A DNA stretch of 55,881 nucleotides, taken from positions 1 through 55,881 of the forward strand of contig DURD01000029.1 in assembly GCA_012837435.1 (NCBI GenBank), given 5' to 3'. The DNA is from Erysipelotrichaceae bacterium (GTDB taxonomy: Bacteria; Bacillota_I; Bacilli_A; RFN20; CAG-826). Below, one piece after another: positions 1 through 55,881 of the stretch; position 1 is the first letter of the stretch; every line of letters starts with the position of its first letter. The notes beneath the pieces are model-generated. The model was not told the origin of the DNA. It saw only the letters and a program-made list of their open reading frames with translations, and ran no database searches. The position numbers and the translations under genes are program-made.

Positions 1-223
1 ATCGATAGATAAAAGATAGCCCTTGAACTCTTCTTGGTTAAGAGGTTCAGATAAATGGAAGAGATAGTATTTCACAATACGTTAAAAATAACATATTTAT
101 CATATAAAAAACACAATTTTCACAGAAAAATTAGCATCTTTATAAGAAATAAAAATAATGAACATGAAAATAAGAAAAGGAAGAAATCGGCTTTTTCCCC
201 ACTTTTACAATCTAGTAAAGATT

Positions 224-2284
224 CTAGCTATTGAACTCTAATCTTTTGATGATATGGTTTTGGTAGACTAAATCTAATTCATTAAAATAGCCACTCCAGC
301 CCCATACTCTAACGATTAAGTTTTTATGATCTTCTGGATGTTTTTGAGCATCTAATAAAACATCGCGATTGATAGCGTTTAATTGCAATTGATGGCCCCC
401 GAGAGCAATGTATGTTTTGACGAGCATCGCTACTTTCTTTTCACCATCTTCGTTTCTAAATACAGTGTCATGAAATTCTAGAGTTAATGGACCACCATTG
501 CAAACATTTTGTAAATTTGGTTTGGTAAAAGAAGAAATAACTGAGAGAACACCATTAAAGTTGACGTTTAAACTCGGAGAATAATTTGCTGCGAAAGGCT
601 CGCCATTTTTTCTCCCATCAGCAGTAGCGCCAAGTTTCTCGGAATACCAAATGTAGTACATCGCTGTGCCTGTTCCTGCCCTATAACATCCACCTTTTGC
701 ATTTTTATATTTTGAGCATTCTAAAGAGAATTTATCTAATAATCTAACGGCAATATCATCAACATAGGCTTCATTATTACCCATTTTTGGAGAAGAAATT
801 AATTTCTTTTGTAAGGAAAGGTATCCTTCAAAATTATTGTCGATTGCCGTGAGCAATTCTTCTTTGGCAATATCCTTTTTCTCAAAGATGTGTTCTTTGA
901 TAGCCGCTAATGAATCCGAAGCGTTAGCAATACCGGCACCGTGAAATCCATAGTTATTATATTTTCCACCATCGGCAATATCTTTTTTATTATTAACGCA
1001 ATCTTTCATCAAAATAGATTGAAAAGGAGAAGGAATTAAGAAACAAGAGTGGTAAACGTTTGTCAAACGGAGTACTTCTTTTTCCATCTCTTTATTTACA
1101 ATTTCTTCAACTTCTTCATATGTCTGTGCATCCATAAAGGATTCGCTATGAATTGCTCTGTCTACTAATTCTGGAAAACTGAGAGCATCGACATTAGGAA
1201 TATCCATTCCCACTTTTGGAATGATGAATTCCCAGCAAGCCGCCATCACATAATCTCTAGCGTCTTCTAGTGAATATCCCAGTTTTAAAAGTGCTGGAAT
1301 AACGACATCGTCATTACTATATTGAGGAAAACCTAAACCTTTTTTTGTAAGTTTTGTGCCGAGTTCATACCACTTCATGTCAGTATTCTTATTAACCCGC
1401 ATATTGATTTTTGGATCTATTAAGTTCACTGTCAACGAGGCTTCTAAACATAATTTACTCAATTCGTTATAAGCATCGCTACCATCATTAGGCTTTACAC
1501 CCCCCAGGACCAACGATTGGCCATTATCGCCCTGTTGAACACCAGGATATAAATCGGCATCAAAGTTTAAAGAAATAAATAGTTCTTCTGTTAAATCAAG
1601 AGCTTCTTCATAGTTAAGAACACCTTCATCGATGTCTTTTTTGAAGAATGGATACATGTATTGATCAAATCTACCGATCGTATTGTGCTTGTTAGCGTTA
1701 ATCCAGAGCATGTAATTCATTATTCTGAAAAAGACTAGCGCTTCATGATAACTATTAGGTCTATTGTAAGGAACGTTCTCCAAAATTCTAGCCAATTTAA
1801 CATTGCCGACATTTAACGCTTCATCGTGATATTTTTGCACAATCTTGTAGGTAGCATAGATTGATTCTTGCATAGCCAACAATTCATCATTTTCTTTCGC
1901 AGTATTGTTCTCTTCTAGCTTTTCTTTAATTTCTTCAAGTCGCTTGTTGAAACCGACATTCAAAGTATATTCATAATCGCTAGAAATGTTACACACCAAA
2001 GCATTGTCAAAAATGCATTGGGTTTTTTCAATCTCTTTAATTTCTTCATCCGACAAAATGGATGGAATATGACGAATTGTGCGGTAAAAACCTATTCTTT
2101 CGTTTTCATAAACGATAGCCTTCTCATGCTCAACCATTTTCATTAAGCGACGAGAGACACGTAAAGGAAGAGAAATGTCTCTGTTTCCCACTATTGAAGA
2201 CACATCGATTTTTATGTCTCTTCTTAGTTTTCTATAATCTCTTTTTAACAATCTATCGTAACTTTCTTTAGTGATATAATTCAT
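224..2284 (-). CDS. Pyruvate formate-lyase-family glycyl radical enzyme (substrate unknown)
   Basis: 686 aa; C-terminal VRVWGWSGYF resembles the glycyl-radical loop RVxGY; candidate active-site Cys in MAACWEF; activase gene lies directly upstream on the same strand. Confidence 0.88.
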   Translation of the reverse strand: MNYITKESYDRLLKRDYRKLRRDIKIDVSSIVGNRDISLPLRVSRRLMKMVEHEKAIVYENERIGFYRTIRHIPSILSDEEIKEIEKTQCIFDNALVCNISSDYEYTLNVGFNKRLEEIKEKLEENNTAKENDELLAMQESIYATYKIVQKYHDEALNVGNVKLARILENVPYNRPNSYHEALVFFRIMNYMLWINANKHNTIGRFDQYMYPFFKKDIDEGVLNYEEALDLTEELFISLNFDADLYPGVQQGDNGQSLVLGGVKPNDGSDAYNELSKLCLEASLTVNLIDPKINMRVNKNTDMKWYELGTKLTKKGLGFPQYSNDDVVIPALLKLGYSLEDARDYVMAACWEFIIPKVGMDIPNVDALSFPELVDRAIHSESFMDAQTYEEVEEIVNKEMEKEVLRLTNVYHSCFLIPSPFQSILMKDCVNNKKDIADGGKYNNYGFHGAGIANASDSLAAIKEHIFEKKDIAKEELLTAIDNNFEGYLSLQKKLISSPKMGNNEAYVDDIAVRLLDKFSLECSKYKNAKGGCYRAGTGTAMYYIWYSEKLGATADGRKNGEPFAANYSPSLNVNFNGVLSVISSFTKPNLQNVCNGGPLTLEFHDTVFRNEDGEKKVAMLVKTYIALGGHQLQLNAINRDVLLDAQKHPEDHKNLIVRVWGWSGYFNELDLVYQNHIIKRLEFNS

Positions 2285-2295
2285 ATTCTTTTTCC

Positions 2296-3189
2296 CTATA
2301 AAACTCGAGCGCTGATGTTGGCTTCCTTAAATAAACCCAGTCTTGGATTTGACGGAACACTTTCATCAAATTTGGGTTTGTATTCTTTTCCGGCCATTTT
2401 ATATTTGGCTCCTGCATATTTATTGTATGGGAGAAGTTCAACCATACGCAAATTCGAATAATCTTTTATTTTGGAAATAATGGCATTGATATTCTCTTCT
2501 GTGTCAACAACGCCTGGAATAAGAGGAATGCGAACAATAAAAGGAATGTCGGTTGTGCCTAGGTATTTCAAATTCTCTAAAATGAGTTCATTATTAATCC
2601 CTTCGTATTCTTTGGCTTTTTCTTTATCCATAATCTTCATATCGAAGAGAACTAAATCCATTTGATTGACAATCTCCTTAAAATGTTCTCTTGGTGCATA
2701 GCCAGAAGTTTGAAGGGCTAAATGAATCTTATTCTTTAGAAGTGAGACGGTTTCTTTTAAACCTTCATATTGCGCTAAAGGCTCTCCACCAGAAAAAGTA
2801 ATACCGCCGTTATTGAAAGAAAGAATGTCTTTATTTTTCAACAAAATATCAACTAGTTGCTGTGGTTCATAATCAATGGCAGCAAATCTGATGAGGTTTC
2901 TCGGACAAACGTCAATGCATTTTCCACAAGCAACGCAATTTTCTCTACGAGTAGGACAAACGTCAAAACAAGCACCACATTCCAAGCAGCCATTAGGACT
3001 TCTCAATGTATAATTTTTAAAATCCTGCCCTTCTGGTGAATGACACCAATTACATCTTAACGGGCAACCCTTTAAAAAAACTGTTGTCCTAATCCCAGGA
3101 CCATCGTAGACCGAGAATTCTTCGATAGAAAACACACGAACTTTCATATTTTTCATCGGCATTTTAATATTAGACCTCTTTTTTTGCAA
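2296..3189 (-). CDS. Glycyl-radical enzyme activating enzyme (radical SAM)
   Basis: KGCPLRCNWCHSPE radical SAM CX3CX2C motif; two ferredoxin-like Cys clusters (CLECGACFDVCP, CVACGKCIDVCP); GGITFSGGEPL. Confidence 0.93.
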   Translation of the reverse strand: MQKKRSNIKMPMKNMKVRVFSIEEFSVYDGPGIRTTVFLKGCPLRCNWCHSPEGQDFKNYTLRSPNGCLECGACFDVCPTRRENCVACGKCIDVCPRNLIRFAAIDYEPQQLVDILLKNKDILSFNNGGITFSGGEPLAQYEGLKETVSLLKNKIHLALQTSGYAPREHFKEIVNQMDLVLFDMKIMDKEKAKEYEGINNELILENLKYLGTTDIPFIVRIPLIPGVVDTEENINAIISKIKDYSNLRMVELLPYNKYAGAKYKMAGKEYKPKFDESVPSNPRLGLFKEANISARVL

Positions 3190-3401
3190 CAGATATACTT
3201 TTTTTTACAAATCAGTAAAAAACTAAAATAGTATCCAAAAAATTTTTGGACTACCCTATCCAACAAATAAAGAGATCTTGCTTTTGATGAAGAGTTCGAC
3301 ACATCAAACACTACTTTTGTTTAGTATTTAATGTGCATTTTAATGTTTTGTTTAATCAATGAAACTTTTTAGTTTTTCATTTATACATGTTCAATCGGTG
3401 A

Positions 3402-3746
3402 TTATTTTTCCAAATTTTCAGCTTCAGAAATGATTTTGTTCAACCGATCAATTTTTGGGCTGGAATAGATACCTTTACTAGTTTCTGTGTCCTTGCAGTA
3501 TCTAATGCCGTCTTTGTCGAGAACTAAAATGTTACTGTTGTATCCAGGTAACGTTTTCAAAACGGCAGTAATTGAAACAGAACTTCTTTGAACTTCATAA
3601 CCGTACTTAGAAAGTATCTTTTCAATAGAATCGAGCGAAGCATGTGTGTAAGCTTCGATGATTTCTTGCCTGTCAGCATAACCCATATAGAACTCCTCCT
3701 TGTCTCCTTTTTCTATTCCATCACTATCAGTGGTGTTCATACACAT
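3402..3746 (-). CDS. Hypothetical protein
   Basis: 114-aa ORF; likely true start at internal Met (MGYADRQEII); no family recognised. Confidence 0.5.
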   Translation of the reverse strand: MCMNTTDSDGIEKGDKEEFYMGYADRQEIIEAYTHASLDSIEKILSKYGYEVQRSSVSITAVLKTLPGYNSNILVLDKDGIRYCKDTETSKGIYSSPKIDRLNKIISEAENLEK

Positions 3747-3838
3747 TGTACCTTTTTACCTCTCTTTTAAATGATATAACAATCATTTTTATAACATTTT
3801 TACAACTTTTTTACTTGATGTTTTAACTTCAAATAAAA

Positions 3839-3882
3839 ACTCGCCTTTGTCACTGAAATTTTAGCGATAATTGGCGAGTAAT
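3839..3882 (-). terminator. Putative terminator downstream of the tRNA-Glu/tRNA-Asn pair
   Basis: Minus strand ACTCGCC...GGCGAGT followed by TTTTATTT; long loop. Confidence 0.5.
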
Positions 3883-3889
3883 TTTTATA

Positions 3890-3966
3890 TGGCGACCTAT
3901 ACGGGATTCGAACCCATGAATGCATGCGTGAAAGGCATGTGAGTTAAACCACTTCTCCAATAGGCC
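3890..3966 (-). tRNA. tRNA-Glu (TTC)
   Basis: Cloverleaf: GGCCTAT/ATAGGTC acceptor, CATGC-CTTTCAC-GCATG anticodon arm, encoded CCA. Confidence 0.93.
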
Positions 3967-3972
3967 ACATCG

Positions 3973-4048
3973 TGGCGCCTACCGTAGGACTCGAACCTAC
4001 GACCGATCGGTTAACAGCCGATAGCTCTACCGACTGAGCTAGGTAGGC
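3973..4048 (-). tRNA. tRNA-Asn (GTT)
   Basis: GCCTACC acceptor, CTGTTAA anticodon loop, GGTTCGAGTCC T-arm, CCA. Confidence 0.95.
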
Positions 4049-4118
4049 AGTAGCAACCACGCTCCTCGAGCGCGGATTAAATATTATCATGCGCTTGCAC
4101 CAAAGACAAGACAATTTA

Positions 4119-4340
4119 TTATTTCTTCGACTCGATCAAATCAACGAGATCTTTGACAGTTTTTAGATTGACAATTTCATCGCTGGAGAATTCAACTTTT
4201 AGAACTTCTTCGATTTTTAACATCGCTTCCACTAGATCGAGAGAATCTAAACCAATATCCACAAGATTGTCCTCGTAACTTATCGAATTAACATCAACGC
4301 GATCCTTTATAGCTTCTTTAACAATTTCTACTGATTTCAT
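4119..4340 (-). CDS. acpP: Acyl carrier protein
   Basis: 73 aa; phosphopantetheine site motif VDIGLDSLDLVEAMLKIEE. Confidence 0.92.
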   Translation of the reverse strand: MKSVEIVKEAIKDRVDVNSISYEDNLVDIGLDSLDLVEAMLKIEEVLKVEFSSDEIVNLKTVKDLVDLIESKK

Positions 4341-4383
4341 AACTCCTTTATTCTATACAATAAATGTTTTTCATTCAACAGAA

Positions 4384-4405
4384 AACGGCCCTTTTTGGAG
4401 CCGTT
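4384..4405 (-). terminator. Putative terminator at the end of the Tad-like operon
   Basis: Minus strand AACGGCTCC-AAAAA-GGGCCGTT followed by TTC; just downstream of the 47-aa ORF stop. Confidence 0.5.
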
Positions 4406-4425
4406 AACCTTTTTGAAAACCATAG

Positions 4426-4569
4426 TTATATGCTACTAACTATTTTCGCGACTTCGCTCGAAACAGAATTTGTCAAGTTAGTAAACACTGTTGTCAAACT
4501 AGCGGCGACGATACCAAACACCATGATAACTAAGATGATACCTAATAACTGCCCTTTAATTTCAGACAT
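4426..4569 (-). CDS. Small pilin-like protein (47 aa), last gene of the Tad-like operon
   Basis: Hand translation: MSEIKGQLLGIILVIMVFGIVAASLTTVFTNLTNSVSSEVAKIVSSI; short charged N-terminus then a hydrophobic stretch; below the ORF-track length cutoff; preceded by AGGAAGG. Confidence 0.72.
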   Translation of the reverse strand: MSEIKGQLLGIILVIMVFGIVAASLTTVFTNLTNSVSSEVAKIVSSI

Positions 4570-4583
4570 AACCTTCCTCCTTT

Positions 4584-4925
4584 CTATCCATAAAAACCGA
4601 TGATGGTCATTCTTTGCACCGCAATCGTCATTTCATTTTTATCGATAACCATGGGATGGAATTTGCTCGTGATAATGTAAGTAATCTTTTGGCCAAATGT
4701 CGGAGCGGGATATTCATCGCAAATAAATTCCACATGAAAAGTACTTTCAATTTCCTCGATAAATTCTTGATTAATAACTCCGTTTCTCGATATTAAATAG
4801 GAGATGTTATTAGCTTTAGCGTCTAAAGCGCTGTAGGCAGACTGCAAACACAAAAGGTCGACACCAAAAAGGAAAAATAAAGAAATAAAGATCATCGATA
4901 AAACAAGACTAATTTTATATGACAT
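4584..4925 (-). CDS. TadE-like/pseudopilin-like membrane protein
   Basis: N-terminal hydrophobic helix, 113 aa, within the Tad-like operon and overlapping the TadC-like gene. Confidence 0.55.
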   Translation of the reverse strand: MSYKISLVLSMIFISLFFLFGVDLLCLQSAYSALDAKANNISYLISRNGVINQEFIEEIESTFHVEFICDEYPAPTFGQKITYIITSKFHPMVIDKNEMTIAVQRMTIIGFYG

Positions 4926-5580
4926 TAACGAGCTCTCCTAAAACCGATAATATGGAAATCGTTAAAGAAATAGTAATGAGACCCGCTCCTACGAGAGGAA
5001 AGGTTGACATATTAGTTAACGATTTTTCTTTTTGTTCCATCATTTCTTTGTCGCGATTTTTAGCTAGTTCATCAAATGTCGCATTAAACTGATTTAATTG
5101 AGAACTATTTTCCCCTTGGTCGACCATTTGATAAATCGAAAGCATCAAGCTAGAAAAGGCTACTTGTTGAAAATTTTTGGCAAAATTGACGAAGGGTTGA
5201 ACTGATTTATCTTTATCTATTTCTTTGAGCATATTTTCAATTTTTTCTTTCATCCAGAGCGAACAATATGGTAAGAGCAAATTAAAAGATTGATAGACAT
5301 TATTTTTGTTTTCGATATAGACTTCGAAATAAGAAATAATTGTCACTAATTCGTTTTCTCTTTCTTTCAGAATGATGTTCTTTTTGTCTTGATAACTGGT
5401 CAGCAAATAATAATCTAATAGAAATAGCCCTAGAATAGCGATGATGGCCCACACAATTTGGTCTAGCAAAAAGAAGAGTACTGCCGCAAGAGCAAATCCA
5501 ATAATATTGATTATCGTGATTTTTATTATTTCCGTCTGATAAGACAAACCGACAAAATTAATAGTTTCCTTAATTTTCAT
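4915..5580 (-). CDS. TadC-like type II/IV secretion inner-membrane platform protein
   Basis: 221 aa with hydrophobic segments around a helical cytoplasmic domain; sits after the TadB-like gene. Confidence 0.6.
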   Translation of the reverse strand: MKIKETINFVGLSYQTEIIKITIINIIGFALAAVLFFLLDQIVWAIIAILGLFLLDYYLLTSYQDKKNIILKERENELVTIISYFEVYIENKNNVYQSFNLLLPYCSLWMKEKIENMLKEIDKDKSVQPFVNFAKNFQQVAFSSLMLSIYQMVDQGENSSQLNQFNATFDELAKNRDKEMMEQKEKSLTNMSTFPLVGAGLITISLTISILSVLGELVNVI

Positions 5581-6277
5581 GTTCTTTCCATCCTTCTAAA
5601 TTGATCTGAGTAATTCTTTTAACCATCACATAGATGGAAAAAATAACAAAAATAAAAATAATGACGATGGAGCTTTGAAAGACCACTGTTTTGCTAATAT
5701 AGTGATAAAACTGCGAAAGCGCAAAACGCAGAGAGGCTAAAATGCCTAGGGCAATACTCCACAAAACTACGAATTCGATGACTTTTGAACGAGAAACATT
5801 TTGACAATATAGGACATATTGTTCTTTTAGTCGCACTTGATTGACGAGATGTTTACTCATCACGAGAATATCCCCTCCTTGTTCGTTCCATAACGTCACG
5901 ATATCCAAAAACAAATGATATAAATCAAAGGTGAAATATTTCTTTAAGTAAGACAACTTTTCTTGTTCATTCATTTCTTTTATCGAGTCAATGACTTCTT
6001 TGGTTTCACTATCCGCGGTTTCGTAACCGCTTTGCATCGCTGCGTTTAAAGAACCTCTAACGCTTAAAGTAATTAAAAAGTTATTAATGAATTGATAACA
6101 CTGATGGTAGCGACGGATTTTATTTTGGTATTTGTTGATTTGCCTTCTCACGAAGAAAACAAAAAATGATATAGTCAACGTAAAAATCAATAAGGTGGAT
6201 ATTAAGTTTTCACTCGTGATATAAATAGCGCCGGCAAAGGCAAAAGCAACAATTAGACCAATTAACACTAAGTTCAT
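5570..6277 (-). CDS. TadB-like type II/IV secretion inner-membrane platform protein
   Basis: 235 aa, GspF-like architecture; directly downstream of the CpaF/TadA ATPase. Confidence 0.65.
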   Translation of the reverse strand: MNLVLIGLIVAFAFAGAIYITSENLISTLLIFTLTISFFVFFVRRQINKYQNKIRRYHQCYQFINNFLITLSVRGSLNAAMQSGYETADSETKEVIDSIKEMNEQEKLSYLKKYFTFDLYHLFLDIVTLWNEQGGDILVMSKHLVNQVRLKEQYVLYCQNVSRSKVIEFVVLWSIALGILASLRFALSQFYHYISKTVVFQSSIVIIFIFVIFSIYVMVKRITQINLEGWKEHEN

Positions 6278-6279
6278 TT

Positions 6280-7332
6280 TTATCCTCCTATAAACGTTTT
6301 TTTGAAAAGTAGGCTCGCTTGAGATAAGTCTAATAATTGCAAGGCGGCCTTTGGTAACTTTCCATAACTCTTGGTAAGTCCATCGCTACCATATATTTCT
6401 TCCATGCCCTTCTGATCGAAATAGGCGATGGATGAAATGTATCTTTGAACCAATCCACTAGTGGTATATTTCCTCTTCAGGTAGATGTAAAAACGCAGGT
6501 TATGCGAAATATCTCGATAGACGTCATCGAAGCGTAATTTTTGAGGATTCATCATAATCATTCTCGCCATGCGGTTTGGCATGTTGTAGATATCAAGAGC
6601 GTGAATCGTAGTAATGATGGGATGACCAGTTAAAGAAGAATTCAAAACTTCGAGCATTTCTTCACCGCGTGCTTCCGCCACAATGAGCCAATCAGGATTA
6701 CTTCTCAAAGCAGTTTTAACCAACTTTCTGATAGAAACTTGCTCGCGATTTTCATCGGCTTGCCAGATATTTAAATCGAGTTGATTTTCTAAAGACAATT
6801 GATCTAACTCTAATATGTTATCGATGACGATAACGCGAGAATTTTCACTCATCCTCGTCAACAGATATTTTTGTAATTCCGTCTTTCCACTTCCCGTTAT
6901 TCCTCCGATAACTAAAGACACTTGAGAATAAATTAAAACATCTAATAAGTCCCTAATTTCTTGGCCTAGAAAACGATCGTCTTGTCCAATTTTTAAAGTG
7001 GTTGAAGACAAACGGATAGAAAAACAGACGCTTTCAATGTTGTTTTTGCGACAAACACTTTGGTGTAAAGCATTGATGCGATATCGCCCAAACGAAATAT
7101 CTAATTCGGGATTTTGATAAGAAAATTGTTTTTCCGCCAGATTAGCTATTTGCCGAATAAAATCTTTAGCGGTTTGATAATTGATCTTTATATCGCTCTT
7201 TAATCTTCCGTAGTTATTGTTCAAATAAAAAATATCTTCCCCATTATAAGAAATATCGGTGATATCACTATTTTTAACTAGGGGTGACAAGAAGGAATTT
7301 TCCAGATAATCAATTAACCTATTTACTTCCAT
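6280..7332 (-). CDS. CpaF/TadA-type secretion ATPase
   Basis: Walker A VIGGITGSGKTELQKYL; VIVIDNILELDQ; SNPDWLIVAEARGEEMLEVLNSSLTGHPIITTIHA. Confidence 0.93.
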   Translation of the reverse strand: MEVNRLIDYLENSFLSPLVKNSDITDISYNGEDIFYLNNNYGRLKSDIKINYQTAKDFIRQIANLAEKQFSYQNPELDISFGRYRINALHQSVCRKNNIESVCFSIRLSSTTLKIGQDDRFLGQEIRDLLDVLIYSQVSLVIGGITGSGKTELQKYLLTRMSENSRVIVIDNILELDQLSLENQLDLNIWQADENREQVSIRKLVKTALRSNPDWLIVAEARGEEMLEVLNSSLTGHPIITTIHALDIYNMPNRMARMIMMNPQKLRFDDVYRDISHNLRFYIYLKRKYTTSGLVQRYISSIAYFDQKGMEEIYGSDGLTKSYGKLPKAALQLLDLSQASLLFKKTFIGG

Positions 7333-7742
7333 TATTGACTCCTGATTTCGTAGTACATTGATCTTTGATAATGAAAAGAAAAAGTTAACGTTGCTTCGAC
7401 TAGTATTTCCGTGGCTTCTGGCTTATCAGAAAGGCAAATGGAATAATCTTCTTGATTGTAATAGGAAATGGTAACCGAATAATCTTTGCTATAACGAGGT
7501 AGGGAGTAGTCAAAATATGAATGAATATTGTCCTCTAATATTTCTTTATCGAAATAAGGATTTTCTCCTGTGGAAAGGTTATAAAGAACTACCGCAGTTT
7601 CAAAAAGCGCTAAAGGTGTAGATAAAACTAAGCGATTGATACCATTTAGTTGATAAGAAATCGTACAAAAGTTACATGACATCACGACAACAAATAAGGA
7701 AATAAACATTAAAAACATTACTTCGTTCCTCCTACTAGGCAA
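7332..7742 (-). CDS. Small membrane protein of the Tad-like operon
   Basis: 136 aa with N-terminal hydrophobic helix; overlapping neighbours on both sides. Confidence 0.5.
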   Translation of the reverse strand: MPSRRNEVMFLMFISLFVVVMSCNFCTISYQLNGINRLVLSTPLALFETAVVLYNLSTGENPYFDKEILEDNIHSYFDYSLPRYSKDYSVTISYYNQEDYSICLSDKPEATEILVEATLTFSFHYQRSMYYEIRSQ

Positions 7743-8839
7743 TGTTCTGCGTCATGACATAAACCCATCAATGATTTGCTGACATCATATTTAACTGCGA
7801 TGGTCGTCGACATTTTATCTGCACCTAAATCTTCAATATCGATAAATAAGTTTTTATCGTTAAAAATCTTCTTGCCATTTATCGGCAGATAAAAATCAGA
7901 AGTTAAGGCATAGCCTACTTGATAGGTTTCACTAATTTGTAGCGTTCTTTTGTTGACATAAAACTTGTCTTTAAATGCGAAGGAAACTGCTCCTTGTTTA
8001 TTCTCTAAAACTAAAGGAAGATTTATATCATTATGTAAATCATGATTGACATACGGAAATAGATTTTCTTTATCGTTAAAACGCAAATTAATATTTTTGT
8101 ACTCTAAAGGAAATAAACTTTCATAACGAAATTTAACGTTTTTTAAACTGAGTCTATAGTAATAATCGACATCTAAATAATCACCAATCTCACGAAAATC
8201 GATGGTTTCATAAATGCCCTTTAATGAAGTCCCATCGGCATAAAAACCTAAGTTTTGACTGACGTACGGATTTTGTTTTAATGTTTGATAATTAACGTAC
8301 TGATGTTTAGGCGGATAAAATTTCGCTTCGTGACCTTTTAAAATATAATTGCCGCTACTTTTCAATATTTCAAATTTTATTGTTAAACCTTTTTCTGTGA
8401 AAAAACTGCTGATAGGGACATTAAAAGAAACGTTATTTAAACTGTTGTTAGCGTATTCTTTGATGGCTTTAGTTTCAGCGTGCACCACTTCGTTATTACC
8501 ATCTAATAAACGCAACCTTTCTTTTATAGACTGATTGGAAATGTTCAATCGATAGTTGAAAGATACCGAAAAATCCTCATCGCCGACATGGTAAGGACCA
8601 TAGATTCCAGCTGTAGAAATGTAATCTGAATAAGTGTTGTTTGAGGAAGAGGAAGAAATCGAGGAAGATGGTTGCTTAGAAGAACTTGAAGCAGATGATG
8701 AACTAAAAGAAATTGGAGGAAAGGAAAGAGAGCCGCTGGGATTATTGGGATCGACAATAATTATCGGTGAACCAATTTTATTGACTGAATAAACACTAGG
8801 CAGTATAAACGCCAAAATTATTAAAGGTAATTTAGCCAT
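7718..8839 (-). CDS. Putative exported protein with Ser-rich linker
   Basis: 373 aa; N-terminal hydrophobic signal MAKLPLIILAFILPSVYS, then SSSSASSSSKQPSSSISSSSS low-complexity segment. Confidence 0.6.
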   Translation of the reverse strand: MAKLPLIILAFILPSVYSVNKIGSPIIIVDPNNPSGSLSFPPISFSSSSASSSSKQPSSSISSSSSNNTYSDYISTAGIYGPYHVGDEDFSVSFNYRLNISNQSIKERLRLLDGNNEVVHAETKAIKEYANNSLNNVSFNVPISSFFTEKGLTIKFEILKSSGNYILKGHEAKFYPPKHQYVNYQTLKQNPYVSQNLGFYADGTSLKGIYETIDFREIGDYLDVDYYYRLSLKNVKFRYESLFPLEYKNINLRFNDKENLFPYVNHDLHNDINLPLVLENKQGAVSFAFKDKFYVNKRTLQISETYQVGYALTSDFYLPINGKKIFNDKNLFIDIEDLGADKMSTTIAVKYDVSKSLMGLCHDAEHCLVGGTK

Positions 8840-9164
8840 TATAAAACGCTCCTAAAAAGCTTAGCATCGCTTGCTTTTTATACCGATAGAAACTCGCTTT
8901 TGTGTAAATAGGTTTCCACCAATCTTCATAGTTTTGAAAGAAAAACTCGCTATTAATGAGAATTTTTTCTTTGTCGTTGAGAGATTCGAAAGCATTTAAA
9001 ACTTTGAAGAGATAAATGCGATAAGAACCTTCGCCGCAATATTCATTCTCTCCTAGAGATTGTTCACTTTTTAATTGATGGAGTCTCCGCGCTAAAAAGT
9101 AGCGCTGTGCTATCATTTCCGTCATGGCGTTTAAATCTTTGAAACTCTTCTTATCAAATGTCAC
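8832..9164 (-). CDS. Small protein with possible C-terminal HTH
   Basis: 110 aa; LNDKEKILINSEFF...YTKASFYRYKKQAMLSFLGAF resembles a sigma-like/helix-turn-helix layout. Confidence 0.45.
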   Translation of the reverse strand: MTFDKKSFKDLNAMTEMIAQRYFLARRLHQLKSEQSLGENEYCGEGSYRIYLFKVLNAFESLNDKEKILINSEFFFQNYEDWWKPIYTKASFYRYKKQAMLSFLGAFYNG

Positions 9165-9336
9165 TACAAACCCTCTAATAAAGAAGTAGGGATTATTTTT
9201 GTGTTTTGTCCAAAAAACAAGTTAAATGCTAGGCAAAAAACCTGGGTTTACACAATAAGAGCGAATTATGAAGAAAACTCTTATAATAAATATCGTTTTT
9301 ATATACAATAGATTAAAATCAAGAATTGGAAGAAGT

Positions 9337-9873
9337 ATGATCGTCTTAAGCGGAGCGAGCGCCTCGGGAAAAACAGAAGCTGCCAAAATGTTAATGGCAA
9401 AATACGGAATTGCTAGAGCCATCACCACCACAACACGCCAAAAAAGAAATAGAGAGGTGGATGGCCGAGATTACTTTTTTGTGAGCAAAGAAAAATTTGA
9501 ACAAATGATTAAAGAAGGGGCTTTTATCGAGCACACCATCTATAACGGAAATTATTATGGTTCCACAAAAAATCAAATCGCCGATAATCGTTCACTGGTC
9601 ATTGATTTAGAAGGTTTAAAAACGTATTCTCAATCGAAAGACAAAAGAATTGTAACGTTTTTTTTATCTAGTTCTGAAGAGTTGTGTTTCAAAAGAATGA
9701 TTGATAGAGGTGATGACGAAGAAGAAGCCAAAAGAAGAATTGACAACGATCGAAAAATCTTTGCCACAAACTGCATTCCAAAAGTTGATTACATTATCGA
9801 TTCAGAACATAAAACTATCGAAGAGGTAGCGGACGAAGTTTACGCTCTTTACATGGAACATATAAAACATTAG
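9337..9873 (+). CDS. gmk: Guanylate kinase family protein
   Basis: MIVLSGASASGKTEAAKML P-loop; ITTTTRQKRNREVDGRDYFFVSKEKFEQMI; start refined to internal Met of the 9268..9873 ORF. Confidence 0.88.
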   Translation: MIVLSGASASGKTEAAKMLMAKYGIARAITTTTRQKRNREVDGRDYFFVSKEKFEQMIKEGAFIEHTIYNGNYYGSTKNQIADNRSLVIDLEGLKTYSQSKDKRIVTFFLSSSEELCFKRMIDRGDDEEEAKRRIDNDRKIFATNCIPKVDYIIDSEHKTIEEVADEVYALYMEHIKH

Positions 9874-11135
9874 TTTTTATTTAGATATTTATAGGAAAAA
9901 GAAGGGTTAAGGTAGGCATTATAAAGGATGCCGTTTTCTTTTTCTACATAATTAATAACGTAATTTTCTTTACTAAAAGAGGCGAAATCAACGCTATAAG
10001 GCAACAACAATTGTGTCTTTTCCCAGTTTTTAGTAATATTCGAAATGATAAATTTTAAAGATTCTATGACATCCTCTTCATCAAGAAGAGATACCAGCAT
10101 TTCATTTTCTTTTGGCAAGAAATTCACCGGTCCCCCCATTAAATCATATTTATTATATAGATTGATCATTGGGATTTGATCCGCTTCTAAATCTTTGATA
10201 ATTTCAAGAGTAGTCTCAATTTCTTTTTCCATAAAAGGATCAGATAAATCGATGACTTGCACTAATAAATCTGCTTCTTTAATTTCTTCTAACGTCGAAC
10301 GGAAAGCATCGATTAAATAAATAGGTAGTTCAGAGATAAAACCGACGGTATCCGTTAAAAAGAAAGTGGGATAGCCGTAAACAGAAATCGCTCTTGTTGA
10401 AGTTTCGAGCGTAGCAAAAAGTGAATCTTTCTCTACAACCGTTTTTTCTTCTTTGCTCAGTTTTACCAAGCGATTTAAAAGGGTGGATTTCCCAGCGTTT
10501 GTATAACCTACTATACATACTTTAGGTATCGGATTATTGATTCTTCGACGGCGAGAATTTCTCCTCGATAATTTTATCGAAGATAATTCCTTTTTCTTTT
10601 TGAGAATCGCCTTAGAAATTTGTCTTCTGGAGAGTTCAATTTGCTTTTCACCTTTACCTCTATTTTGACCAGTACCACTGGTAACTTGAGAATAATAAGC
10701 TTTTTCATCGACGAGATGATTTTGTAGATAAGATAAACGAGCGATTTCCACTTGGGCTTTCGCTTCTCTCGTCCGAGCGTTCTGTTCAAAAATATCGAGG
10801 ATAACAAAGGTTCGGTCGATGACTTCCGCCCCCACCACTTCTTCGATGTTTTTCTTTTGTAAACCTGATAACTCGAAATTGCACGCCACAAAATCAATTC
10901 TCTCTAAAGGGTGATTCCGATTGTGCGTTAAACAAAAGAAAGCGATTTCTTTCAGCTTTCCTTTGCCGATATATGTACTTTTTTCGATACTGTCGAGGTC
11001 TTGAGAAAAATAAGCCACGACTTGTAGATTGATTTCCTTTAAGAGCATTGAAAATTCGTTTTGTGAGTGATTTAAAGAAAGAGAATTAGTCTTACCAACG
11101 GAAACGACTAATACCCTTTTAAAAACACCATTCAT
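9870..11135 (-). CDS. hflX: GTPase HflX
   Basis: GTP-binding motifs VCIVGYTNAGKSTLLNRL and FLTDTVGFISELP; GTGQNRGKGEKQIELSRR region. Confidence 0.93.
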   Translation of the reverse strand: MNGVFKRVLVVSVGKTNSLSLNHSQNEFSMLLKEINLQVVAYFSQDLDSIEKSTYIGKGKLKEIAFFCLTHNRNHPLERIDFVACNFELSGLQKKNIEEVVGAEVIDRTFVILDIFEQNARTREAKAQVEIARLSYLQNHLVDEKAYYSQVTSGTGQNRGKGEKQIELSRRQISKAILKKKKELSSIKLSRRNSRRRRINNPIPKVCIVGYTNAGKSTLLNRLVKLSKEEKTVVEKDSLFATLETSTRAISVYGYPTFFLTDTVGFISELPIYLIDAFRSTLEEIKEADLLVQVIDLSDPFMEKEIETTLEIIKDLEADQIPMINLYNKYDLMGGPVNFLPKENEMLVSLLDEEDVIESLKFIISNITKNWEKTQLLLPYSVDFASFSKENYVINYVEKENGILYNAYLNPSFSYKYLNKN

Positions 11136-11144
11136 TCATAGGCC

Positions 11145-12419
11145 CTACCCTTCTTTTTCATACGTTAAGTCGGTTACTTTTAATTTATTCACAGTAAATT
11201 CATCAGCTTCTAGAACCTTGAAACGGAAATGAGAAAAATCAAATTCATCTCCTTTTTTAGCAAATCTATCAAGGATATCTTGGCAGAAGCCACCGACTGT
11301 GTTGTAATCCGTCTCTACTTCATTATCATACTCAATTAATTCAAAGAAATCATCGAGATTCATCGTTCCATCGACAATATAAATGCCATTTCCTTGCGTG
11401 ATGTATTCTTCTTCGATTTCATCATCTTCATCAAAAATATCGCCGACAATTTCTTCTAAGATGTCTTCCATGGTGACAATACCTTCTGTCCCTCCGTACT
11501 CATCTTTGACCACGGCAATATGCACTTTGCTCTGTTTAAATTCGTTAAGCAAATCCAAAATTTGGTGATTTCTGGGGACCATTAATGGTTTATAGGTCAA
11601 AGAAGCAATATCAATATTAGTATCGTTAACTAAAAGTTTTTTTGCTAGAGCCTTAACTGGCAAAATACCGATGATATTATCGATAGTATCCTTGTAGACT
11701 GGAATGCGCGAATAGATGAGAAAATCTTCGTCCTTAATTAATTCGTTGATATCATCTTCCACATCAATTGCATAAACATCGACGCGTGGTGTCATGATTT
11801 CAAAAGCTTCAATATCACTCAAATCAATAGCGCCTCTCAGTAATTCCGCGTGTTCCTCTTCTAAAATGCCTTCTTCTTCGATGACGTTGACCATCTCATC
11901 GAGCTCATCCACTCCGATTTTCTCTTCTTCTTCGGCCTTTTTGGCAAATAGTTTAACAATCGCTTTAAATATTCTCGAAATGGGCCAAACCACGATAAAG
12001 AACAGATATTTAATAAAGGTAACAGGATAAGCAAAAGCAATGGCGAGAGAATAGGTAAATCTCTTAGCCAAAGCTTTGGGTAAAAATTCACACATGATAA
12101 TGAGAAATACCGTAAAGCATCCAGAAGCAATAGCCGTTCCTAAACCTGGATTATCAGGATTTAAAGATATGCCGATAAAGGTGACAATCGAGCTAGCGAA
12201 AATATTGACGATGTTATTGCCTAATAAAATCGCTGATATCGGTAATTCGTAATCGTCGACAATTTTAAGCGCGGCTTTAGCGCGTTTTTCTTTTTTGCCA
12301 GTCTCGCGAACCAGTCGAGCTCTATCGACGCTTGAATAAACCATATCGGCGGCGGAGAAAAACATCGAAAGTAGAGAGCATATAGCGACGATCAACCAAT
12401 AATACCACTTCATAATCAT
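11145..12419 (-). CDS. CNNM/CBS-domain transporter-associated protein (HlyC/CorC family)
   Basis: N-terminal TM domain, EAFEIMTPRVDVYAID, VKDEYGGTEGIVTMEDILEEIVGDIFDE. Confidence 0.9.
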   Translation of the reverse strand: MIMKWYYWLIVAICSLLSMFFSAADMVYSSVDRARLVRETGKKEKRAKAALKIVDDYELPISAILLGNNIVNIFASSIVTFIGISLNPDNPGLGTAIASGCFTVFLIIMCEFLPKALAKRFTYSLAIAFAYPVTFIKYLFFIVVWPISRIFKAIVKLFAKKAEEEEKIGVDELDEMVNVIEEEGILEEEHAELLRGAIDLSDIEAFEIMTPRVDVYAIDVEDDINELIKDEDFLIYSRIPVYKDTIDNIIGILPVKALAKKLLVNDTNIDIASLTYKPLMVPRNHQILDLLNEFKQSKVHIAVVKDEYGGTEGIVTMEDILEEIVGDIFDEDDEIEEEYITQGNGIYIVDGTMNLDDFFELIEYDNEVETDYNTVGGFCQDILDRFAKKGDEFDFSHFRFKVLEADEFTVNKLKVTDLTYEKEG

Positions 12420-13432
12420 TTCAGACCTTTCTCATGGTTGGGCTCAGAAATATCGCTGACTAATTCTTCTAAAACGTCGTCCATGGTAACCATACCAATA
12501 ATTTTATTTTTTTCATTTCTCACTAGAGCAATATGGGTGTGGTTTTTCTTAAAACCAGTGAATAAATCGTCAATCATAATATCAGAAGAAACAAAATAAG
12601 GTTTTTGAAGTTCTTTTTTAATAGAAACATTGGGATTTTTTAAATAAGCGCTCAAATATGTTTTGATATGCAAAACACCGATGATATTATCAAATTCACC
12701 TTCGTAGACTGGAATTCTAGAGTAATTTGTTTCTACGATAATTTCGTGGAGTTGTTCTTTAGTTAATCCGCGAATATTTAAAGCGAATATTTTATTGCGG
12801 GGCGTTAACACTTCCTTAACATTAGTGTCTGTAAATTCTAGAGCCGATTGAATAATATCCCCCTGTTCTTCTTCGATAACCCCTTCTTCTGACACCTTTT
12901 CGATGACACTTTCGAAATCTTCTTCGTCGAACTTCACTTCTTCTTTGACTTTAAAAGCGGTCTCGATTAGTTTGGTTAATTTGTCAAAAGTATAAGTAAT
13001 GGGAAAAAGAATAAGCATGAAAAAATATATAGGATATACTAATATTTTTGATAATGTATCGGGAATAGTGCGAGCAATGGTTTTAGGTAAAGTATCGCCG
13101 ATAACGTAAAATAATAGGGTAATAAAAATCGACGATATAATGGATATCGTTTCGTTTTCTAACCCCATAGAAATTAACAAATTATAAAATAAGACTGTCG
13201 AAACAGTACTAGCTATGATGGTAACTATATTTATACCGATTAAAACAGTGATTAAGGCTCGGTCATAATTTTTAGCCACGTGAAGCACTAGTTTAGCGGT
13301 TTTACTGCCTTCATCCGCTTCAACCTGCATTTTGAAGCGATTAACGTTAACAAGAGCGGTTTCCCCAGCAGAAAAGAAAAAGTTCGCGAGTAGACAAACA
13401 ATGATGATGATCCACGACAGCGGCACATCCAT
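12416..13432 (-). CDS. CNNM/CBS-domain protein, paralogue of the neighbour
   Basis: N-terminal TM domain, VKEVLTPRNKIFALN, KIIGMVTMDDVLEELVSDISE. Confidence 0.88.
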   Translation of the reverse strand: MDVPLSWIIIIVCLLANFFFSAGETALVNVNRFKMQVEADEGSKTAKLVLHVAKNYDRALITVLIGINIVTIIASTVSTVLFYNLLISMGLENETISIISSIFITLLFYVIGDTLPKTIARTIPDTLSKILVYPIYFFMLILFPITYTFDKLTKLIETAFKVKEEVKFDEEDFESVIEKVSEEGVIEEEQGDIIQSALEFTDTNVKEVLTPRNKIFALNIRGLTKEQLHEIIVETNYSRIPVYEGEFDNIIGVLHIKTYLSAYLKNPNVSIKKELQKPYFVSSDIMIDDLFTGFKKNHTHIALVRNEKNKIIGMVTMDDVLEELVSDISEPNHEKGLK

Positions 13433-13532
13433 TAACTAACCACTTCCTTTCTTTCTTGGGTTAACGCTAAATAAAATAACACATCGCGTAAGCATTTCCA
13501 ATAAAAATGCGTAGTTTTCGGAAAACTGGTCA

Positions 13533-15137
13533 TTAGAGTTGAGCGAATCTTTCGCTCCCCCGATGATTTAAATAATGAATAATCAATATGGTTAATGCCG
13601 CGAATATCACGATAAAAATAATGAGATAAATGGCTATATTTAAGCCTAAAAAGTATGAGAAAAGAAAGTATAGACCTAAGAAAACAATCGCTAACCCCCA
13701 ACCCCCAAAAATAGAAATCGTCACCGCCGCTCCTTGTTTGATAGGCATCATTTCATTAGTCCAACTTAAATTGGCAAATCTCAAACCTAAAAATAAGGAG
13801 GAATAGCTGCTAAATACCACATAGATCAAAGCGATAACACCAATTAAAATTTTGTTTAAAATTGACGTATTGATAACAACGACAATGGGAATGATTGCGA
13901 CTAGCATAGGGATAGTTGTTAGGATGATTTGTACCATCGCTTTGGCGTGCAAAATTATCTTGGGTTTAATTGGTAGAGATTGATAGATCCAAATGGTTTT
14001 CCCCTCAAGAGAGATTGAAGGAGCAGCAATGTCATTCATCGATGCTAGCGAAAATAAGAAAGCACAAATAATGGCGACAAATAAACCAGGAAATTCTAAG
14101 AGGTGTGGCTCAATTGACGCGACAACATCTTTACCAAAAAAGATAACGACGACTCCTAGTATAATGGTAAAAAGTATACCCATTCCACAATTTAGCATGT
14201 ATAAAGCACTGGAGAAAAATCTCTTGAATTCCTTATTCAAAACGGTGATGAAAACTGGTTTTTGTTTGTTTAATTTCTCTTTATAAACAACTTTTTTACT
14301 CGCTCCCACCGTAGTAGCGATTTTAATGAAATTAAAAGACAAAATCATAAAAACGAGAGCGGTAACCGCAAGAACACCAACTAGATAAATTAATAGAGAC
14401 AACCAATCGCCTTCGCCAATTCTTCCAAACATGTATAAGAAATAGGCTGATCCCTTGATGTTCTGACCATATGTCGCAGCGTTTTCTAGTAAATCTTCCA
14501 CCACCTCGTTAGCTTGAAAATACAAAAAATAGTAGAAAGCAAAACCTAACAAAGAGATGATAACAACGAAGAAACTCTTGTTTTTAAGGTGCAAGCTAAT
14601 CCTCGCTACTACCCAACCTAACGAACAAGATAAAATTAAAACAATTAAAGAAATGATAAAGATTAGGGCGAGGCCTCCGATAAAATTAGCAAAAGTAATT
14701 TTTGCAAAAACCCAATAAATAACAATCGCGGGAAAAATAATTAATCCCGAATACATCAGTCCCAATAAATACACATTCAACAAACGAGAAATAATGATGT
14801 ATTTAACGGGGATGGGCATCGATAGCAATAAGTCATTGTCTTTAGATAGATATAGTCCAGAATAAGTATTGAAAACACTGCCAAAAGCTCCAAAAACGAT
14901 GGCGAACAAAGAAAATACGATGAAATAAAGCCAACCGACATCAGCTTCGATTAAAGGGGGGCACATATAATACGCCATTACTCCAAATGCCCCACCTAAA
15001 AAACCAAACATGAGAAGAGCAAATAGAGTAAAAAGTAAAATTATTTGAATTTTTGGACGGTTACGATTCTTTTTTGCATCGTAAAAAAATGATCTAAAGG
15101 CTTCTGTCACTTGCTTTTTTAAGAGGATTCCTAGCAT
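13533..15137 (-). CDS. ABC transporter permease, large multi-TM
   Basis: 534 aa polytopic membrane protein immediately downstream of the ATPase gene. Confidence 0.8.
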   Translation of the reverse strand: MLGILLKKQVTEAFRSFFYDAKKNRNRPKIQIILLFTLFALLMFGFLGGAFGVMAYYMCPPLIEADVGWLYFIVFSLFAIVFGAFGSVFNTYSGLYLSKDNDLLLSMPIPVKYIIISRLLNVYLLGLMYSGLIIFPAIVIYWVFAKITFANFIGGLALIFIISLIVLILSCSLGWVVARISLHLKNKSFFVVIISLLGFAFYYFLYFQANEVVEDLLENAATYGQNIKGSAYFLYMFGRIGEGDWLSLLIYLVGVLAVTALVFMILSFNFIKIATTVGASKKVVYKEKLNKQKPVFITVLNKEFKRFFSSALYMLNCGMGILFTIILGVVVIFFGKDVVASIEPHLLEFPGLFVAIICAFLFSLASMNDIAAPSISLEGKTIWIYQSLPIKPKIILHAKAMVQIILTTIPMLVAIIPIVVVINTSILNKILIGVIALIYVVFSSYSSLFLGLRFANLSWTNEMMPIKQGAAVTISIFGGWGLAIVFLGLYFLFSYFLGLNIAIYLIIFIVIFAALTILIIHYLNHRGSERFAQL

Positions 15138-15138
15138 G

Positions 15139-15882
15139 TTAATCCTCCAATTCCAAGAAAACGGATTCTAAACTTTCATCGCCTTTAACTTCTTCCATGG
15201 TCCCAGCTTTAACGAGCTTACCATTCTTGATAATGGCTATTTTGTCACATAGCTTTTCTGCCACCTCTAAAACGTGAGTGGAAAAGAAGATGGCTCCCCC
15301 ATTATCACAATGTTCTCTCATGAGTTTTTTCATGGTGTGGGAAACCTTCGGATCCAAACCGACAAAAGGTTCGTCCATGATAATCAGTTTTGGTTTATGA
15401 ATCAGCGCAGAGATAATCGCTAATTTTTGTTTCATACCATGAGAATAAGTAGCGACTGGTTGCGCTAAATCTTTTGTCAATTCGAATAGATCGCCGTATT
15501 TCTTAATGAGTTCTTTTCTTTCAAGAGCAGGGATTTTAAAAATATCCGCGATGAAATTGAGGTATTTGATACCTGTCATAAAATCATATAAGTCGGGATT
15601 ATCTGGAATATAAGCGAGTTTTCTTTTGCACTCTAAAGGATTATTCACTATCGAGTGACCATCGATTAAAATGGATCCTTCTTCAAATCTTAAAATACCC
15701 GCGATGCATTTAAGAGTGGTAGTTTTGCCCGCGCCATTATGGCCGATAAAACCATAGATTTCACCAGGTAAAATATGAAGACTTAAATCATCAACGGCTT
15801 TTTTGTCTCCGTATTTTTTTGTTAAATGCTCTATTACTAACATAAACTGTTCTCCTCGTTTATTCTTGTCCCCTATTGGCAA
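15139..15882 (-). CDS. ABC transporter ATP-binding protein
   Basis: GFIGHNGAGKTTTLKCIAGIL, ATYSHGMKQKLAIISALIHKPKLIIMDEP. Confidence 0.95.
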   Translation of the reverse strand: MPIGDKNKRGEQFMLVIEHLTKKYGDKKAVDDLSLHILPGEIYGFIGHNGAGKTTTLKCIAGILRFEEGSILIDGHSIVNNPLECKRKLAYIPDNPDLYDFMTGIKYLNFIADIFKIPALERKELIKKYGDLFELTKDLAQPVATYSHGMKQKLAIISALIHKPKLIIMDEPFVGLDPKVSHTMKKLMREHCDNGGAIFFSTHVLEVAEKLCDKIAIIKNGKLVKAGTMEEVKGDESLESVFLELED

Positions 15883-16110
15883 TGAAGCTTCACACCTTTG
15901 TACGCAATGGTATTTCTTTTATAGAAAAATCCTTCCACGTTATTTGTAATGCATTCTCTAGCGGTGTTTTTAATAAAAACAACCTGTTACTGCACGTTTA
16001 TATCTAAACAAAACAGATTTTTATTTGCAATATTTAATGGTTCCCTATACAAGATATTTACAATTGATAATTAATCCTAAAGAAAGACAAATTGTTATTC
16101 CGTTGTGAAT

Positions 16111-16167
16111 TATTTATTTTATTAAGGATTTTATAGTAAAAGAAACCTTCAAAATGGTTCCTCATAA
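16111..16167. repeat. Copy A of ~57-bp direct repeat flanking the sigma-factor cassette
   Basis: attatttattttattaaggattttatagtaaaagaaaccttcaaaatggttcctcat; 50/57 matches with 19515..19571. Confidence 0.85.
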
Positions 16168-16205
16168 CGTTTATTATGGGCAACATATATAAATTTAACC
16201 AAATA

Positions 16206-16236
16206 AATCCCCACCGATTGCTTCAGGTGAGGATTT
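16206..16236 (-). terminator. Putative terminator of the sigma-factor operon
   Basis: Minus strand AATCCTCACC-tgaagcaatc-GGTGGGGATT then TATTTGG; weak T-run. Confidence 0.45.
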
Positions 16237-16261
16237 TAAATAGTGATATTCCTTATCGATA

Positions 16262-17659
16262 TTAATCTATATCTAGATAATTAAAAACTAGCGTTCCATT
16301 CAAATATGCATCAATGTCTTCATCAACCAACACAATAACTCCATTTGGTAAAATAAAACTACCATTCAAACTTGTTGGATAATTATTTAATGATGCTGGT
16401 TGCATTCCAATTGAAGCAAGACCGCCACATAAAATACATGTAGCGGTTTGATCACCAGGGTTGAAAGAACCTGGAGATACAACATGTGGTTCTAAATGAG
16501 TCGAACCACATTCACAAGTTGATCGATGTTGAGTGAGACTCCACCATAAGTAAGGAGAACCATATGAATGCGAATGTTCGTTTACTATCTTGGTATTAAT
16601 TGTCCCATAATCTGAATTGTCATCATAAGCAACTCGTAAATAGTAGTATCCGACATTAAGGTATCTTCTAAACGATATTCTATATACTCCATTCTCGTAA
16701 TTGCTTGTCATATTAAAAGTAACTAGATGCATATGTTCATCATAAAATCTGACATTTAACTCGCAACCCGAAGATATTTCGAAGTTGTATGTCTTCCTAT
16801 AGACAACATCTAAACCATACAATGCATAATTGTTTTGTATGTTGCTGTTAGTTGGCACGGTGTAAAATTTTTGAATTATTTCAGTATTATTTGAGCTTGG
16901 ATTTGATAATGTAATTGCATCATTAATTCGTGGTTTATAGTAGCATACATAAGTCGCATCTCCATAGTATGTAGATGTATAAGGACATTGATCTCCGCGG
17001 TGCTCATACAATCCACATGCTCCCCATTTTGATTTAACTGTAACCAAATTTGAATCTCCACAAACACCATTCGAAGTTCCTGTTGATCTTGCAATAACAA
17101 TTCCTGAATGCAGGTTCTCCCCATACTCATCAAAATAACAAATAATATCACCAGCATCGCCAGTGCTTTCTTCATAACTTCCATCAGTGTAATATTCATA
17201 CGGATAATTCATCCAGTAAGTATTGAGTGTTGACTGCATATACCAAGCGTAAGAGTGACAATTGTATTTACTGGTGCTTGGGCCAACACGTGTTGCATCT
17301 GGCACTAATGTGTCTCCATACTCATTTAAATCATCTATGTATTCCGGCGGTAATTCGTCAAAAGTGTACACTTGAACAGGCGTTCCATTAGGAGTATAAA
17401 CATAGTTCGAAGTGGTGCTCCTCGTTGGAATCATATGTGAACTAAAAACATCATGATTAACAAGTTGGATACCATTCCCATCATCACACGGGACCTTATT
17501 TGGACTTTTGTGAACTAAAAAGGGTTCATCCAATTCTGAAAATTTTTTTCGAATTTCTTGTTTGAAATAGTTTGAGTAAAAAGACCTAGAGATAGGGTCA
17601 TAATTAAATTGAGTATAATTGTCTTCTTCATCTTCAATCACCATCCATTTCTTTGACAA
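16262..17659 (-). CDS. Papain-like/NlpC-CHAP-like putative cysteine hydrolase
   Basis: 465 aa; YNCHSYAWY (candidate Cys), GDIICYFDEYGENLHSGIVIA (candidate His), VKSKWGACGLYEHRGDQCPY; C-terminal Cys/His segment CECGSTHLEPHV...CILCGG. Confidence 0.55.
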   Translation of the reverse strand: MSKKWMVIEDEEDNYTQFNYDPISRSFYSNYFKQEIRKKFSELDEPFLVHKSPNKVPCDDGNGIQLVNHDVFSSHMIPTRSTTSNYVYTPNGTPVQVYTFDELPPEYIDDLNEYGDTLVPDATRVGPSTSKYNCHSYAWYMQSTLNTYWMNYPYEYYTDGSYEESTGDAGDIICYFDEYGENLHSGIVIARSTGTSNGVCGDSNLVTVKSKWGACGLYEHRGDQCPYTSTYYGDATYVCYYKPRINDAITLSNPSSNNTEIIQKFYTVPTNSNIQNNYALYGLDVVYRKTYNFEISSGCELNVRFYDEHMHLVTFNMTSNYENGVYRISFRRYLNVGYYYLRVAYDDNSDYGTINTKIVNEHSHSYGSPYLWWSLTQHRSTCECGSTHLEPHVVSPGSFNPGDQTATCILCGGLASIGMQPASLNNYPTSLNGSFILPNGVIVLVDEDIDAYLNGTLVFNYLDID

Positions 17660-18848
17660 TACCTACAATATAACTATAATCAACAGCATTAGATTCTGAA
17701 TAAAATAAGAAAATATCCCTATTGTCTGTTAATGCTAAGGTTCCATCTTGGCAAACAATAAAAGATATAACTGCATCCTCACTATTATCAGCCTTCCCAC
17801 TATATCTGTAAGAAGTTACAATTCGCATGCCATTATGCACCATGTTCTTCCGTAATTCTTCTTTGTGAGAAGGAGAACTCACAATATTGTGCAAGGGCAC
17901 ACTATTAAAATTTGAAATAATTTCATAAACTTGCCGAGGGTTATCAAAAACATAAATTCGGCTATCCCAAGCATGAATTTGAATATATGCATAATTTGGA
18001 TTTTCATAATCAAAAGATTGGCCTGATAAAGCATCGATAACATCCATATAATAGACATCTCCTTCTAAAAGTTGATTATTTTCAATGTCTTCAGTTTCAA
18101 AATTGTCTAGAGAAATCGAGTCGTGATTTTTATTAAGATGCAACGAAAAGCTTTTTCCAAAAATATGAACATTGCCTCCATTTTCTCTTTCTATGTAGTT
18201 AATTTCAAATTGTATATTCCCATTGTAAGCTTCATCAAATAGTTCAATCAAATTGAAGGAATAGACTAACTTAAAGTCATCTCTGCTAATATCAGATTTA
18301 TCTTTCCTTATTCCGTTTTCTTGCTTGGAATATTCGGACATATCTACATGATATTGTTTTATTAATTCTTTTTTAGCATTATTTAAAGAAATGTTGATTG
18401 CATCGAAACTATATCCAGGACGTTCCTCTGTTCCAACAAAAAGGCCAACAGACCCATCATTTCTTTTTCCGTAATACAGATTTGCAACCATTACATCTAC
18501 ATTAAAAGAATCTAAATCTTTGTAGTTTGAATTGACTTTTGGATAATAAATTGCCTCACAAATTGCAAGACTTTGATTGCTATTTTTAGTTGTAAAGAAT
18601 GAATTCTCTAACGAAATCGATTGTCCTGCTGCCTTTTTCAATAAAGTTGGAATAATCACCGCGGAAGCGATACACGCGACTGTTAAAACTGAAACTGGAA
18701 TGATTATGCCCAAACCTTTTTTCTTATTCTTTTTTGGCATTGAGTCAGTTTGAAAACCATCAAAATCTAATTTGCTTTTTATTTTGCCATATCCATTAGA
18801 CGAAGGCATAAATTCATTGATGTTGTTAAGGATTATTTTTTTAACCAT
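17634..18848 (-). CDS. Single-pass membrane protein, candidate anti-sigma factor
   Basis: 404 aa; ~55-aa N-terminus, one TM (GLGIIIPVSVLTVACIASAVIIPTLL), large C-terminal domain; overlaps the sigma-like gene. Confidence 0.55.
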   Translation of the reverse strand: MVKKIILNNINEFMPSSNGYGKIKSKLDFDGFQTDSMPKKNKKKGLGIIIPVSVLTVACIASAVIIPTLLKKAAGQSISLENSFFTTKNSNQSLAICEAIYYPKVNSNYKDLDSFNVDVMVANLYYGKRNDGSVGLFVGTEERPGYSFDAINISLNNAKKELIKQYHVDMSEYSKQENGIRKDKSDISRDDFKLVYSFNLIELFDEAYNGNIQFEINYIERENGGNVHIFGKSFSLHLNKNHDSISLDNFETEDIENNQLLEGDVYYMDVIDALSGQSFDYENPNYAYIQIHAWDSRIYVFDNPRQVYEIISNFNSVPLHNIVSSPSHKEELRKNMVHNGMRIVTSYRYSGKADNSEDAVISFIVCQDGTLALTDNRDIFLFYSESNAVDYSYIVGIVKEMDGD

Positions 18849-19357
18849 AATTCTTTTCTCCTCGCTTTTAAAATTGCACGACGATAAGTTGATTTAACAG
18901 AATTTAAAGGTTTCTTTAATTCGTCTGAAATCTCATTGAATGTCTTATCTAAAATAATGTGTTCTGTAATGATATGTTGTTCTTCATTACTTAGTTCTGC
19001 AAATAATTTTTCAATTAGGTAGATATCATTACAATCGTTTTGATGGTAATCGATATCTTCATTGAACGACACTAAGTTTTTCAATTCTTTTAGTTTTTTT
19101 ATTGAGGCATTTTTAATTGAAGCACATAAATATTGTTTAATGTTTTTGATGTCGCATCTTTTGTTTTTCAAAACTATTTCAAAGAAAGAAACGAAAGCAT
19201 CATCCACGATTTCTATTGAATTATGCTCATCAAGGTACTGTAAAGCTATGAACATACCAAGTTTAAAATAGCTATTGTATATTTTTTCAAAAACACAATT
19301 AACCTTGTCTTTAGAATTTAGCCTGAGAGCGTTTTGAAGTTCAGCTTCTATCTTCAT
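18833..19357 (-). CDS. ECF-type RNA polymerase sigma factor
   Basis: 174 aa; C-terminal sigma4-like LSNEEQHIITEHIILDKTFNEISDELKKPLNSVKSTYRRAILKAR. Confidence 0.8.
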   Translation of the reverse strand: MKIEAELQNALRLNSKDKVNCVFEKIYNSYFKLGMFIALQYLDEHNSIEIVDDAFVSFFEIVLKNKRCDIKNIKQYLCASIKNASIKKLKELKNLVSFNEDIDYHQNDCNDIYLIEKLFAELSNEEQHIITEHIILDKTFNEISDELKKPLNSVKSTYRRAILKARRKELWLKK

Positions 19358-19514
19358 TTTTGAGATCTCATATATTAAGAGTAAAAAAAAGAAGCATTTT
19401 GGTGCAATTATTTTTATTTATCTGAAAAAAATGCCTAACCAATAGAAAGCTAGGTTTTTAGAAATATATAAAAACTAAAAGAAACTTTTCGCGATAATCG
19501 CGTTTTCATGAAAA

Positions 19515-19571
19515 ATTATTTATTTTATTAGGGACTTTATAACAAGAGAGGCCTTCAAAATGGTTCCTCAT
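19515..19571. repeat. Copy B of ~57-bp direct repeat flanking the sigma-factor cassette
   Basis: attatttattttattagggactttataacaagagaggccttcaaaatggttcctcat; all 7 differences from copy A are transitions. Confidence 0.85.
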
Positions 19572-19632
19572 TGTTTTGAACTATAGTGGATGGTATTTAT
19601 CCATCCTAACAATGTTCATTACAGATAACATT

Positions 19633-19707
19633 TGGCGATCCCATCGGGAATCGAACCCGAGATTAGACCTTGAGAGGGTCTCGTCTTGACCTCTTGACCA
19701 TGGGACC
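19633..19707 (-). tRNA. tRNA-Glu (CTC)
   Basis: AGACC-CTCTCAA-GGTCT anticodon arm; GGGTTCGATTCCC T-arm; CCA; adjacent to gltX. Confidence 0.93.
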
Positions 19708-19730
19708 AGCGAGAGTCATTGTACTCTCAT

Positions 19731-21404
19731 TTATTTTTTTAATAAAGAACAAATGTAATCGATACGTCTTATACTTTCTTCTTTGCCCAAAACTTGCATA
19801 ACAGAATATAAGTTAGGAGCATTTTTTCTCGAAGTTAAAGCAATGCGGAGGATTTCCGCTAGATCGCTCATGTTGCCTTTATATAAGGTTGGATTAGCCT
19901 TATAATCTTTATTGCTCGTAGCGTAACCTAACTCAGCGCCGATTTCTTTGAGATTATTGAACCACGATTGTTCATCTTCATGATCAAAAGATAATTGCTC
20001 TTTTATTGTAATTAGGGCATTTATCAAATCTTCATTAGAAAATTTTGGATTGAATTCTAAACCTTCCGCTACTTCTTTTTCATAGAGGTCTTGATAAAAG
20101 AAACCAATAATATCCAGCATATTGCCAAATCTTTCAAAATCTTTTCTCGGGTTAGCTTTTTCTCTATCGATATTCATGATATTCGTAAAGTAAGAAGGGT
20201 TGTCGTTGATGACTTTTGCTAAATCTGGATTATATTTATCCGCGTACTTTTTCGCTAGGGCGGTAATCTCATCTTTGTTGAGTTTTGCTAATAATTCGCG
20301 AGCAAAGAAATTGACTTTACCCATATCGAATAACGCTCCATCAAGCGACATCTTTTTAAATGAAAAAACAAAATCTTCCATCTTTTCAAAGCGATGGCTT
20401 AAAATCCATTCTTCAAAGTTAGAATTGACAATAGTCATCAAATACATCGTCAAAGCTTCTGGTGGATAACCATTTTCAATGAAATATGAAACCGCGGCTT
20501 CGCTGTCTAAACGCTTAGATAGTTTTCTTTTATTGCCATTTTCATCTAATTTCATAATAAGAGGCAAATGGGCGTAATTTGGTTTTTTCCAACCGATAGC
20601 GTCGAATATCTGCACGTGAATCGGTAAAGAGGCAATCCATTCCTCACCGCGAATGACCGTCGTAGTGCGCATGAAATGATCATCGACCACATGAGCAAAG
20701 TGATAAGTGGGTAGTCCATCGCTTTTATAAATGACGATGTCTTGATCGTTTTCAGCAATTTCGAATTCCCCGCGAATCAAATCTATGACTTTTATTTTTT
20801 TTTCATGGTTACCACCACTTCTAAAACGAACGATAAATTTTTCACCATTTTTAATTTTTTGATATTTTTCCTCATTACTTAAATTGCGGCATTTAGCAAA
20901 TTCCCCATAGTAACCAGGATTGCATTTGAGTTTTTCTTGTTCCAGCCGAAGATTTTCAACATCTTCTTCCGAACAAAAACACGGATAGGCTAAGCCAATT
21001 TCTAGTAGATGTTTGACTGCAATCGAATATATTTCAGCGCGTTCCGATTGAATATAAGGACCATAACTGCCTTTTTCTTTTTCCCCTAAATAGCCTTCAT
21101 CAGGAACGACATTAAAAACCCTCAATTGTTCAAGCAATTGTTGTCCCGCTCCCGCGACTTCTCTTTTGACATCGGTATCTTCCAGTCTCACATAAAAAAT
21201 ACCCTGTGTTTGACTGGCCACCTTGCGGCACACCATCGAAGTAAATAAAGATCCCGTATGTAAAAAACCTGTGGGTGAAGGGGCAAATCTAGTGACTTCT
21301 GCACCCTTTGGCAAATTTCTCAAAGGATATTTTTTTTCTAAATCCTCGATTGTTAAAGTAATATTTGGAAAAATTGCCTCGGCTATTTGTTTGTTGGTTA
21401 TCAT
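19731..21404 (-). CDS. gltX: Glutamyl-tRNA synthetase
   Basis: RFAPSPTGFLHTGSLFTSM HIGH-like signature, KRKLSKRLDSEA KMSKS-like motif, VIRGEEWIASLPIHVQIFDAIGW. Confidence 0.95.
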   Translation of the reverse strand: MITNKQIAEAIFPNITLTIEDLEKKYPLRNLPKGAEVTRFAPSPTGFLHTGSLFTSMVCRKVASQTQGIFYVRLEDTDVKREVAGAGQQLLEQLRVFNVVPDEGYLGEKEKGSYGPYIQSERAEIYSIAVKHLLEIGLAYPCFCSEEDVENLRLEQEKLKCNPGYYGEFAKCRNLSNEEKYQKIKNGEKFIVRFRSGGNHEKKIKVIDLIRGEFEIAENDQDIVIYKSDGLPTYHFAHVVDDHFMRTTTVIRGEEWIASLPIHVQIFDAIGWKKPNYAHLPLIMKLDENGNKRKLSKRLDSEAAVSYFIENGYPPEALTMYLMTIVNSNFEEWILSHRFEKMEDFVFSFKKMSLDGALFDMGKVNFFARELLAKLNKDEITALAKKYADKYNPDLAKVINDNPSYFTNIMNIDREKANPRKDFERFGNMLDIIGFFYQDLYEKEVAEGLEFNPKFSNEDLINALITIKEQLSFDHEDEQSWFNNLKEIGAELGYATSNKDYKANPTLYKGNMSDLAEILRIALTSRKNAPNLYSVMQVLGKEESIRRIDYICSLLKK

Positions 21405-21492
21405 AATTTTACCCCTTCAAATTCTTCATAATTTACTATTGCAACACCCCAGTGTTTTGTTATAATAATTAGGCGATTTGGAAATCTCCATT

Positions 21493-21566
21493 GCAGGTGT
21501 AGTTCAGTGGCAGAACGTAACCTTGCCAAGGTTAATATGCGGGTTCGATTCCCGTCACCTGCTCCA
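21493..21566 (+). tRNA. tRNA-Gly (GCC)
   Basis: GCAGGTG...CACCTGCTCCA; AACC-TTGCCAA-GGTT anticodon arm. Confidence 0.95.
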
Positions 21567-21605
21567 GTTTAAGTAATATTTACCTAGATTTAGTCTAGGT
21601 TTTTT

Positions 21606-22610
21606 TTATTCAATTTCATCGTCATTTTGCTCTTTTTTTAAGGACTCTTCGATACTTTTCTTTTCCTCCACATTCATGTCAATGCTCGATTGAATTCTTT
21701 GTAAAATAAATTTGATTGCTTCTTCGTTGCCTTTTTTAAAATCGTTCTCATACTTTTTATAGATAACTTCCATGTTGGAAAAATATAAAGGCAAAAAGAA
21801 AATTAATAAAATAACACTACCCACTACGACAAAAGCTGGTAACAACGTCACCTCTTTAACCGCGAATATTCCAATCAATAAACCCACGATTATTCCTAAT
21901 AGTGAAAGGACAATCATCGGCCAATTGAGCAACCACCAATCTCTACTCATTTTCTTGCGTAACTTGCGAAAAGTATTGGCGATACATAAGCGAACCACCG
22001 ACATCGCTCCCGCCACAATATTAGCGCGATAGTAAATGGAAATTGAAGAATAAGAAGTAAAGTAAATAAAAGAGAGCATAAAGGGGATAATGGCAAATGT
22101 TTCTATATAGACAAAGAAGGTTAATAACAAGCTGTTGTTATCGAGCAATAAATTTAGAATATCTTCATAACCAATTTCTGCAGATGAAAATCTTGTGACT
22201 AAATTAGTGAAGGCCTCAACAAAGGGATCGCCATAATAATTTTTAAAAATAAGATAGAACACCACATAAGAAATAAAAAGAGAAATAAAATATATTGCGA
22301 GAGATTTAAGAAGAGATTTTAAACCGCGAAACGATCCGATAAATTGCGGTTTAAAAAAGCCGATAAAATAATTAAAGAAAACCGTGATATTTACTGGTTG
22401 GTTAATCAATAAATAATAGCTAGAAATATAAGAAGCAAAAAGAAAAGGAAATAGAAAAATAGGTAATGCGAGAAATACGTAAGATAAATCAATAAAGCTT
22501 AGCATCGCCACTAGAATTAGAGCTAGACCACAAAAAATACCGATTGAAATTTTGGCATAGATATTATTTTTGGTATTGGCAAAAGCCTCTTTTCTCAGAG
22601 ATTGTTTCAT
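21606..22610 (-). CDS. Polytopic membrane protein of unknown function
   Basis: 334 aa, several hydrophobic segments, charged C-terminus. Confidence 0.7.
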   Translation of the reverse strand: MKQSLRKEAFANTKNNIYAKISIGIFCGLALILVAMLSFIDLSYVFLALPIFLFPFLFASYISSYYLLINQPVNITVFFNYFIGFFKPQFIGSFRGLKSLLKSLAIYFISLFISYVVFYLIFKNYYGDPFVEAFTNLVTRFSSAEIGYEDILNLLLDNNSLLLTFFVYIETFAIIPFMLSFIYFTSYSSISIYYRANIVAGAMSVVRLCIANTFRKLRKKMSRDWWLLNWPMIVLSLLGIIVGLLIGIFAVKEVTLLPAFVVVGSVILLIFFLPLYFSNMEVIYKKYENDFKKGNEEAIKFILQRIQSSIDMNVEEKKSIEESLKKEQNDDEIE

Positions 22611-23251
22611 TGTTTTTTCCTTTTATTTGCCTTAGCAATTGATTGAACGGCTTTGGCTAGTTGCGGTTCGTTTATCGTCCCTATCTTTCGAGATTCGATG
22701 GCCTTAATCAAACTGGCAAAACGTTTTCTTTGGATAATATAAAATTGCTTTGATTCGCTTTGAACTTGTACTTTGCAATCATCATTTATCAAGACAATAC
22801 CGATTAATAATGAGGCATTAAGCCCGGTCGAAGAAGACAGTTTGTTCGTCAGTACTTTGGATTGATTGATAGGGTTATCAGTGTAACTTTTTTTGCCGCG
22901 ATGCGACACAAATACCAAGGAAGCATCGGTGGCTTTGCCAATTAAATCCCCCTCGTAGTATTGAGAAATAATGACATAAATAAATTTATCGCCAAATAAA
23001 ATGTGATCCACCATCGCAGTTTTGTTGCTATCGACTTTGAAAACGAATTGATTGATTAGATAGTAATCTCTGTCAAAAGCGGTTTTATAGACCTTTTTGT
23101 AAAAATGTATTTGGAAATTTTTTCTTTTGTAGTAATGAGATATGGGAAAATATAGACCGATACCAATAAACAACAATATAACAATTGGCACGATGATAAT
23201 AAAAGCCAATTGAATATCTGTAAACGTTTCAATAAAAAGTGGATATTGCAT
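22607..23251 (-). CDS. Membrane-anchored NERD-like domain protein
   Basis: N-terminal TM; FVFKVDSNKTAMVDHILFGDKFIYVI...NPINQSKVLTNKL resembles the NERD layout. Confidence 0.55.
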   Translation of the reverse strand: MQYPLFIETFTDIQLAFIIIVPIVILLFIGIGLYFPISHYYKRKNFQIHFYKKVYKTAFDRDYYLINQFVFKVDSNKTAMVDHILFGDKFIYVIISQYYEGDLIGKATDASLVFVSHRGKKSYTDNPINQSKVLTNKLSSSTGLNASLLIGIVLINDDCKVQVQSESKQFYIIQRKRFASLIKAIESRKIGTINEPQLAKAVQSIAKANKRKKQ

Positions 23252-23303
23252 ATAATTAATATAGCAAAAATGACCTTAATGATTAAGGACATTTATGCTT
23301 TTT

Positions 23304-23912
23304 TTAATCAAAGATAGTTTTTCCGTTTTTTATAGCTTCGATAATGCGATCAATTTCTTCTCTGCACACTTTTCGAGATAAGGGTGGCAGTTGTTCTAGA
23401 GAAAACCATCTTACCTCGTCTGTTTCGTATTCGTGTTCATGCAAATCTCCGACCAGCCTAGCTTCAAAAATTATGAGATATTCAGGGATGTAAACACTGG
23501 TCTTAAAGGGGGTACGATTTAAAATTCCCACTAGACGGATAATATCGATATCTGCGCCTGCTTCTTGACTTGCTTCATTTTTAGCGGTTTGTGAAGCGGA
23601 ATCATATAAATCCGCCCACCCTCCAGGAAACGAATAAGTTTGAGTATTAGCCTCTCTAACAAATAGAGCTTTTTGACGATCTTCACTCAATATAACCGTT
23701 CTAACAGTAACGCTTGGGGTAGGATAAATATCTCTAGAGAAATAATTGGGGCGATTAAATTTAATCTCCATGAATTTTTCTAGCATTTCCCTCGTCAAAT
23801 CATTGATTTGTTGGTAGTTAGTAATCGCATAAGGGTCTTTAGAAAAAACCAATCCAATTTTAGCAATGGATTGGATTTTAATGAGATAATCATATAGCTC
23901 TTTATTTTCCAT
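23304..23912 (-). CDS. NUDIX hydrolase
   Basis: Nudix-box-like FPGGWADLYDSASQTAKNEASQEAGAD; N-terminal NUDIX-linked extension. Confidence 0.88.
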   Translation of the reverse strand: MENKELYDYLIKIQSIAKIGLVFSKDPYAITNYQQINDLTREMLEKFMEIKFNRPNYFSRDIYPTPSVTVRTVILSEDRQKALFVREANTQTYSFPGGWADLYDSASQTAKNEASQEAGADIDIIRLVGILNRTPFKTSVYIPEYLIIFEARLVGDLHEHEYETDEVRWFSLEQLPPLSRKVCREEIDRIIEAIKNGKTIFD

Positions 23913-23918
23913 ACATTA

Positions 23919-24695
23919 TTAAGAAGAGGTGTGGTCAGACATATAGTTTTCAAAGGCGCGTAGAAAGTTAGTTTGATTAAAGGATTCTAAATCACCATTG
24001 ACCGCGATGGAAATCCGTCCTGTTTCTTCAGAGACCACGACTGTGACGGCGTCGGATATTTCTGAAATTCCAATGGCCGCTCGATGACGCGAACCATATT
24101 TTCCGGCAAATGGTTTAGTGGTTGGAGTATAAAAAACACTAGCGGCAATAATTTCATTCCCATGAATGACCACCGCACCATCGTGTAGCCGTGTCCCAGG
24201 ATAGAAAATAGTTAGTAAAAGTTCCGGACTTACTGGAGCGCGAATGGGAACACCATTTTTAATAATGTCTTTTAACGAAGTATTTTTCTCAAAAGTCATA
24301 ATTGCTCCAATGCGAGAGTTGGACAAAGAAATAACCGTAGTTTCAATATTTTTGTAAAGGAGTTGTGTATCGTAAATTTTTTCGATGCCAAACTTAACCG
24401 GTTTAGCGGTTCTACGAAAAAAAGGATTAGCAATAAATTTTCTTAAGTCACCAAGATTAGCGAAGAAACTAGCTGCTAGACCTGCTGAAGTGACAAAAGA
24501 AACCAATTGGCAAACCACATCGAGACCAAAGATATATGAAATGATGAAAAAGACGAAGGAAAAAGAAATAAAAACGAAACTGGCACGACGTTTTGCTACT
24601 TTCGAAAGAACAAAAAACAAAAGACCATACACCAATACTATGATAATGATTGAGGCGATAAAATTACCGACACCGTTTTCCCAAGCGAATTTCAT
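23919..24695 (-). CDS. cdaA: Diadenylate cyclase CdaA (c-di-AMP synthase)
   Basis: DisA_N motifs GTRLHDGAVVIHGNEIIAA and GSRHRAAIGISE; three N-terminal hydrophobic segments. Confidence 0.93.
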   Translation of the reverse strand: MKFAWENGVGNFIASIIIIVLVYGLLFFVLSKVAKRRASFVFISFSFVFFIISYIFGLDVVCQLVSFVTSAGLAASFFANLGDLRKFIANPFFRRTAKPVKFGIEKIYDTQLLYKNIETTVISLSNSRIGAIMTFEKNTSLKDIIKNGVPIRAPVSPELLLTIFYPGTRLHDGAVVIHGNEIIAASVFYTPTTKPFAGKYGSRHRAAIGISEISDAVTVVVSEETGRISIAVNGDLESFNQTNFLRAFENYMSDHTSS

Positions 24696-24777
24696 AATTC
24701 TTTTTAACCCTCCTCAGTATTCTAATGATATATATTTAGTAATTTGTTTTCAACAATTGAAAATGAATTATTGACAA

Positions 24778-25161
24778 TTAATCATCAATTTTCACAATTG
24801 TCTCTTCAAAGCGTGTTTTCCTATGACTAAATCTTAGTTTGTGTTTTTTTCCATAGGTATCAAGAGACTGTTCGCCAAATTCGGTAATTCTAAAATAAAG
24901 TTTATTTCTTTTTGAATCGAAAATTTTATTGATGTAACCATGTCTAAAAAGCATCAATGTTAAATGAGATATTTTTTTATTGGTGAAAGATGACAAAGTT
25001 CCAAAGGTTGGAAAAGCAGAAAACCGCTCGGTTTCATCATCAATTTTGCCGCTTAATATTTTGAAAACCCCTTCATTTAGTGGGTAATAATTTAAATCAT
25101 TTAAAAGTTTGATAGTGAGCAGAACTTTGTAATAAGTTTGATTGAACTTTAATTGTCTCAT
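24778..25161 (-). CDS. Hypothetical protein, possible winged helix
   Basis: 127 aa; SHLTLMLFRHGYINKIFDSKRNKLYFRITEFGEQSL wHTH-like ending. Confidence 0.5.
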   Translation of the reverse strand: MRQLKFNQTYYKVLLTIKLLNDLNYYPLNEGVFKILSGKIDDETERFSAFPTFGTLSSFTNKKISHLTLMLFRHGYINKIFDSKRNKLYFRITEFGEQSLDTYGKKHKLRFSHRKTRFEETIVKIDD

Positions 25162-25263
25162 AAAAATAGTTTACATTTTTATAGATTGAAGGTCAAAGAC
25201 AATCTATCATTGAGAATAAATACCAACAAATGTAAAATAAAGTGGAAAGTAGAGGTGTAAAAT

Positions 25264-25983
25264 ATGTCAACTCCTCATATCAATGCGAATAAAGGCGACT
25301 TTGCAAAGGTCGTACTAATGCCAGGCGATCCCATACGCGCTAAATGGATTGCTGATACTTATTTACACGATGTAAAAATGGTGTCAAATGTCAGAAATAT
25401 TTGTGGTTATACTGGTTACACAAAAAATAATAAGAAAATCAGTGTCATGGCCTCAGGTATGGGCCATCCTTCTATCGGAATCTATTCTTATGAACTATTT
25501 TCTAAATTTGAAGTAGAAACGATTATTCGCGTGGGGACTTGTGGAGCTTACCAACCCCACATCAACCTATTTGACATCTTAATCGCCAGTACCTCTTCCA
25601 CTGATAGCAATTGGGCTTTTCAATACCAACTAAACGGCACCTTTTCCGCGGGAGCGGATTTTGATTTAATCACTAGAGCTGTTAACGTGGCAAAAAATAA
25701 AAATGTCCCCGTTCATGTTGGTAACATTTTATCTACGGACGTATTTTATAATGCTGATCAAAATAATTGGAAAAAATGGGCGGAATTAGGAATTTTAGGT
25801 GTCGAAATGGAGTCTTACGCTTTATATTGCAGTGCCGCGAAACTAAAGAAAAAAGCTCTATGTATTCTCACAGTAAGCGATTCCTTTTTGCTAGAAGAAG
25901 AACTGACATCAGACGAAAGAGCACACGGCCTAGCGAGAATGATTGAAATCGCTATTGAAACCGCTGAAGCAGTCGCAGACTAA
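25264..25983 (+). CDS. deoD: Purine-nucleoside phosphorylase (DeoD type)
   Basis: MSTPHINANKGDFAKVVLMPGDPIRAKWIADTYL; MASGMGHPSIGIYSYELF; VEMESYALY. Confidence 0.96.
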   Translation: MSTPHINANKGDFAKVVLMPGDPIRAKWIADTYLHDVKMVSNVRNICGYTGYTKNNKKISVMASGMGHPSIGIYSYELFSKFEVETIIRVGTCGAYQPHINLFDILIASTSSTDSNWAFQYQLNGTFSAGADFDLITRAVNVAKNKNVPVHVGNILSTDVFYNADQNNWKKWAELGILGVEMESYALYCSAAKLKKKALCILTVSDSFLLEEELTSDERAHGLARMIEIAIETAEAVAD

Positions 25984-26034
25984 CGAAAATTAAAATTACA
26001 TCATCTATCTAGATCAATGCTTTTTAGCATATAA

Positions 26035-28212
26035 CTATTTTTTCTTTAAGTTGATAGGTCGATAAAGTACTAACAAAGAGTTTATTACCAAAACGACCGT
26101 TAATCCAGTATCGGCAATAATTGGCACTTTCATCGGAATATTTATTGTCGGAATGATGACAAGAATTGCCACTATAATTTTTATAAGTAGGGCAAAAACA
26201 ATGTTGAAAATAGCAGTGTTTTTCGCTATTCGAGCAATCCTAATCGATTCATAAACTTTTATCGGATTGTCATTCATGATTACCACATCCGCATTTTGAA
26301 CGGCGATATCGCTTCCAATGGCGCCCATCGCAAATCCCACATCGCTTCTTTTGATGCTCGGGGCGTCATTGATGCCATCTCCTACGAAAGCAACATTTTT
26401 ATTAGTGCCAAGCATTTCTTTTTCGAGTAATTCGACTTTTTCACTTGGAGTCAATTCGCTATAGATGTAATCAATTCCTAGTTCTTTTTGCAATATCGAA
26501 GCGTTTTCTTTCTTATCGCCAGTCAATAAAATTACTTCAATCTTTTCTTTATGGAAGAGTTTTATCATATCGTGAACTTCTTCTTTAATTTCGTCATTTA
26601 AAACGATATAGCCCAAATATTTTCCTTCTTTTTGGCAGTAGATGACGATGCCTTTTTCTTTAACTTCTTTGATTGCTATTCCCGTTTGTTGTATATAAGA
26701 AATATTACCAGCATAAATCCTTTTTCCTTCATAGACTGTCGTCACACCTAAACCCGTCGTTTCTTTAAAATCTACTTGTTTTGCGGCGAGAGATTTAACA
26801 TCTATGTCGTGACAAATAGTTCTAGCAATTGGATGAGTCGATAAGCATTCTGCAGCATATAAAGACTCGAGTAATTCTTCTTTTTTGACTCCTTTAACTG
26901 GAGAAATTTTTTGAATGGAAAAGATACCTTTTGTCAAAGTGCCAGTTTTATCACTAATCACTTTACCTATCCGATTAATTTCGTCCAAATAGCTAGTGCC
27001 TTTGATTACTATGCCTCTCTTACTCGCTAATCCAATGGCCGCGAAAAAGGCGAGAGGGACAGAAATGACAATAGCGCACGGGCAACCGGTGACGAGTATT
27101 TCTAACCCCGAAAGAAAATAATTTCTCCAATCACTAGTAATCAACCCACCAATTAAAAATACTGCGATTGATAAAAGGACGATGATGGGTGTATAGATAC
27201 GAGCGAAACGGGCAATAAATCCATCGGCTTTGCTCTTTTTTCCCCCACTACTAGCTATTAATTCGACAATTTTTGAAACTGCACTATCCTCATATTTTTT
27301 TAAAACTTTTACTTTGATGAATCCGCTTTCTACTAAAAAACCGGCAAAAACTTCTTTGTTTTTAACGTCTACAAGCACTGGGGTTGATTCGCCAGTCAAA
27401 GATGATTTATTTATGTAGGCATTACCTTCCATTACTTCGCCATCGATAGGAATCATTTCTCCCGCGCTGATAACAACAACATCTCCGACAACTAGTTGCT
27501 CCGGATTAACTTTGACAATTGCATCATTTTTTATTAAATTTGCATATTCCACTCTTAATTGAATGGCGTTTGTCACAGCTAATTTACTTTTATTCGTCGC
27601 AAATTTTTCAACAATTTGTCCAATTTGAAATAGACCAGTAACCATCGTTCCTTCCATGATGAAGTCGAGACCTTTATCAATATCATTTTCACTCATGTAG
27701 ATGATGGAAAGGACTGTCGCTCCTAATACCGCGACGACAATTAGTAAATTGTGGTCGATAATGTTTTGTCTATTTTTTAAATGTAGGATAACTTTCCATG
27801 CCACATCATAAATTAATATAGTCGTAGTCAATAGATATGCAGTAAATCTAATCCATCCACTATCATCAAAACGATTGAGAATAAACATATTGGCTATCAC
27901 TACTACTAAAGCAAATACTATTCTCACTAACAAAAACCGCATTTCTTTTGTGAATAATTTTGGAATTTCTATACTAATTTTTCTACTTGATTCCTTTAAA
28001 AATATAGGATCACTTTCAACTTTAGAAATCAACACTAGCAATTCCTCAATACTTAAAATATTTTTCTTAAAAGTGATGAACATTTTATTAGTAGAAAAAT
28101 CAATGTGACATTTTTCAATATCTTCTTGCTTGCTCAAAAACATTTCTACCTTATTCGCGCAACTCGGACAATCAAAACCGGAAATATGATAAATTTTATC
28201 AGTCATGCTCAT
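26035..28212 (-). CDS. Heavy-metal (Cd/Zn/Co-type) P1B ATPase
   Basis: HMA motif GFDCPSCANKVEMF; TGCPCAIVISVP CPC motif; SDKTGTLTKG; GDGINDAPS. Confidence 0.95.
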   Translation of the reverse strand: MSMTDKIYHISGFDCPSCANKVEMFLSKQEDIEKCHIDFSTNKMFITFKKNILSIEELLVLISKVESDPIFLKESSRKISIEIPKLFTKEMRFLLVRIVFALVVVIANMFILNRFDDSGWIRFTAYLLTTTILIYDVAWKVILHLKNRQNIIDHNLLIVVAVLGATVLSIIYMSENDIDKGLDFIMEGTMVTGLFQIGQIVEKFATNKSKLAVTNAIQLRVEYANLIKNDAIVKVNPEQLVVGDVVVISAGEMIPIDGEVMEGNAYINKSSLTGESTPVLVDVKNKEVFAGFLVESGFIKVKVLKKYEDSAVSKIVELIASSGGKKSKADGFIARFARIYTPIIVLLSIAVFLIGGLITSDWRNYFLSGLEILVTGCPCAIVISVPLAFFAAIGLASKRGIVIKGTSYLDEINRIGKVISDKTGTLTKGIFSIQKISPVKGVKKEELLESLYAAECLSTHPIARTICHDIDVKSLAAKQVDFKETTGLGVTTVYEGKRIYAGNISYIQQTGIAIKEVKEKGIVIYCQKEGKYLGYIVLNDEIKEEVHDMIKLFHKEKIEVILLTGDKKENASILQKELGIDYIYSELTPSEKVELLEKEMLGTNKNVAFVGDGINDAPSIKRSDVGFAMGAIGSDIAVQNADVVIMNDNPIKVYESIRIARIAKNTAIFNIVFALLIKIIVAILVIIPTINIPMKVPIIADTGLTVVLVINSLLVLYRPINLKKK

Positions 28213-28606
28213 CTTCCTCCGTCACGTGATCATAAGCCACACTGAGCAATAGGCGGATATGTTTATCTTTTAAAGAATAGTAAACTCTGGTTCCTTCTTT
28301 TCTCGCTTCCACTAGTTGGATATCTTTCATCACTCTTAATTGATGAGATACTAAGGATTGAGAAGCGTTGATATCAAAAGCAATATCGTTGACGCACTTT
28401 TCAATCATGCAGCTTAGTTTTTCACATGTTTGGCAGTTACGGTCATCACTTCTTTCAAAATGACACTCTGCATCATCCAACAAAGATAGCATAATCTTCA
28501 TCCTCGTTTTATCAGAGGCTGTCGATAAAAGCTTTTCCATTTTTTCAATAGTGGTATTTTCTATATTTTTCATAATTTTATCTAAAAAGATTATATGAAC
28601 GTTCAT
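28199..28606 (-). CDS. ArsR/SmtB family metalloregulator
   Basis: wHTH INASQSLVSHQLRVMKDIQLVEARKEGTRVYYSL; upstream of and overlapping the P1B ATPase gene. Confidence 0.92.
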   Translation of the reverse strand: MNVHIIFLDKIMKNIENTTIEKMEKLLSTASDKTRMKIMLSLLDDAECHFERSDDRNCQTCEKLSCMIEKCVNDIAFDINASQSLVSHQLRVMKDIQLVEARKEGTRVYYSLKDKHIRLLLSVAYDHVTEEDEHD

Positions 28607-28708
28607 TCATATTTGCAATTACAAAGTATTTTATTTACTTTAATCCAATCAAAGTAAAAACTGCTCAGCCTAGTGCTGACCAGTTCGTTTATGTTGTTAG
28701 AAGAAAAA

Positions 28709-29338
28709 TTAGTAATTTTTCATCACAGCTTCATCGATTACTTGAGCAATTTCTTCAATAATGTCGCAACAAGCTTCAAATGATCTTATGATGCTTTCTG
28801 CTACGTGAATTTCTCTAGTTCTTAGGGAACTTTCATATAATTCTTTAAGCGAAGAAATGAATAGTCTATCTCCTTCTTCTTCGATTGATAAGACTTCCAT
28901 AATTTTATCTTTTAATACCTCGGATCTTTTAAAATTAGGAAATTCCTCTAACACAACCGCTAGGGCTTGACTCTCTCTTTTGATGATATCGATAAATTGA
29001 AGAGACACTTCAGGAAATTTTTTAGCGCCAAAAACATAGGCATTCAATAGTACATCTTCAATCGCGTCAGTAGCAGAATCAATTTTTTTAATGATGGCGA
29101 GTATGTCTTCACTTTCAATCGGCGTAATGAATTCTCTAGAAAGTTTTTTCAAAACACTATTTAGATATAAATCGGCTTCGTGTTCGATAACATGTATCTC
29201 GTCTTTGTGTTTTTCAGTTATTCCACCATTAAAGTTATTTACCACCTTTTCGAGATATTCCAAAGCTTTGATGGAATAGTTAAATGATTCCATAAACGCT
29301 TTAAAATAGTAATTAACTTCTTTCTTCTTTTTACACAT
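28709..29338 (-). CDS. DUF47/PhoU-like phosphate transport accessory protein
   Basis: 209 aa all-helical; HVIEHEADLYLNSVLKKL; paired with Pit transporter. Confidence 0.85.
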   Translation of the reverse strand: MCKKKKEVNYYFKAFMESFNYSIKALEYLEKVVNNFNGGITEKHKDEIHVIEHEADLYLNSVLKKLSREFITPIESEDILAIIKKIDSATDAIEDVLLNAYVFGAKKFPEVSLQFIDIIKRESQALAVVLEEFPNFKRSEVLKDKIMEVLSIEEEGDRLFISSLKELYESSLRTREIHVAESIIRSFEACCDIIEEIAQVIDEAVMKNY

Positions 29339-29350
29339 CTTCGTTTCCTC

Positions 29351-30406
29351 CTAGAATATAAACAAGAATAATCTAGCAATTAAAAACCCACAGAGCCCAC
29401 AACCAGGGAACGTTAAGACCCATGTCAAGACCATATCTTTCACGACATTCCAGTCCACTGATCTAAATCTCTTTGCTGATCCTACCCCCATAATCGATGT
29501 TGATTTCATATGGGTGGTGGATATGGGAATTCCCACTAATGAAGCAAAAAACAAACAGGTTGAGGCAGTGATATCAGAAATAAATCCTTGGCACTGATTT
29601 AATCTTACCATGTCTAAACCGACTGTTTTAATTATTTTATATCCCCCTATTGATGTTCCTAATCCCATGACTATCGAACAATAAATCATCAACCAAACGG
29701 GTATGACAAATGTACCATCAGCGCCAATAACGCTCGGTTCAATAAAACTGGTGGCTAATAAAAACACCCCCATGAACTTCAAGCCATCTTGAGCGCCATG
29801 CATAAACGCCATCGATGCGCCCCCTACAATTTGAGCTTTTGCAAAAAACTTATTGGCTTTTCTTCTATTGGCTTTTCGAAAGACATAATTAATAACTTTG
29901 GTCGCGAAAAAAGAAAAACCAAAACCGATGACTGTTGAAATAATAATTCCATATAAAACATTGAGCCAAGCTTGCCCTGTCCCACTAAAACCATCCAGTC
30001 CATTTAAAGCTACCGCCGCCCCCGCAATCCCAGCGATTAAAGCATGACTTTCGCTCGTTGGAATACCGAAAAACCATGCGGCAGTTGCCCAAATGACAAT
30101 TCCGACCATTCCCGCACAGATAGCAATCAGCTGTTGGTGCGTGTCACCATGAAAATTACCCATGTTAGAAATTGTCGCAGTAACACTGCTACTAATCAGA
30201 GACATTATTAAAACTCCGAGAAAATTAAAAATGACCGCCATAATAACAGCAGCCCTCGGCGACATAGCTCTCGTCGATACGCATGTAGCAATAGCGTTTG
30301 GTGCATCAGTCCAGCCATTTATTAAAATGACGAGAGAGACTAACAACACTACTACCAGTAAGACTGGTCTATCAGCTAAAAGCCCTAAAAAATACAATAA
30401 ATCCAT
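29351..30406 (-). CDS. pit: Inorganic phosphate transporter (Pit family)
   Basis: GWTDAPNAIATCVSTRAMSPRAAV; GIPTSESHALIAGIAGAA; VGIPISTTHMKSTSIMGVG. Confidence 0.95.
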   Translation of the reverse strand: MDLLYFLGLLADRPVLLVVVLLVSLVILINGWTDAPNAIATCVSTRAMSPRAAVIMAVIFNFLGVLIMSLISSSVTATISNMGNFHGDTHQQLIAICAGMVGIVIWATAAWFFGIPTSESHALIAGIAGAAVALNGLDGFSGTGQAWLNVLYGIIISTVIGFGFSFFATKVINYVFRKANRRKANKFFAKAQIVGGASMAFMHGAQDGLKFMGVFLLATSFIEPSVIGADGTFVIPVWLMIYCSIVMGLGTSIGGYKIIKTVGLDMVRLNQCQGFISDITASTCLFFASLVGIPISTTHMKSTSIMGVGSAKRFRSVDWNVVKDMVLTWVLTFPGCGLCGFLIARLFLFIF

Positions 30407-30771
30407 TTTCTAAAAGATTGTGAATTTCACTGTTGGGTGAAATGGTTTTCATTTTTCTTTACAATAACTAATCCAAATTAATTATCGTAAGTTTAACATT
30501 AAATGTGCTATTTTTGTCATTCTTCAACGCTAGAATAAGCACACATAGACCAGTTAACCACATTTTCTCTTTCGATACAAATATTTTTTAGTCTAACCAT
30601 CAGCGATCCTTTTTTAAATCTAAAGAACGAAATTGGACTCATGCCTTGTTTTAGTACAAAACAAAAAAATATCAAATTTTGTTGTAGTTTAGACAATTTT
30701 GTATTACAATTTTTAAGATTATTTATCCAAAATTGATAAATAATTTAACAATTGATAAGGTGGTTGAGGAA

Positions 30772-31914
30772 ATGATTATTATAGAAGAGATTCTAGTTGC
30801 TAATTCAGTTGGTTTGCTCATATTAATCCTTTCTATGTTGTCCCGAGTTGAAATAAGAAAAGAAAAGCATCTGAGTGGGAAAATATTCGATGGGATGATT
30901 TGGGTTACCTTTTTTGCATTGATTCTAGAAACAGCAACTTTCTTCTTGGATGAAAAACCAGGAATAGTGGTTCACATTCTACAGTATGCAATCAATTCCT
31001 ATCTTTTCCTCGCTTCTAGTTGTGTGGGTTTACTCTGGGTGCTATTCGTTGATGTCCGCATTTTCCGTAACACAACCCGAGTCAAAAAGTGGTTCAAGAT
31101 TCTCATCATTCCGTATGCTGTTTTAGTTGCGTTGATTATATGCGACTGGTTCGGGACAGGCATCATCTTTTCAATTAACGAACAAAATGTATACGTACGC
31201 GGCAAAATTGTAATTCTTTCTTATGTTTTTGTGTGTTGTTGTTATTTGATAACCCTGATTCTTGCAGTTCTCGCCGTAAAACGGAATGGTCATATCCGCT
31301 TTTTTCCCGTTCATTACTTCGTGATACCTTCTTTTATAGGAACGCTGGTTCAAGGTTTATTTTACGGTATAGCTACTGGATGGATGTGTTTAAGTATCGC
31401 CCTACTATTTGTCCAATTGCATCTCGCAAACCAAAATGCCTACGAAGACGAGCTTTCGGGATTGTATAATCGTAAATATTTTGTTTGGATGGTCGAAAAA
31501 TTGACACGTAGCAAAAGGAATCGTTCCATCGGTGCTATTATGATGGATATCGACCAGTTCAAATTTATTAACGATAAATTCGGTCATTCAGTCGGCGATG
31601 ATGCTATTCGTAATCTCGGTCGAATCTTAACAAACGTTAACTCGGACAGCACAACGGCCTTCCGCGTCGGTGGTGACGAATTTGTTGTTCTTTGCATAGA
31701 CGGAACAAAAGTAGATATCGAACAGTTGCTTTCGACAATTAATAAGCAATTAATAGAGTTTAATGAGACAGCAGGAAAACCCTATACATTATCCCTTTCT
31801 ATAGGATATTCGACTTGCCACACGACTGGTACCAGCTTGGATTATTTCTTCCATCAACTAGATATGCTAATGTATGAGCAGAAGGCACTAAGAGATAAAA
31901 AGGTGCTCCATTAG
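30772..31914 (+). CDS. Membrane-bound GGDEF diguanylate cyclase
   Basis: N-terminal multi-TM; DELSGLYNRKYF; FRVGGDEFVVLC; start refined to ATG after an AAGGTGG Shine-Dalgarno. Confidence 0.92.
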   Translation: MIIIEEILVANSVGLLILILSMLSRVEIRKEKHLSGKIFDGMIWVTFFALILETATFFLDEKPGIVVHILQYAINSYLFLASSCVGLLWVLFVDVRIFRNTTRVKKWFKILIIPYAVLVALIICDWFGTGIIFSINEQNVYVRGKIVILSYVFVCCCYLITLILAVLAVKRNGHIRFFPVHYFVIPSFIGTLVQGLFYGIATGWMCLSIALLFVQLHLANQNAYEDELSGLYNRKYFVWMVEKLTRSKRNRSIGAIMMDIDQFKFINDKFGHSVGDDAIRNLGRILTNVNSDSTTAFRVGGDEFVVLCIDGTKVDIEQLLSTINKQLIEFNETAGKPYTLSLSIGYSTCHTTGTSLDYFFHQLDMLMYEQKALRDKKVLH

Positions 31915-32272
31915 GGAAAAGTGCATTATCAAATAGCGCGTTAATGCCTTGAATCGTTAATTTAATAACTTCTAAATAAAATTTAATTTGGCAAATATTA
32001 CTTTGATGAAACTATTTATTTTCTAATTAAAGCTTTTTCTAATGATAATGTTTTCCTTTGTAAATCTTAAAGCAACGTACATTTTATTTGATAATCATTA
32101 AATTTTTGGGAACATATTTTTTGGAAGAGAAAAAATTACTAACTAGTTAAAGGATTTTTATTAGTGTTGAATCGTCCAAATTGATTTTTAGTATAGTACA
32201 AGAGTGTTCATCTTTATTTTTCTGGTTATTTAGGAATTAAAAAGTCAGATCTCTATATCTAACTTATAATTT

Positions 32273-32346
32273 TGGAGCACGCGACGGGAATCGAACCCGC
32301 ACGGTTAGCTTGGGAAGCTAAAGTTCTACCACTAAACTACGCGTGC
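32273..32346 (-). tRNA. tRNA-Gly (CCC)
   Basis: GCACGCG acceptor; TTAGC-TTCCCAA-GCTAA anticodon arm. Confidence 0.93.
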
Positions 32347-32356
32347 ATTTTCTACC

Positions 32357-32382
32357 AAAAAAGCCCCACTGGGCTATTTTTT
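32357..32382 (-). terminator. Terminator-like hairpin between tRNA-Val and tRNA-Gly
   Basis: Minus strand AAAAATAGCCC-AGTG-GGGCTTTTTT. Confidence 0.7.
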
Positions 32383-32458
32383 TGGTGGGTACTGACGGGA
32401 TCGAACCGCCGACCTTCTGTACGTCAAACAGATGCTCTCCCAGCTGAGCTAAATACCC
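32383..32458 (-). tRNA. tRNA-Val (GAC)
   Basis: GGGTATTTAGCTCAGCTGGGAGAGC; TCTGT-TTGACGT-ACAGA anticodon arm; CCA. Confidence 0.94.
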
Positions 32459-32461
32459 TTC

Positions 32462-32538
32462 TGGTGCCGACTACAGGAATTGAACCTGCAACCTACTGAT
32501 TACGATTCAGTTGCTCTACCAGATTGCGCTAAGTCGGC
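32462..32538 (-). tRNA. tRNA-Thr (CGT)
   Basis: GCCGACTTAGCGCAATCTGGTAGAGC; ACTGA-ATCGTAA-TCAGT anticodon arm; CCA. Confidence 0.93.
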
Positions 32539-32655
32539 AACTGCAGTCGCTCTAATATGATAGTAAAATTGTTAATTAGTTGCAACAACTAATTTTATGT
32601 TCCTTTGGGAAATAAATCTAGAACTTTTCTTTAGGAGTAAAGAATAGAAAATTAG

Positions 32656-35391
32656 TTACTGTTTACGCACTTTCTTTTTGATGAAAAGAATGAGAACAAT
32701 GATTTCGTGCATTACTAAGGGAGCAATAGAAAGAGCTAATACGTATAACCAATGAATCAAATCAAGAGAAGCGCAAGAAAAGAAATCATTTAGTCCAGGA
32801 ATTTCTACGACCGCAAATTGAAGGGCAAAACCGAGAATGAAGGCGACCCAAATTAGTTTGTTTTTAGTTTTGAAATTATGGACAAATGTTTTTTTAATAG
32901 AAGTCATACCTAACATATGGAACAGCTCACTCAATCCTAAAACCGAAAATGCCGCGGTTTGGCTCATCGCTAGAGCACCGGGATTTTCCGCAAAACATCT
33001 CGCAATGTCTTGCAAAGTATAGCAATGATAATCCACCATCGGAACCATCAAATAAGCAAACACCGTGCAGACCGTGATTAGAGCACCATAACCAAATGTC
33101 AATAGATATCCGCCATTAGAAAATAGAGATTCTTTTGGATCTCGAGGCTTTTCTTCCATGATGCCTTCTTCTTTTTCATCAGCACCGAGAGCAACGGCCG
33201 GTAAAGAGTCAGTGATTAAATTGACCCATAAAATATGGATAGCAATTAAGGGGGTAGGTAAGCTATAGTCCGTTACAAACAAAGACATAATTACCACCAC
33301 AAACATCGTTAATACTTCAGCGATGTTAGAAGAGAGCAAAAACAAAACGGTTTTTCTGATATTAGCGTAAATGCCTCTTCCTTCTTCCACGGCTTTTTCA
33401 ATCGAAGCAAAATTATCATCGGTTAGCACCATGTCCGCCGCACCTTTAGCGACATCGGTACCCGCAATACCCATGGCTATACCAATATCAGCATTTTTCA
33501 AAGAAGGAGCATCATTAACCCCATCTCCTGTCATCGCCACAATCGCGCCGTTGGCTTTAATAGCATTGACAATCTGCACTTTATTTTGCGGAGAAACGCG
33601 AGCAAAAACATGCACGGTTTTGACTTTTTCTTGTAGTTCTTCTGGACTCAAAGCATCGATTTCTTCCCCCGACAAAGCTTCTTCGCCTTCCTCGGCAATG
33701 CCTAAATCTTTAGCAATAGCAACCGCAGTAGTCTTATGATCTCCAGTAATCATAATCGTATTGATATTTGCTCTTTTAAATATCGAAACGGCATTGGGAA
33801 CTTCTGGTCTCGGTGGATCGATCATACCCACTAAACCGACAAACACTAATTGTTCTTCTTTTAATTCATCGGCATACTTATAAGCTAAGCCTAGGACGCG
33901 CAATGCATCGAGTGCCATTGAGTCGCTGGCCGCCATGATGTTCTTTTTATCTTTGTTAGTGAGTTCTCTAACTTCGCCGTTAATTTCAATGCGATTAGCC
34001 ACTTTGAGAATTGAATCGATGGCCCCTTTGGTAAATATTATTTTTTTGCCTTTATATTTATGTTGAGTGGACATCATTTTTCTCACCGAATCAAAGGGAT
34101 ATTCATCGATACGGGGTGCCTCTTTTTCTAAATCGGCTTTGTGTTGATCCATCTTGTTAGCGTAGTCCACTAGAGCGATTTCTGTCGGATCACCATATAC
34201 CCCTTCATCAACCGTGGCGTTGCTGCATAAAGATAAGCCCCTCGATAAGAATTTACATTCATCGCTCAGCGCTTCATCATTTTCTAGTATCTTTTCATTG
34301 ACGTAGGCTCTGACCACCGTCATTTTGTTTTGGGTTAATGTTCCTGTTTTATCTGAACAGACGACCGAGACCGCCCCTAAGGTTTCGACCGAAGGGAGTT
34401 TTCTGACAATCGTATTAGCGCGCACCATTCTTTGTACACCTAAAGCTAAAACAATGGTCACCACAGCGGGTAAACCCTCAGGAACAGCGGCGACCGCTAA
34501 AGAAATAGCGAACATAAAGTTTTTAACAATGCCGCTTATCCATCCTTGAGAATCAGGGTTACCTCTAGCGAGATCGATTAACTGGATGCCGAACAAAACT
34601 AAAACAATAACAATCGTTAGAATACCTAAAAACTTTGATAATTTAGCTAATTGTTTTTGTAGAGGGGTGGTATCATCATCGCTTTCGGAAAGCATTTTGG
34701 CAATTTTGCCAGTTTCCGTTTGCATACCCGTTAAAACCACGACACCTTCACCTCGTCCATAGACTACGGGTGTGGACATATAAGCCATATTTAATCTATC
34801 GCCGACGCTGACTTCATCTGAAAAAACAATATCAGCATTTTTTTCCACTGGTAGAGATTCTCCAGTCAAAGAGGATTCGTCAGTTTTTAAATTTATCGCT
34901 TCGATAATTCTTAAGTCAGCGGGGATGGTTCGACCTTCTTCTAAAATAACGATGTCGCCCGGTACTAATTGCTCCGCTTTTAATTCCACTAAAACACCAT
35001 CTCTTCTCACGACGCACGTGGGAGAAGACATTTTCTTTAAAGCTTCCAAGGACTTTTCCGCTTTGCTCTCTTGAACAGTAGAGATAATAGCGTTCAGCAC
35101 GCAGACGCTCATGATAATAACCGGATCAGCAAAATCGAATGATTCGCCATATTGAACCATATTAAAAATACTGACGGCGATACTTAATAAAGCCGCGGCA
35201 ATAAGAATAAAGATCATCGGATCATTGAAGTTAGATAGAAAGATTAAGATTAAGGGGACTTTTTTCTTTTCCGCTAATTTATTTAAACCATATTTTGCCA
35301 AACGTTCATCAACTTCGCTTTGAGATAAACCTTTTTTAGGATCGACATTAAGCTCAGACAGAACTTCTTTTGCACTTTTTGTTTCAAACAT
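32656..35391 (-). CDS. P2-type (PacL/SERCA-like) cation-translocating ATPase
   Basis: 911 aa; CSDKTGTLTQNKMTV; MTGDGVNDAPSLKNADIGIAMG; AVAAVPEGLPAVVTI. Confidence 0.95.
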   Translation of the reverse strand: MFETKSAKEVLSELNVDPKKGLSQSEVDERLAKYGLNKLAEKKKVPLILIFLSNFNDPMIFILIAAALLSIAVSIFNMVQYGESFDFADPVIIMSVCVLNAIISTVQESKAEKSLEALKKMSSPTCVVRRDGVLVELKAEQLVPGDIVILEEGRTIPADLRIIEAINLKTDESSLTGESLPVEKNADIVFSDEVSVGDRLNMAYMSTPVVYGRGEGVVVLTGMQTETGKIAKMLSESDDDTTPLQKQLAKLSKFLGILTIVIVLVLFGIQLIDLARGNPDSQGWISGIVKNFMFAISLAVAAVPEGLPAVVTIVLALGVQRMVRANTIVRKLPSVETLGAVSVVCSDKTGTLTQNKMTVVRAYVNEKILENDEALSDECKFLSRGLSLCSNATVDEGVYGDPTEIALVDYANKMDQHKADLEKEAPRIDEYPFDSVRKMMSTQHKYKGKKIIFTKGAIDSILKVANRIEINGEVRELTNKDKKNIMAASDSMALDALRVLGLAYKYADELKEEQLVFVGLVGMIDPPRPEVPNAVSIFKRANINTIMITGDHKTTAVAIAKDLGIAEEGEEALSGEEIDALSPEELQEKVKTVHVFARVSPQNKVQIVNAIKANGAIVAMTGDGVNDAPSLKNADIGIAMGIAGTDVAKGAADMVLTDDNFASIEKAVEEGRGIYANIRKTVLFLLSSNIAEVLTMFVVVIMSLFVTDYSLPTPLIAIHILWVNLITDSLPAVALGADEKEEGIMEEKPRDPKESLFSNGGYLLTFGYGALITVCTVFAYLMVPMVDYHCYTLQDIARCFAENPGALAMSQTAAFSVLGLSELFHMLGMTSIKKTFVHNFKTKNKLIWVAFILGFALQFAVVEIPGLNDFFSCASLDLIHWLYVLALSIAPLVMHEIIVLILFIKKKVRKQ

Positions 35392-35412
35392 AAGAATTAC
35401 TCCTTTATTTTG

Positions 35413-35500
35413 AAGTAATCGTCTCGCGCATTTTTCATGGTTATAGTCCGGATGGTGAATCGTGTTGACGAATCTATAACTTAGCTACTCCCGCTTACTT
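35413..35500 (-). promoter_or_regulatory. yybP-ykoY-like (Mn2+-sensing) riboswitch candidate
   Basis: Minus strand AAGTAAGCGGGAGTAGCTAAGTTATAGATTCGTCAACACGATTCACCATCCGGACTATAACCATGAAAAATGCGCGAGACGATTACTT; P1 AAGTAA/TTACTT; GTTATAG/CTATAAC; GGGAGTAGC and GCGAGAC signatures. Confidence 0.82.
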
Positions 35501-35727
35501 ATATCATTTATTATAAATAAAAGATGAAGATTGACAACACAATTAATAACATTTCTCTTGGTTTTTTATAGAAACTAGTTGAATTTTTTATCGGAGATAT
35601 CAAAAGCTTTTTCATAAATATTGAAATCGTTATTAATGGTATTCGTAACGACAAATAAATACCCCCTCAACCACGAAGGAGAAGGGGCATTCTATGTTTT
35701 TTGTTACTATACGGTAGAAACATCAAC

Positions 35728-35814
35728 TGGTGCCCGAGGCCGGAATCGAACCGGCACGGTATCGCTACCGCTGGATTTTGAGTCCAGTGCGTCTACCTAT
35801 TTCACCACTCGGGC
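35728..35814 (-). tRNA. tRNA-Leu (CAA)
   Basis: Class II tRNA with long variable arm; CTGGA-CTCAAAA-TCCAG; CCA. Confidence 0.94.
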
Positions 35815-35868
35815 AGCGAGATAATTATATACTAGTGGTGAAATAAATTTAAATGAAAAATGGTATTT

Positions 35869-36750
35869 TTAGTTTCGGTTTTCTCCGACATAGAATAAAG
35901 CCAAAGAATCCGGACCGATATGTGAACCTGTAATTAAATCATAATAATATATTTCTACATTCTTGATTCCGTTTTCCACTAATTGGTTTTTAATTGCTAG
36001 AGCGTCATCATACACATCGCAATGCGTGATATAGACAGTCTGTTTTTCAGGATTTTTAATTTTAGCGATACAGGTTTCAACGAGTTTGCGCAAAGCCATT
36101 TTTCTACCAAAAACTTTTCCTGAGACTTCGATTTTAGATTTGTTGCCGCCTTTTAATAAAAATTTAACTTTGATGAAGTTAATGAATTTCGCTACTAAAG
36201 CGGAAACTCTGCCCTTTTTAATCAAATATTTGATATCGCCGACTGTGAATTCACTTCTCACTTTAAATTTGAACTTTTCACATTTTTCACAGATGGTTTT
36301 AAAATCTAAACCTTTTTTAACTAATTCACAAGCGTGAATAGCTTGCAAGCCTTCGCCAAACCCCGCAGTAGCGGAATCGACGATATAGACCATTTCCTTA
36401 CCTTGTTCTTCGTTGATGATGTCGCGAGCGAGACAAGCGGAATTATAGGTACCAGAGATCCCTTTTGCTAACACGAAGCAGATGATTTGATTACCCGCGT
36501 CGATGTCATCTTTAAAAGCCTCTAAAAAATCATGAGGATTAACTTGACTCGTATAAATTTTTTTACCTTCTCTCATTTGTTGATAAAAACTTTGAGAAAA
36601 ACTATCAACATCGATATTGTCTGCGTAACAACGATAAACAATGTCCTCAATTGTCAAGTTCATACTGACAACTTTTATATCTTTTTTTACTTTCTCTAAG
36701 ACGCTGGGAAATAAATTGCTGCCTGCGTCAGTGTATACTTTAATAGCCAT
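35869..36750 (-). CDS. DegV family fatty-acid-binding protein
   Basis: 293 aa; MAIKVYTDAGSNL start; SQVNPHDFLEAF; LAKGISGTYNSACLA. Confidence 0.93.
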   Translation of the reverse strand: MAIKVYTDAGSNLFPSVLEKVKKDIKVVSMNLTIEDIVYRCYADNIDVDSFSQSFYQQMREGKKIYTSQVNPHDFLEAFKDDIDAGNQIICFVLAKGISGTYNSACLARDIINEEQGKEMVYIVDSATAGFGEGLQAIHACELVKKGLDFKTICEKCEKFKFKVRSEFTVGDIKYLIKKGRVSALVAKFINFIKVKFLLKGGNKSKIEVSGKVFGRKMALRKLVETCIAKIKNPEKQTVYITHCDVYDDALAIKNQLVENGIKNVEIYYYDLITGSHIGPDSLALFYVGENRN

Positions 36751-36914
36751 AATGCCCCTCCTATTCGTAAGTCACTATAAAAAAGTAAAGATTAACAGTA
36801 AATCTATTAATCTAATGTTTTTCTCTACTAAAATAAAATCAATGAGTAGATTACTTAGTAATCTATATTTTTTCTAATATTTTTTCTAAAATGAATAATC
36901 ATTAATAAATAATT

Positions 36915-36991
36915 TGGCGCGCTTGATGCGAGTCGAACGCATGACCTCAACCTTCGGAGGGTTGCACTCTATCCACCTGAGCTACAAGCGC
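36915..36991 (-). tRNA. tRNA-Arg (CCG)
   Basis: GCGCTTGTAGCTCAGGTGGATAGAG; CAACC-CTCCGAA-GGTTG; CCA. Confidence 0.94.
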
Positions 36992-37013
36992 AGTTACGCT
37001 TTATATAATAATG

Positions 37014-37673
37014 CTATTTATCTGGCCACACAAACGTTGAATTTAAACCATATTCTCCATTATCAATCAAAATATCAATTCCCGAGGCTGATTTATTGAT
37101 AGTTAATAAGAATATAACCCAATCGCAAACTTCATTTAATGTCATCCATTTTTTTAATGGAGTAGCTTCCATGATTAGGTTCCAGTATTCGGCGTTTTCT
37201 ATCACGGGAGCATTAGAAGCCGTGAGTACCCCTCCTAAAGAAATCGAATTACATGTAGCTCCTAGTTCTGCGAGCCGGACAGCACAATTTTTCATATAAC
37301 CGATGACCCCCGCTTTTGAGGCGACGTATTCGGGAAATTCAAAGCCGCTTCTCGCCGAAGCAGAAGCATTAAATAAAACTGATTTAATCACAGGCTGAAA
37401 AGCATATTTTTCCGTGACATTCATCGAGCCGATGAGGTTATTAGAAATATCGCGATTATTTTGTGTTCCCGCATTGTTAAAAATTAGTTCGACGCCTTCG
37501 ATTTTAGGTAACTTACTCTTTTTGGAAATATCGACAACATAATGGGTATAAGAAGGATGATTAATTGAGGAAGGTAAAAGATCTAGACCAATAACTTCAT
37601 GACCTAAAAGTAAAAATCTTTCCGCGACCGCTTTACCAATTCCATTTGTGCTTCCCGTAATTAAAACTCTCAT
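37014..37673 (-). CDS. Short-chain dehydrogenase/reductase
   Basis: LITGSTNGIGKAVAERFL; FNNAG; YVASKAG. Confidence 0.9.
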   Translation of the reverse strand: MRVLITGSTNGIGKAVAERFLLLGHEVIGLDLLPSSINHPSYTHYVVDISKKSKLPKIEGVELIFNNAGTQNNRDISNNLIGSMNVTEKYAFQPVIKSVLFNASASARSGFEFPEYVASKAGVIGYMKNCAVRLAELGATCNSISLGGVLTASNAPVIENAEYWNLIMEATPLKKWMTLNEVCDWVIFLLTINKSASGIDILIDNGEYGLNSTFVWPDK

Positions 37674-38440
37674 TTTTGTTCTTCCCTATTTATGTAAGCG
37701 AAATATTGTTCCCCGACGCGATTTTTCTGCCAATTTCTACAAATCAAAAAACCGATAGGAGAAAATATTATCTCCATAATTAACTCTAGCAAAGCCCCGA
37801 GAAGTGAGCAAGTGAGACATTGAATAAATGTCCAATGAAAACCCTCTCTAAATATCGGCATGAATACCATGAATGTCAGCATCGAAAATATTAGATTATC
37901 GCAAAACTGACCGATAAAAGTTGAGACGTAACTTCTAGTAAAAAAAGCCACTCCACTATCGGGGTTCTTTTTAAACATTTTACCGACGATATAATTTAGA
38001 TAATTATTAATAAAAGCGGAGCAGATAAAAGCCACGGTGCTACTTAAAAGGATGAACCACGTCCCCCCAATTATCGTGTTAAAAGCCGTGTAATCGGCGT
38101 GGGGTGTAGGGATAACACTTGCCAAAAAAAAGATGAGACAAGTAACTAGATTAATAACGGTGGCAAAAATCGACATTTTATTCGATTCTTTGGGACCAAA
38201 ATGTTTCGCTACGAGATCCATTGATAAAAAAGAAACCCACGAAATTAAAAAGCCTCCATCGATGGCTAAATACTGGGTTTGAACTAGAGTCTTATTCGCC
38301 AGTAAATTCATGGCGACCACTGAAACCGCAAAGACGGTCAATAGAGTCGCAGGTATCGACCTTAATAGCAATATCGTTTCCTTATATTCATCGACAATCC
38401 ATTCTTTAAAAGAACGACGTCTCTTATTTTTTGATTTCAT
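37670..38440 (-). CDS. VUT-family (queuosine precursor-type) transporter
   Basis: 256 aa polytopic; DGGFLISWVSFLSMDLVAKHFGPKESNKMSIFATVINL; GQFCDNLIFSML. Confidence 0.72.
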   Translation of the reverse strand: MKSKNKRRRSFKEWIVDEYKETILLLRSIPATLLTVFAVSVVAMNLLANKTLVQTQYLAIDGGFLISWVSFLSMDLVAKHFGPKESNKMSIFATVINLVTCLIFFLASVIPTPHADYTAFNTIIGGTWFILLSSTVAFICSAFINNYLNYIVGKMFKKNPDSGVAFFTRSYVSTFIGQFCDNLIFSMLTFMVFMPIFREGFHWTFIQCLTCSLLGALLELIMEIIFSPIGFLICRNWQKNRVGEQYFAYINREEQK

Positions 38441-38467
38441 TTTTTTCTCCTTAGTTTTATTATTTTA

Positions 38468-38496
38468 AGCGAAGGATTTAGAGGCCGAACTTCGCT
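38468..38496 (-). promoter_or_regulatory. Hairpin in the leader of the VUT transporter gene
   Basis: Minus strand AGCGAAG-TTCGGCCTCTAAATC-CTTCGCT followed by TAAAATAATAAAACTAAGGAG (Shine-Dalgarno). Confidence 0.4.
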
Positions 38497-38544
38497 AGGC
38501 TTGGTTTTTTCACAATATTACTTGTAAGCTCTATTTCATGTTAT

Positions 38545-38784
38545 TTATTTTATTATCTCCCAATAGCCGTTTTTATTGGCTCCCACTCTTTTAATATATC
38601 CCATTTCTTTTAATTTCGATATACTCCTATCTATGGTTGTTCGCCCTAGATTACATACAACTGCCAATTGAGATATCGTTATATTGGGATTATTTCGTAT
38701 TTCTGCTAATACTTTTATTTGGGATTTGCTTAAAATTTTATCACCCCATTTATCACCCCATTTATTCTTGGTGTTAATGTCAAT
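38545..38784 (-). pseudogene. C-terminal remnant of an AlbA_2/AAA_4-type ATP-binding protein
   Basis: Hand translation: IDINTKNKWGDKWGDKILSKSQIKVLAEIRNNPNITISQLAVVCNLGRTTIDRSISKLKEMGYIKRVGANKNGYWEIIK*; no usable upstream start. Confidence 0.68.
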
Positions 38785-38860
38785 TTAATTTTTATCAACG
38801 GGAGGAAGCGCAGACATTTTATTGGACTCGTTTTTGATAAGATAACACATAATCATAGTT

Positions 38861-39379
38861 TTATCTTGCTGTATATTTTGTTCCTCTTCCACTCCCAATC
38901 TTCTTTACATATCCTAATTCAATTAAAGTTTCGATAAGCTCTAACACTTTATTTTTCCCAAAACCAGTTATTTTCGATAAGGTAGAGCTTGGCAGTTCCT
39001 TATTTTCTAAGGCATTATATATGATATTTTGATTATCCGATAATTCTTCTATCCCAGAAATAACTGGCAAGGTAATTTCTATTGAATTCTCAAATATCTT
39101 AAATAAAGTTTTTTGCTTTCTTGGATAAACTGTTAATTCTATAGTCTTTGTCTCCTCGTCCAGTTTAATTGAATAATATACTTTTGGCACAATAGAATTA
39201 TTAATTTTATTTTCAATGATTAAGGCTGTTTCAGCAATATTGGCTAATCCTTTTATTTTTCCATCATCTGAAACTCCAAAAATTATTCTTGCACCATGAT
39301 AATTTGCAAAGGCAGTAACTATCTTTAAGAATTTGTTTGAAACATTTTCTTTAAATTCTAAATTATGTGTTTCGCGCAT
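38861..39379 (-). CDS. AlbA_2-domain protein with C-terminal wHTH (short or internally deleted form)
   Basis: THNLEFKENVSNKFLKIVTAFANYHGARIIFGVSDDGKIKGL plus wHTH; only 172 aa. Confidence 0.72.
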   Translation of the reverse strand: MRETHNLEFKENVSNKFLKIVTAFANYHGARIIFGVSDDGKIKGLANIAETALIIENKINNSIVPKVYYSIKLDEETKTIELTVYPRKQKTLFKIFENSIEITLPVISGIEELSDNQNIIYNALENKELPSSTLSKITGFGKNKVLELIETLIELGYVKKIGSGRGTKYTAR

Positions 39380-39804
39380 GGGTTTTTCCTCCTAAACGAA
39401 TTACAACAAAAACAAATGGTAGAGCCAACGTAAAATTTATCGTTTGTTTTATCGTTTGAGACCAAACGAAACGAGACGTGAATGATATACTTATGCCCTT
39501 CATCTATGGGGTGTTTTGCGTAGCAATACATTCCTAGCATTTTTGAGATGTAGAGTAAGGCTCACTAATAATTTACCTGTCAGTAATTTTTAAACTGACG
39601 ATATCATAAAACAGATATTTGTCATGAATATATTTTTGAGCTATTTTTGCGCTTTAAACTCGTTTTGCGAAACCTTAAACTCTAAACTTTTCAACGCAAC
39701 TAGAATACATAAAATCTCAACTTTTTTAAGTTAGAATTCAATTCTTTCTGCTTCAAATCATGGCATATTAATCTCGTTTTACAATAATGCACCACTAGTT
39801 ACGA

Positions 39805-40656
39805 CTAATTTCGATTGTAACCATTTTCTTTTGTTTTAAATACATCTTTCCAATAATTTTCTCTTTCAATGATTTTATGAGTGTCTGTATTTTTTGGAAA
39901 CGTTTCAATGATTGTATATTCAAAATAATCTTGAAAATATTTATCACCTTTTAAATTATATAGTTCAATCAATGCTTGGTTGCCACCAGTTTTATTATCT
40001 AAGTAATTATTCCACCTTTGTAGAATTCCATCTTTTCCAGAGGCAGATCCAATATAAAATTTTCCTTCTTTAGAGTCGGTTAGACAATAAATACCTTTCA
40101 CACCTTTTAATGCAGCTTTATAGTCTTGATATCTTTCAGTCTCCAAAATCATTTTAAGCGTTGAAAAACTTAAGTGAACATTCTCAAACCCATTAAATTT
40201 AATAGGTTCATATATATTAGGAAGTATTTCTGAAACCTTAACATCGTTAATAATATTTTCCATTTTGAAAATATAACGACCAAAAGTATGTCCCTTGTGG
40301 TAACAAATGATTAGTCTGCCTATTAATCCTTGAAATTGAGGCAATTCGTTGTGCCTACATGGTCCTGGCTTTTCTTTAGGAGGAACATCAATTATTTCTC
40401 CCACAGAAATAAGCAGCCATTTATCTGGATTTCCGTCCAATCTGACAAAGCCGAAGCACCACTCACCCCTGTAAAAATTTTTTCTTCCTGCTTGATGTGA
40501 ATAATAGGTAAAATCAGTGTGACGTTTATTTTCATCACTCTCGTACCATCTTGTGAAATGGGAGATTCCATCCCATGACATATTAAGCCCAATTTTCGAA
40601 TTAGAAATTTGTTCATCGCTTAAATGCAAAATGTCATTTAAAAATAAATCTTTCAT
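39805..40656 (-). CDS. GIY-YIG nuclease family protein
   Basis: KGIYCLTDSKEGKFYIGSASGKDGILQRWNNYLDN; C-terminal IIERENYWKDVFKTKENGYNRN. Confidence 0.8.
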   Translation of the reverse strand: MKDLFLNDILHLSDEQISNSKIGLNMSWDGISHFTRWYESDENKRHTDFTYYSHQAGRKNFYRGEWCFGFVRLDGNPDKWLLISVGEIIDVPPKEKPGPCRHNELPQFQGLIGRLIICYHKGHTFGRYIFKMENIINDVKVSEILPNIYEPIKFNGFENVHLSFSTLKMILETERYQDYKAALKGVKGIYCLTDSKEGKFYIGSASGKDGILQRWNNYLDNKTGGNQALIELYNLKGDKYFQDYFEYTIIETFPKNTDTHKIIERENYWKDVFKTKENGYNRN

Positions 40657-40874
40657 GAAAGTAGTATAACAAATATATCTTAATTTTAAAGAACTTTTCA
40701 GAAAAAAATGGAAATGTTGCTTGACAGATTAATTGCTACAAATGTCTTTGTTAATCGAATTAATCACAGTTTTGTGACTAATCTTCTTTCTTTATAAGCT
40801 TTCTATCTCGCTAGGCGAAGAAAGAAAGCGAATGATGATATAATTTATTTCCTGCTGCTTAGAAAGGAGTAAAA

Positions 40875-41048
40875 ATGTTAAAGAAAAGATTAGATTATGA
40901 TAATCGAATCAATTTACAAGCAGGAATTGCTAAAGGATATTCGTTAAGAAGAATTGCTGAAACACAATTCGTTAAACCATGTATCGAGAAATCATTAATA
41001 ATTGCTATTACAAGGATCGTCGTCATACATTCGCTCACTGCCAATTAA
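40875..41048 (+). pseudogene. IS30-like transposase N-terminal remnant
   Basis: MLKKRLDYDNRINLQAGIAKGYSLRRIAET resembles an IS30 N-terminal HTH; reading shifts to YYKDRRHTFAHCQLT in another frame, then stops. Confidence 0.5.
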
Positions 41049-41335
41049 CTTAATCCACATTTAGAAGAACAGGGTTGTTCTTTGAAAACTCACTTCAACA
41101 CGGTTGTTGTAGTGGGTTAGTCACTATTCATTCACAACTCTTTTGTTATAGAAACAATGTATGCAATAACTAATAAAAATGTAAACTTGGTCAAACTGAA
41201 TGCAACAATTTTATAAAACAAATTGCGCAAGAACGAAAACTGTTTTTTGTTGCTTTCACCCTGTCACGCTACAAGTTGCAAATACAACTACATTAGAGCC
41301 ACCAATTACGCTCTTAAAATGATTAATGACAGTTA

Positions 41336-42613
41336 TTAATTTTTAAGTGCGGTAATCGGAACAACATAAACTCCATCGGAGCGCTTATATCCGGCATTTG
41401 ACATGCCGCAAATAACACACATAACGCTAGGAGGAATGCCGCCGGCTTTCGATATAGAGTTATGAATAGAAAGAAGAGAAGAAGCCGCTTCGTCTATTTT
41501 ATTTGCACCTAGTTTGATTTCAAATGCACACCAGTTGCCGTTTTGTAATTCTATCACCGCATCAATTTCTTTGTTATCGTAGCCTTGATAATGATAAAGA
41601 GTTGCACCAAAAGACTCCGAATAAATTTTTAAATCTCGTATGCATAAGGATTCAAATAGAAATCCTAAGGTATTTAAGTCATTGATTAATTTTTCTGGTG
41701 TTAGCTTAAGTAACGCACAAACTAGCGAAGTATCGCAGAAATGTCTCTTTTCGGATTGTTTAACTCGTACAGATGATCTAATGTTGGTTGAAAAAGGTAG
41801 TTGATTATCCAATAAAAACATCCTATCAAAAACATCTAAATATGTAGCGATAGTATCGGTGTCAATAGTTTCGTCATCCACTTCTTTTATGTCTTTTGCC
41901 AAAGTCCTGTTAGTGACAGTTGTACTTTCATTTCTAGCGAGAGAACGTAATAAAAGCAACATTTTATGTTTATCGTACTTCTTACCTTCAACTCTCTGCG
42001 CATCATCTAGTATGGCGTCAATATACGATTCTGCTAATAAATATGAATTTTCGATTGGTGTGTTAATGCTGCTTGGAAATCCACCTCTCAAAATATATTC
42101 CACTAAGTTTTTAAGATCTACATCTCCAGTGATAGACGGAGTTATATTATCATTACACAAGTCTTCAAGAGAAAACTGTCCTAAAGAATCTCCTGATTCA
42201 TATAAAGACATCGTGCGCATCCTAAGTTTAGAAATGCGCCCAGCGCCACTATGTAAGATTCCTTTGGTTATAGGAGTTGACGAACCGGTTAGTATAAACT
42301 GACCTTTTAATGCTCTTTTATCTACTTCATATCGAATGGCATCCCAAATGGCAGGTACTTCTTGCCATTCATCAATTAAGCGAGGAGTTTCTCCTTCTAA
42401 AACCATATCTGGCGAAATATTAGCTAGCTCTCTATTTTGGAAATTATTGGTTGGATCAGCAACAAAAAATTCACTGTTTGAATGATATGATGATGTCCAA
42501 GTTTTTCCACACCATTTAGGTCCCTCAATGCAAACAGCACCAAAAATTTGTAAATGTTTTTTTACAGCCTTATCTATGACTCTAGGCATGTATTTAGTTT
42601 TATCTAAAATCAT
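41336..42613 (-). CDS. ATPase with DUF4143-like C-terminal domain, copy 1
   Basis: GPKWCGKTWTS Walker A; TPRLIDEWQEVPAIWDAIR; FILTGSSTP; C-terminal YDNKEIDAVIELQNGNWCAFEIKLG. Confidence 0.88.
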   Translation of the reverse strand: MILDKTKYMPRVIDKAVKKHLQIFGAVCIEGPKWCGKTWTSSYHSNSEFFVADPTNNFQNRELANISPDMVLEGETPRLIDEWQEVPAIWDAIRYEVDKRALKGQFILTGSSTPITKGILHSGAGRISKLRMRTMSLYESGDSLGQFSLEDLCNDNITPSITGDVDLKNLVEYILRGGFPSSINTPIENSYLLAESYIDAILDDAQRVEGKKYDKHKMLLLLRSLARNESTTVTNRTLAKDIKEVDDETIDTDTIATYLDVFDRMFLLDNQLPFSTNIRSSVRVKQSEKRHFCDTSLVCALLKLTPEKLINDLNTLGFLFESLCIRDLKIYSESFGATLYHYQGYDNKEIDAVIELQNGNWCAFEIKLGANKIDEAASSLLSIHNSISKAGGIPPSVMCVICGMSNAGYKRSDGVYVVPITALKN

Positions 42614-42681
42614 TTGAATCTCTCTTTGTCGTTGTGTTTATAGCAATATGATACATGCATCACGCATGAATTTCAAGCTCG

Positions 42682-42779
42682 TTCGGTCACATTTGTATTT
42701 TTCATTCGGTCATATTTGTATTTTTCATTCGGTCATATTTGTATTTTTCATTCGGTCATATTTGTATATTTCATTCGAT
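42682..42779. repeat. 23-bp tandem repeat array 1 (4 full units plus partial) upstream of ATPase copy 1
   Basis: Unit TTCGGTCATATTTGTATTTTTCA; starts at 42682, 42705, 42728, 42751 and a partial at 42774. Confidence 0.96.
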
Positions 42780-42781
42780 TT

Positions 42782-42812
42782 ATGTAGCAGTCAAGCGAAA
42801 TGGACACAAAAA
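42782..42812. promoter_or_regulatory. Leader box 1, shared upstream of both DUF4143 ATPases
   Basis: atgtagcagtcaagcgaaatggacacaaaaa; 25/31 identical to 44400..44430; minus strand contains TTGACT. Confidence 0.6.
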
Positions 42813-42944
42813 AGTATTTGTGTATTTAAATTATTTTTGAAAATGGAAAAAACTATTTTGTTAGATACACATTAAAAGAAACATATGATAACAACATCTG
42901 TCCCTATTAAAAACCTAAAACATTTATTTTTATGCAACGAAATT

Positions 42945-44252
42945 TTAGTCCTTTAAAGAAGTGATAGGAATAATGTAAACTCCATCAGTGTTTTTGTATG
43001 CCATGTTTCCAACACCATATATCACGCATTTCAACAACGGCTCTTTACCCCCATTATTAACTACATCTTGACAAACTTTAATCAAATTACTAGCGCCTTC
43101 TTCTGCTTTGTTAAGTCCTAGTTTTATTTCAAAAGCACACCAGTTTCCATCATCCAATTCAATGACAGCATCAATTTCGTTTCCTTTATAATCTTGATAA
43201 TGAAACAATTTTGCATTCATAGCCTGCGCATATATCGATAAATCTCTTTCAACTAGTGCTTCAAACATAAAACTGAAAGTTTTTAAATCATTCATCATTT
43301 TTTTAGGAGTTAGCTTCAGCAGTGCACACGCCATTGCAGGATCGGAAAAATGTCTTTTTTCCATTTGCTTTACTCTCAGCGATGACCTTATACTTGGCGA
43401 AAAGGGTTCTTGATTATTGAATAAAAACATCCTGTCAAACGCATTCAAGTATTTGGTTAGTGTATTTTTGCTAATAGACTCGACATCATTTTCAATAATA
43501 TCTCTTAAAATACTTTGGTTGGAGACCGTTGTTGCTTCATTTCTAGCTAATGATTTTAAAATTAACTTTGCTTTATGTTCGTTATAATCGATATCTTTAT
43601 CAAGCTCACCTAAGTCTAATTTTGCTACGTTTTCCATATAACTAATGGCAAGATTGCCACCGTCTAATTCAGAGGTTTCAATATTACCGGGCCAACCACC
43701 TCGCACTATCAGATATGCTAATCTACTAAGGCTTGTTTCTTCTAAAAGTTTTGATTCAAATTTGTTTTCACACAAGTCTTTTAAAGATATCAGACCACTA
43801 GAATCCCCTGATTCATACAAGGACATGGTATTCATTCTAATACTTTTAATTCTACCTGTGCCACTGTGTAAAACACCTTTCTTTATAGGAGTTGATGAGC
43901 CAGTCAAAATAATCTGTCCTTTTTTGCCACTTTCATCCACAAAAAAGCGTACCGCATCCCATAGTGATGGAACTTCTTGCCACTCATCAATTAATCGAGG
44001 AGTGTCTCCCTGTAACACCGTATAAGGTTCTGTTTCCGCTAACATCCTGTTGGAAAAATTACCTTCGGGATTCCCAACAAAAAACGCACTTCTCGCATGG
44101 TATAAAGATGTCCATGTTTTACCACACCATTTGGGTCCTTCAATACATAACGCACCAAATATTCTTAAATTTTTTTCAATCAAAGAATCAACTATTCTCG
44201 GCTTATAATTGGATTTATTCAAAACTCTATCCATATACATAGAACCTCTCAA
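42945..44252 (-). CDS. ATPase with DUF4143-like C-terminal domain, copy 2
   Basis: Full-length paralogue of copy 1: GPKWCGKTWTS, TPRLIDEWQEVPSLWDAVR, IILTGSSTP, KGNEIDAVIELDDGNWCAFEIKLG. Confidence 0.88.
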   Translation of the reverse strand: MRGSMYMDRVLNKSNYKPRIVDSLIEKNLRIFGALCIEGPKWCGKTWTSLYHARSAFFVGNPEGNFSNRMLAETEPYTVLQGDTPRLIDEWQEVPSLWDAVRFFVDESGKKGQIILTGSSTPIKKGVLHSGTGRIKSIRMNTMSLYESGDSSGLISLKDLCENKFESKLLEETSLSRLAYLIVRGGWPGNIETSELDGGNLAISYMENVAKLDLGELDKDIDYNEHKAKLILKSLARNEATTVSNQSILRDIIENDVESISKNTLTKYLNAFDRMFLFNNQEPFSPSIRSSLRVKQMEKRHFSDPAMACALLKLTPKKMMNDLKTFSFMFEALVERDLSIYAQAMNAKLFHYQDYKGNEIDAVIELDDGNWCAFEIKLGLNKAEEGASNLIKVCQDVVNNGGKEPLLKCVIYGVGNMAYKNTDGVYIIPITSLKD

Positions 44253-44296
44253 AAATACAAGCGTATAATATCATAAAGATAAATGCCTTTCAATGC

Positions 44297-44365
44297 AACT
44301 GACCAACATTTTGTGTTTTAACTGACCAACATTTTGTGTTTTAACTGACCAACATTTTTGATTAT
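44297..44365. repeat. 23-bp tandem repeat array 2 (2 full units plus a degenerate third) upstream of ATPase copy 2
   Basis: Unit AACTGACCAACATTTTGTGTTTT; starts at 44297, 44320, 44343. Confidence 0.93.
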
Positions 44366-44399
44366 GCGCCTGTCAACTTGTACTCATCAATAAAAATGG

Positions 44400-44430
44400 A
44401 TGTAACAGTTAAGCAAAGTGAAAACAAAAA
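44400..44430. promoter_or_regulatory. Leader box 2, shared upstream of both DUF4143 ATPases
   Basis: atgtaacagttaagcaaagtgaaaacaaaaa; alignable to 42782..42812. Confidence 0.6.
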
Positions 44431-44548
44431 TTTTTTATTTGTAGACATATTACGTCATTTTCCTACAAAACTATTCTGTCAAATGCGTTTGATAAATTTA
44501 AAAGTCAATTTTACGGTAACATCATTTAAGTAACACAAACCCAATTAA

Positions 44549-44781
44549 CTATAAATCCAAACTATTTTCATCAAGTAAAAAGATTAATCTTCTCATGGTT
44601 GTCATCCTAAGTCGTTGCGACGAGGTTTTATGTTTTCTTTCACAACTATTATTTTTTTGAATGAATCATTTATACTCAAAAACGGTCTTCGTTCTTGCAT
44701 AATTTTCTCTTTAGTCGGCATTGCAAATACTAATTGAATATAATATTTTTTACTACCCAAGGTAGCAACAAAAACAACTTC
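44549..44781 (-). pseudogene. C-terminal remnant of a third, different DUF4143 ATPase
   Basis: Hand translation: EVVFVATLGSKKYYIQLVFAMPTKEKIMQERRPFLSINDSFKKIIVVKENIKPRRNDLG, then a frame change to RRLIFLLDENSLDL*; typical DUF4143 C-terminus. Confidence 0.7.
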
Positions 44782-44987
44782 TGGTTATAACCTTAAGTAA
44801 GCCGTTGCCCTGTTTGTTTATTAATTTTTTTGTAAATAAGTATTTATTTTGATTTCCATCAGCTTGCTCTATTACGAATTTAGATGTATTGCCATCTTTT
44901 TTCGCAATAAGTCTACTATTTTATAACTTGAACATCGTTAAGATGGAAAAGAATCACAAAATTTGTATCAAAAGTCTAGTTATGATA

Positions 44988-45064
44988 TGGTCGGGACGAC
45001 AGGATTTGAACCTGCGACCTTCAGTTCCCAAAACTGACGCGATACCAAGCTACGCTACGTCCCG
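44988..45064 (-). tRNA. tRNA-Pro (TGG)
   Basis: CGGGACGTAGCGTAGCTTGGTATCGC; TCAGT-TTTGGGA-ACTGA; CCA. Confidence 0.95.
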
Positions 45065-45065
45065 A

Positions 45066-45142
45066 TGGCGCGCCTCACAAGAATCGAACTCGTAACCTCC
45101 AGATTCGTAGTCTGACACTCTATCCAGTTGAGCTAGAGGCGC
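45066..45142 (-). tRNA. tRNA-Arg (ACG)
   Basis: GCGCCTCTAGCTCAACTGGATAGAG; CAGA-CTACGAA-TCTG; CCA. Confidence 0.94.
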
Positions 45143-45190
45143 ATAGATGCTGATTTAGGTCCAAGTTTAATTTAACTAGGACCAGAAAGA

Positions 45191-45266
45191 TGGAGGTTCC
45201 TAACGGATTCGAACCGATGATCATTGAGTTGCAGTCAATTGCCTTACCAACTTGGCTAAGGAACCC
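45191..45266 (-). tRNA. tRNA-Cys (GCA)
   Basis: GGGTTCCTTAGCCAAGTTGGTAAGGC; TTGA-CTGCAAC-TCAA; CCA. Confidence 0.94.
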
Positions 45267-45356
45267 ATTCTTGCAGCGCTAAAAATTATAGCACTTCAAT
45301 CACCTGTCTATCAAGCATCAAAATCTATTATTGTTATATTACAATGCGATGAGAAA

Positions 45357-46697
45357 TTAGGCCCCTTTGACTCGAGTCCACATCGCTTCCACTTTACCCG
45401 TTTGTGTACCGAAGTCTTTCATCAAACAACAGCGGTTGAGAACTTCTTCAGTTGGGTATTGCGCATCGAATTGGCGACCTTTGTTTTCTAAGGGAATATC
45501 GATTAATGCTTCTCCCTCGATTGAATCACCAAAATAGAAACTTAAATCGACTTCGTAAGTGTCCGCTTCATCTTCGGCAGCACACCATTCATTGACTAAC
45601 TCCCACATTTCGTCTCCAACAATTGGGGAAGTATAACCGACAGCATCCATACATAAAGCAGCATTTTCGGGCTTGCAAATGAAATTGATGAATTCTTGCG
45701 CCAGTTCAACATTAGCGCCTTTTGGCATGCACCAGCCATCGAACCAAACATTGCTGCCTTCACTAGGCAAAGAGTAATTTAAGATTTTGCCTTCTGTAGC
45801 GCTTTCGGCGCTATCCATAGAGTAGACAGAATCTCCAGACCAAGCTAAATTTGCATGATATATACCTCTAACGATATCATCTTTGCCTTCATCGACTTCA
45901 AAGCCATAAACCGTTCTACTTTTTGCTTGTATTAAAGCGGTCTCAACTAGGGCAATTGTGGCATCGTCACATCTATTAAAAATATCGCTTAATTGTTCGT
46001 TAAAGTATTCAGCGCTTTCATCTAAAGCTCCAATTTCATCGCTATATACGTAAAAGATAGCAGTGACATAGGTGTCACGCATCGAATCCTTCAAGGAAAA
46101 TTGTTTTTTGAAATAATCATCGGTACTCCATAAGCAACTCCAAGAAGAGACTTGTTCTGGAGTAAAGTATTCAGGATCATAGGTAAAACCCATCGTGCCC
46201 CAGAAATAAGGAACGGCGTATTTTAAGAAAGAACTTCCGTCTTTGAGTTTTTGAGAAGAAAATCTATCGTTGATAAAAGGAGACCCATAATTATTCCAAT
46301 TATCTAATTTCTCATCGTATTTTTCCGTCGTTACATCGTAGTTAAACGATTCCAGTTTGCCTTCGTTAGCCATTCTCTGAATCATATAATCAGAAGGGCA
46401 AATAAGGTCTGGTTTGATAGCTCCGAGAGAGATTTGCTGATACATTTCTTCATTAGTGGAAAAACATTCATAATTCACTTTGACAGTTTTGTCAGTTTTT
46501 TCTTCGTAATACTGTTCAAACATTTCCACGAGACTATCACCGATGATGTTTCCATCTTCGTCTGTTCCCTCGTAAATGTAGTCTTCCCAGTTGTAAATAG
46601 TCAAGGTGTAGTCGTACTTTTTTGTACATCCGACTAAAAAAGAAACACTACTGATAGCTAGTAAGGCACTAGCAAATAAAACGCTTTTTGTTTTCAT
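45357..46697 (-). CDS. potD: Spermidine/putrescine ABC transporter substrate-binding lipoprotein
   Basis: Lipobox-like SVSFLVGC; TIYNWEDYI; last gene of potABCD order. Confidence 0.9.
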   Translation of the reverse strand: MKTKSVLFASALLAISSVSFLVGCTKKYDYTLTIYNWEDYIYEGTDEDGNIIGDSLVEMFEQYYEEKTDKTVKVNYECFSTNEEMYQQISLGAIKPDLICPSDYMIQRMANEGKLESFNYDVTTEKYDEKLDNWNNYGSPFINDRFSSQKLKDGSSFLKYAVPYFWGTMGFTYDPEYFTPEQVSSWSCLWSTDDYFKKQFSLKDSMRDTYVTAIFYVYSDEIGALDESAEYFNEQLSDIFNRCDDATIALVETALIQAKSRTVYGFEVDEGKDDIVRGIYHANLAWSGDSVYSMDSAESATEGKILNYSLPSEGSNVWFDGWCMPKGANVELAQEFINFICKPENAALCMDAVGYTSPIVGDEMWELVNEWCAAEDEADTYEVDLSFYFGDSIEGEALIDIPLENKGRQFDAQYPTEEVLNRCCLMKDFGTQTGKVEAMWTRVKGA

Positions 46698-46699
46698 AG

Positions 46700-47599
46700 T
46701 TAATCTCCTTTTCTATAAATCTTTTTCGCATTTCTACTGCTTCTTACGTTCATTAATACCATAACAATTAGAATAACGGCAAATAAGATAGCCGTAAATG
46801 CCCTGATTTGTGCGGGTAATCCGCTTCTTTTAGTAACCGCATCAACATAAGTTGAAATTGTTTCAAAATTACCGGTAGTGGGTTTAGTAAAAACGGTAAT
46901 GACATAATCGTCTAAAGACAACGTAATAGATAGTAAGAAACCTGATAAAATTCCTGGAATAATATCAGGAATCGTCACCTTCCACAAGGCTTGAACATGG
47001 GTGGCTCCTAAATCCATCGCCGCTTCGTATAAAGAAGGATCCATCTGTTCGAGTTTTGGTTTTACCGACATTACAACATAGGGAACTGATAAGACGACAT
47101 GACCGATAACCAGAGTGATGAAACTGCGCGGTAAGAATGATTGACAAATAACAAACAAGATACACAGTGAAACCGCGGTGACAATTTCTGCATTAACTAC
47201 GGGAATTTGAGTGACAAAATCTAGAGTATTTTTTATTTGCTTTTTTCGTGTATAAAAAATACCAATTGCTCCTAGTGTTCCTAAAATAGTCGACACAAAA
47301 GCGGAGGTCACTGCCACTAGGGCCGTATTGCCGACAGCGTTCCAAATGTTTTGAGAAATTCTGTTGCCACTATAATTAAATAAATTAATGTAGTTACCGA
47401 AACTAAATCCATCCCAAATACCTGTCGTCGTGTGTTCGGTGAATGAGAAGATGGTGATATAGATAATCGGAGCGTACATCAATAACAAAACAAAATACAC
47501 AAAGGCCATCGCCAATATTTTAATAAGACGTTCTTTTCTCCTTTTTTTAATTAGGCCGCGATTAGTAGAGTTTAAAGCAATATTATTTTCCATTACCAT
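46700..47599 (-). CDS. potC: Spermidine/putrescine ABC transporter permease
   Basis: MYAPIIYITIFSFTEH; EAAMDLGATHVQALWKVTIPDIIPGI EAA loop. Confidence 0.93.
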   Translation of the reverse strand: MVMENNIALNSTNRGLIKKRRKERLIKILAMAFVYFVLLLMYAPIIYITIFSFTEHTTTGIWDGFSFGNYINLFNYSGNRISQNIWNAVGNTALVAVTSAFVSTILGTLGAIGIFYTRKKQIKNTLDFVTQIPVVNAEIVTAVSLCILFVICQSFLPRSFITLVIGHVVLSVPYVVMSVKPKLEQMDPSLYEAAMDLGATHVQALWKVTIPDIIPGILSGFLLSITLSLDDYVITVFTKPTTGNFETISTYVDAVTKRSGLPAQIRAFTAILFAVILIVMVLMNVRSSRNAKKIYRKGD

Positions 47600-48450
47600 A
47601 TCCCTACCTTTCTCAAAGAATCTTCTTCACTTTTTCGCGTGATTGTTTTTTCTGCGACCAAAGATAAACCGATAATTATTAGCATCACGAGAGACAACAC
47701 TGAACCCACGTGTTTAGAAGCTTCGCTCGCACCTTCTGCGAACCAAAATTGGATACGAGTACTGATGATTTGTGTAGTTCTTTCTGACATTTTATCAGCA
47801 ATGACATACGCAGACATGGTCGGCATAAAAGTCATCATAATAGCGGAAACAATACCCGGAACAGTCATCGGAATAATTGTTTTTACAAATACCTGAAAGG
47901 GGTTAGCACCTAAATCCGCCGCCGCTTCAATTTGGTTTTTATCTAATTTAAGCATTTGATTGTACAAGGGTAAAAGTGCGAAAGGTAGATAATCGTACAC
48001 CATACCGATGATAATAGCCACTATTGGATGAGTTGCAGTAATATCGTAACCGAAAAATGTATTAGTAAAACCATTGACGAGAGCTTTTAAACCAATCGTG
48101 CGAATCACGAAGTTAATCCACATCGGCAAAAGGAAAATATAAACAAGGATTTTGTTCTTATTGTATTTCTTGTTGGCTAACAAATAAGCAATGGGATAAG
48201 CGATTAATACACAAATTATTGTGGTGACCGCGGCGATGAGAAAAGTAGTACCGATAATCCTCCAATTTTGAATGTCGGAAAACACTATACTCCAATTATT
48301 TAATGTAAAGGCTCCGTTAGCGTCAGTAAAAGCAAAATATAAAACAAGAAACAATGGAAAAACCACAAAAAGGGCCATAAACACCCCATAAGGCATGCAT
48401 AGACTTCCTCTAAAATTAAATCTTCTCAATTTAAAAGAATGGTTTTTCAT
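47593..48450 (-). CDS. potB: Spermidine/putrescine ABC transporter permease
   Basis: EAAADLGANPFQVFVKTIIPMTVPGI EAA loop. Confidence 0.93.
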   Translation of the reverse strand: MKNHSFKLRRFNFRGSLCMPYGVFMALFVVFPLFLVLYFAFTDANGAFTLNNWSIVFSDIQNWRIIGTTFLIAAVTTIICVLIAYPIAYLLANKKYNKNKILVYIFLLPMWINFVIRTIGLKALVNGFTNTFFGYDITATHPIVAIIIGMVYDYLPFALLPLYNQMLKLDKNQIEAAADLGANPFQVFVKTIIPMTVPGIVSAIMMTFMPTMSAYVIADKMSERTTQIISTRIQFWFAEGASEASKHVGSVLSLVMLIIIGLSLVAEKTITRKSEEDSLRKVGIW

Positions 48451-49979
48451 TATGGTTTTTTTCCTCCTCTAATACGGGAAAGATTGATTTTGCTTTCATC
48501 AATGATGACCGAAACAAAATCGTTTTCATTCCATAAATCTGGGGTATTTAAAATAAAATCTTCCTCTTCTTCAGTACGAACCATGACTTCATAGTGATCG
48601 CCTAGATAAATTAAGGAAATAATTCTCCCCTGAATATCACTAGCATCTAAATCATCAGAAATTGAAATAGCATCAAACGGCACTTCGACATCAACATCCA
48701 TATCGGTCGGATCGATTTCATTACCTTTGGCGTCTATAATTAAACCATCTTCATTCATTTTAGCTTCTGGGAAGAGACTCAAAATATCGACATCAAAGAC
48801 AGAATTAGCGAATTCGACTTTGTGATCTTTGGTAATATAACCATCGTAAAAATTGGAGATAAATGGTTTTTTCATGATCTGAATATTGTTCGATTCAACA
48901 GACAAGGAAACTTTTAAACCTTCCTCAAATTCAATGGTCGAATGAGCGATTAACTCTGCCTTACCGATGTTGATAATGTATTCATAATGCGTGCCTTTAA
49001 ATATTTTGGAGGCGATTACGCCATTGACAACACCTTTATCGATAGTTTTTATAACAACATCTTCTGGCCTAATCACCACATCAACTTTTTCATTGACCTG
49101 AAATTTATCAAAATCAGCGGGATCAGCGTTCCAGTATTTATTTAGAAAGCGCACTCTATTATCTTTTGCAATCGTACCATTGTAGATACTAGATTCACCA
49201 ATAAAGTCTGCGACAAAAGCATTGACTGGTTCATCGTATATTTCTTTTGGTTTTCCTACTTGTTGAATTTTTCCATCGTTCATAACCACGATGGTATCTG
49301 ACATCGTCAAAGCCTCTTCCTGGTCATGAGTAACATAGATAAAAGTAATGCCGAGTTTTTTATGCATATCTTTTAATTCGAATTGCATCTCTTTGCGCAT
49401 CTTTAAATCAAGGGCGCCTAGAGGTTCATCTAACAAAAGTATTTGGGGTTTGTTGACGATAGCTCGTGCAATAGCGATTCTCTGTTGTTGACCCCCACTT
49501 AAGGTGGCAATATCTCTTTTTTCAAAGCCCTCGAGATCGACAATATTTAGAGCAATTTTAACCTGCTCTTGTATTTCTTTTTTAGTATAGCGGCGATACT
49601 TTATTACCGTATTACCTTTTTTGTCTTTGGTTTCGTACGGGATTTTTTTAAGTTTTAAACCAAAGGAAACATTATTGTAAATATTTAGATGAGAAAATAA
49701 AGCGTATCTTTGAAAGATAGTATTAATTGGTCTTTTGTAAGGTGGAAGCAAAGAGATATCTTGTCCATTCAATAAAATCGTTCCAGTTGTTGGAAGTTCA
49801 AAGCCCGCGATCATCCTGAGGGTGGTGGTTTTTCCACAACCAGAAGGTCCTAAGAAAGTTACAAATTCACCTTTGGTAATGTCGAGAGTGAAATCCTCAA
49901 CAACGGTTGTGCCATCAAATTCTTTGCTGACATTTTGTAGGGAAATTATTATATCTTTTTTTTCCATGATTTCGTCCAC
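48450..49979 (-). CDS. potA: Spermidine/putrescine ABC transporter ATPase, extended C-terminus
   Basis: GPSGCGKTTTLRMIAGFE; LSGGQQQRIAIARAIVNKPQILLLDEPLGALD; 509 aa. Confidence 0.94.
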   Translation of the reverse strand: MDEIMEKKDIIISLQNVSKEFDGTTVVEDFTLDITKGEFVTFLGPSGCGKTTTLRMIAGFELPTTGTILLNGQDISLLPPYKRPINTIFQRYALFSHLNIYNNVSFGLKLKKIPYETKDKKGNTVIKYRRYTKKEIQEQVKIALNIVDLEGFEKRDIATLSGGQQQRIAIARAIVNKPQILLLDEPLGALDLKMRKEMQFELKDMHKKLGITFIYVTHDQEEALTMSDTIVVMNDGKIQQVGKPKEIYDEPVNAFVADFIGESSIYNGTIAKDNRVRFLNKYWNADPADFDKFQVNEKVDVVIRPEDVVIKTIDKGVVNGVIASKIFKGTHYEYIINIGKAELIAHSTIEFEEGLKVSLSVESNNIQIMKKPFISNFYDGYITKDHKVEFANSVFDVDILSLFPEAKMNEDGLIIDAKGNEIDPTDMDVDVEVPFDAISISDDLDASDIQGRIISLIYLGDHYEVMVRTEEEEDFILNTPDLWNENDFVSVIIDESKINLSRIRGGKKP

Positions 49980-50301
49980 CTTTCTCAGTCTTTTTTGTTG
50001 TAGGATTTACAACTAAAAAATATATATAAAAATTGATGAAAAAACAAACAATTTTTTTTGATTTTTTTTGAACTGAAATTTTTCGAAAAAATTAAAAATA
50101 AAAATATCTAGCTGTAATCACACTTTTTATTGCAATTTTGTTTAAAATTAACGCGTAAATTTTTTAGGTTTTTTTTACCATTTTTTTCTCGATTTTTTTC
50201 GACCGTTTTTTTGAGTTATTTTTTTGTTAATTTTCTCTAGATTAATTTTTCACTTTTTGTCTCTCTTGTTCACACGAATAACTTTCTCTATAATTGAAAT
50301 T

Positions 50302-51384
50302 ATGAAAAACAAATACTTACTGCCAATAGTTGCTTTTCTTTCTTCTTGTTGTTTAGCCGGCTGCACAGAAGTAAGAATATGCCTGACTTATGGGACTTAC
50401 ATCAATCATACCCCTTCAACTTTGAAGGAATTAGATAACGATGAACTCTATAATCGTTTATTCGAAAAAGAAGAAAATCTTCTTCTCGCGGTTTATCAAG
50501 GAGCATACAGCGAAGATTGTTTGTGTTGGTCAACATTTGAAAACGTCATTTCAAATTACATAAACAAATATCACGAAATGATTTACGTGTATAACGCCCA
50601 AAACATCGAAGATTCTTTGAAACAACTGGATATTCTAAAGTTAGAGAAGAGCACTCCAGCTTTGTATGTCTTCAAAGGCAGAAGACAAATCATTTCTTTT
50701 TCCTACGATAAAAACCGAGATCGAACTATTTTCGAAGATTTAGATGGTGAATTATTAAATAAGAGAATTCATCAATATGTAGAAGCCCCGAAAATCTATT
50801 ATGTCAATCGCGATTATTTAGACAAGAATATAAAAGAAAACAATGAATTTATCGTTAGCTTTTTTAGAGAAGCATGTGGAGATTGTAGTTACATAATGCC
50901 TAATGTAATTTTACCCTACATAGAAAGTAGAAAGCTCAGGATTAATTTTTGGATTTTCGACATGCAAAAAGATTACGAATTAAGCAAAAATTCCACGGAT
51001 GAAGAAGAAAAAGAACATTATAATGTGTTAAAAAATCATTTTCATCTTTCCGCAAGTAGCGATCCAAATCTTGGCTATCTAGGAGGAGTAGTTCCAACCA
51101 TACAATATTATAAAAATGGACAACTAGTCGATGCTTGTGTTTATTTTAATGATACTATTGATAAAAGAGATGGCGTTTACTATATTTCCGATTCTTTTTA
51201 TACAGAAGAGAGGTTGCCTCATTTACATTACACAGATATGGTATTAAAAGGCTTGGAATTAAATGAAGACGAAGTAATCCAAACAAAAAGTGGCTTTTAC
51301 TATTGGAGTCAAGACAAAGCGGCTTTAAAACATAACGCTATTGCGACTTCTTTTTTAGATATGTATCTTTCCTATCTTTATTGA
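50302..51384 (+). CDS. Lipoprotein with thioredoxin-like domain(s)
   Basis: Signal MKNKYLLPIVAFLSSCCLAGC lipobox; VSFFREACGDCSYIMPNVI CxxC-like; upstream YSEDCLCWSTF; start refined. Confidence 0.7.
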   Translation: MKNKYLLPIVAFLSSCCLAGCTEVRICLTYGTYINHTPSTLKELDNDELYNRLFEKEENLLLAVYQGAYSEDCLCWSTFENVISNYINKYHEMIYVYNAQNIEDSLKQLDILKLEKSTPALYVFKGRRQIISFSYDKNRDRTIFEDLDGELLNKRIHQYVEAPKIYYVNRDYLDKNIKENNEFIVSFFREACGDCSYIMPNVILPYIESRKLRINFWIFDMQKDYELSKNSTDEEEKEHYNVLKNHFHLSASSDPNLGYLGGVVPTIQYYKNGQLVDACVYFNDTIDKRDGVYYISDSFYTEERLPHLHYTDMVLKGLELNEDEVIQTKSGFYYWSQDKAALKHNAIATSFLDMYLSYLY

Positions 51385-52028
51385 CGATACTTTCTATAGA
51401 CTAGCGCGCCACTATAATCTTTGTACTCTTCTAAATCTAAAGTGTCGCCTTCAATGTACTGATAATTAGGAAATTCTTTTTCAAAGGCTTCGAACATTCC
51501 ATTATCTGGATAACCGCTGTCATATTCTTTCATATAGTAATGCACAGGAATAACGATTCGGGGTTTGACGATGTTAGCAATTTGTCTTAGTTCGCGAGGA
51601 CCAATTGTATAAAAACCATTTATCGGAGCAATCAATACATCGCAACCTTTAATGCTGAGAATATTTTTTTCTTCTGGAACACAGCCCGTATCTCCTAAAT
51701 GAACAACTTGATAGCCATCAACATCGAATACATTAATGTTGTTTAAACCTCGACGTTGACCTTTATGGTGATCGTGAGGAACAGTGATGAAAAAATGATT
51801 TATTAGAGGTTTTTTATTAGTTAATTTGATTAAATTTTTAGCATTGTGATCGAAATGATCGTGCGAACAATAAACTTTATCCGCTCTTATGTTCGTTGGA
51901 ATTTTTAGGTTTGGTACACTTCCGTGAGAATAAGGATCGATAACAATCGCAAAATCATTGCTCTCGATTAAAAAACAAGAATGACCAAAATAAATTAATT
52001 TTCCCATATTCAACACCTCTAACAACAT
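51378..52028 (-). CDS. Metallo-beta-lactamase-fold hydrolase
   Basis: YFGHSCFLIESNDFAIVIDPY; CSHDHFDHNAKN; VVHLGDTG. Confidence 0.9.
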   Translation of the reverse strand: MLLEVLNMGKLIYFGHSCFLIESNDFAIVIDPYSHGSVPNLKIPTNIRADKVYCSHDHFDHNAKNLIKLTNKKPLINHFFITVPHDHHKGQRRGLNNINVFDVDGYQVVHLGDTGCVPEEKNILSIKGCDVLIAPINGFYTIGPRELRQIANIVKPRIVIPVHYYMKEYDSGYPDNGMFEAFEKEFPNYQYIEGDTLDLEEYKDYSGALVYRKYRQ

Positions 52029-52100
52029 TATTATAGAACAAATGATTTAATTTTGCGATTATATCGCATAAAATCAATAGTTAGAAGGGAATTATTATTT

Positions 52101-52829
52101 ATGTCTAAAAAAGTTAAAGCTAAAAAAGTTAAAGCTAAAAAAGTTAAAAAAACTGAAAGATTTAAAAAAGTTAAAGCTCTGTGGAGCGAATTTAAAGAAT
52201 TTATTAATCGCGGTAACGCCTTTATGCTCGCCGTCGGTGTAGTAATTGGTGGAGCCTTCAACGCAATAGTTACATCATTTGTTAATATGTTGTTAAGCAT
52301 TGCCACTTGGCCAGTTCCCGGTGGTTTAAAAGGTTTTGTCACAGTTTTACCAGCGCTGACCAATGCTCAAAAAGGTGCGGCCTTTGAAATCGATGGAAGA
52401 ATCGTTAATCTACAGTCGTTTACTATGGCACAAGCCAATGAAAGAGTAATTCAATTTGCCAAAGCACAAAACAAGGTGTTGACCATTGATAGTCCAGATT
52501 TCATTCATTGGAAAAATTCATTGCTCAGTTTATACAATCAATATGGGACAACTTTTACTTCTAAAGCCTGCGCGGTTATCGATTGGGGAGCTTTATTAAC
52601 ATCTTTAATCAGTTTCTTGATTATTGCTATTGTTTTATTTATCATCGTTAAAGCCATCAATACCGCGGCCAGAAAAAAAGCTGAACTCGAAGCAAAAGCT
52701 CTAGAACAATATTACGAAAAACATCCAGAAAAAAGACCAGTGGTCCAAGATCCAAGTTTACCAGAACCCACAGAACTCGATTATTTAAAACGCATTACTG
52801 AACTTCTCGAGAAAAAAGAGTCAGAATAA
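52101..52829 (+). CDS. mscL: Large-conductance mechanosensitive channel with extended loop
   Basis: EFKEFINRGNAFMLAVGVVIGGAFNAIVTSFVNMLL; C-terminal LDYLKRITELLEK; start refined. Confidence 0.92.
   Translation: MSKKVKAKKVKAKKVKKTERFKKVKALWSEFKEFINRGNAFMLAVGVVIGGAFNAIVTSFVNMLLSIATWPVPGGLKGFVTVLPALTNAQKGAAFEIDGRIVNLQSFTMAQANERVIQFAKAQNKVLTIDSPDFIHWKNSLLSLYNQYGTTFTSKACAVIDWGALLTSLISFLIIAIVLFIIVKAINTAARKKAELEAKALEQYYEKHPEKRPVVQDPSLPEPTELDYLKRITELLEKKESE
52106..52147. repeat. 15-bp tandem repeat encoding KKVKA units at the mscL N-terminus
   Basis: aaaaaagttaaagct repeated twice plus a partial copy; protein KKVKAKKVKAKKVKK. Confidence 0.85.
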
Positions 52830-52844
52830 GACAATCTAGAAATT

Positions 52845-52870
52845 AAAAGGAAGCCATATGGCTTCCTTTT
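52845..52870. terminator. Bidirectional terminator between mscL and fba
   Basis: aaaaGGAAGCCATATGGCTTCCtttt perfect hairpin with A and T tails. Confidence 0.9.
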
Positions 52871-52891
52871 TGTTATATTAATAACAAAATA

Positions 52892-53866
52892 TTAAATCTT
52901 GTCGTTTGAACCTAAAACATTAAGAATTTTATGTTTTACTACTTCTTTAACATAGTTTCTTCCATCCCCAATGTATTGACGGGGGTCGAAATGATCTGGG
53001 TGTTTATTTAAGTGTTCTCTAATACCCGCGGTCATAGCTAAACGTAAATCGCTATCGATGTTAATCTTGCAAACGGAAGAACGGGCTGCTTTTCTCAATT
53101 GCTCTTCAGGAACTCCCACTGCATCTTTCAATGAACCTCCATTGTTATTGATGATTTTTACATATTCTTGATTGACAGATGAGGAACCATGAAGAACGAT
53201 GGGGAAACCTGGTAATCGCTTGCTAATCTCCTCTAAGATATCAAATCTTAATGGAGGAGGTATCAAAACACCAGTTTTAGGATCAACTGTACATTGTTCG
53301 GGTTTAAATTTATAGGCGCCATGTGATGTACCAATAGCAATAGCCAAACTGTCGCAGCCCGTTCTACGAACGAATTCTTCAACGTCTTCTGGTCTTGTAT
53401 ATGATTCCGATCCATGCGCCACATTTACATCATCTTCAATGCCTGCTAGAGTGCCAAGCTCAGCTTCTACTGTGACGTAAGGAACATGAGCATGAGCATA
53501 TTCAACCACCTTACGAGTCAGAGCGATGTTTTCTTCAAACGATTTGCTGGAAGCATCGATCATCACCGAGGTAAAACCACTATCTATGCACTCTTTGCAT
53601 ATTTCAAAATCAGCACCGTGATCGAGATGTAAAGCGATAGGGATATTTGTATCTTTCACAGCGGCCTCTACAAGTTTCTTTAGATAAATTGGCTTAGCAT
53701 ATTTTCTTGCACCCGCTGAAACTTGGAGAATGACTGGAGAATTGCACTCTTTAGCGGCTTCAGTAATAGCTTGGACAATTTCCATATTGTTGCAATTAAA
53801 AGCGCCGATGGCATATCCTCCCTCATAGGCTTTTTCAAACATTTCTTTTGTGTTTACTAATGGCAT
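52892..53866 (-). CDS. fba: Class II fructose-bisphosphate aldolase
   Basis: GAFNCNNMEIVQAI; ALHLDHGADFEICKECIDSGFTSVMIDAS; VLHGSSSVNQE. Confidence 0.95.
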   Translation of the reverse strand: MPLVNTKEMFEKAYEGGYAIGAFNCNNMEIVQAITEAAKECNSPVILQVSAGARKYAKPIYLKKLVEAAVKDTNIPIALHLDHGADFEICKECIDSGFTSVMIDASSKSFEENIALTRKVVEYAHAHVPYVTVEAELGTLAGIEDDVNVAHGSESYTRPEDVEEFVRRTGCDSLAIAIGTSHGAYKFKPEQCTVDPKTGVLIPPPLRFDILEEISKRLPGFPIVLHGSSSVNQEYVKIINNNGGSLKDAVGVPEEQLRKAARSSVCKINIDSDLRLAMTAGIREHLNKHPDHFDPRQYIGDGRNYVKEVVKHKILNVLGSNDKI

Positions 53867-53911
53867 AATATATTCCTTCTTTCAACTTTTATTATTATAT
53901 AATAGTTTCTC

Positions 53912-54979
53912 TTATTTTGTTAACATTGTTTTGAATAGCCCTTTAATATTTAAAAGCGCATCTAAATCATAAGTATTTTTCAAAACTAAGGGTTGAAGCG
54001 AGTGTTTAATTTGGCTTTTAATTTCGTCATAGTCATCTTCTATTTGATAAAATTCGTCGCTCATAACATCGATAACTAGCAATCTCAAACATGAAATTAT
54101 AGAGCTTTCTAACCAATAATATCGTTTAGTGTATGTAAAAAAATCAAACTTTCTTCTTAAAGAAAGATAAGCAGTCAAGCCCTCGCTCGGTTCATTCCAT
54201 AAATTTGAAAAAATAAAATCGTAATCGTGATCTTTTATCTTTTCCGCGAATAGAAAAGCATCCGCTTTATGGATATAAATCTTTTCTTTAAATGGAAAAA
54301 GAGGGAGAAAGTATTTGTAAAATAGGTTAATTAAATCAGAGTTGTTTTCTACGATATGAACTTCCTTAACATTTTCTTTTAAAGATGTCATATATGCAAA
54401 ATAACCCAATCCCATTCCGAGAATTAATACTTTTCCTTTGGCCACCATGATAGGTATTTGCATGGTTTTAATTTTTAGAGGAGTAAGTCTCATCAGTTTA
54501 TTATTTTCTAAAAAAATCGTAGGGCAAAAGAATGGTTCGTCAAAAAAACCAAAAGATGGTTTCAAAGTCATATTACTACCAGAAGCATATTTATCATCGT
54601 TAACAAAAAGATTATAGGATGGAATTTTTTCTTGTTTTAACGTCCATTCTTTTTCATTAAAAGATATGCTTTTTAAAACCTGTAAATAAGGATTGAATAA
54701 ATATTCGTCTATAGAAAGAAAATGACAATCCCATAAAATGTTATTAGTAATAAAATTACTGTCAGTGGGATATTTTTTTAATAAACTTTCTATTAATTTT
54801 TCTCTTTTTTTAAGCGGTTCTTCTTTTTTTAATTCTTCGATGAACAAGGGATTATCAAAAGATTGATTGTCGAGCAAGATGTTATGCATATAATGCAAAT
54901 AATCGATGTTAAGTTGATGTTGTTCTAACAAAGATACAAACTTCTTTTTTTCAAAATCATTTTCAAAAGAAAAATACAT
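53912..54979 (-). CDS. Spermidine synthase-like/SAM-dependent methyltransferase-fold protein
   Basis: KVLILGMGLGYFAYMTSLKENVKEVHIVENNSDLINLF Rossmann motif; DYDFIFSNLWNEPSEG. Confidence 0.6.
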   Translation of the reverse strand: MYFSFENDFEKKKFVSLLEQHQLNIDYLHYMHNILLDNQSFDNPLFIEELKKEEPLKKREKLIESLLKKYPTDSNFITNNILWDCHFLSIDEYLFNPYLQVLKSISFNEKEWTLKQEKIPSYNLFVNDDKYASGSNMTLKPSFGFFDEPFFCPTIFLENNKLMRLTPLKIKTMQIPIMVAKGKVLILGMGLGYFAYMTSLKENVKEVHIVENNSDLINLFYKYFLPLFPFKEKIYIHKADAFLFAEKIKDHDYDFIFSNLWNEPSEGLTAYLSLRRKFDFFTYTKRYYWLESSIISCLRLLVIDVMSDEFYQIEDDYDEIKSQIKHSLQPLVLKNTYDLDALLNIKGLFKTMLTK

Positions 54980-55690
54980 TTAACTGACCTTCAGTTTTAA
55001 TTTTTCTAAGAGGCGTTCGTCAAAAGGTTTATTAGAAACTGGAACAATTGATATGTATCCTTCATCGACGTGCCTAGCATCTGCGTCTTCGGGCATATCG
55101 AGATAGTTTTCAAGATCTCTCTGACCGTAATAACCCTGTTCATCTTTTTTGTAGTAATTATAATCACGACGGTAGTATAGCTTTCCTAATTTGATACCTT
55201 TTGGAGAACCATTTGGAAAATTAACGTTCAATACATAGTTTTCTGACAAAAGATCATACTTTAAAACATAATTCCAAACTTCTTCAAAATTATTAACTAA
55301 ACCATAAAAATCATCAAACGGGCAAGAAAAAGCTATTGCCTTATGTCCACTGATAGAGCCGATTAGTGCGGCACCGACAGTACCAGAAAAAAGGACATCA
55401 TACGAAAGGTTGTGCCCATCATTGCATCCTGTTACTACTAAATCAAACTTTTGATTCAGACCATTTAAAGCAAAAGATGTACAATCCGCGGGAGTGCCAT
55501 GAATGGCATAAAATTGTTCGTCAATTTTTTCTACTTTTAAACTTCCTCTAATAGTGAGGGAGACGCTCTTCCCCGACATGTTGCTGTATGGGACCACGAC
55601 AGTCACATCGCCAATTTTTTTTAATTTTTCATGAAGGAGTTTTAATCCTTGGGCTTGATAGCCATCATCGTTAACTAATAATATTTTCAT
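54980..55690 (-). CDS. surE: 5'-nucleotidase SurE
   Basis: MKILLVNDDGYQAQGLKLL; VVVPYSNMSGKSVSLT; GTPADCTSFAL; GCNDGHNLSYDVLFSGTVGAA. Confidence 0.96.
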   Translation of the reverse strand: MKILLVNDDGYQAQGLKLLHEKLKKIGDVTVVVPYSNMSGKSVSLTIRGSLKVEKIDEQFYAIHGTPADCTSFALNGLNQKFDLVVTGCNDGHNLSYDVLFSGTVGAALIGSISGHKAIAFSCPFDDFYGLVNNFEEVWNYVLKYDLLSENYVLNVNFPNGSPKGIKLGKLYYRRDYNYYKKDEQGYYGQRDLENYLDMPEDADARHVDEGYISIVPVSNKPFDERLLEKLKLKVS

Positions 55691-55723
55691 ACACTCTATT
55701 CTCTTATAAATAGGAAGAAAATA

Positions 55724-55746
55724 AAAGAGGGAAAATTTTTCCCTCT
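55724..55746 (-). terminator. Putative terminator between the window-edge CDS and surE
   Basis: AAAGAGGGAAAATTTTTCCCTCT palindrome. Confidence 0.6.
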
Positions 55747-55757
55747 ATTATCTGCTG

Positions 55758-55881
55758 TTAACTTTCAATTGATGTGGGACTTTTTTGTCCTTGCTCACTT
55801 CTTATTCTAGTGAATTCCTCTTTTAGTTCAACTTCTATCTCATTTGGGGTCTTACATTTAAGAACGAATCTAGGCATATTG
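55758..55881 (-). CDS. Possible CDS at window edge, hypothetical
   Basis: Open frame to TAA: MPRFVLKCKTPNEIEVELKEEFTRIRSEQGQKSPTSIES*; may extend beyond the window. Confidence 0.35.
   Translation of the reverse strand, partial: NMPRFVLKCKTPNEIEVELKEEFTRIRSEQGQKSPTSIES

Follow-up and report, generated by a model that had tools for sequence, protein, structure and literature searches.

The window, a stretch of 55,881 nucleotides from contig DURD01000029.1 of an Erysipelotrichaceae bacterium of the family CAG-826 in the order RFN20, contains a group of minus-strand genes in the order g1, g2, g3, g4, g5, g6, g7 and g8, followed by a terminator-like hairpin and g9. Gene g4 (6280–7332) encodes an assembly ATPase of the TadA/CpaF/VirB11 type that matches T2SSE (3.3e-22), the TadA-family profile TIGR03819 (1.1e-30, which is below the curated cut-off of that profile) and solved structures of CpaF (1.7e-23), as well as those of VirB11 and FlaI; the ATPase profile likewise matches archaeal FlaI and GspE-type ATPases. 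Two adjacent membrane proteins, g5 (5570–6277) and g6 (4915–5580), occur in every complete locus and resemble the platform proteins TadB and TadC, respectively, with weak T2SSF matches in 2/36 members of the g5 family and 5/36 of the g6 family (best E 1.1e-4). The 113-residue product of g7 (4584–4925) resembles a minor pilin of the TadF kind, with weak TadF matches in 7 of 44 members and an AF2-predicted fold consisting of a long N-terminal helix of 47 residues (2–48) and a small head, for which a structure search returned no meaningful match. Gene g3 (7332–7742) encodes a single-helix exported protein of about 128–136 residues that is TadE-like by size and place, matches no family, pilin families included, and has no leader of any kind ahead of its helix. 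Neither TadZ nor TadG was recognized among the nine genes of the locus.

The remaining genes are additional to the set shared with the Tad pilus systems that are described below. Gene g2 (7718–8839) encodes an exported protein of about 370 residues with predicted Ig-like β-sandwich domains (pLDDT about 97–98 over most of residues 71–350). It belongs to no family, and its structure search matches generic β-sandwich domains only; we consider it a candidate tip protein or adhesin, and the predicted fold suggests an adhesive role for the filament. A role in DNA uptake or competence is not favored because ComEC does not track the operon, being found in 32/46 family genomes with the ATPase and 6/11 without it, with no match in the window's own genome. 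The g2 family ends in a conserved cysteine pair of the type C..S.YC, and a spaced cysteine pair is also found in the g3 family; these could possibly form disulfides in exported parts of the machine. Gene g1 (8832–9164), of the MG284/MPN403 family with weak ArpU/sigma-like matches (26/32 members), is a possible regulator. Its family is present in many genomes that lack the operon, including small single-contig ones that read in-gene TGA in a mycoplasma-like manner, and we rejected the idea that g1 marks an operon remnant in mycoplasmas because the MG284-like gene is far more widespread than the operon. In one genome of the same order with no ATPase (G026, locus L157, 1212–3164), g1, a g2-like gene and a g3-sized exported protein are followed directly by an apparent platform-protein N terminus, the arrangement that deletion of the ATPase gene from within the operon would leave. 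Gene g9 (4119–4340) encodes an acyl carrier protein (PP-binding, 1e-12), which accompanies the operon in 64 of 81 loci spanning very diverged species. By eye, we also noted a glycyl-radical enzyme (RVWGWSGYF near its C terminus) and a radical-SAM activating enzyme adjoining the pilus locus at 224–3189 on the minus strand.

The smallest gene, g8 (4426–4569), runs from an ATG at 4569 to a stop at 4426 and encodes the 47-residue product MSEIKGQLLGIILVIMVFGIVAASLTTVFTNLTNSVSSEVAKIVSSI. Re-reading the DNA reproduced exactly the ORF, coordinates and translation given in a first-pass annotation made by a model from the sequence alone. A strong ribosome-binding site, AGAAAGGAGG, lies ahead of g8 at 4576–4585 on the minus strand, and similar sites precede it in most loci. 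Because g8 is short and under the usual size cut-offs, it might be taken for a spurious ORF, for which we see practically no chance: the gene is present in all 74 complete loci, dN/dS values of 0.02–0.25 in the tested pairs indicate purifying selection, and the ribosome-binding site is conserved. Synonymous codon changes are abundant at the conserved sites of g8, and frames 0 and 2 antisense to it are closed in 66/67 and 67/67 sequences, respectively. Our analysis thus confirms g8 as a genuine gene that selection has maintained throughout an order of gut bacteria.

An ATPase-based scan returned 80 loci beyond the window in MAGs of Bacilli, whose labels are mostly Erysipelotrichaceae, Bacillales or Bacilli; many come from rumen or gut. 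With the window included, 74 of the 81 loci contain g8, and the other seven end at a contig edge before its expected place; g8 is thus found in every locus that reaches far enough downstream. It closes the operon in each complete locus, in agreement with the first-pass annotation, which had made it the last gene of a Tad-like operon, and it is co-conserved there with the ATPase and the TadB/TadC-like genes, for which the annotation had suggested a check. Across a class-wide sample, the ATPase is matched in 43 family genomes, 42 of which carry the pilin gene, and the two family genomes without the ATPase lack it; in the exception, G127, the ATPase match is only weak and PF00437 has none. The proposal was to be abandoned if relatives lacked the ORF, and at these counts they carry it. 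Two loci have tandem duplicates of the pilin gene (L058, 8780–8932 and 8989–9141; L079, 7699–7848 and 7882–8058), with more diverged second copies that begin MSEIKGALLTL and MSEVKGQILAV, respectively. Downstream of g8, a hairpin is present at 4384–4405 (minus strand), where the annotation had placed a terminator, and separates g8 from g9, a gene it had left unmentioned. Taken alone this hairpin is not significant (4 such found versus 7.2 expected from shuffling), but the g8–g9 gap contains a terminator-like hairpin in 38/52 loci versus 17/156 shuffles.

The N terminus of g8 is nearly fixed as M-[SG]-E-[IL]-K-[GA]-Q-L-L-G. M1, E3 and F18 never vary among 67 distinct sequences, in which K5, G6, Q7, L9, G10 and L13 are each conserved to at least 90%. 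The string K5-G6-Q7 (4549–4557), which looks like a class III processing site, retains lysine in 66/67, glycine in 63/67 (alanine in the other 4) and glutamine in 61/67 (threonine in 5, histidine in 1), and a few atypical copies have KGT, KGH, KAQ or NGQ in its place. Pilins with class III signal peptides combine a hydrophilic leader that ends in glycine or alanine with a hydrophobic tract of about 20 residues straight after it. In g8, the six-residue leader MSEIKG precedes an 18-residue hydrophobic helix, L8–L25 (4495–4548), conserved across the aligned members, as the annotation had read in describing a stretch of about 18 residues. A glutamate at +5 of the mature protein is missing, with residue 11 being isoleucine, valine, methionine or leucine in 67/67 sequences; in archaea, this glutamate is often absent. 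Members of the g8 family are 46–77 residues long with one hydrophobic helix, an anatomy that fits a short, headless Flp-type pilin. None has a significant match to pilin families in Pfam or NCBIfam, Flp and Tad families included, and the g8 profile matched no solved pilin when searched against structures.

The first-pass annotation had called the KGQ motif archaeal in style. The part of this label that stands is the motif itself, because archaeal class III pilins share with g8 a K-G|Q or K-A|Q string before the hydrophobic helix. The family assignment does not follow: matches to archaeal families are weak and none is significant (Pilin_N in 4/67 members, best E 0.027; Arch_flagellin in one member, 0.03). 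The mature length of about 41–60 residues is typical of Tad/Flp pilins rather than of archaeal pilins. Archaeal pilins, moreover, rely on A24-family peptidases (EppA, PibD and FlaK), and we found none here. As far as the sequences go, the likeness to archaea amounts to three residues and is no evidence of descent.

Processing at KGQ by a prepilin peptidase, as the annotation proposed, was not borne out. Peptidase_A24 (PF01478) has no match in the window's own genome, which is 93.6% complete, nor in G179, a single contig of 1,061,998 bases that is 99% complete and carries the whole operon with a pilin that begins MSEIKGQFLGM. Only three of 123 family genomes have a PF01478 match above the family cut-off, and the enzyme was not found in the other 120; one further genome, G134, has a 94-residue A24 fragment below the cut-off. 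In all three positives, a second ATPase, full-length and of the PilB type, is encoded 3–8 kb from A24, and the second pilus locus of G106 and G107 also includes a canonical FTLVEL prepilin, so the A24 of these three genomes most likely serves a different pilus. Among ATPase-bearing relatives of the same order, A24 was found in 0/7. With the same search, A24 was detected in 22 of the 23 genomes from other families that have a related ATPase, as well as in 12 of 14 controls; in G182, a short TadV-type A24 of 122 residues is encoded within the Tad operon itself. Near this operon, we noted by eye genes for a small WXG100-like protein and for a large protein that is secreted or lies in the membrane (L235, contig C7 of G182; 4018–4308 and 793–3933), which may represent a type VII secretion locus.

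Broader searches gave the same outcome. The archaeal family PF06847 had nothing above the cut-off in 59 genomes, a screen of polytopic membrane ORFs of G179 for GxGD-type motifs returned no A24-like candidate, a custom profile trained on A24 sequences from the class and order gave no convincing match, and the operon contains no extra protease gene. In a subtractive comparison of G179 with about 951 kb of the operon-less G066, the two genomes were too diverged for the comparison to weigh for or against a dedicated peptidase. The annotation had named the absence of a prepilin peptidase from the genome as grounds against its proposal, and every search that we ran returned that absence. We did not find the canonical prepilin peptidase in this lineage, where the pilin and motor are kept. 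Most simply, A24 was lost on the way to this order, and pilin and motor were retained. Because the enzyme is missing while the KG|Q pilin is kept, either the pilin assembles uncleaved or some other protease cuts it.

In type IV filament machines, prepilin peptidase has been counted as a conserved protein, with Nanoarchaeota the sole phylum without one in that survey (PMC4471445), and a dedicated prepilin peptidase belongs to the conserved core described in PMC6916266. The minimal monoderm type IVc set given there consists of a major pilin, two minor pilins, two platform proteins, an ATPase and a prepilin peptidase (PMC6916266). With the Tad/type IVc (Flp) systems of monoderms, such as those of Bifidobacterium breve, Micrococcus luteus and Bulleidia extructa (PMC6916266, PMC12786226), the window's locus shares an ATPase of the TadA/CpaF group, together with a candidate short headless pilin, a pair of adjacent platform-like proteins and two proteins that resemble minor pilins. 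Unlike them, it has no TadV in operon or genome, its pilin has neither Glu+5 nor a curated family, it has the additional g1, g2 and acyl carrier protein genes, and no TadZ or TadG is recognized in the operon. By gene content, the locus would correspond to the minimal monoderm type IVc set minus the peptidase; it would work in the manner of such a system and is best called a peptidase-less variant, and we do not file it as a canonical Tad pilus because a defining feature, the prepilin peptidase, was looked for and not found. Our searches of open-licence papers, those on pili without a prepilin peptidase and on RFN20 pili among them, did not turn up this system.

Other families of the same class provide a comparison in which the peptidase is present. 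The A24-positive families (for example, L244, L245, L252 and L259) have a related ATPase and a pilin of 49–74 residues with a conserved six-residue leader ending in glycine (MKEATG|ELNMT), which adjoins a TadC-like gene where checked. They differ from the window's lineage in that nearly all tested genomes encode A24 and in both leader and mature sequences, and a profile search made no connection between the g8 family and their pilin. The almost fixed N terminus MK[EA]ATGE[LV][NS][ML]T defines this second short-pilin family, which we observed in Tad-like operons belonging to a different family within the class (L244, L245, L252, L257, L259, L262, L263, L265, L267, L268 and L269).

We consider it likely that g8 is a short pilin, probably the major one, and that it belongs to a pared-down filament machine of the Tad-like (type IVc-like) kind present in an order of gut Bacilli. 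The view of the first-pass annotation that g8 is pilin-like and a candidate major pilin remains plausible, and we infer its major role. The protein would insert with its six-residue, lysine-containing N terminus inside, the ATPase and platform pair would push it into a filament, and g3, g7 and g2 would act as minor, priming or tip parts. Against this reading, no filament is on record for these organisms, and the assignments of platform and minor-pilin proteins are weak profile matches. The missing Glu+5 and pilin family match would also suit a small single-helix accessory subunit of the ATPase and platform complex, leaving g7, with its pilin-like shape of long helix and small head, or g3 as the real pilin. 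We regard this as unlikely, because no other gene of the locus has the size and shape of an Flp pilin, the headlessness of g8 is a trait of Tad-type pilins (PMC12786226), the strong ribosome-binding site and recurrent terminator-like hairpin fit a highly expressed subunit, and tandem duplication, as in L058 and L079, is frequent among major pilins.

If g8 is a pilin, it is most likely assembled with its leader still on, at slightly better than an even chance. This version is placed slightly ahead because no A24 was found and because g3, positioned like a minor pilin, lacks any leader. Cleavage at KG|Q by a protease outside the A24 family would be the less likely course for such a pilin, at somewhat under an even chance. 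The strict K-[GA]-Q string points toward cleavage, and its near invariance, as expected of a cleavage site, argues against an uncleaved pilin. We do not accept conservation of the leader as proof of non-cleavage: the A24-positive sister family has an equally conserved leader (MKEATG|ELNMT), so this feature does not separate the two outcomes. Taken over all explanations, takeover of cleavage after G6 by a diverged GxGD-type enzyme or a general membrane protease is a substantial possibility, although one that falls clearly short of even; near-invariant K5, G6/A6 and Q7 persist despite the missing A24, and position 6 of g7 is one of the small residues G, S or A in 69/72 members, but the operon has no protease gene, and neither the GxGD-type screen of G179 nor the A24 profile of class and order gave a convincing candidate. 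Canonical processing by an A24 enzyme that was missed, being either in unassembled parts of the genomes or too diverged to recognize, is very improbable. The window's genome is just 93.6% complete and the short TadV-type enzymes are divergent, as the 122-residue example in G182 illustrates, but the one-contig, 99% complete, operon-bearing G179, 120/123 family genomes and 7/7 order relatives with the ATPase all lack a match, PF06847 adds nothing in 59 genomes, and the same search succeeds in 22/23 genomes of other families and 12/14 controls.

Our tentative proposal, to which we give a little less than an even chance, is that this whole order of gut Bacilli makes its type IV-family filament with unprocessed pilin, having lost the peptidase and kept pilin and motor in most sampled family genomes. 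What makes g8 an odd gene is its presence in bacteria without the enzyme that normally trims such pilus subunits. It would represent a pilin family of fewer than 80 residues in rumen and gut bacteria that is absent from the Pfam and NCBIfam libraries. If the proposal is true, an order-wide loss of the peptidase with retention of pilin, motor and platform would be a natural experiment on the need for leader removal; alternatively, the lineage may lead to a new processing enzyme.
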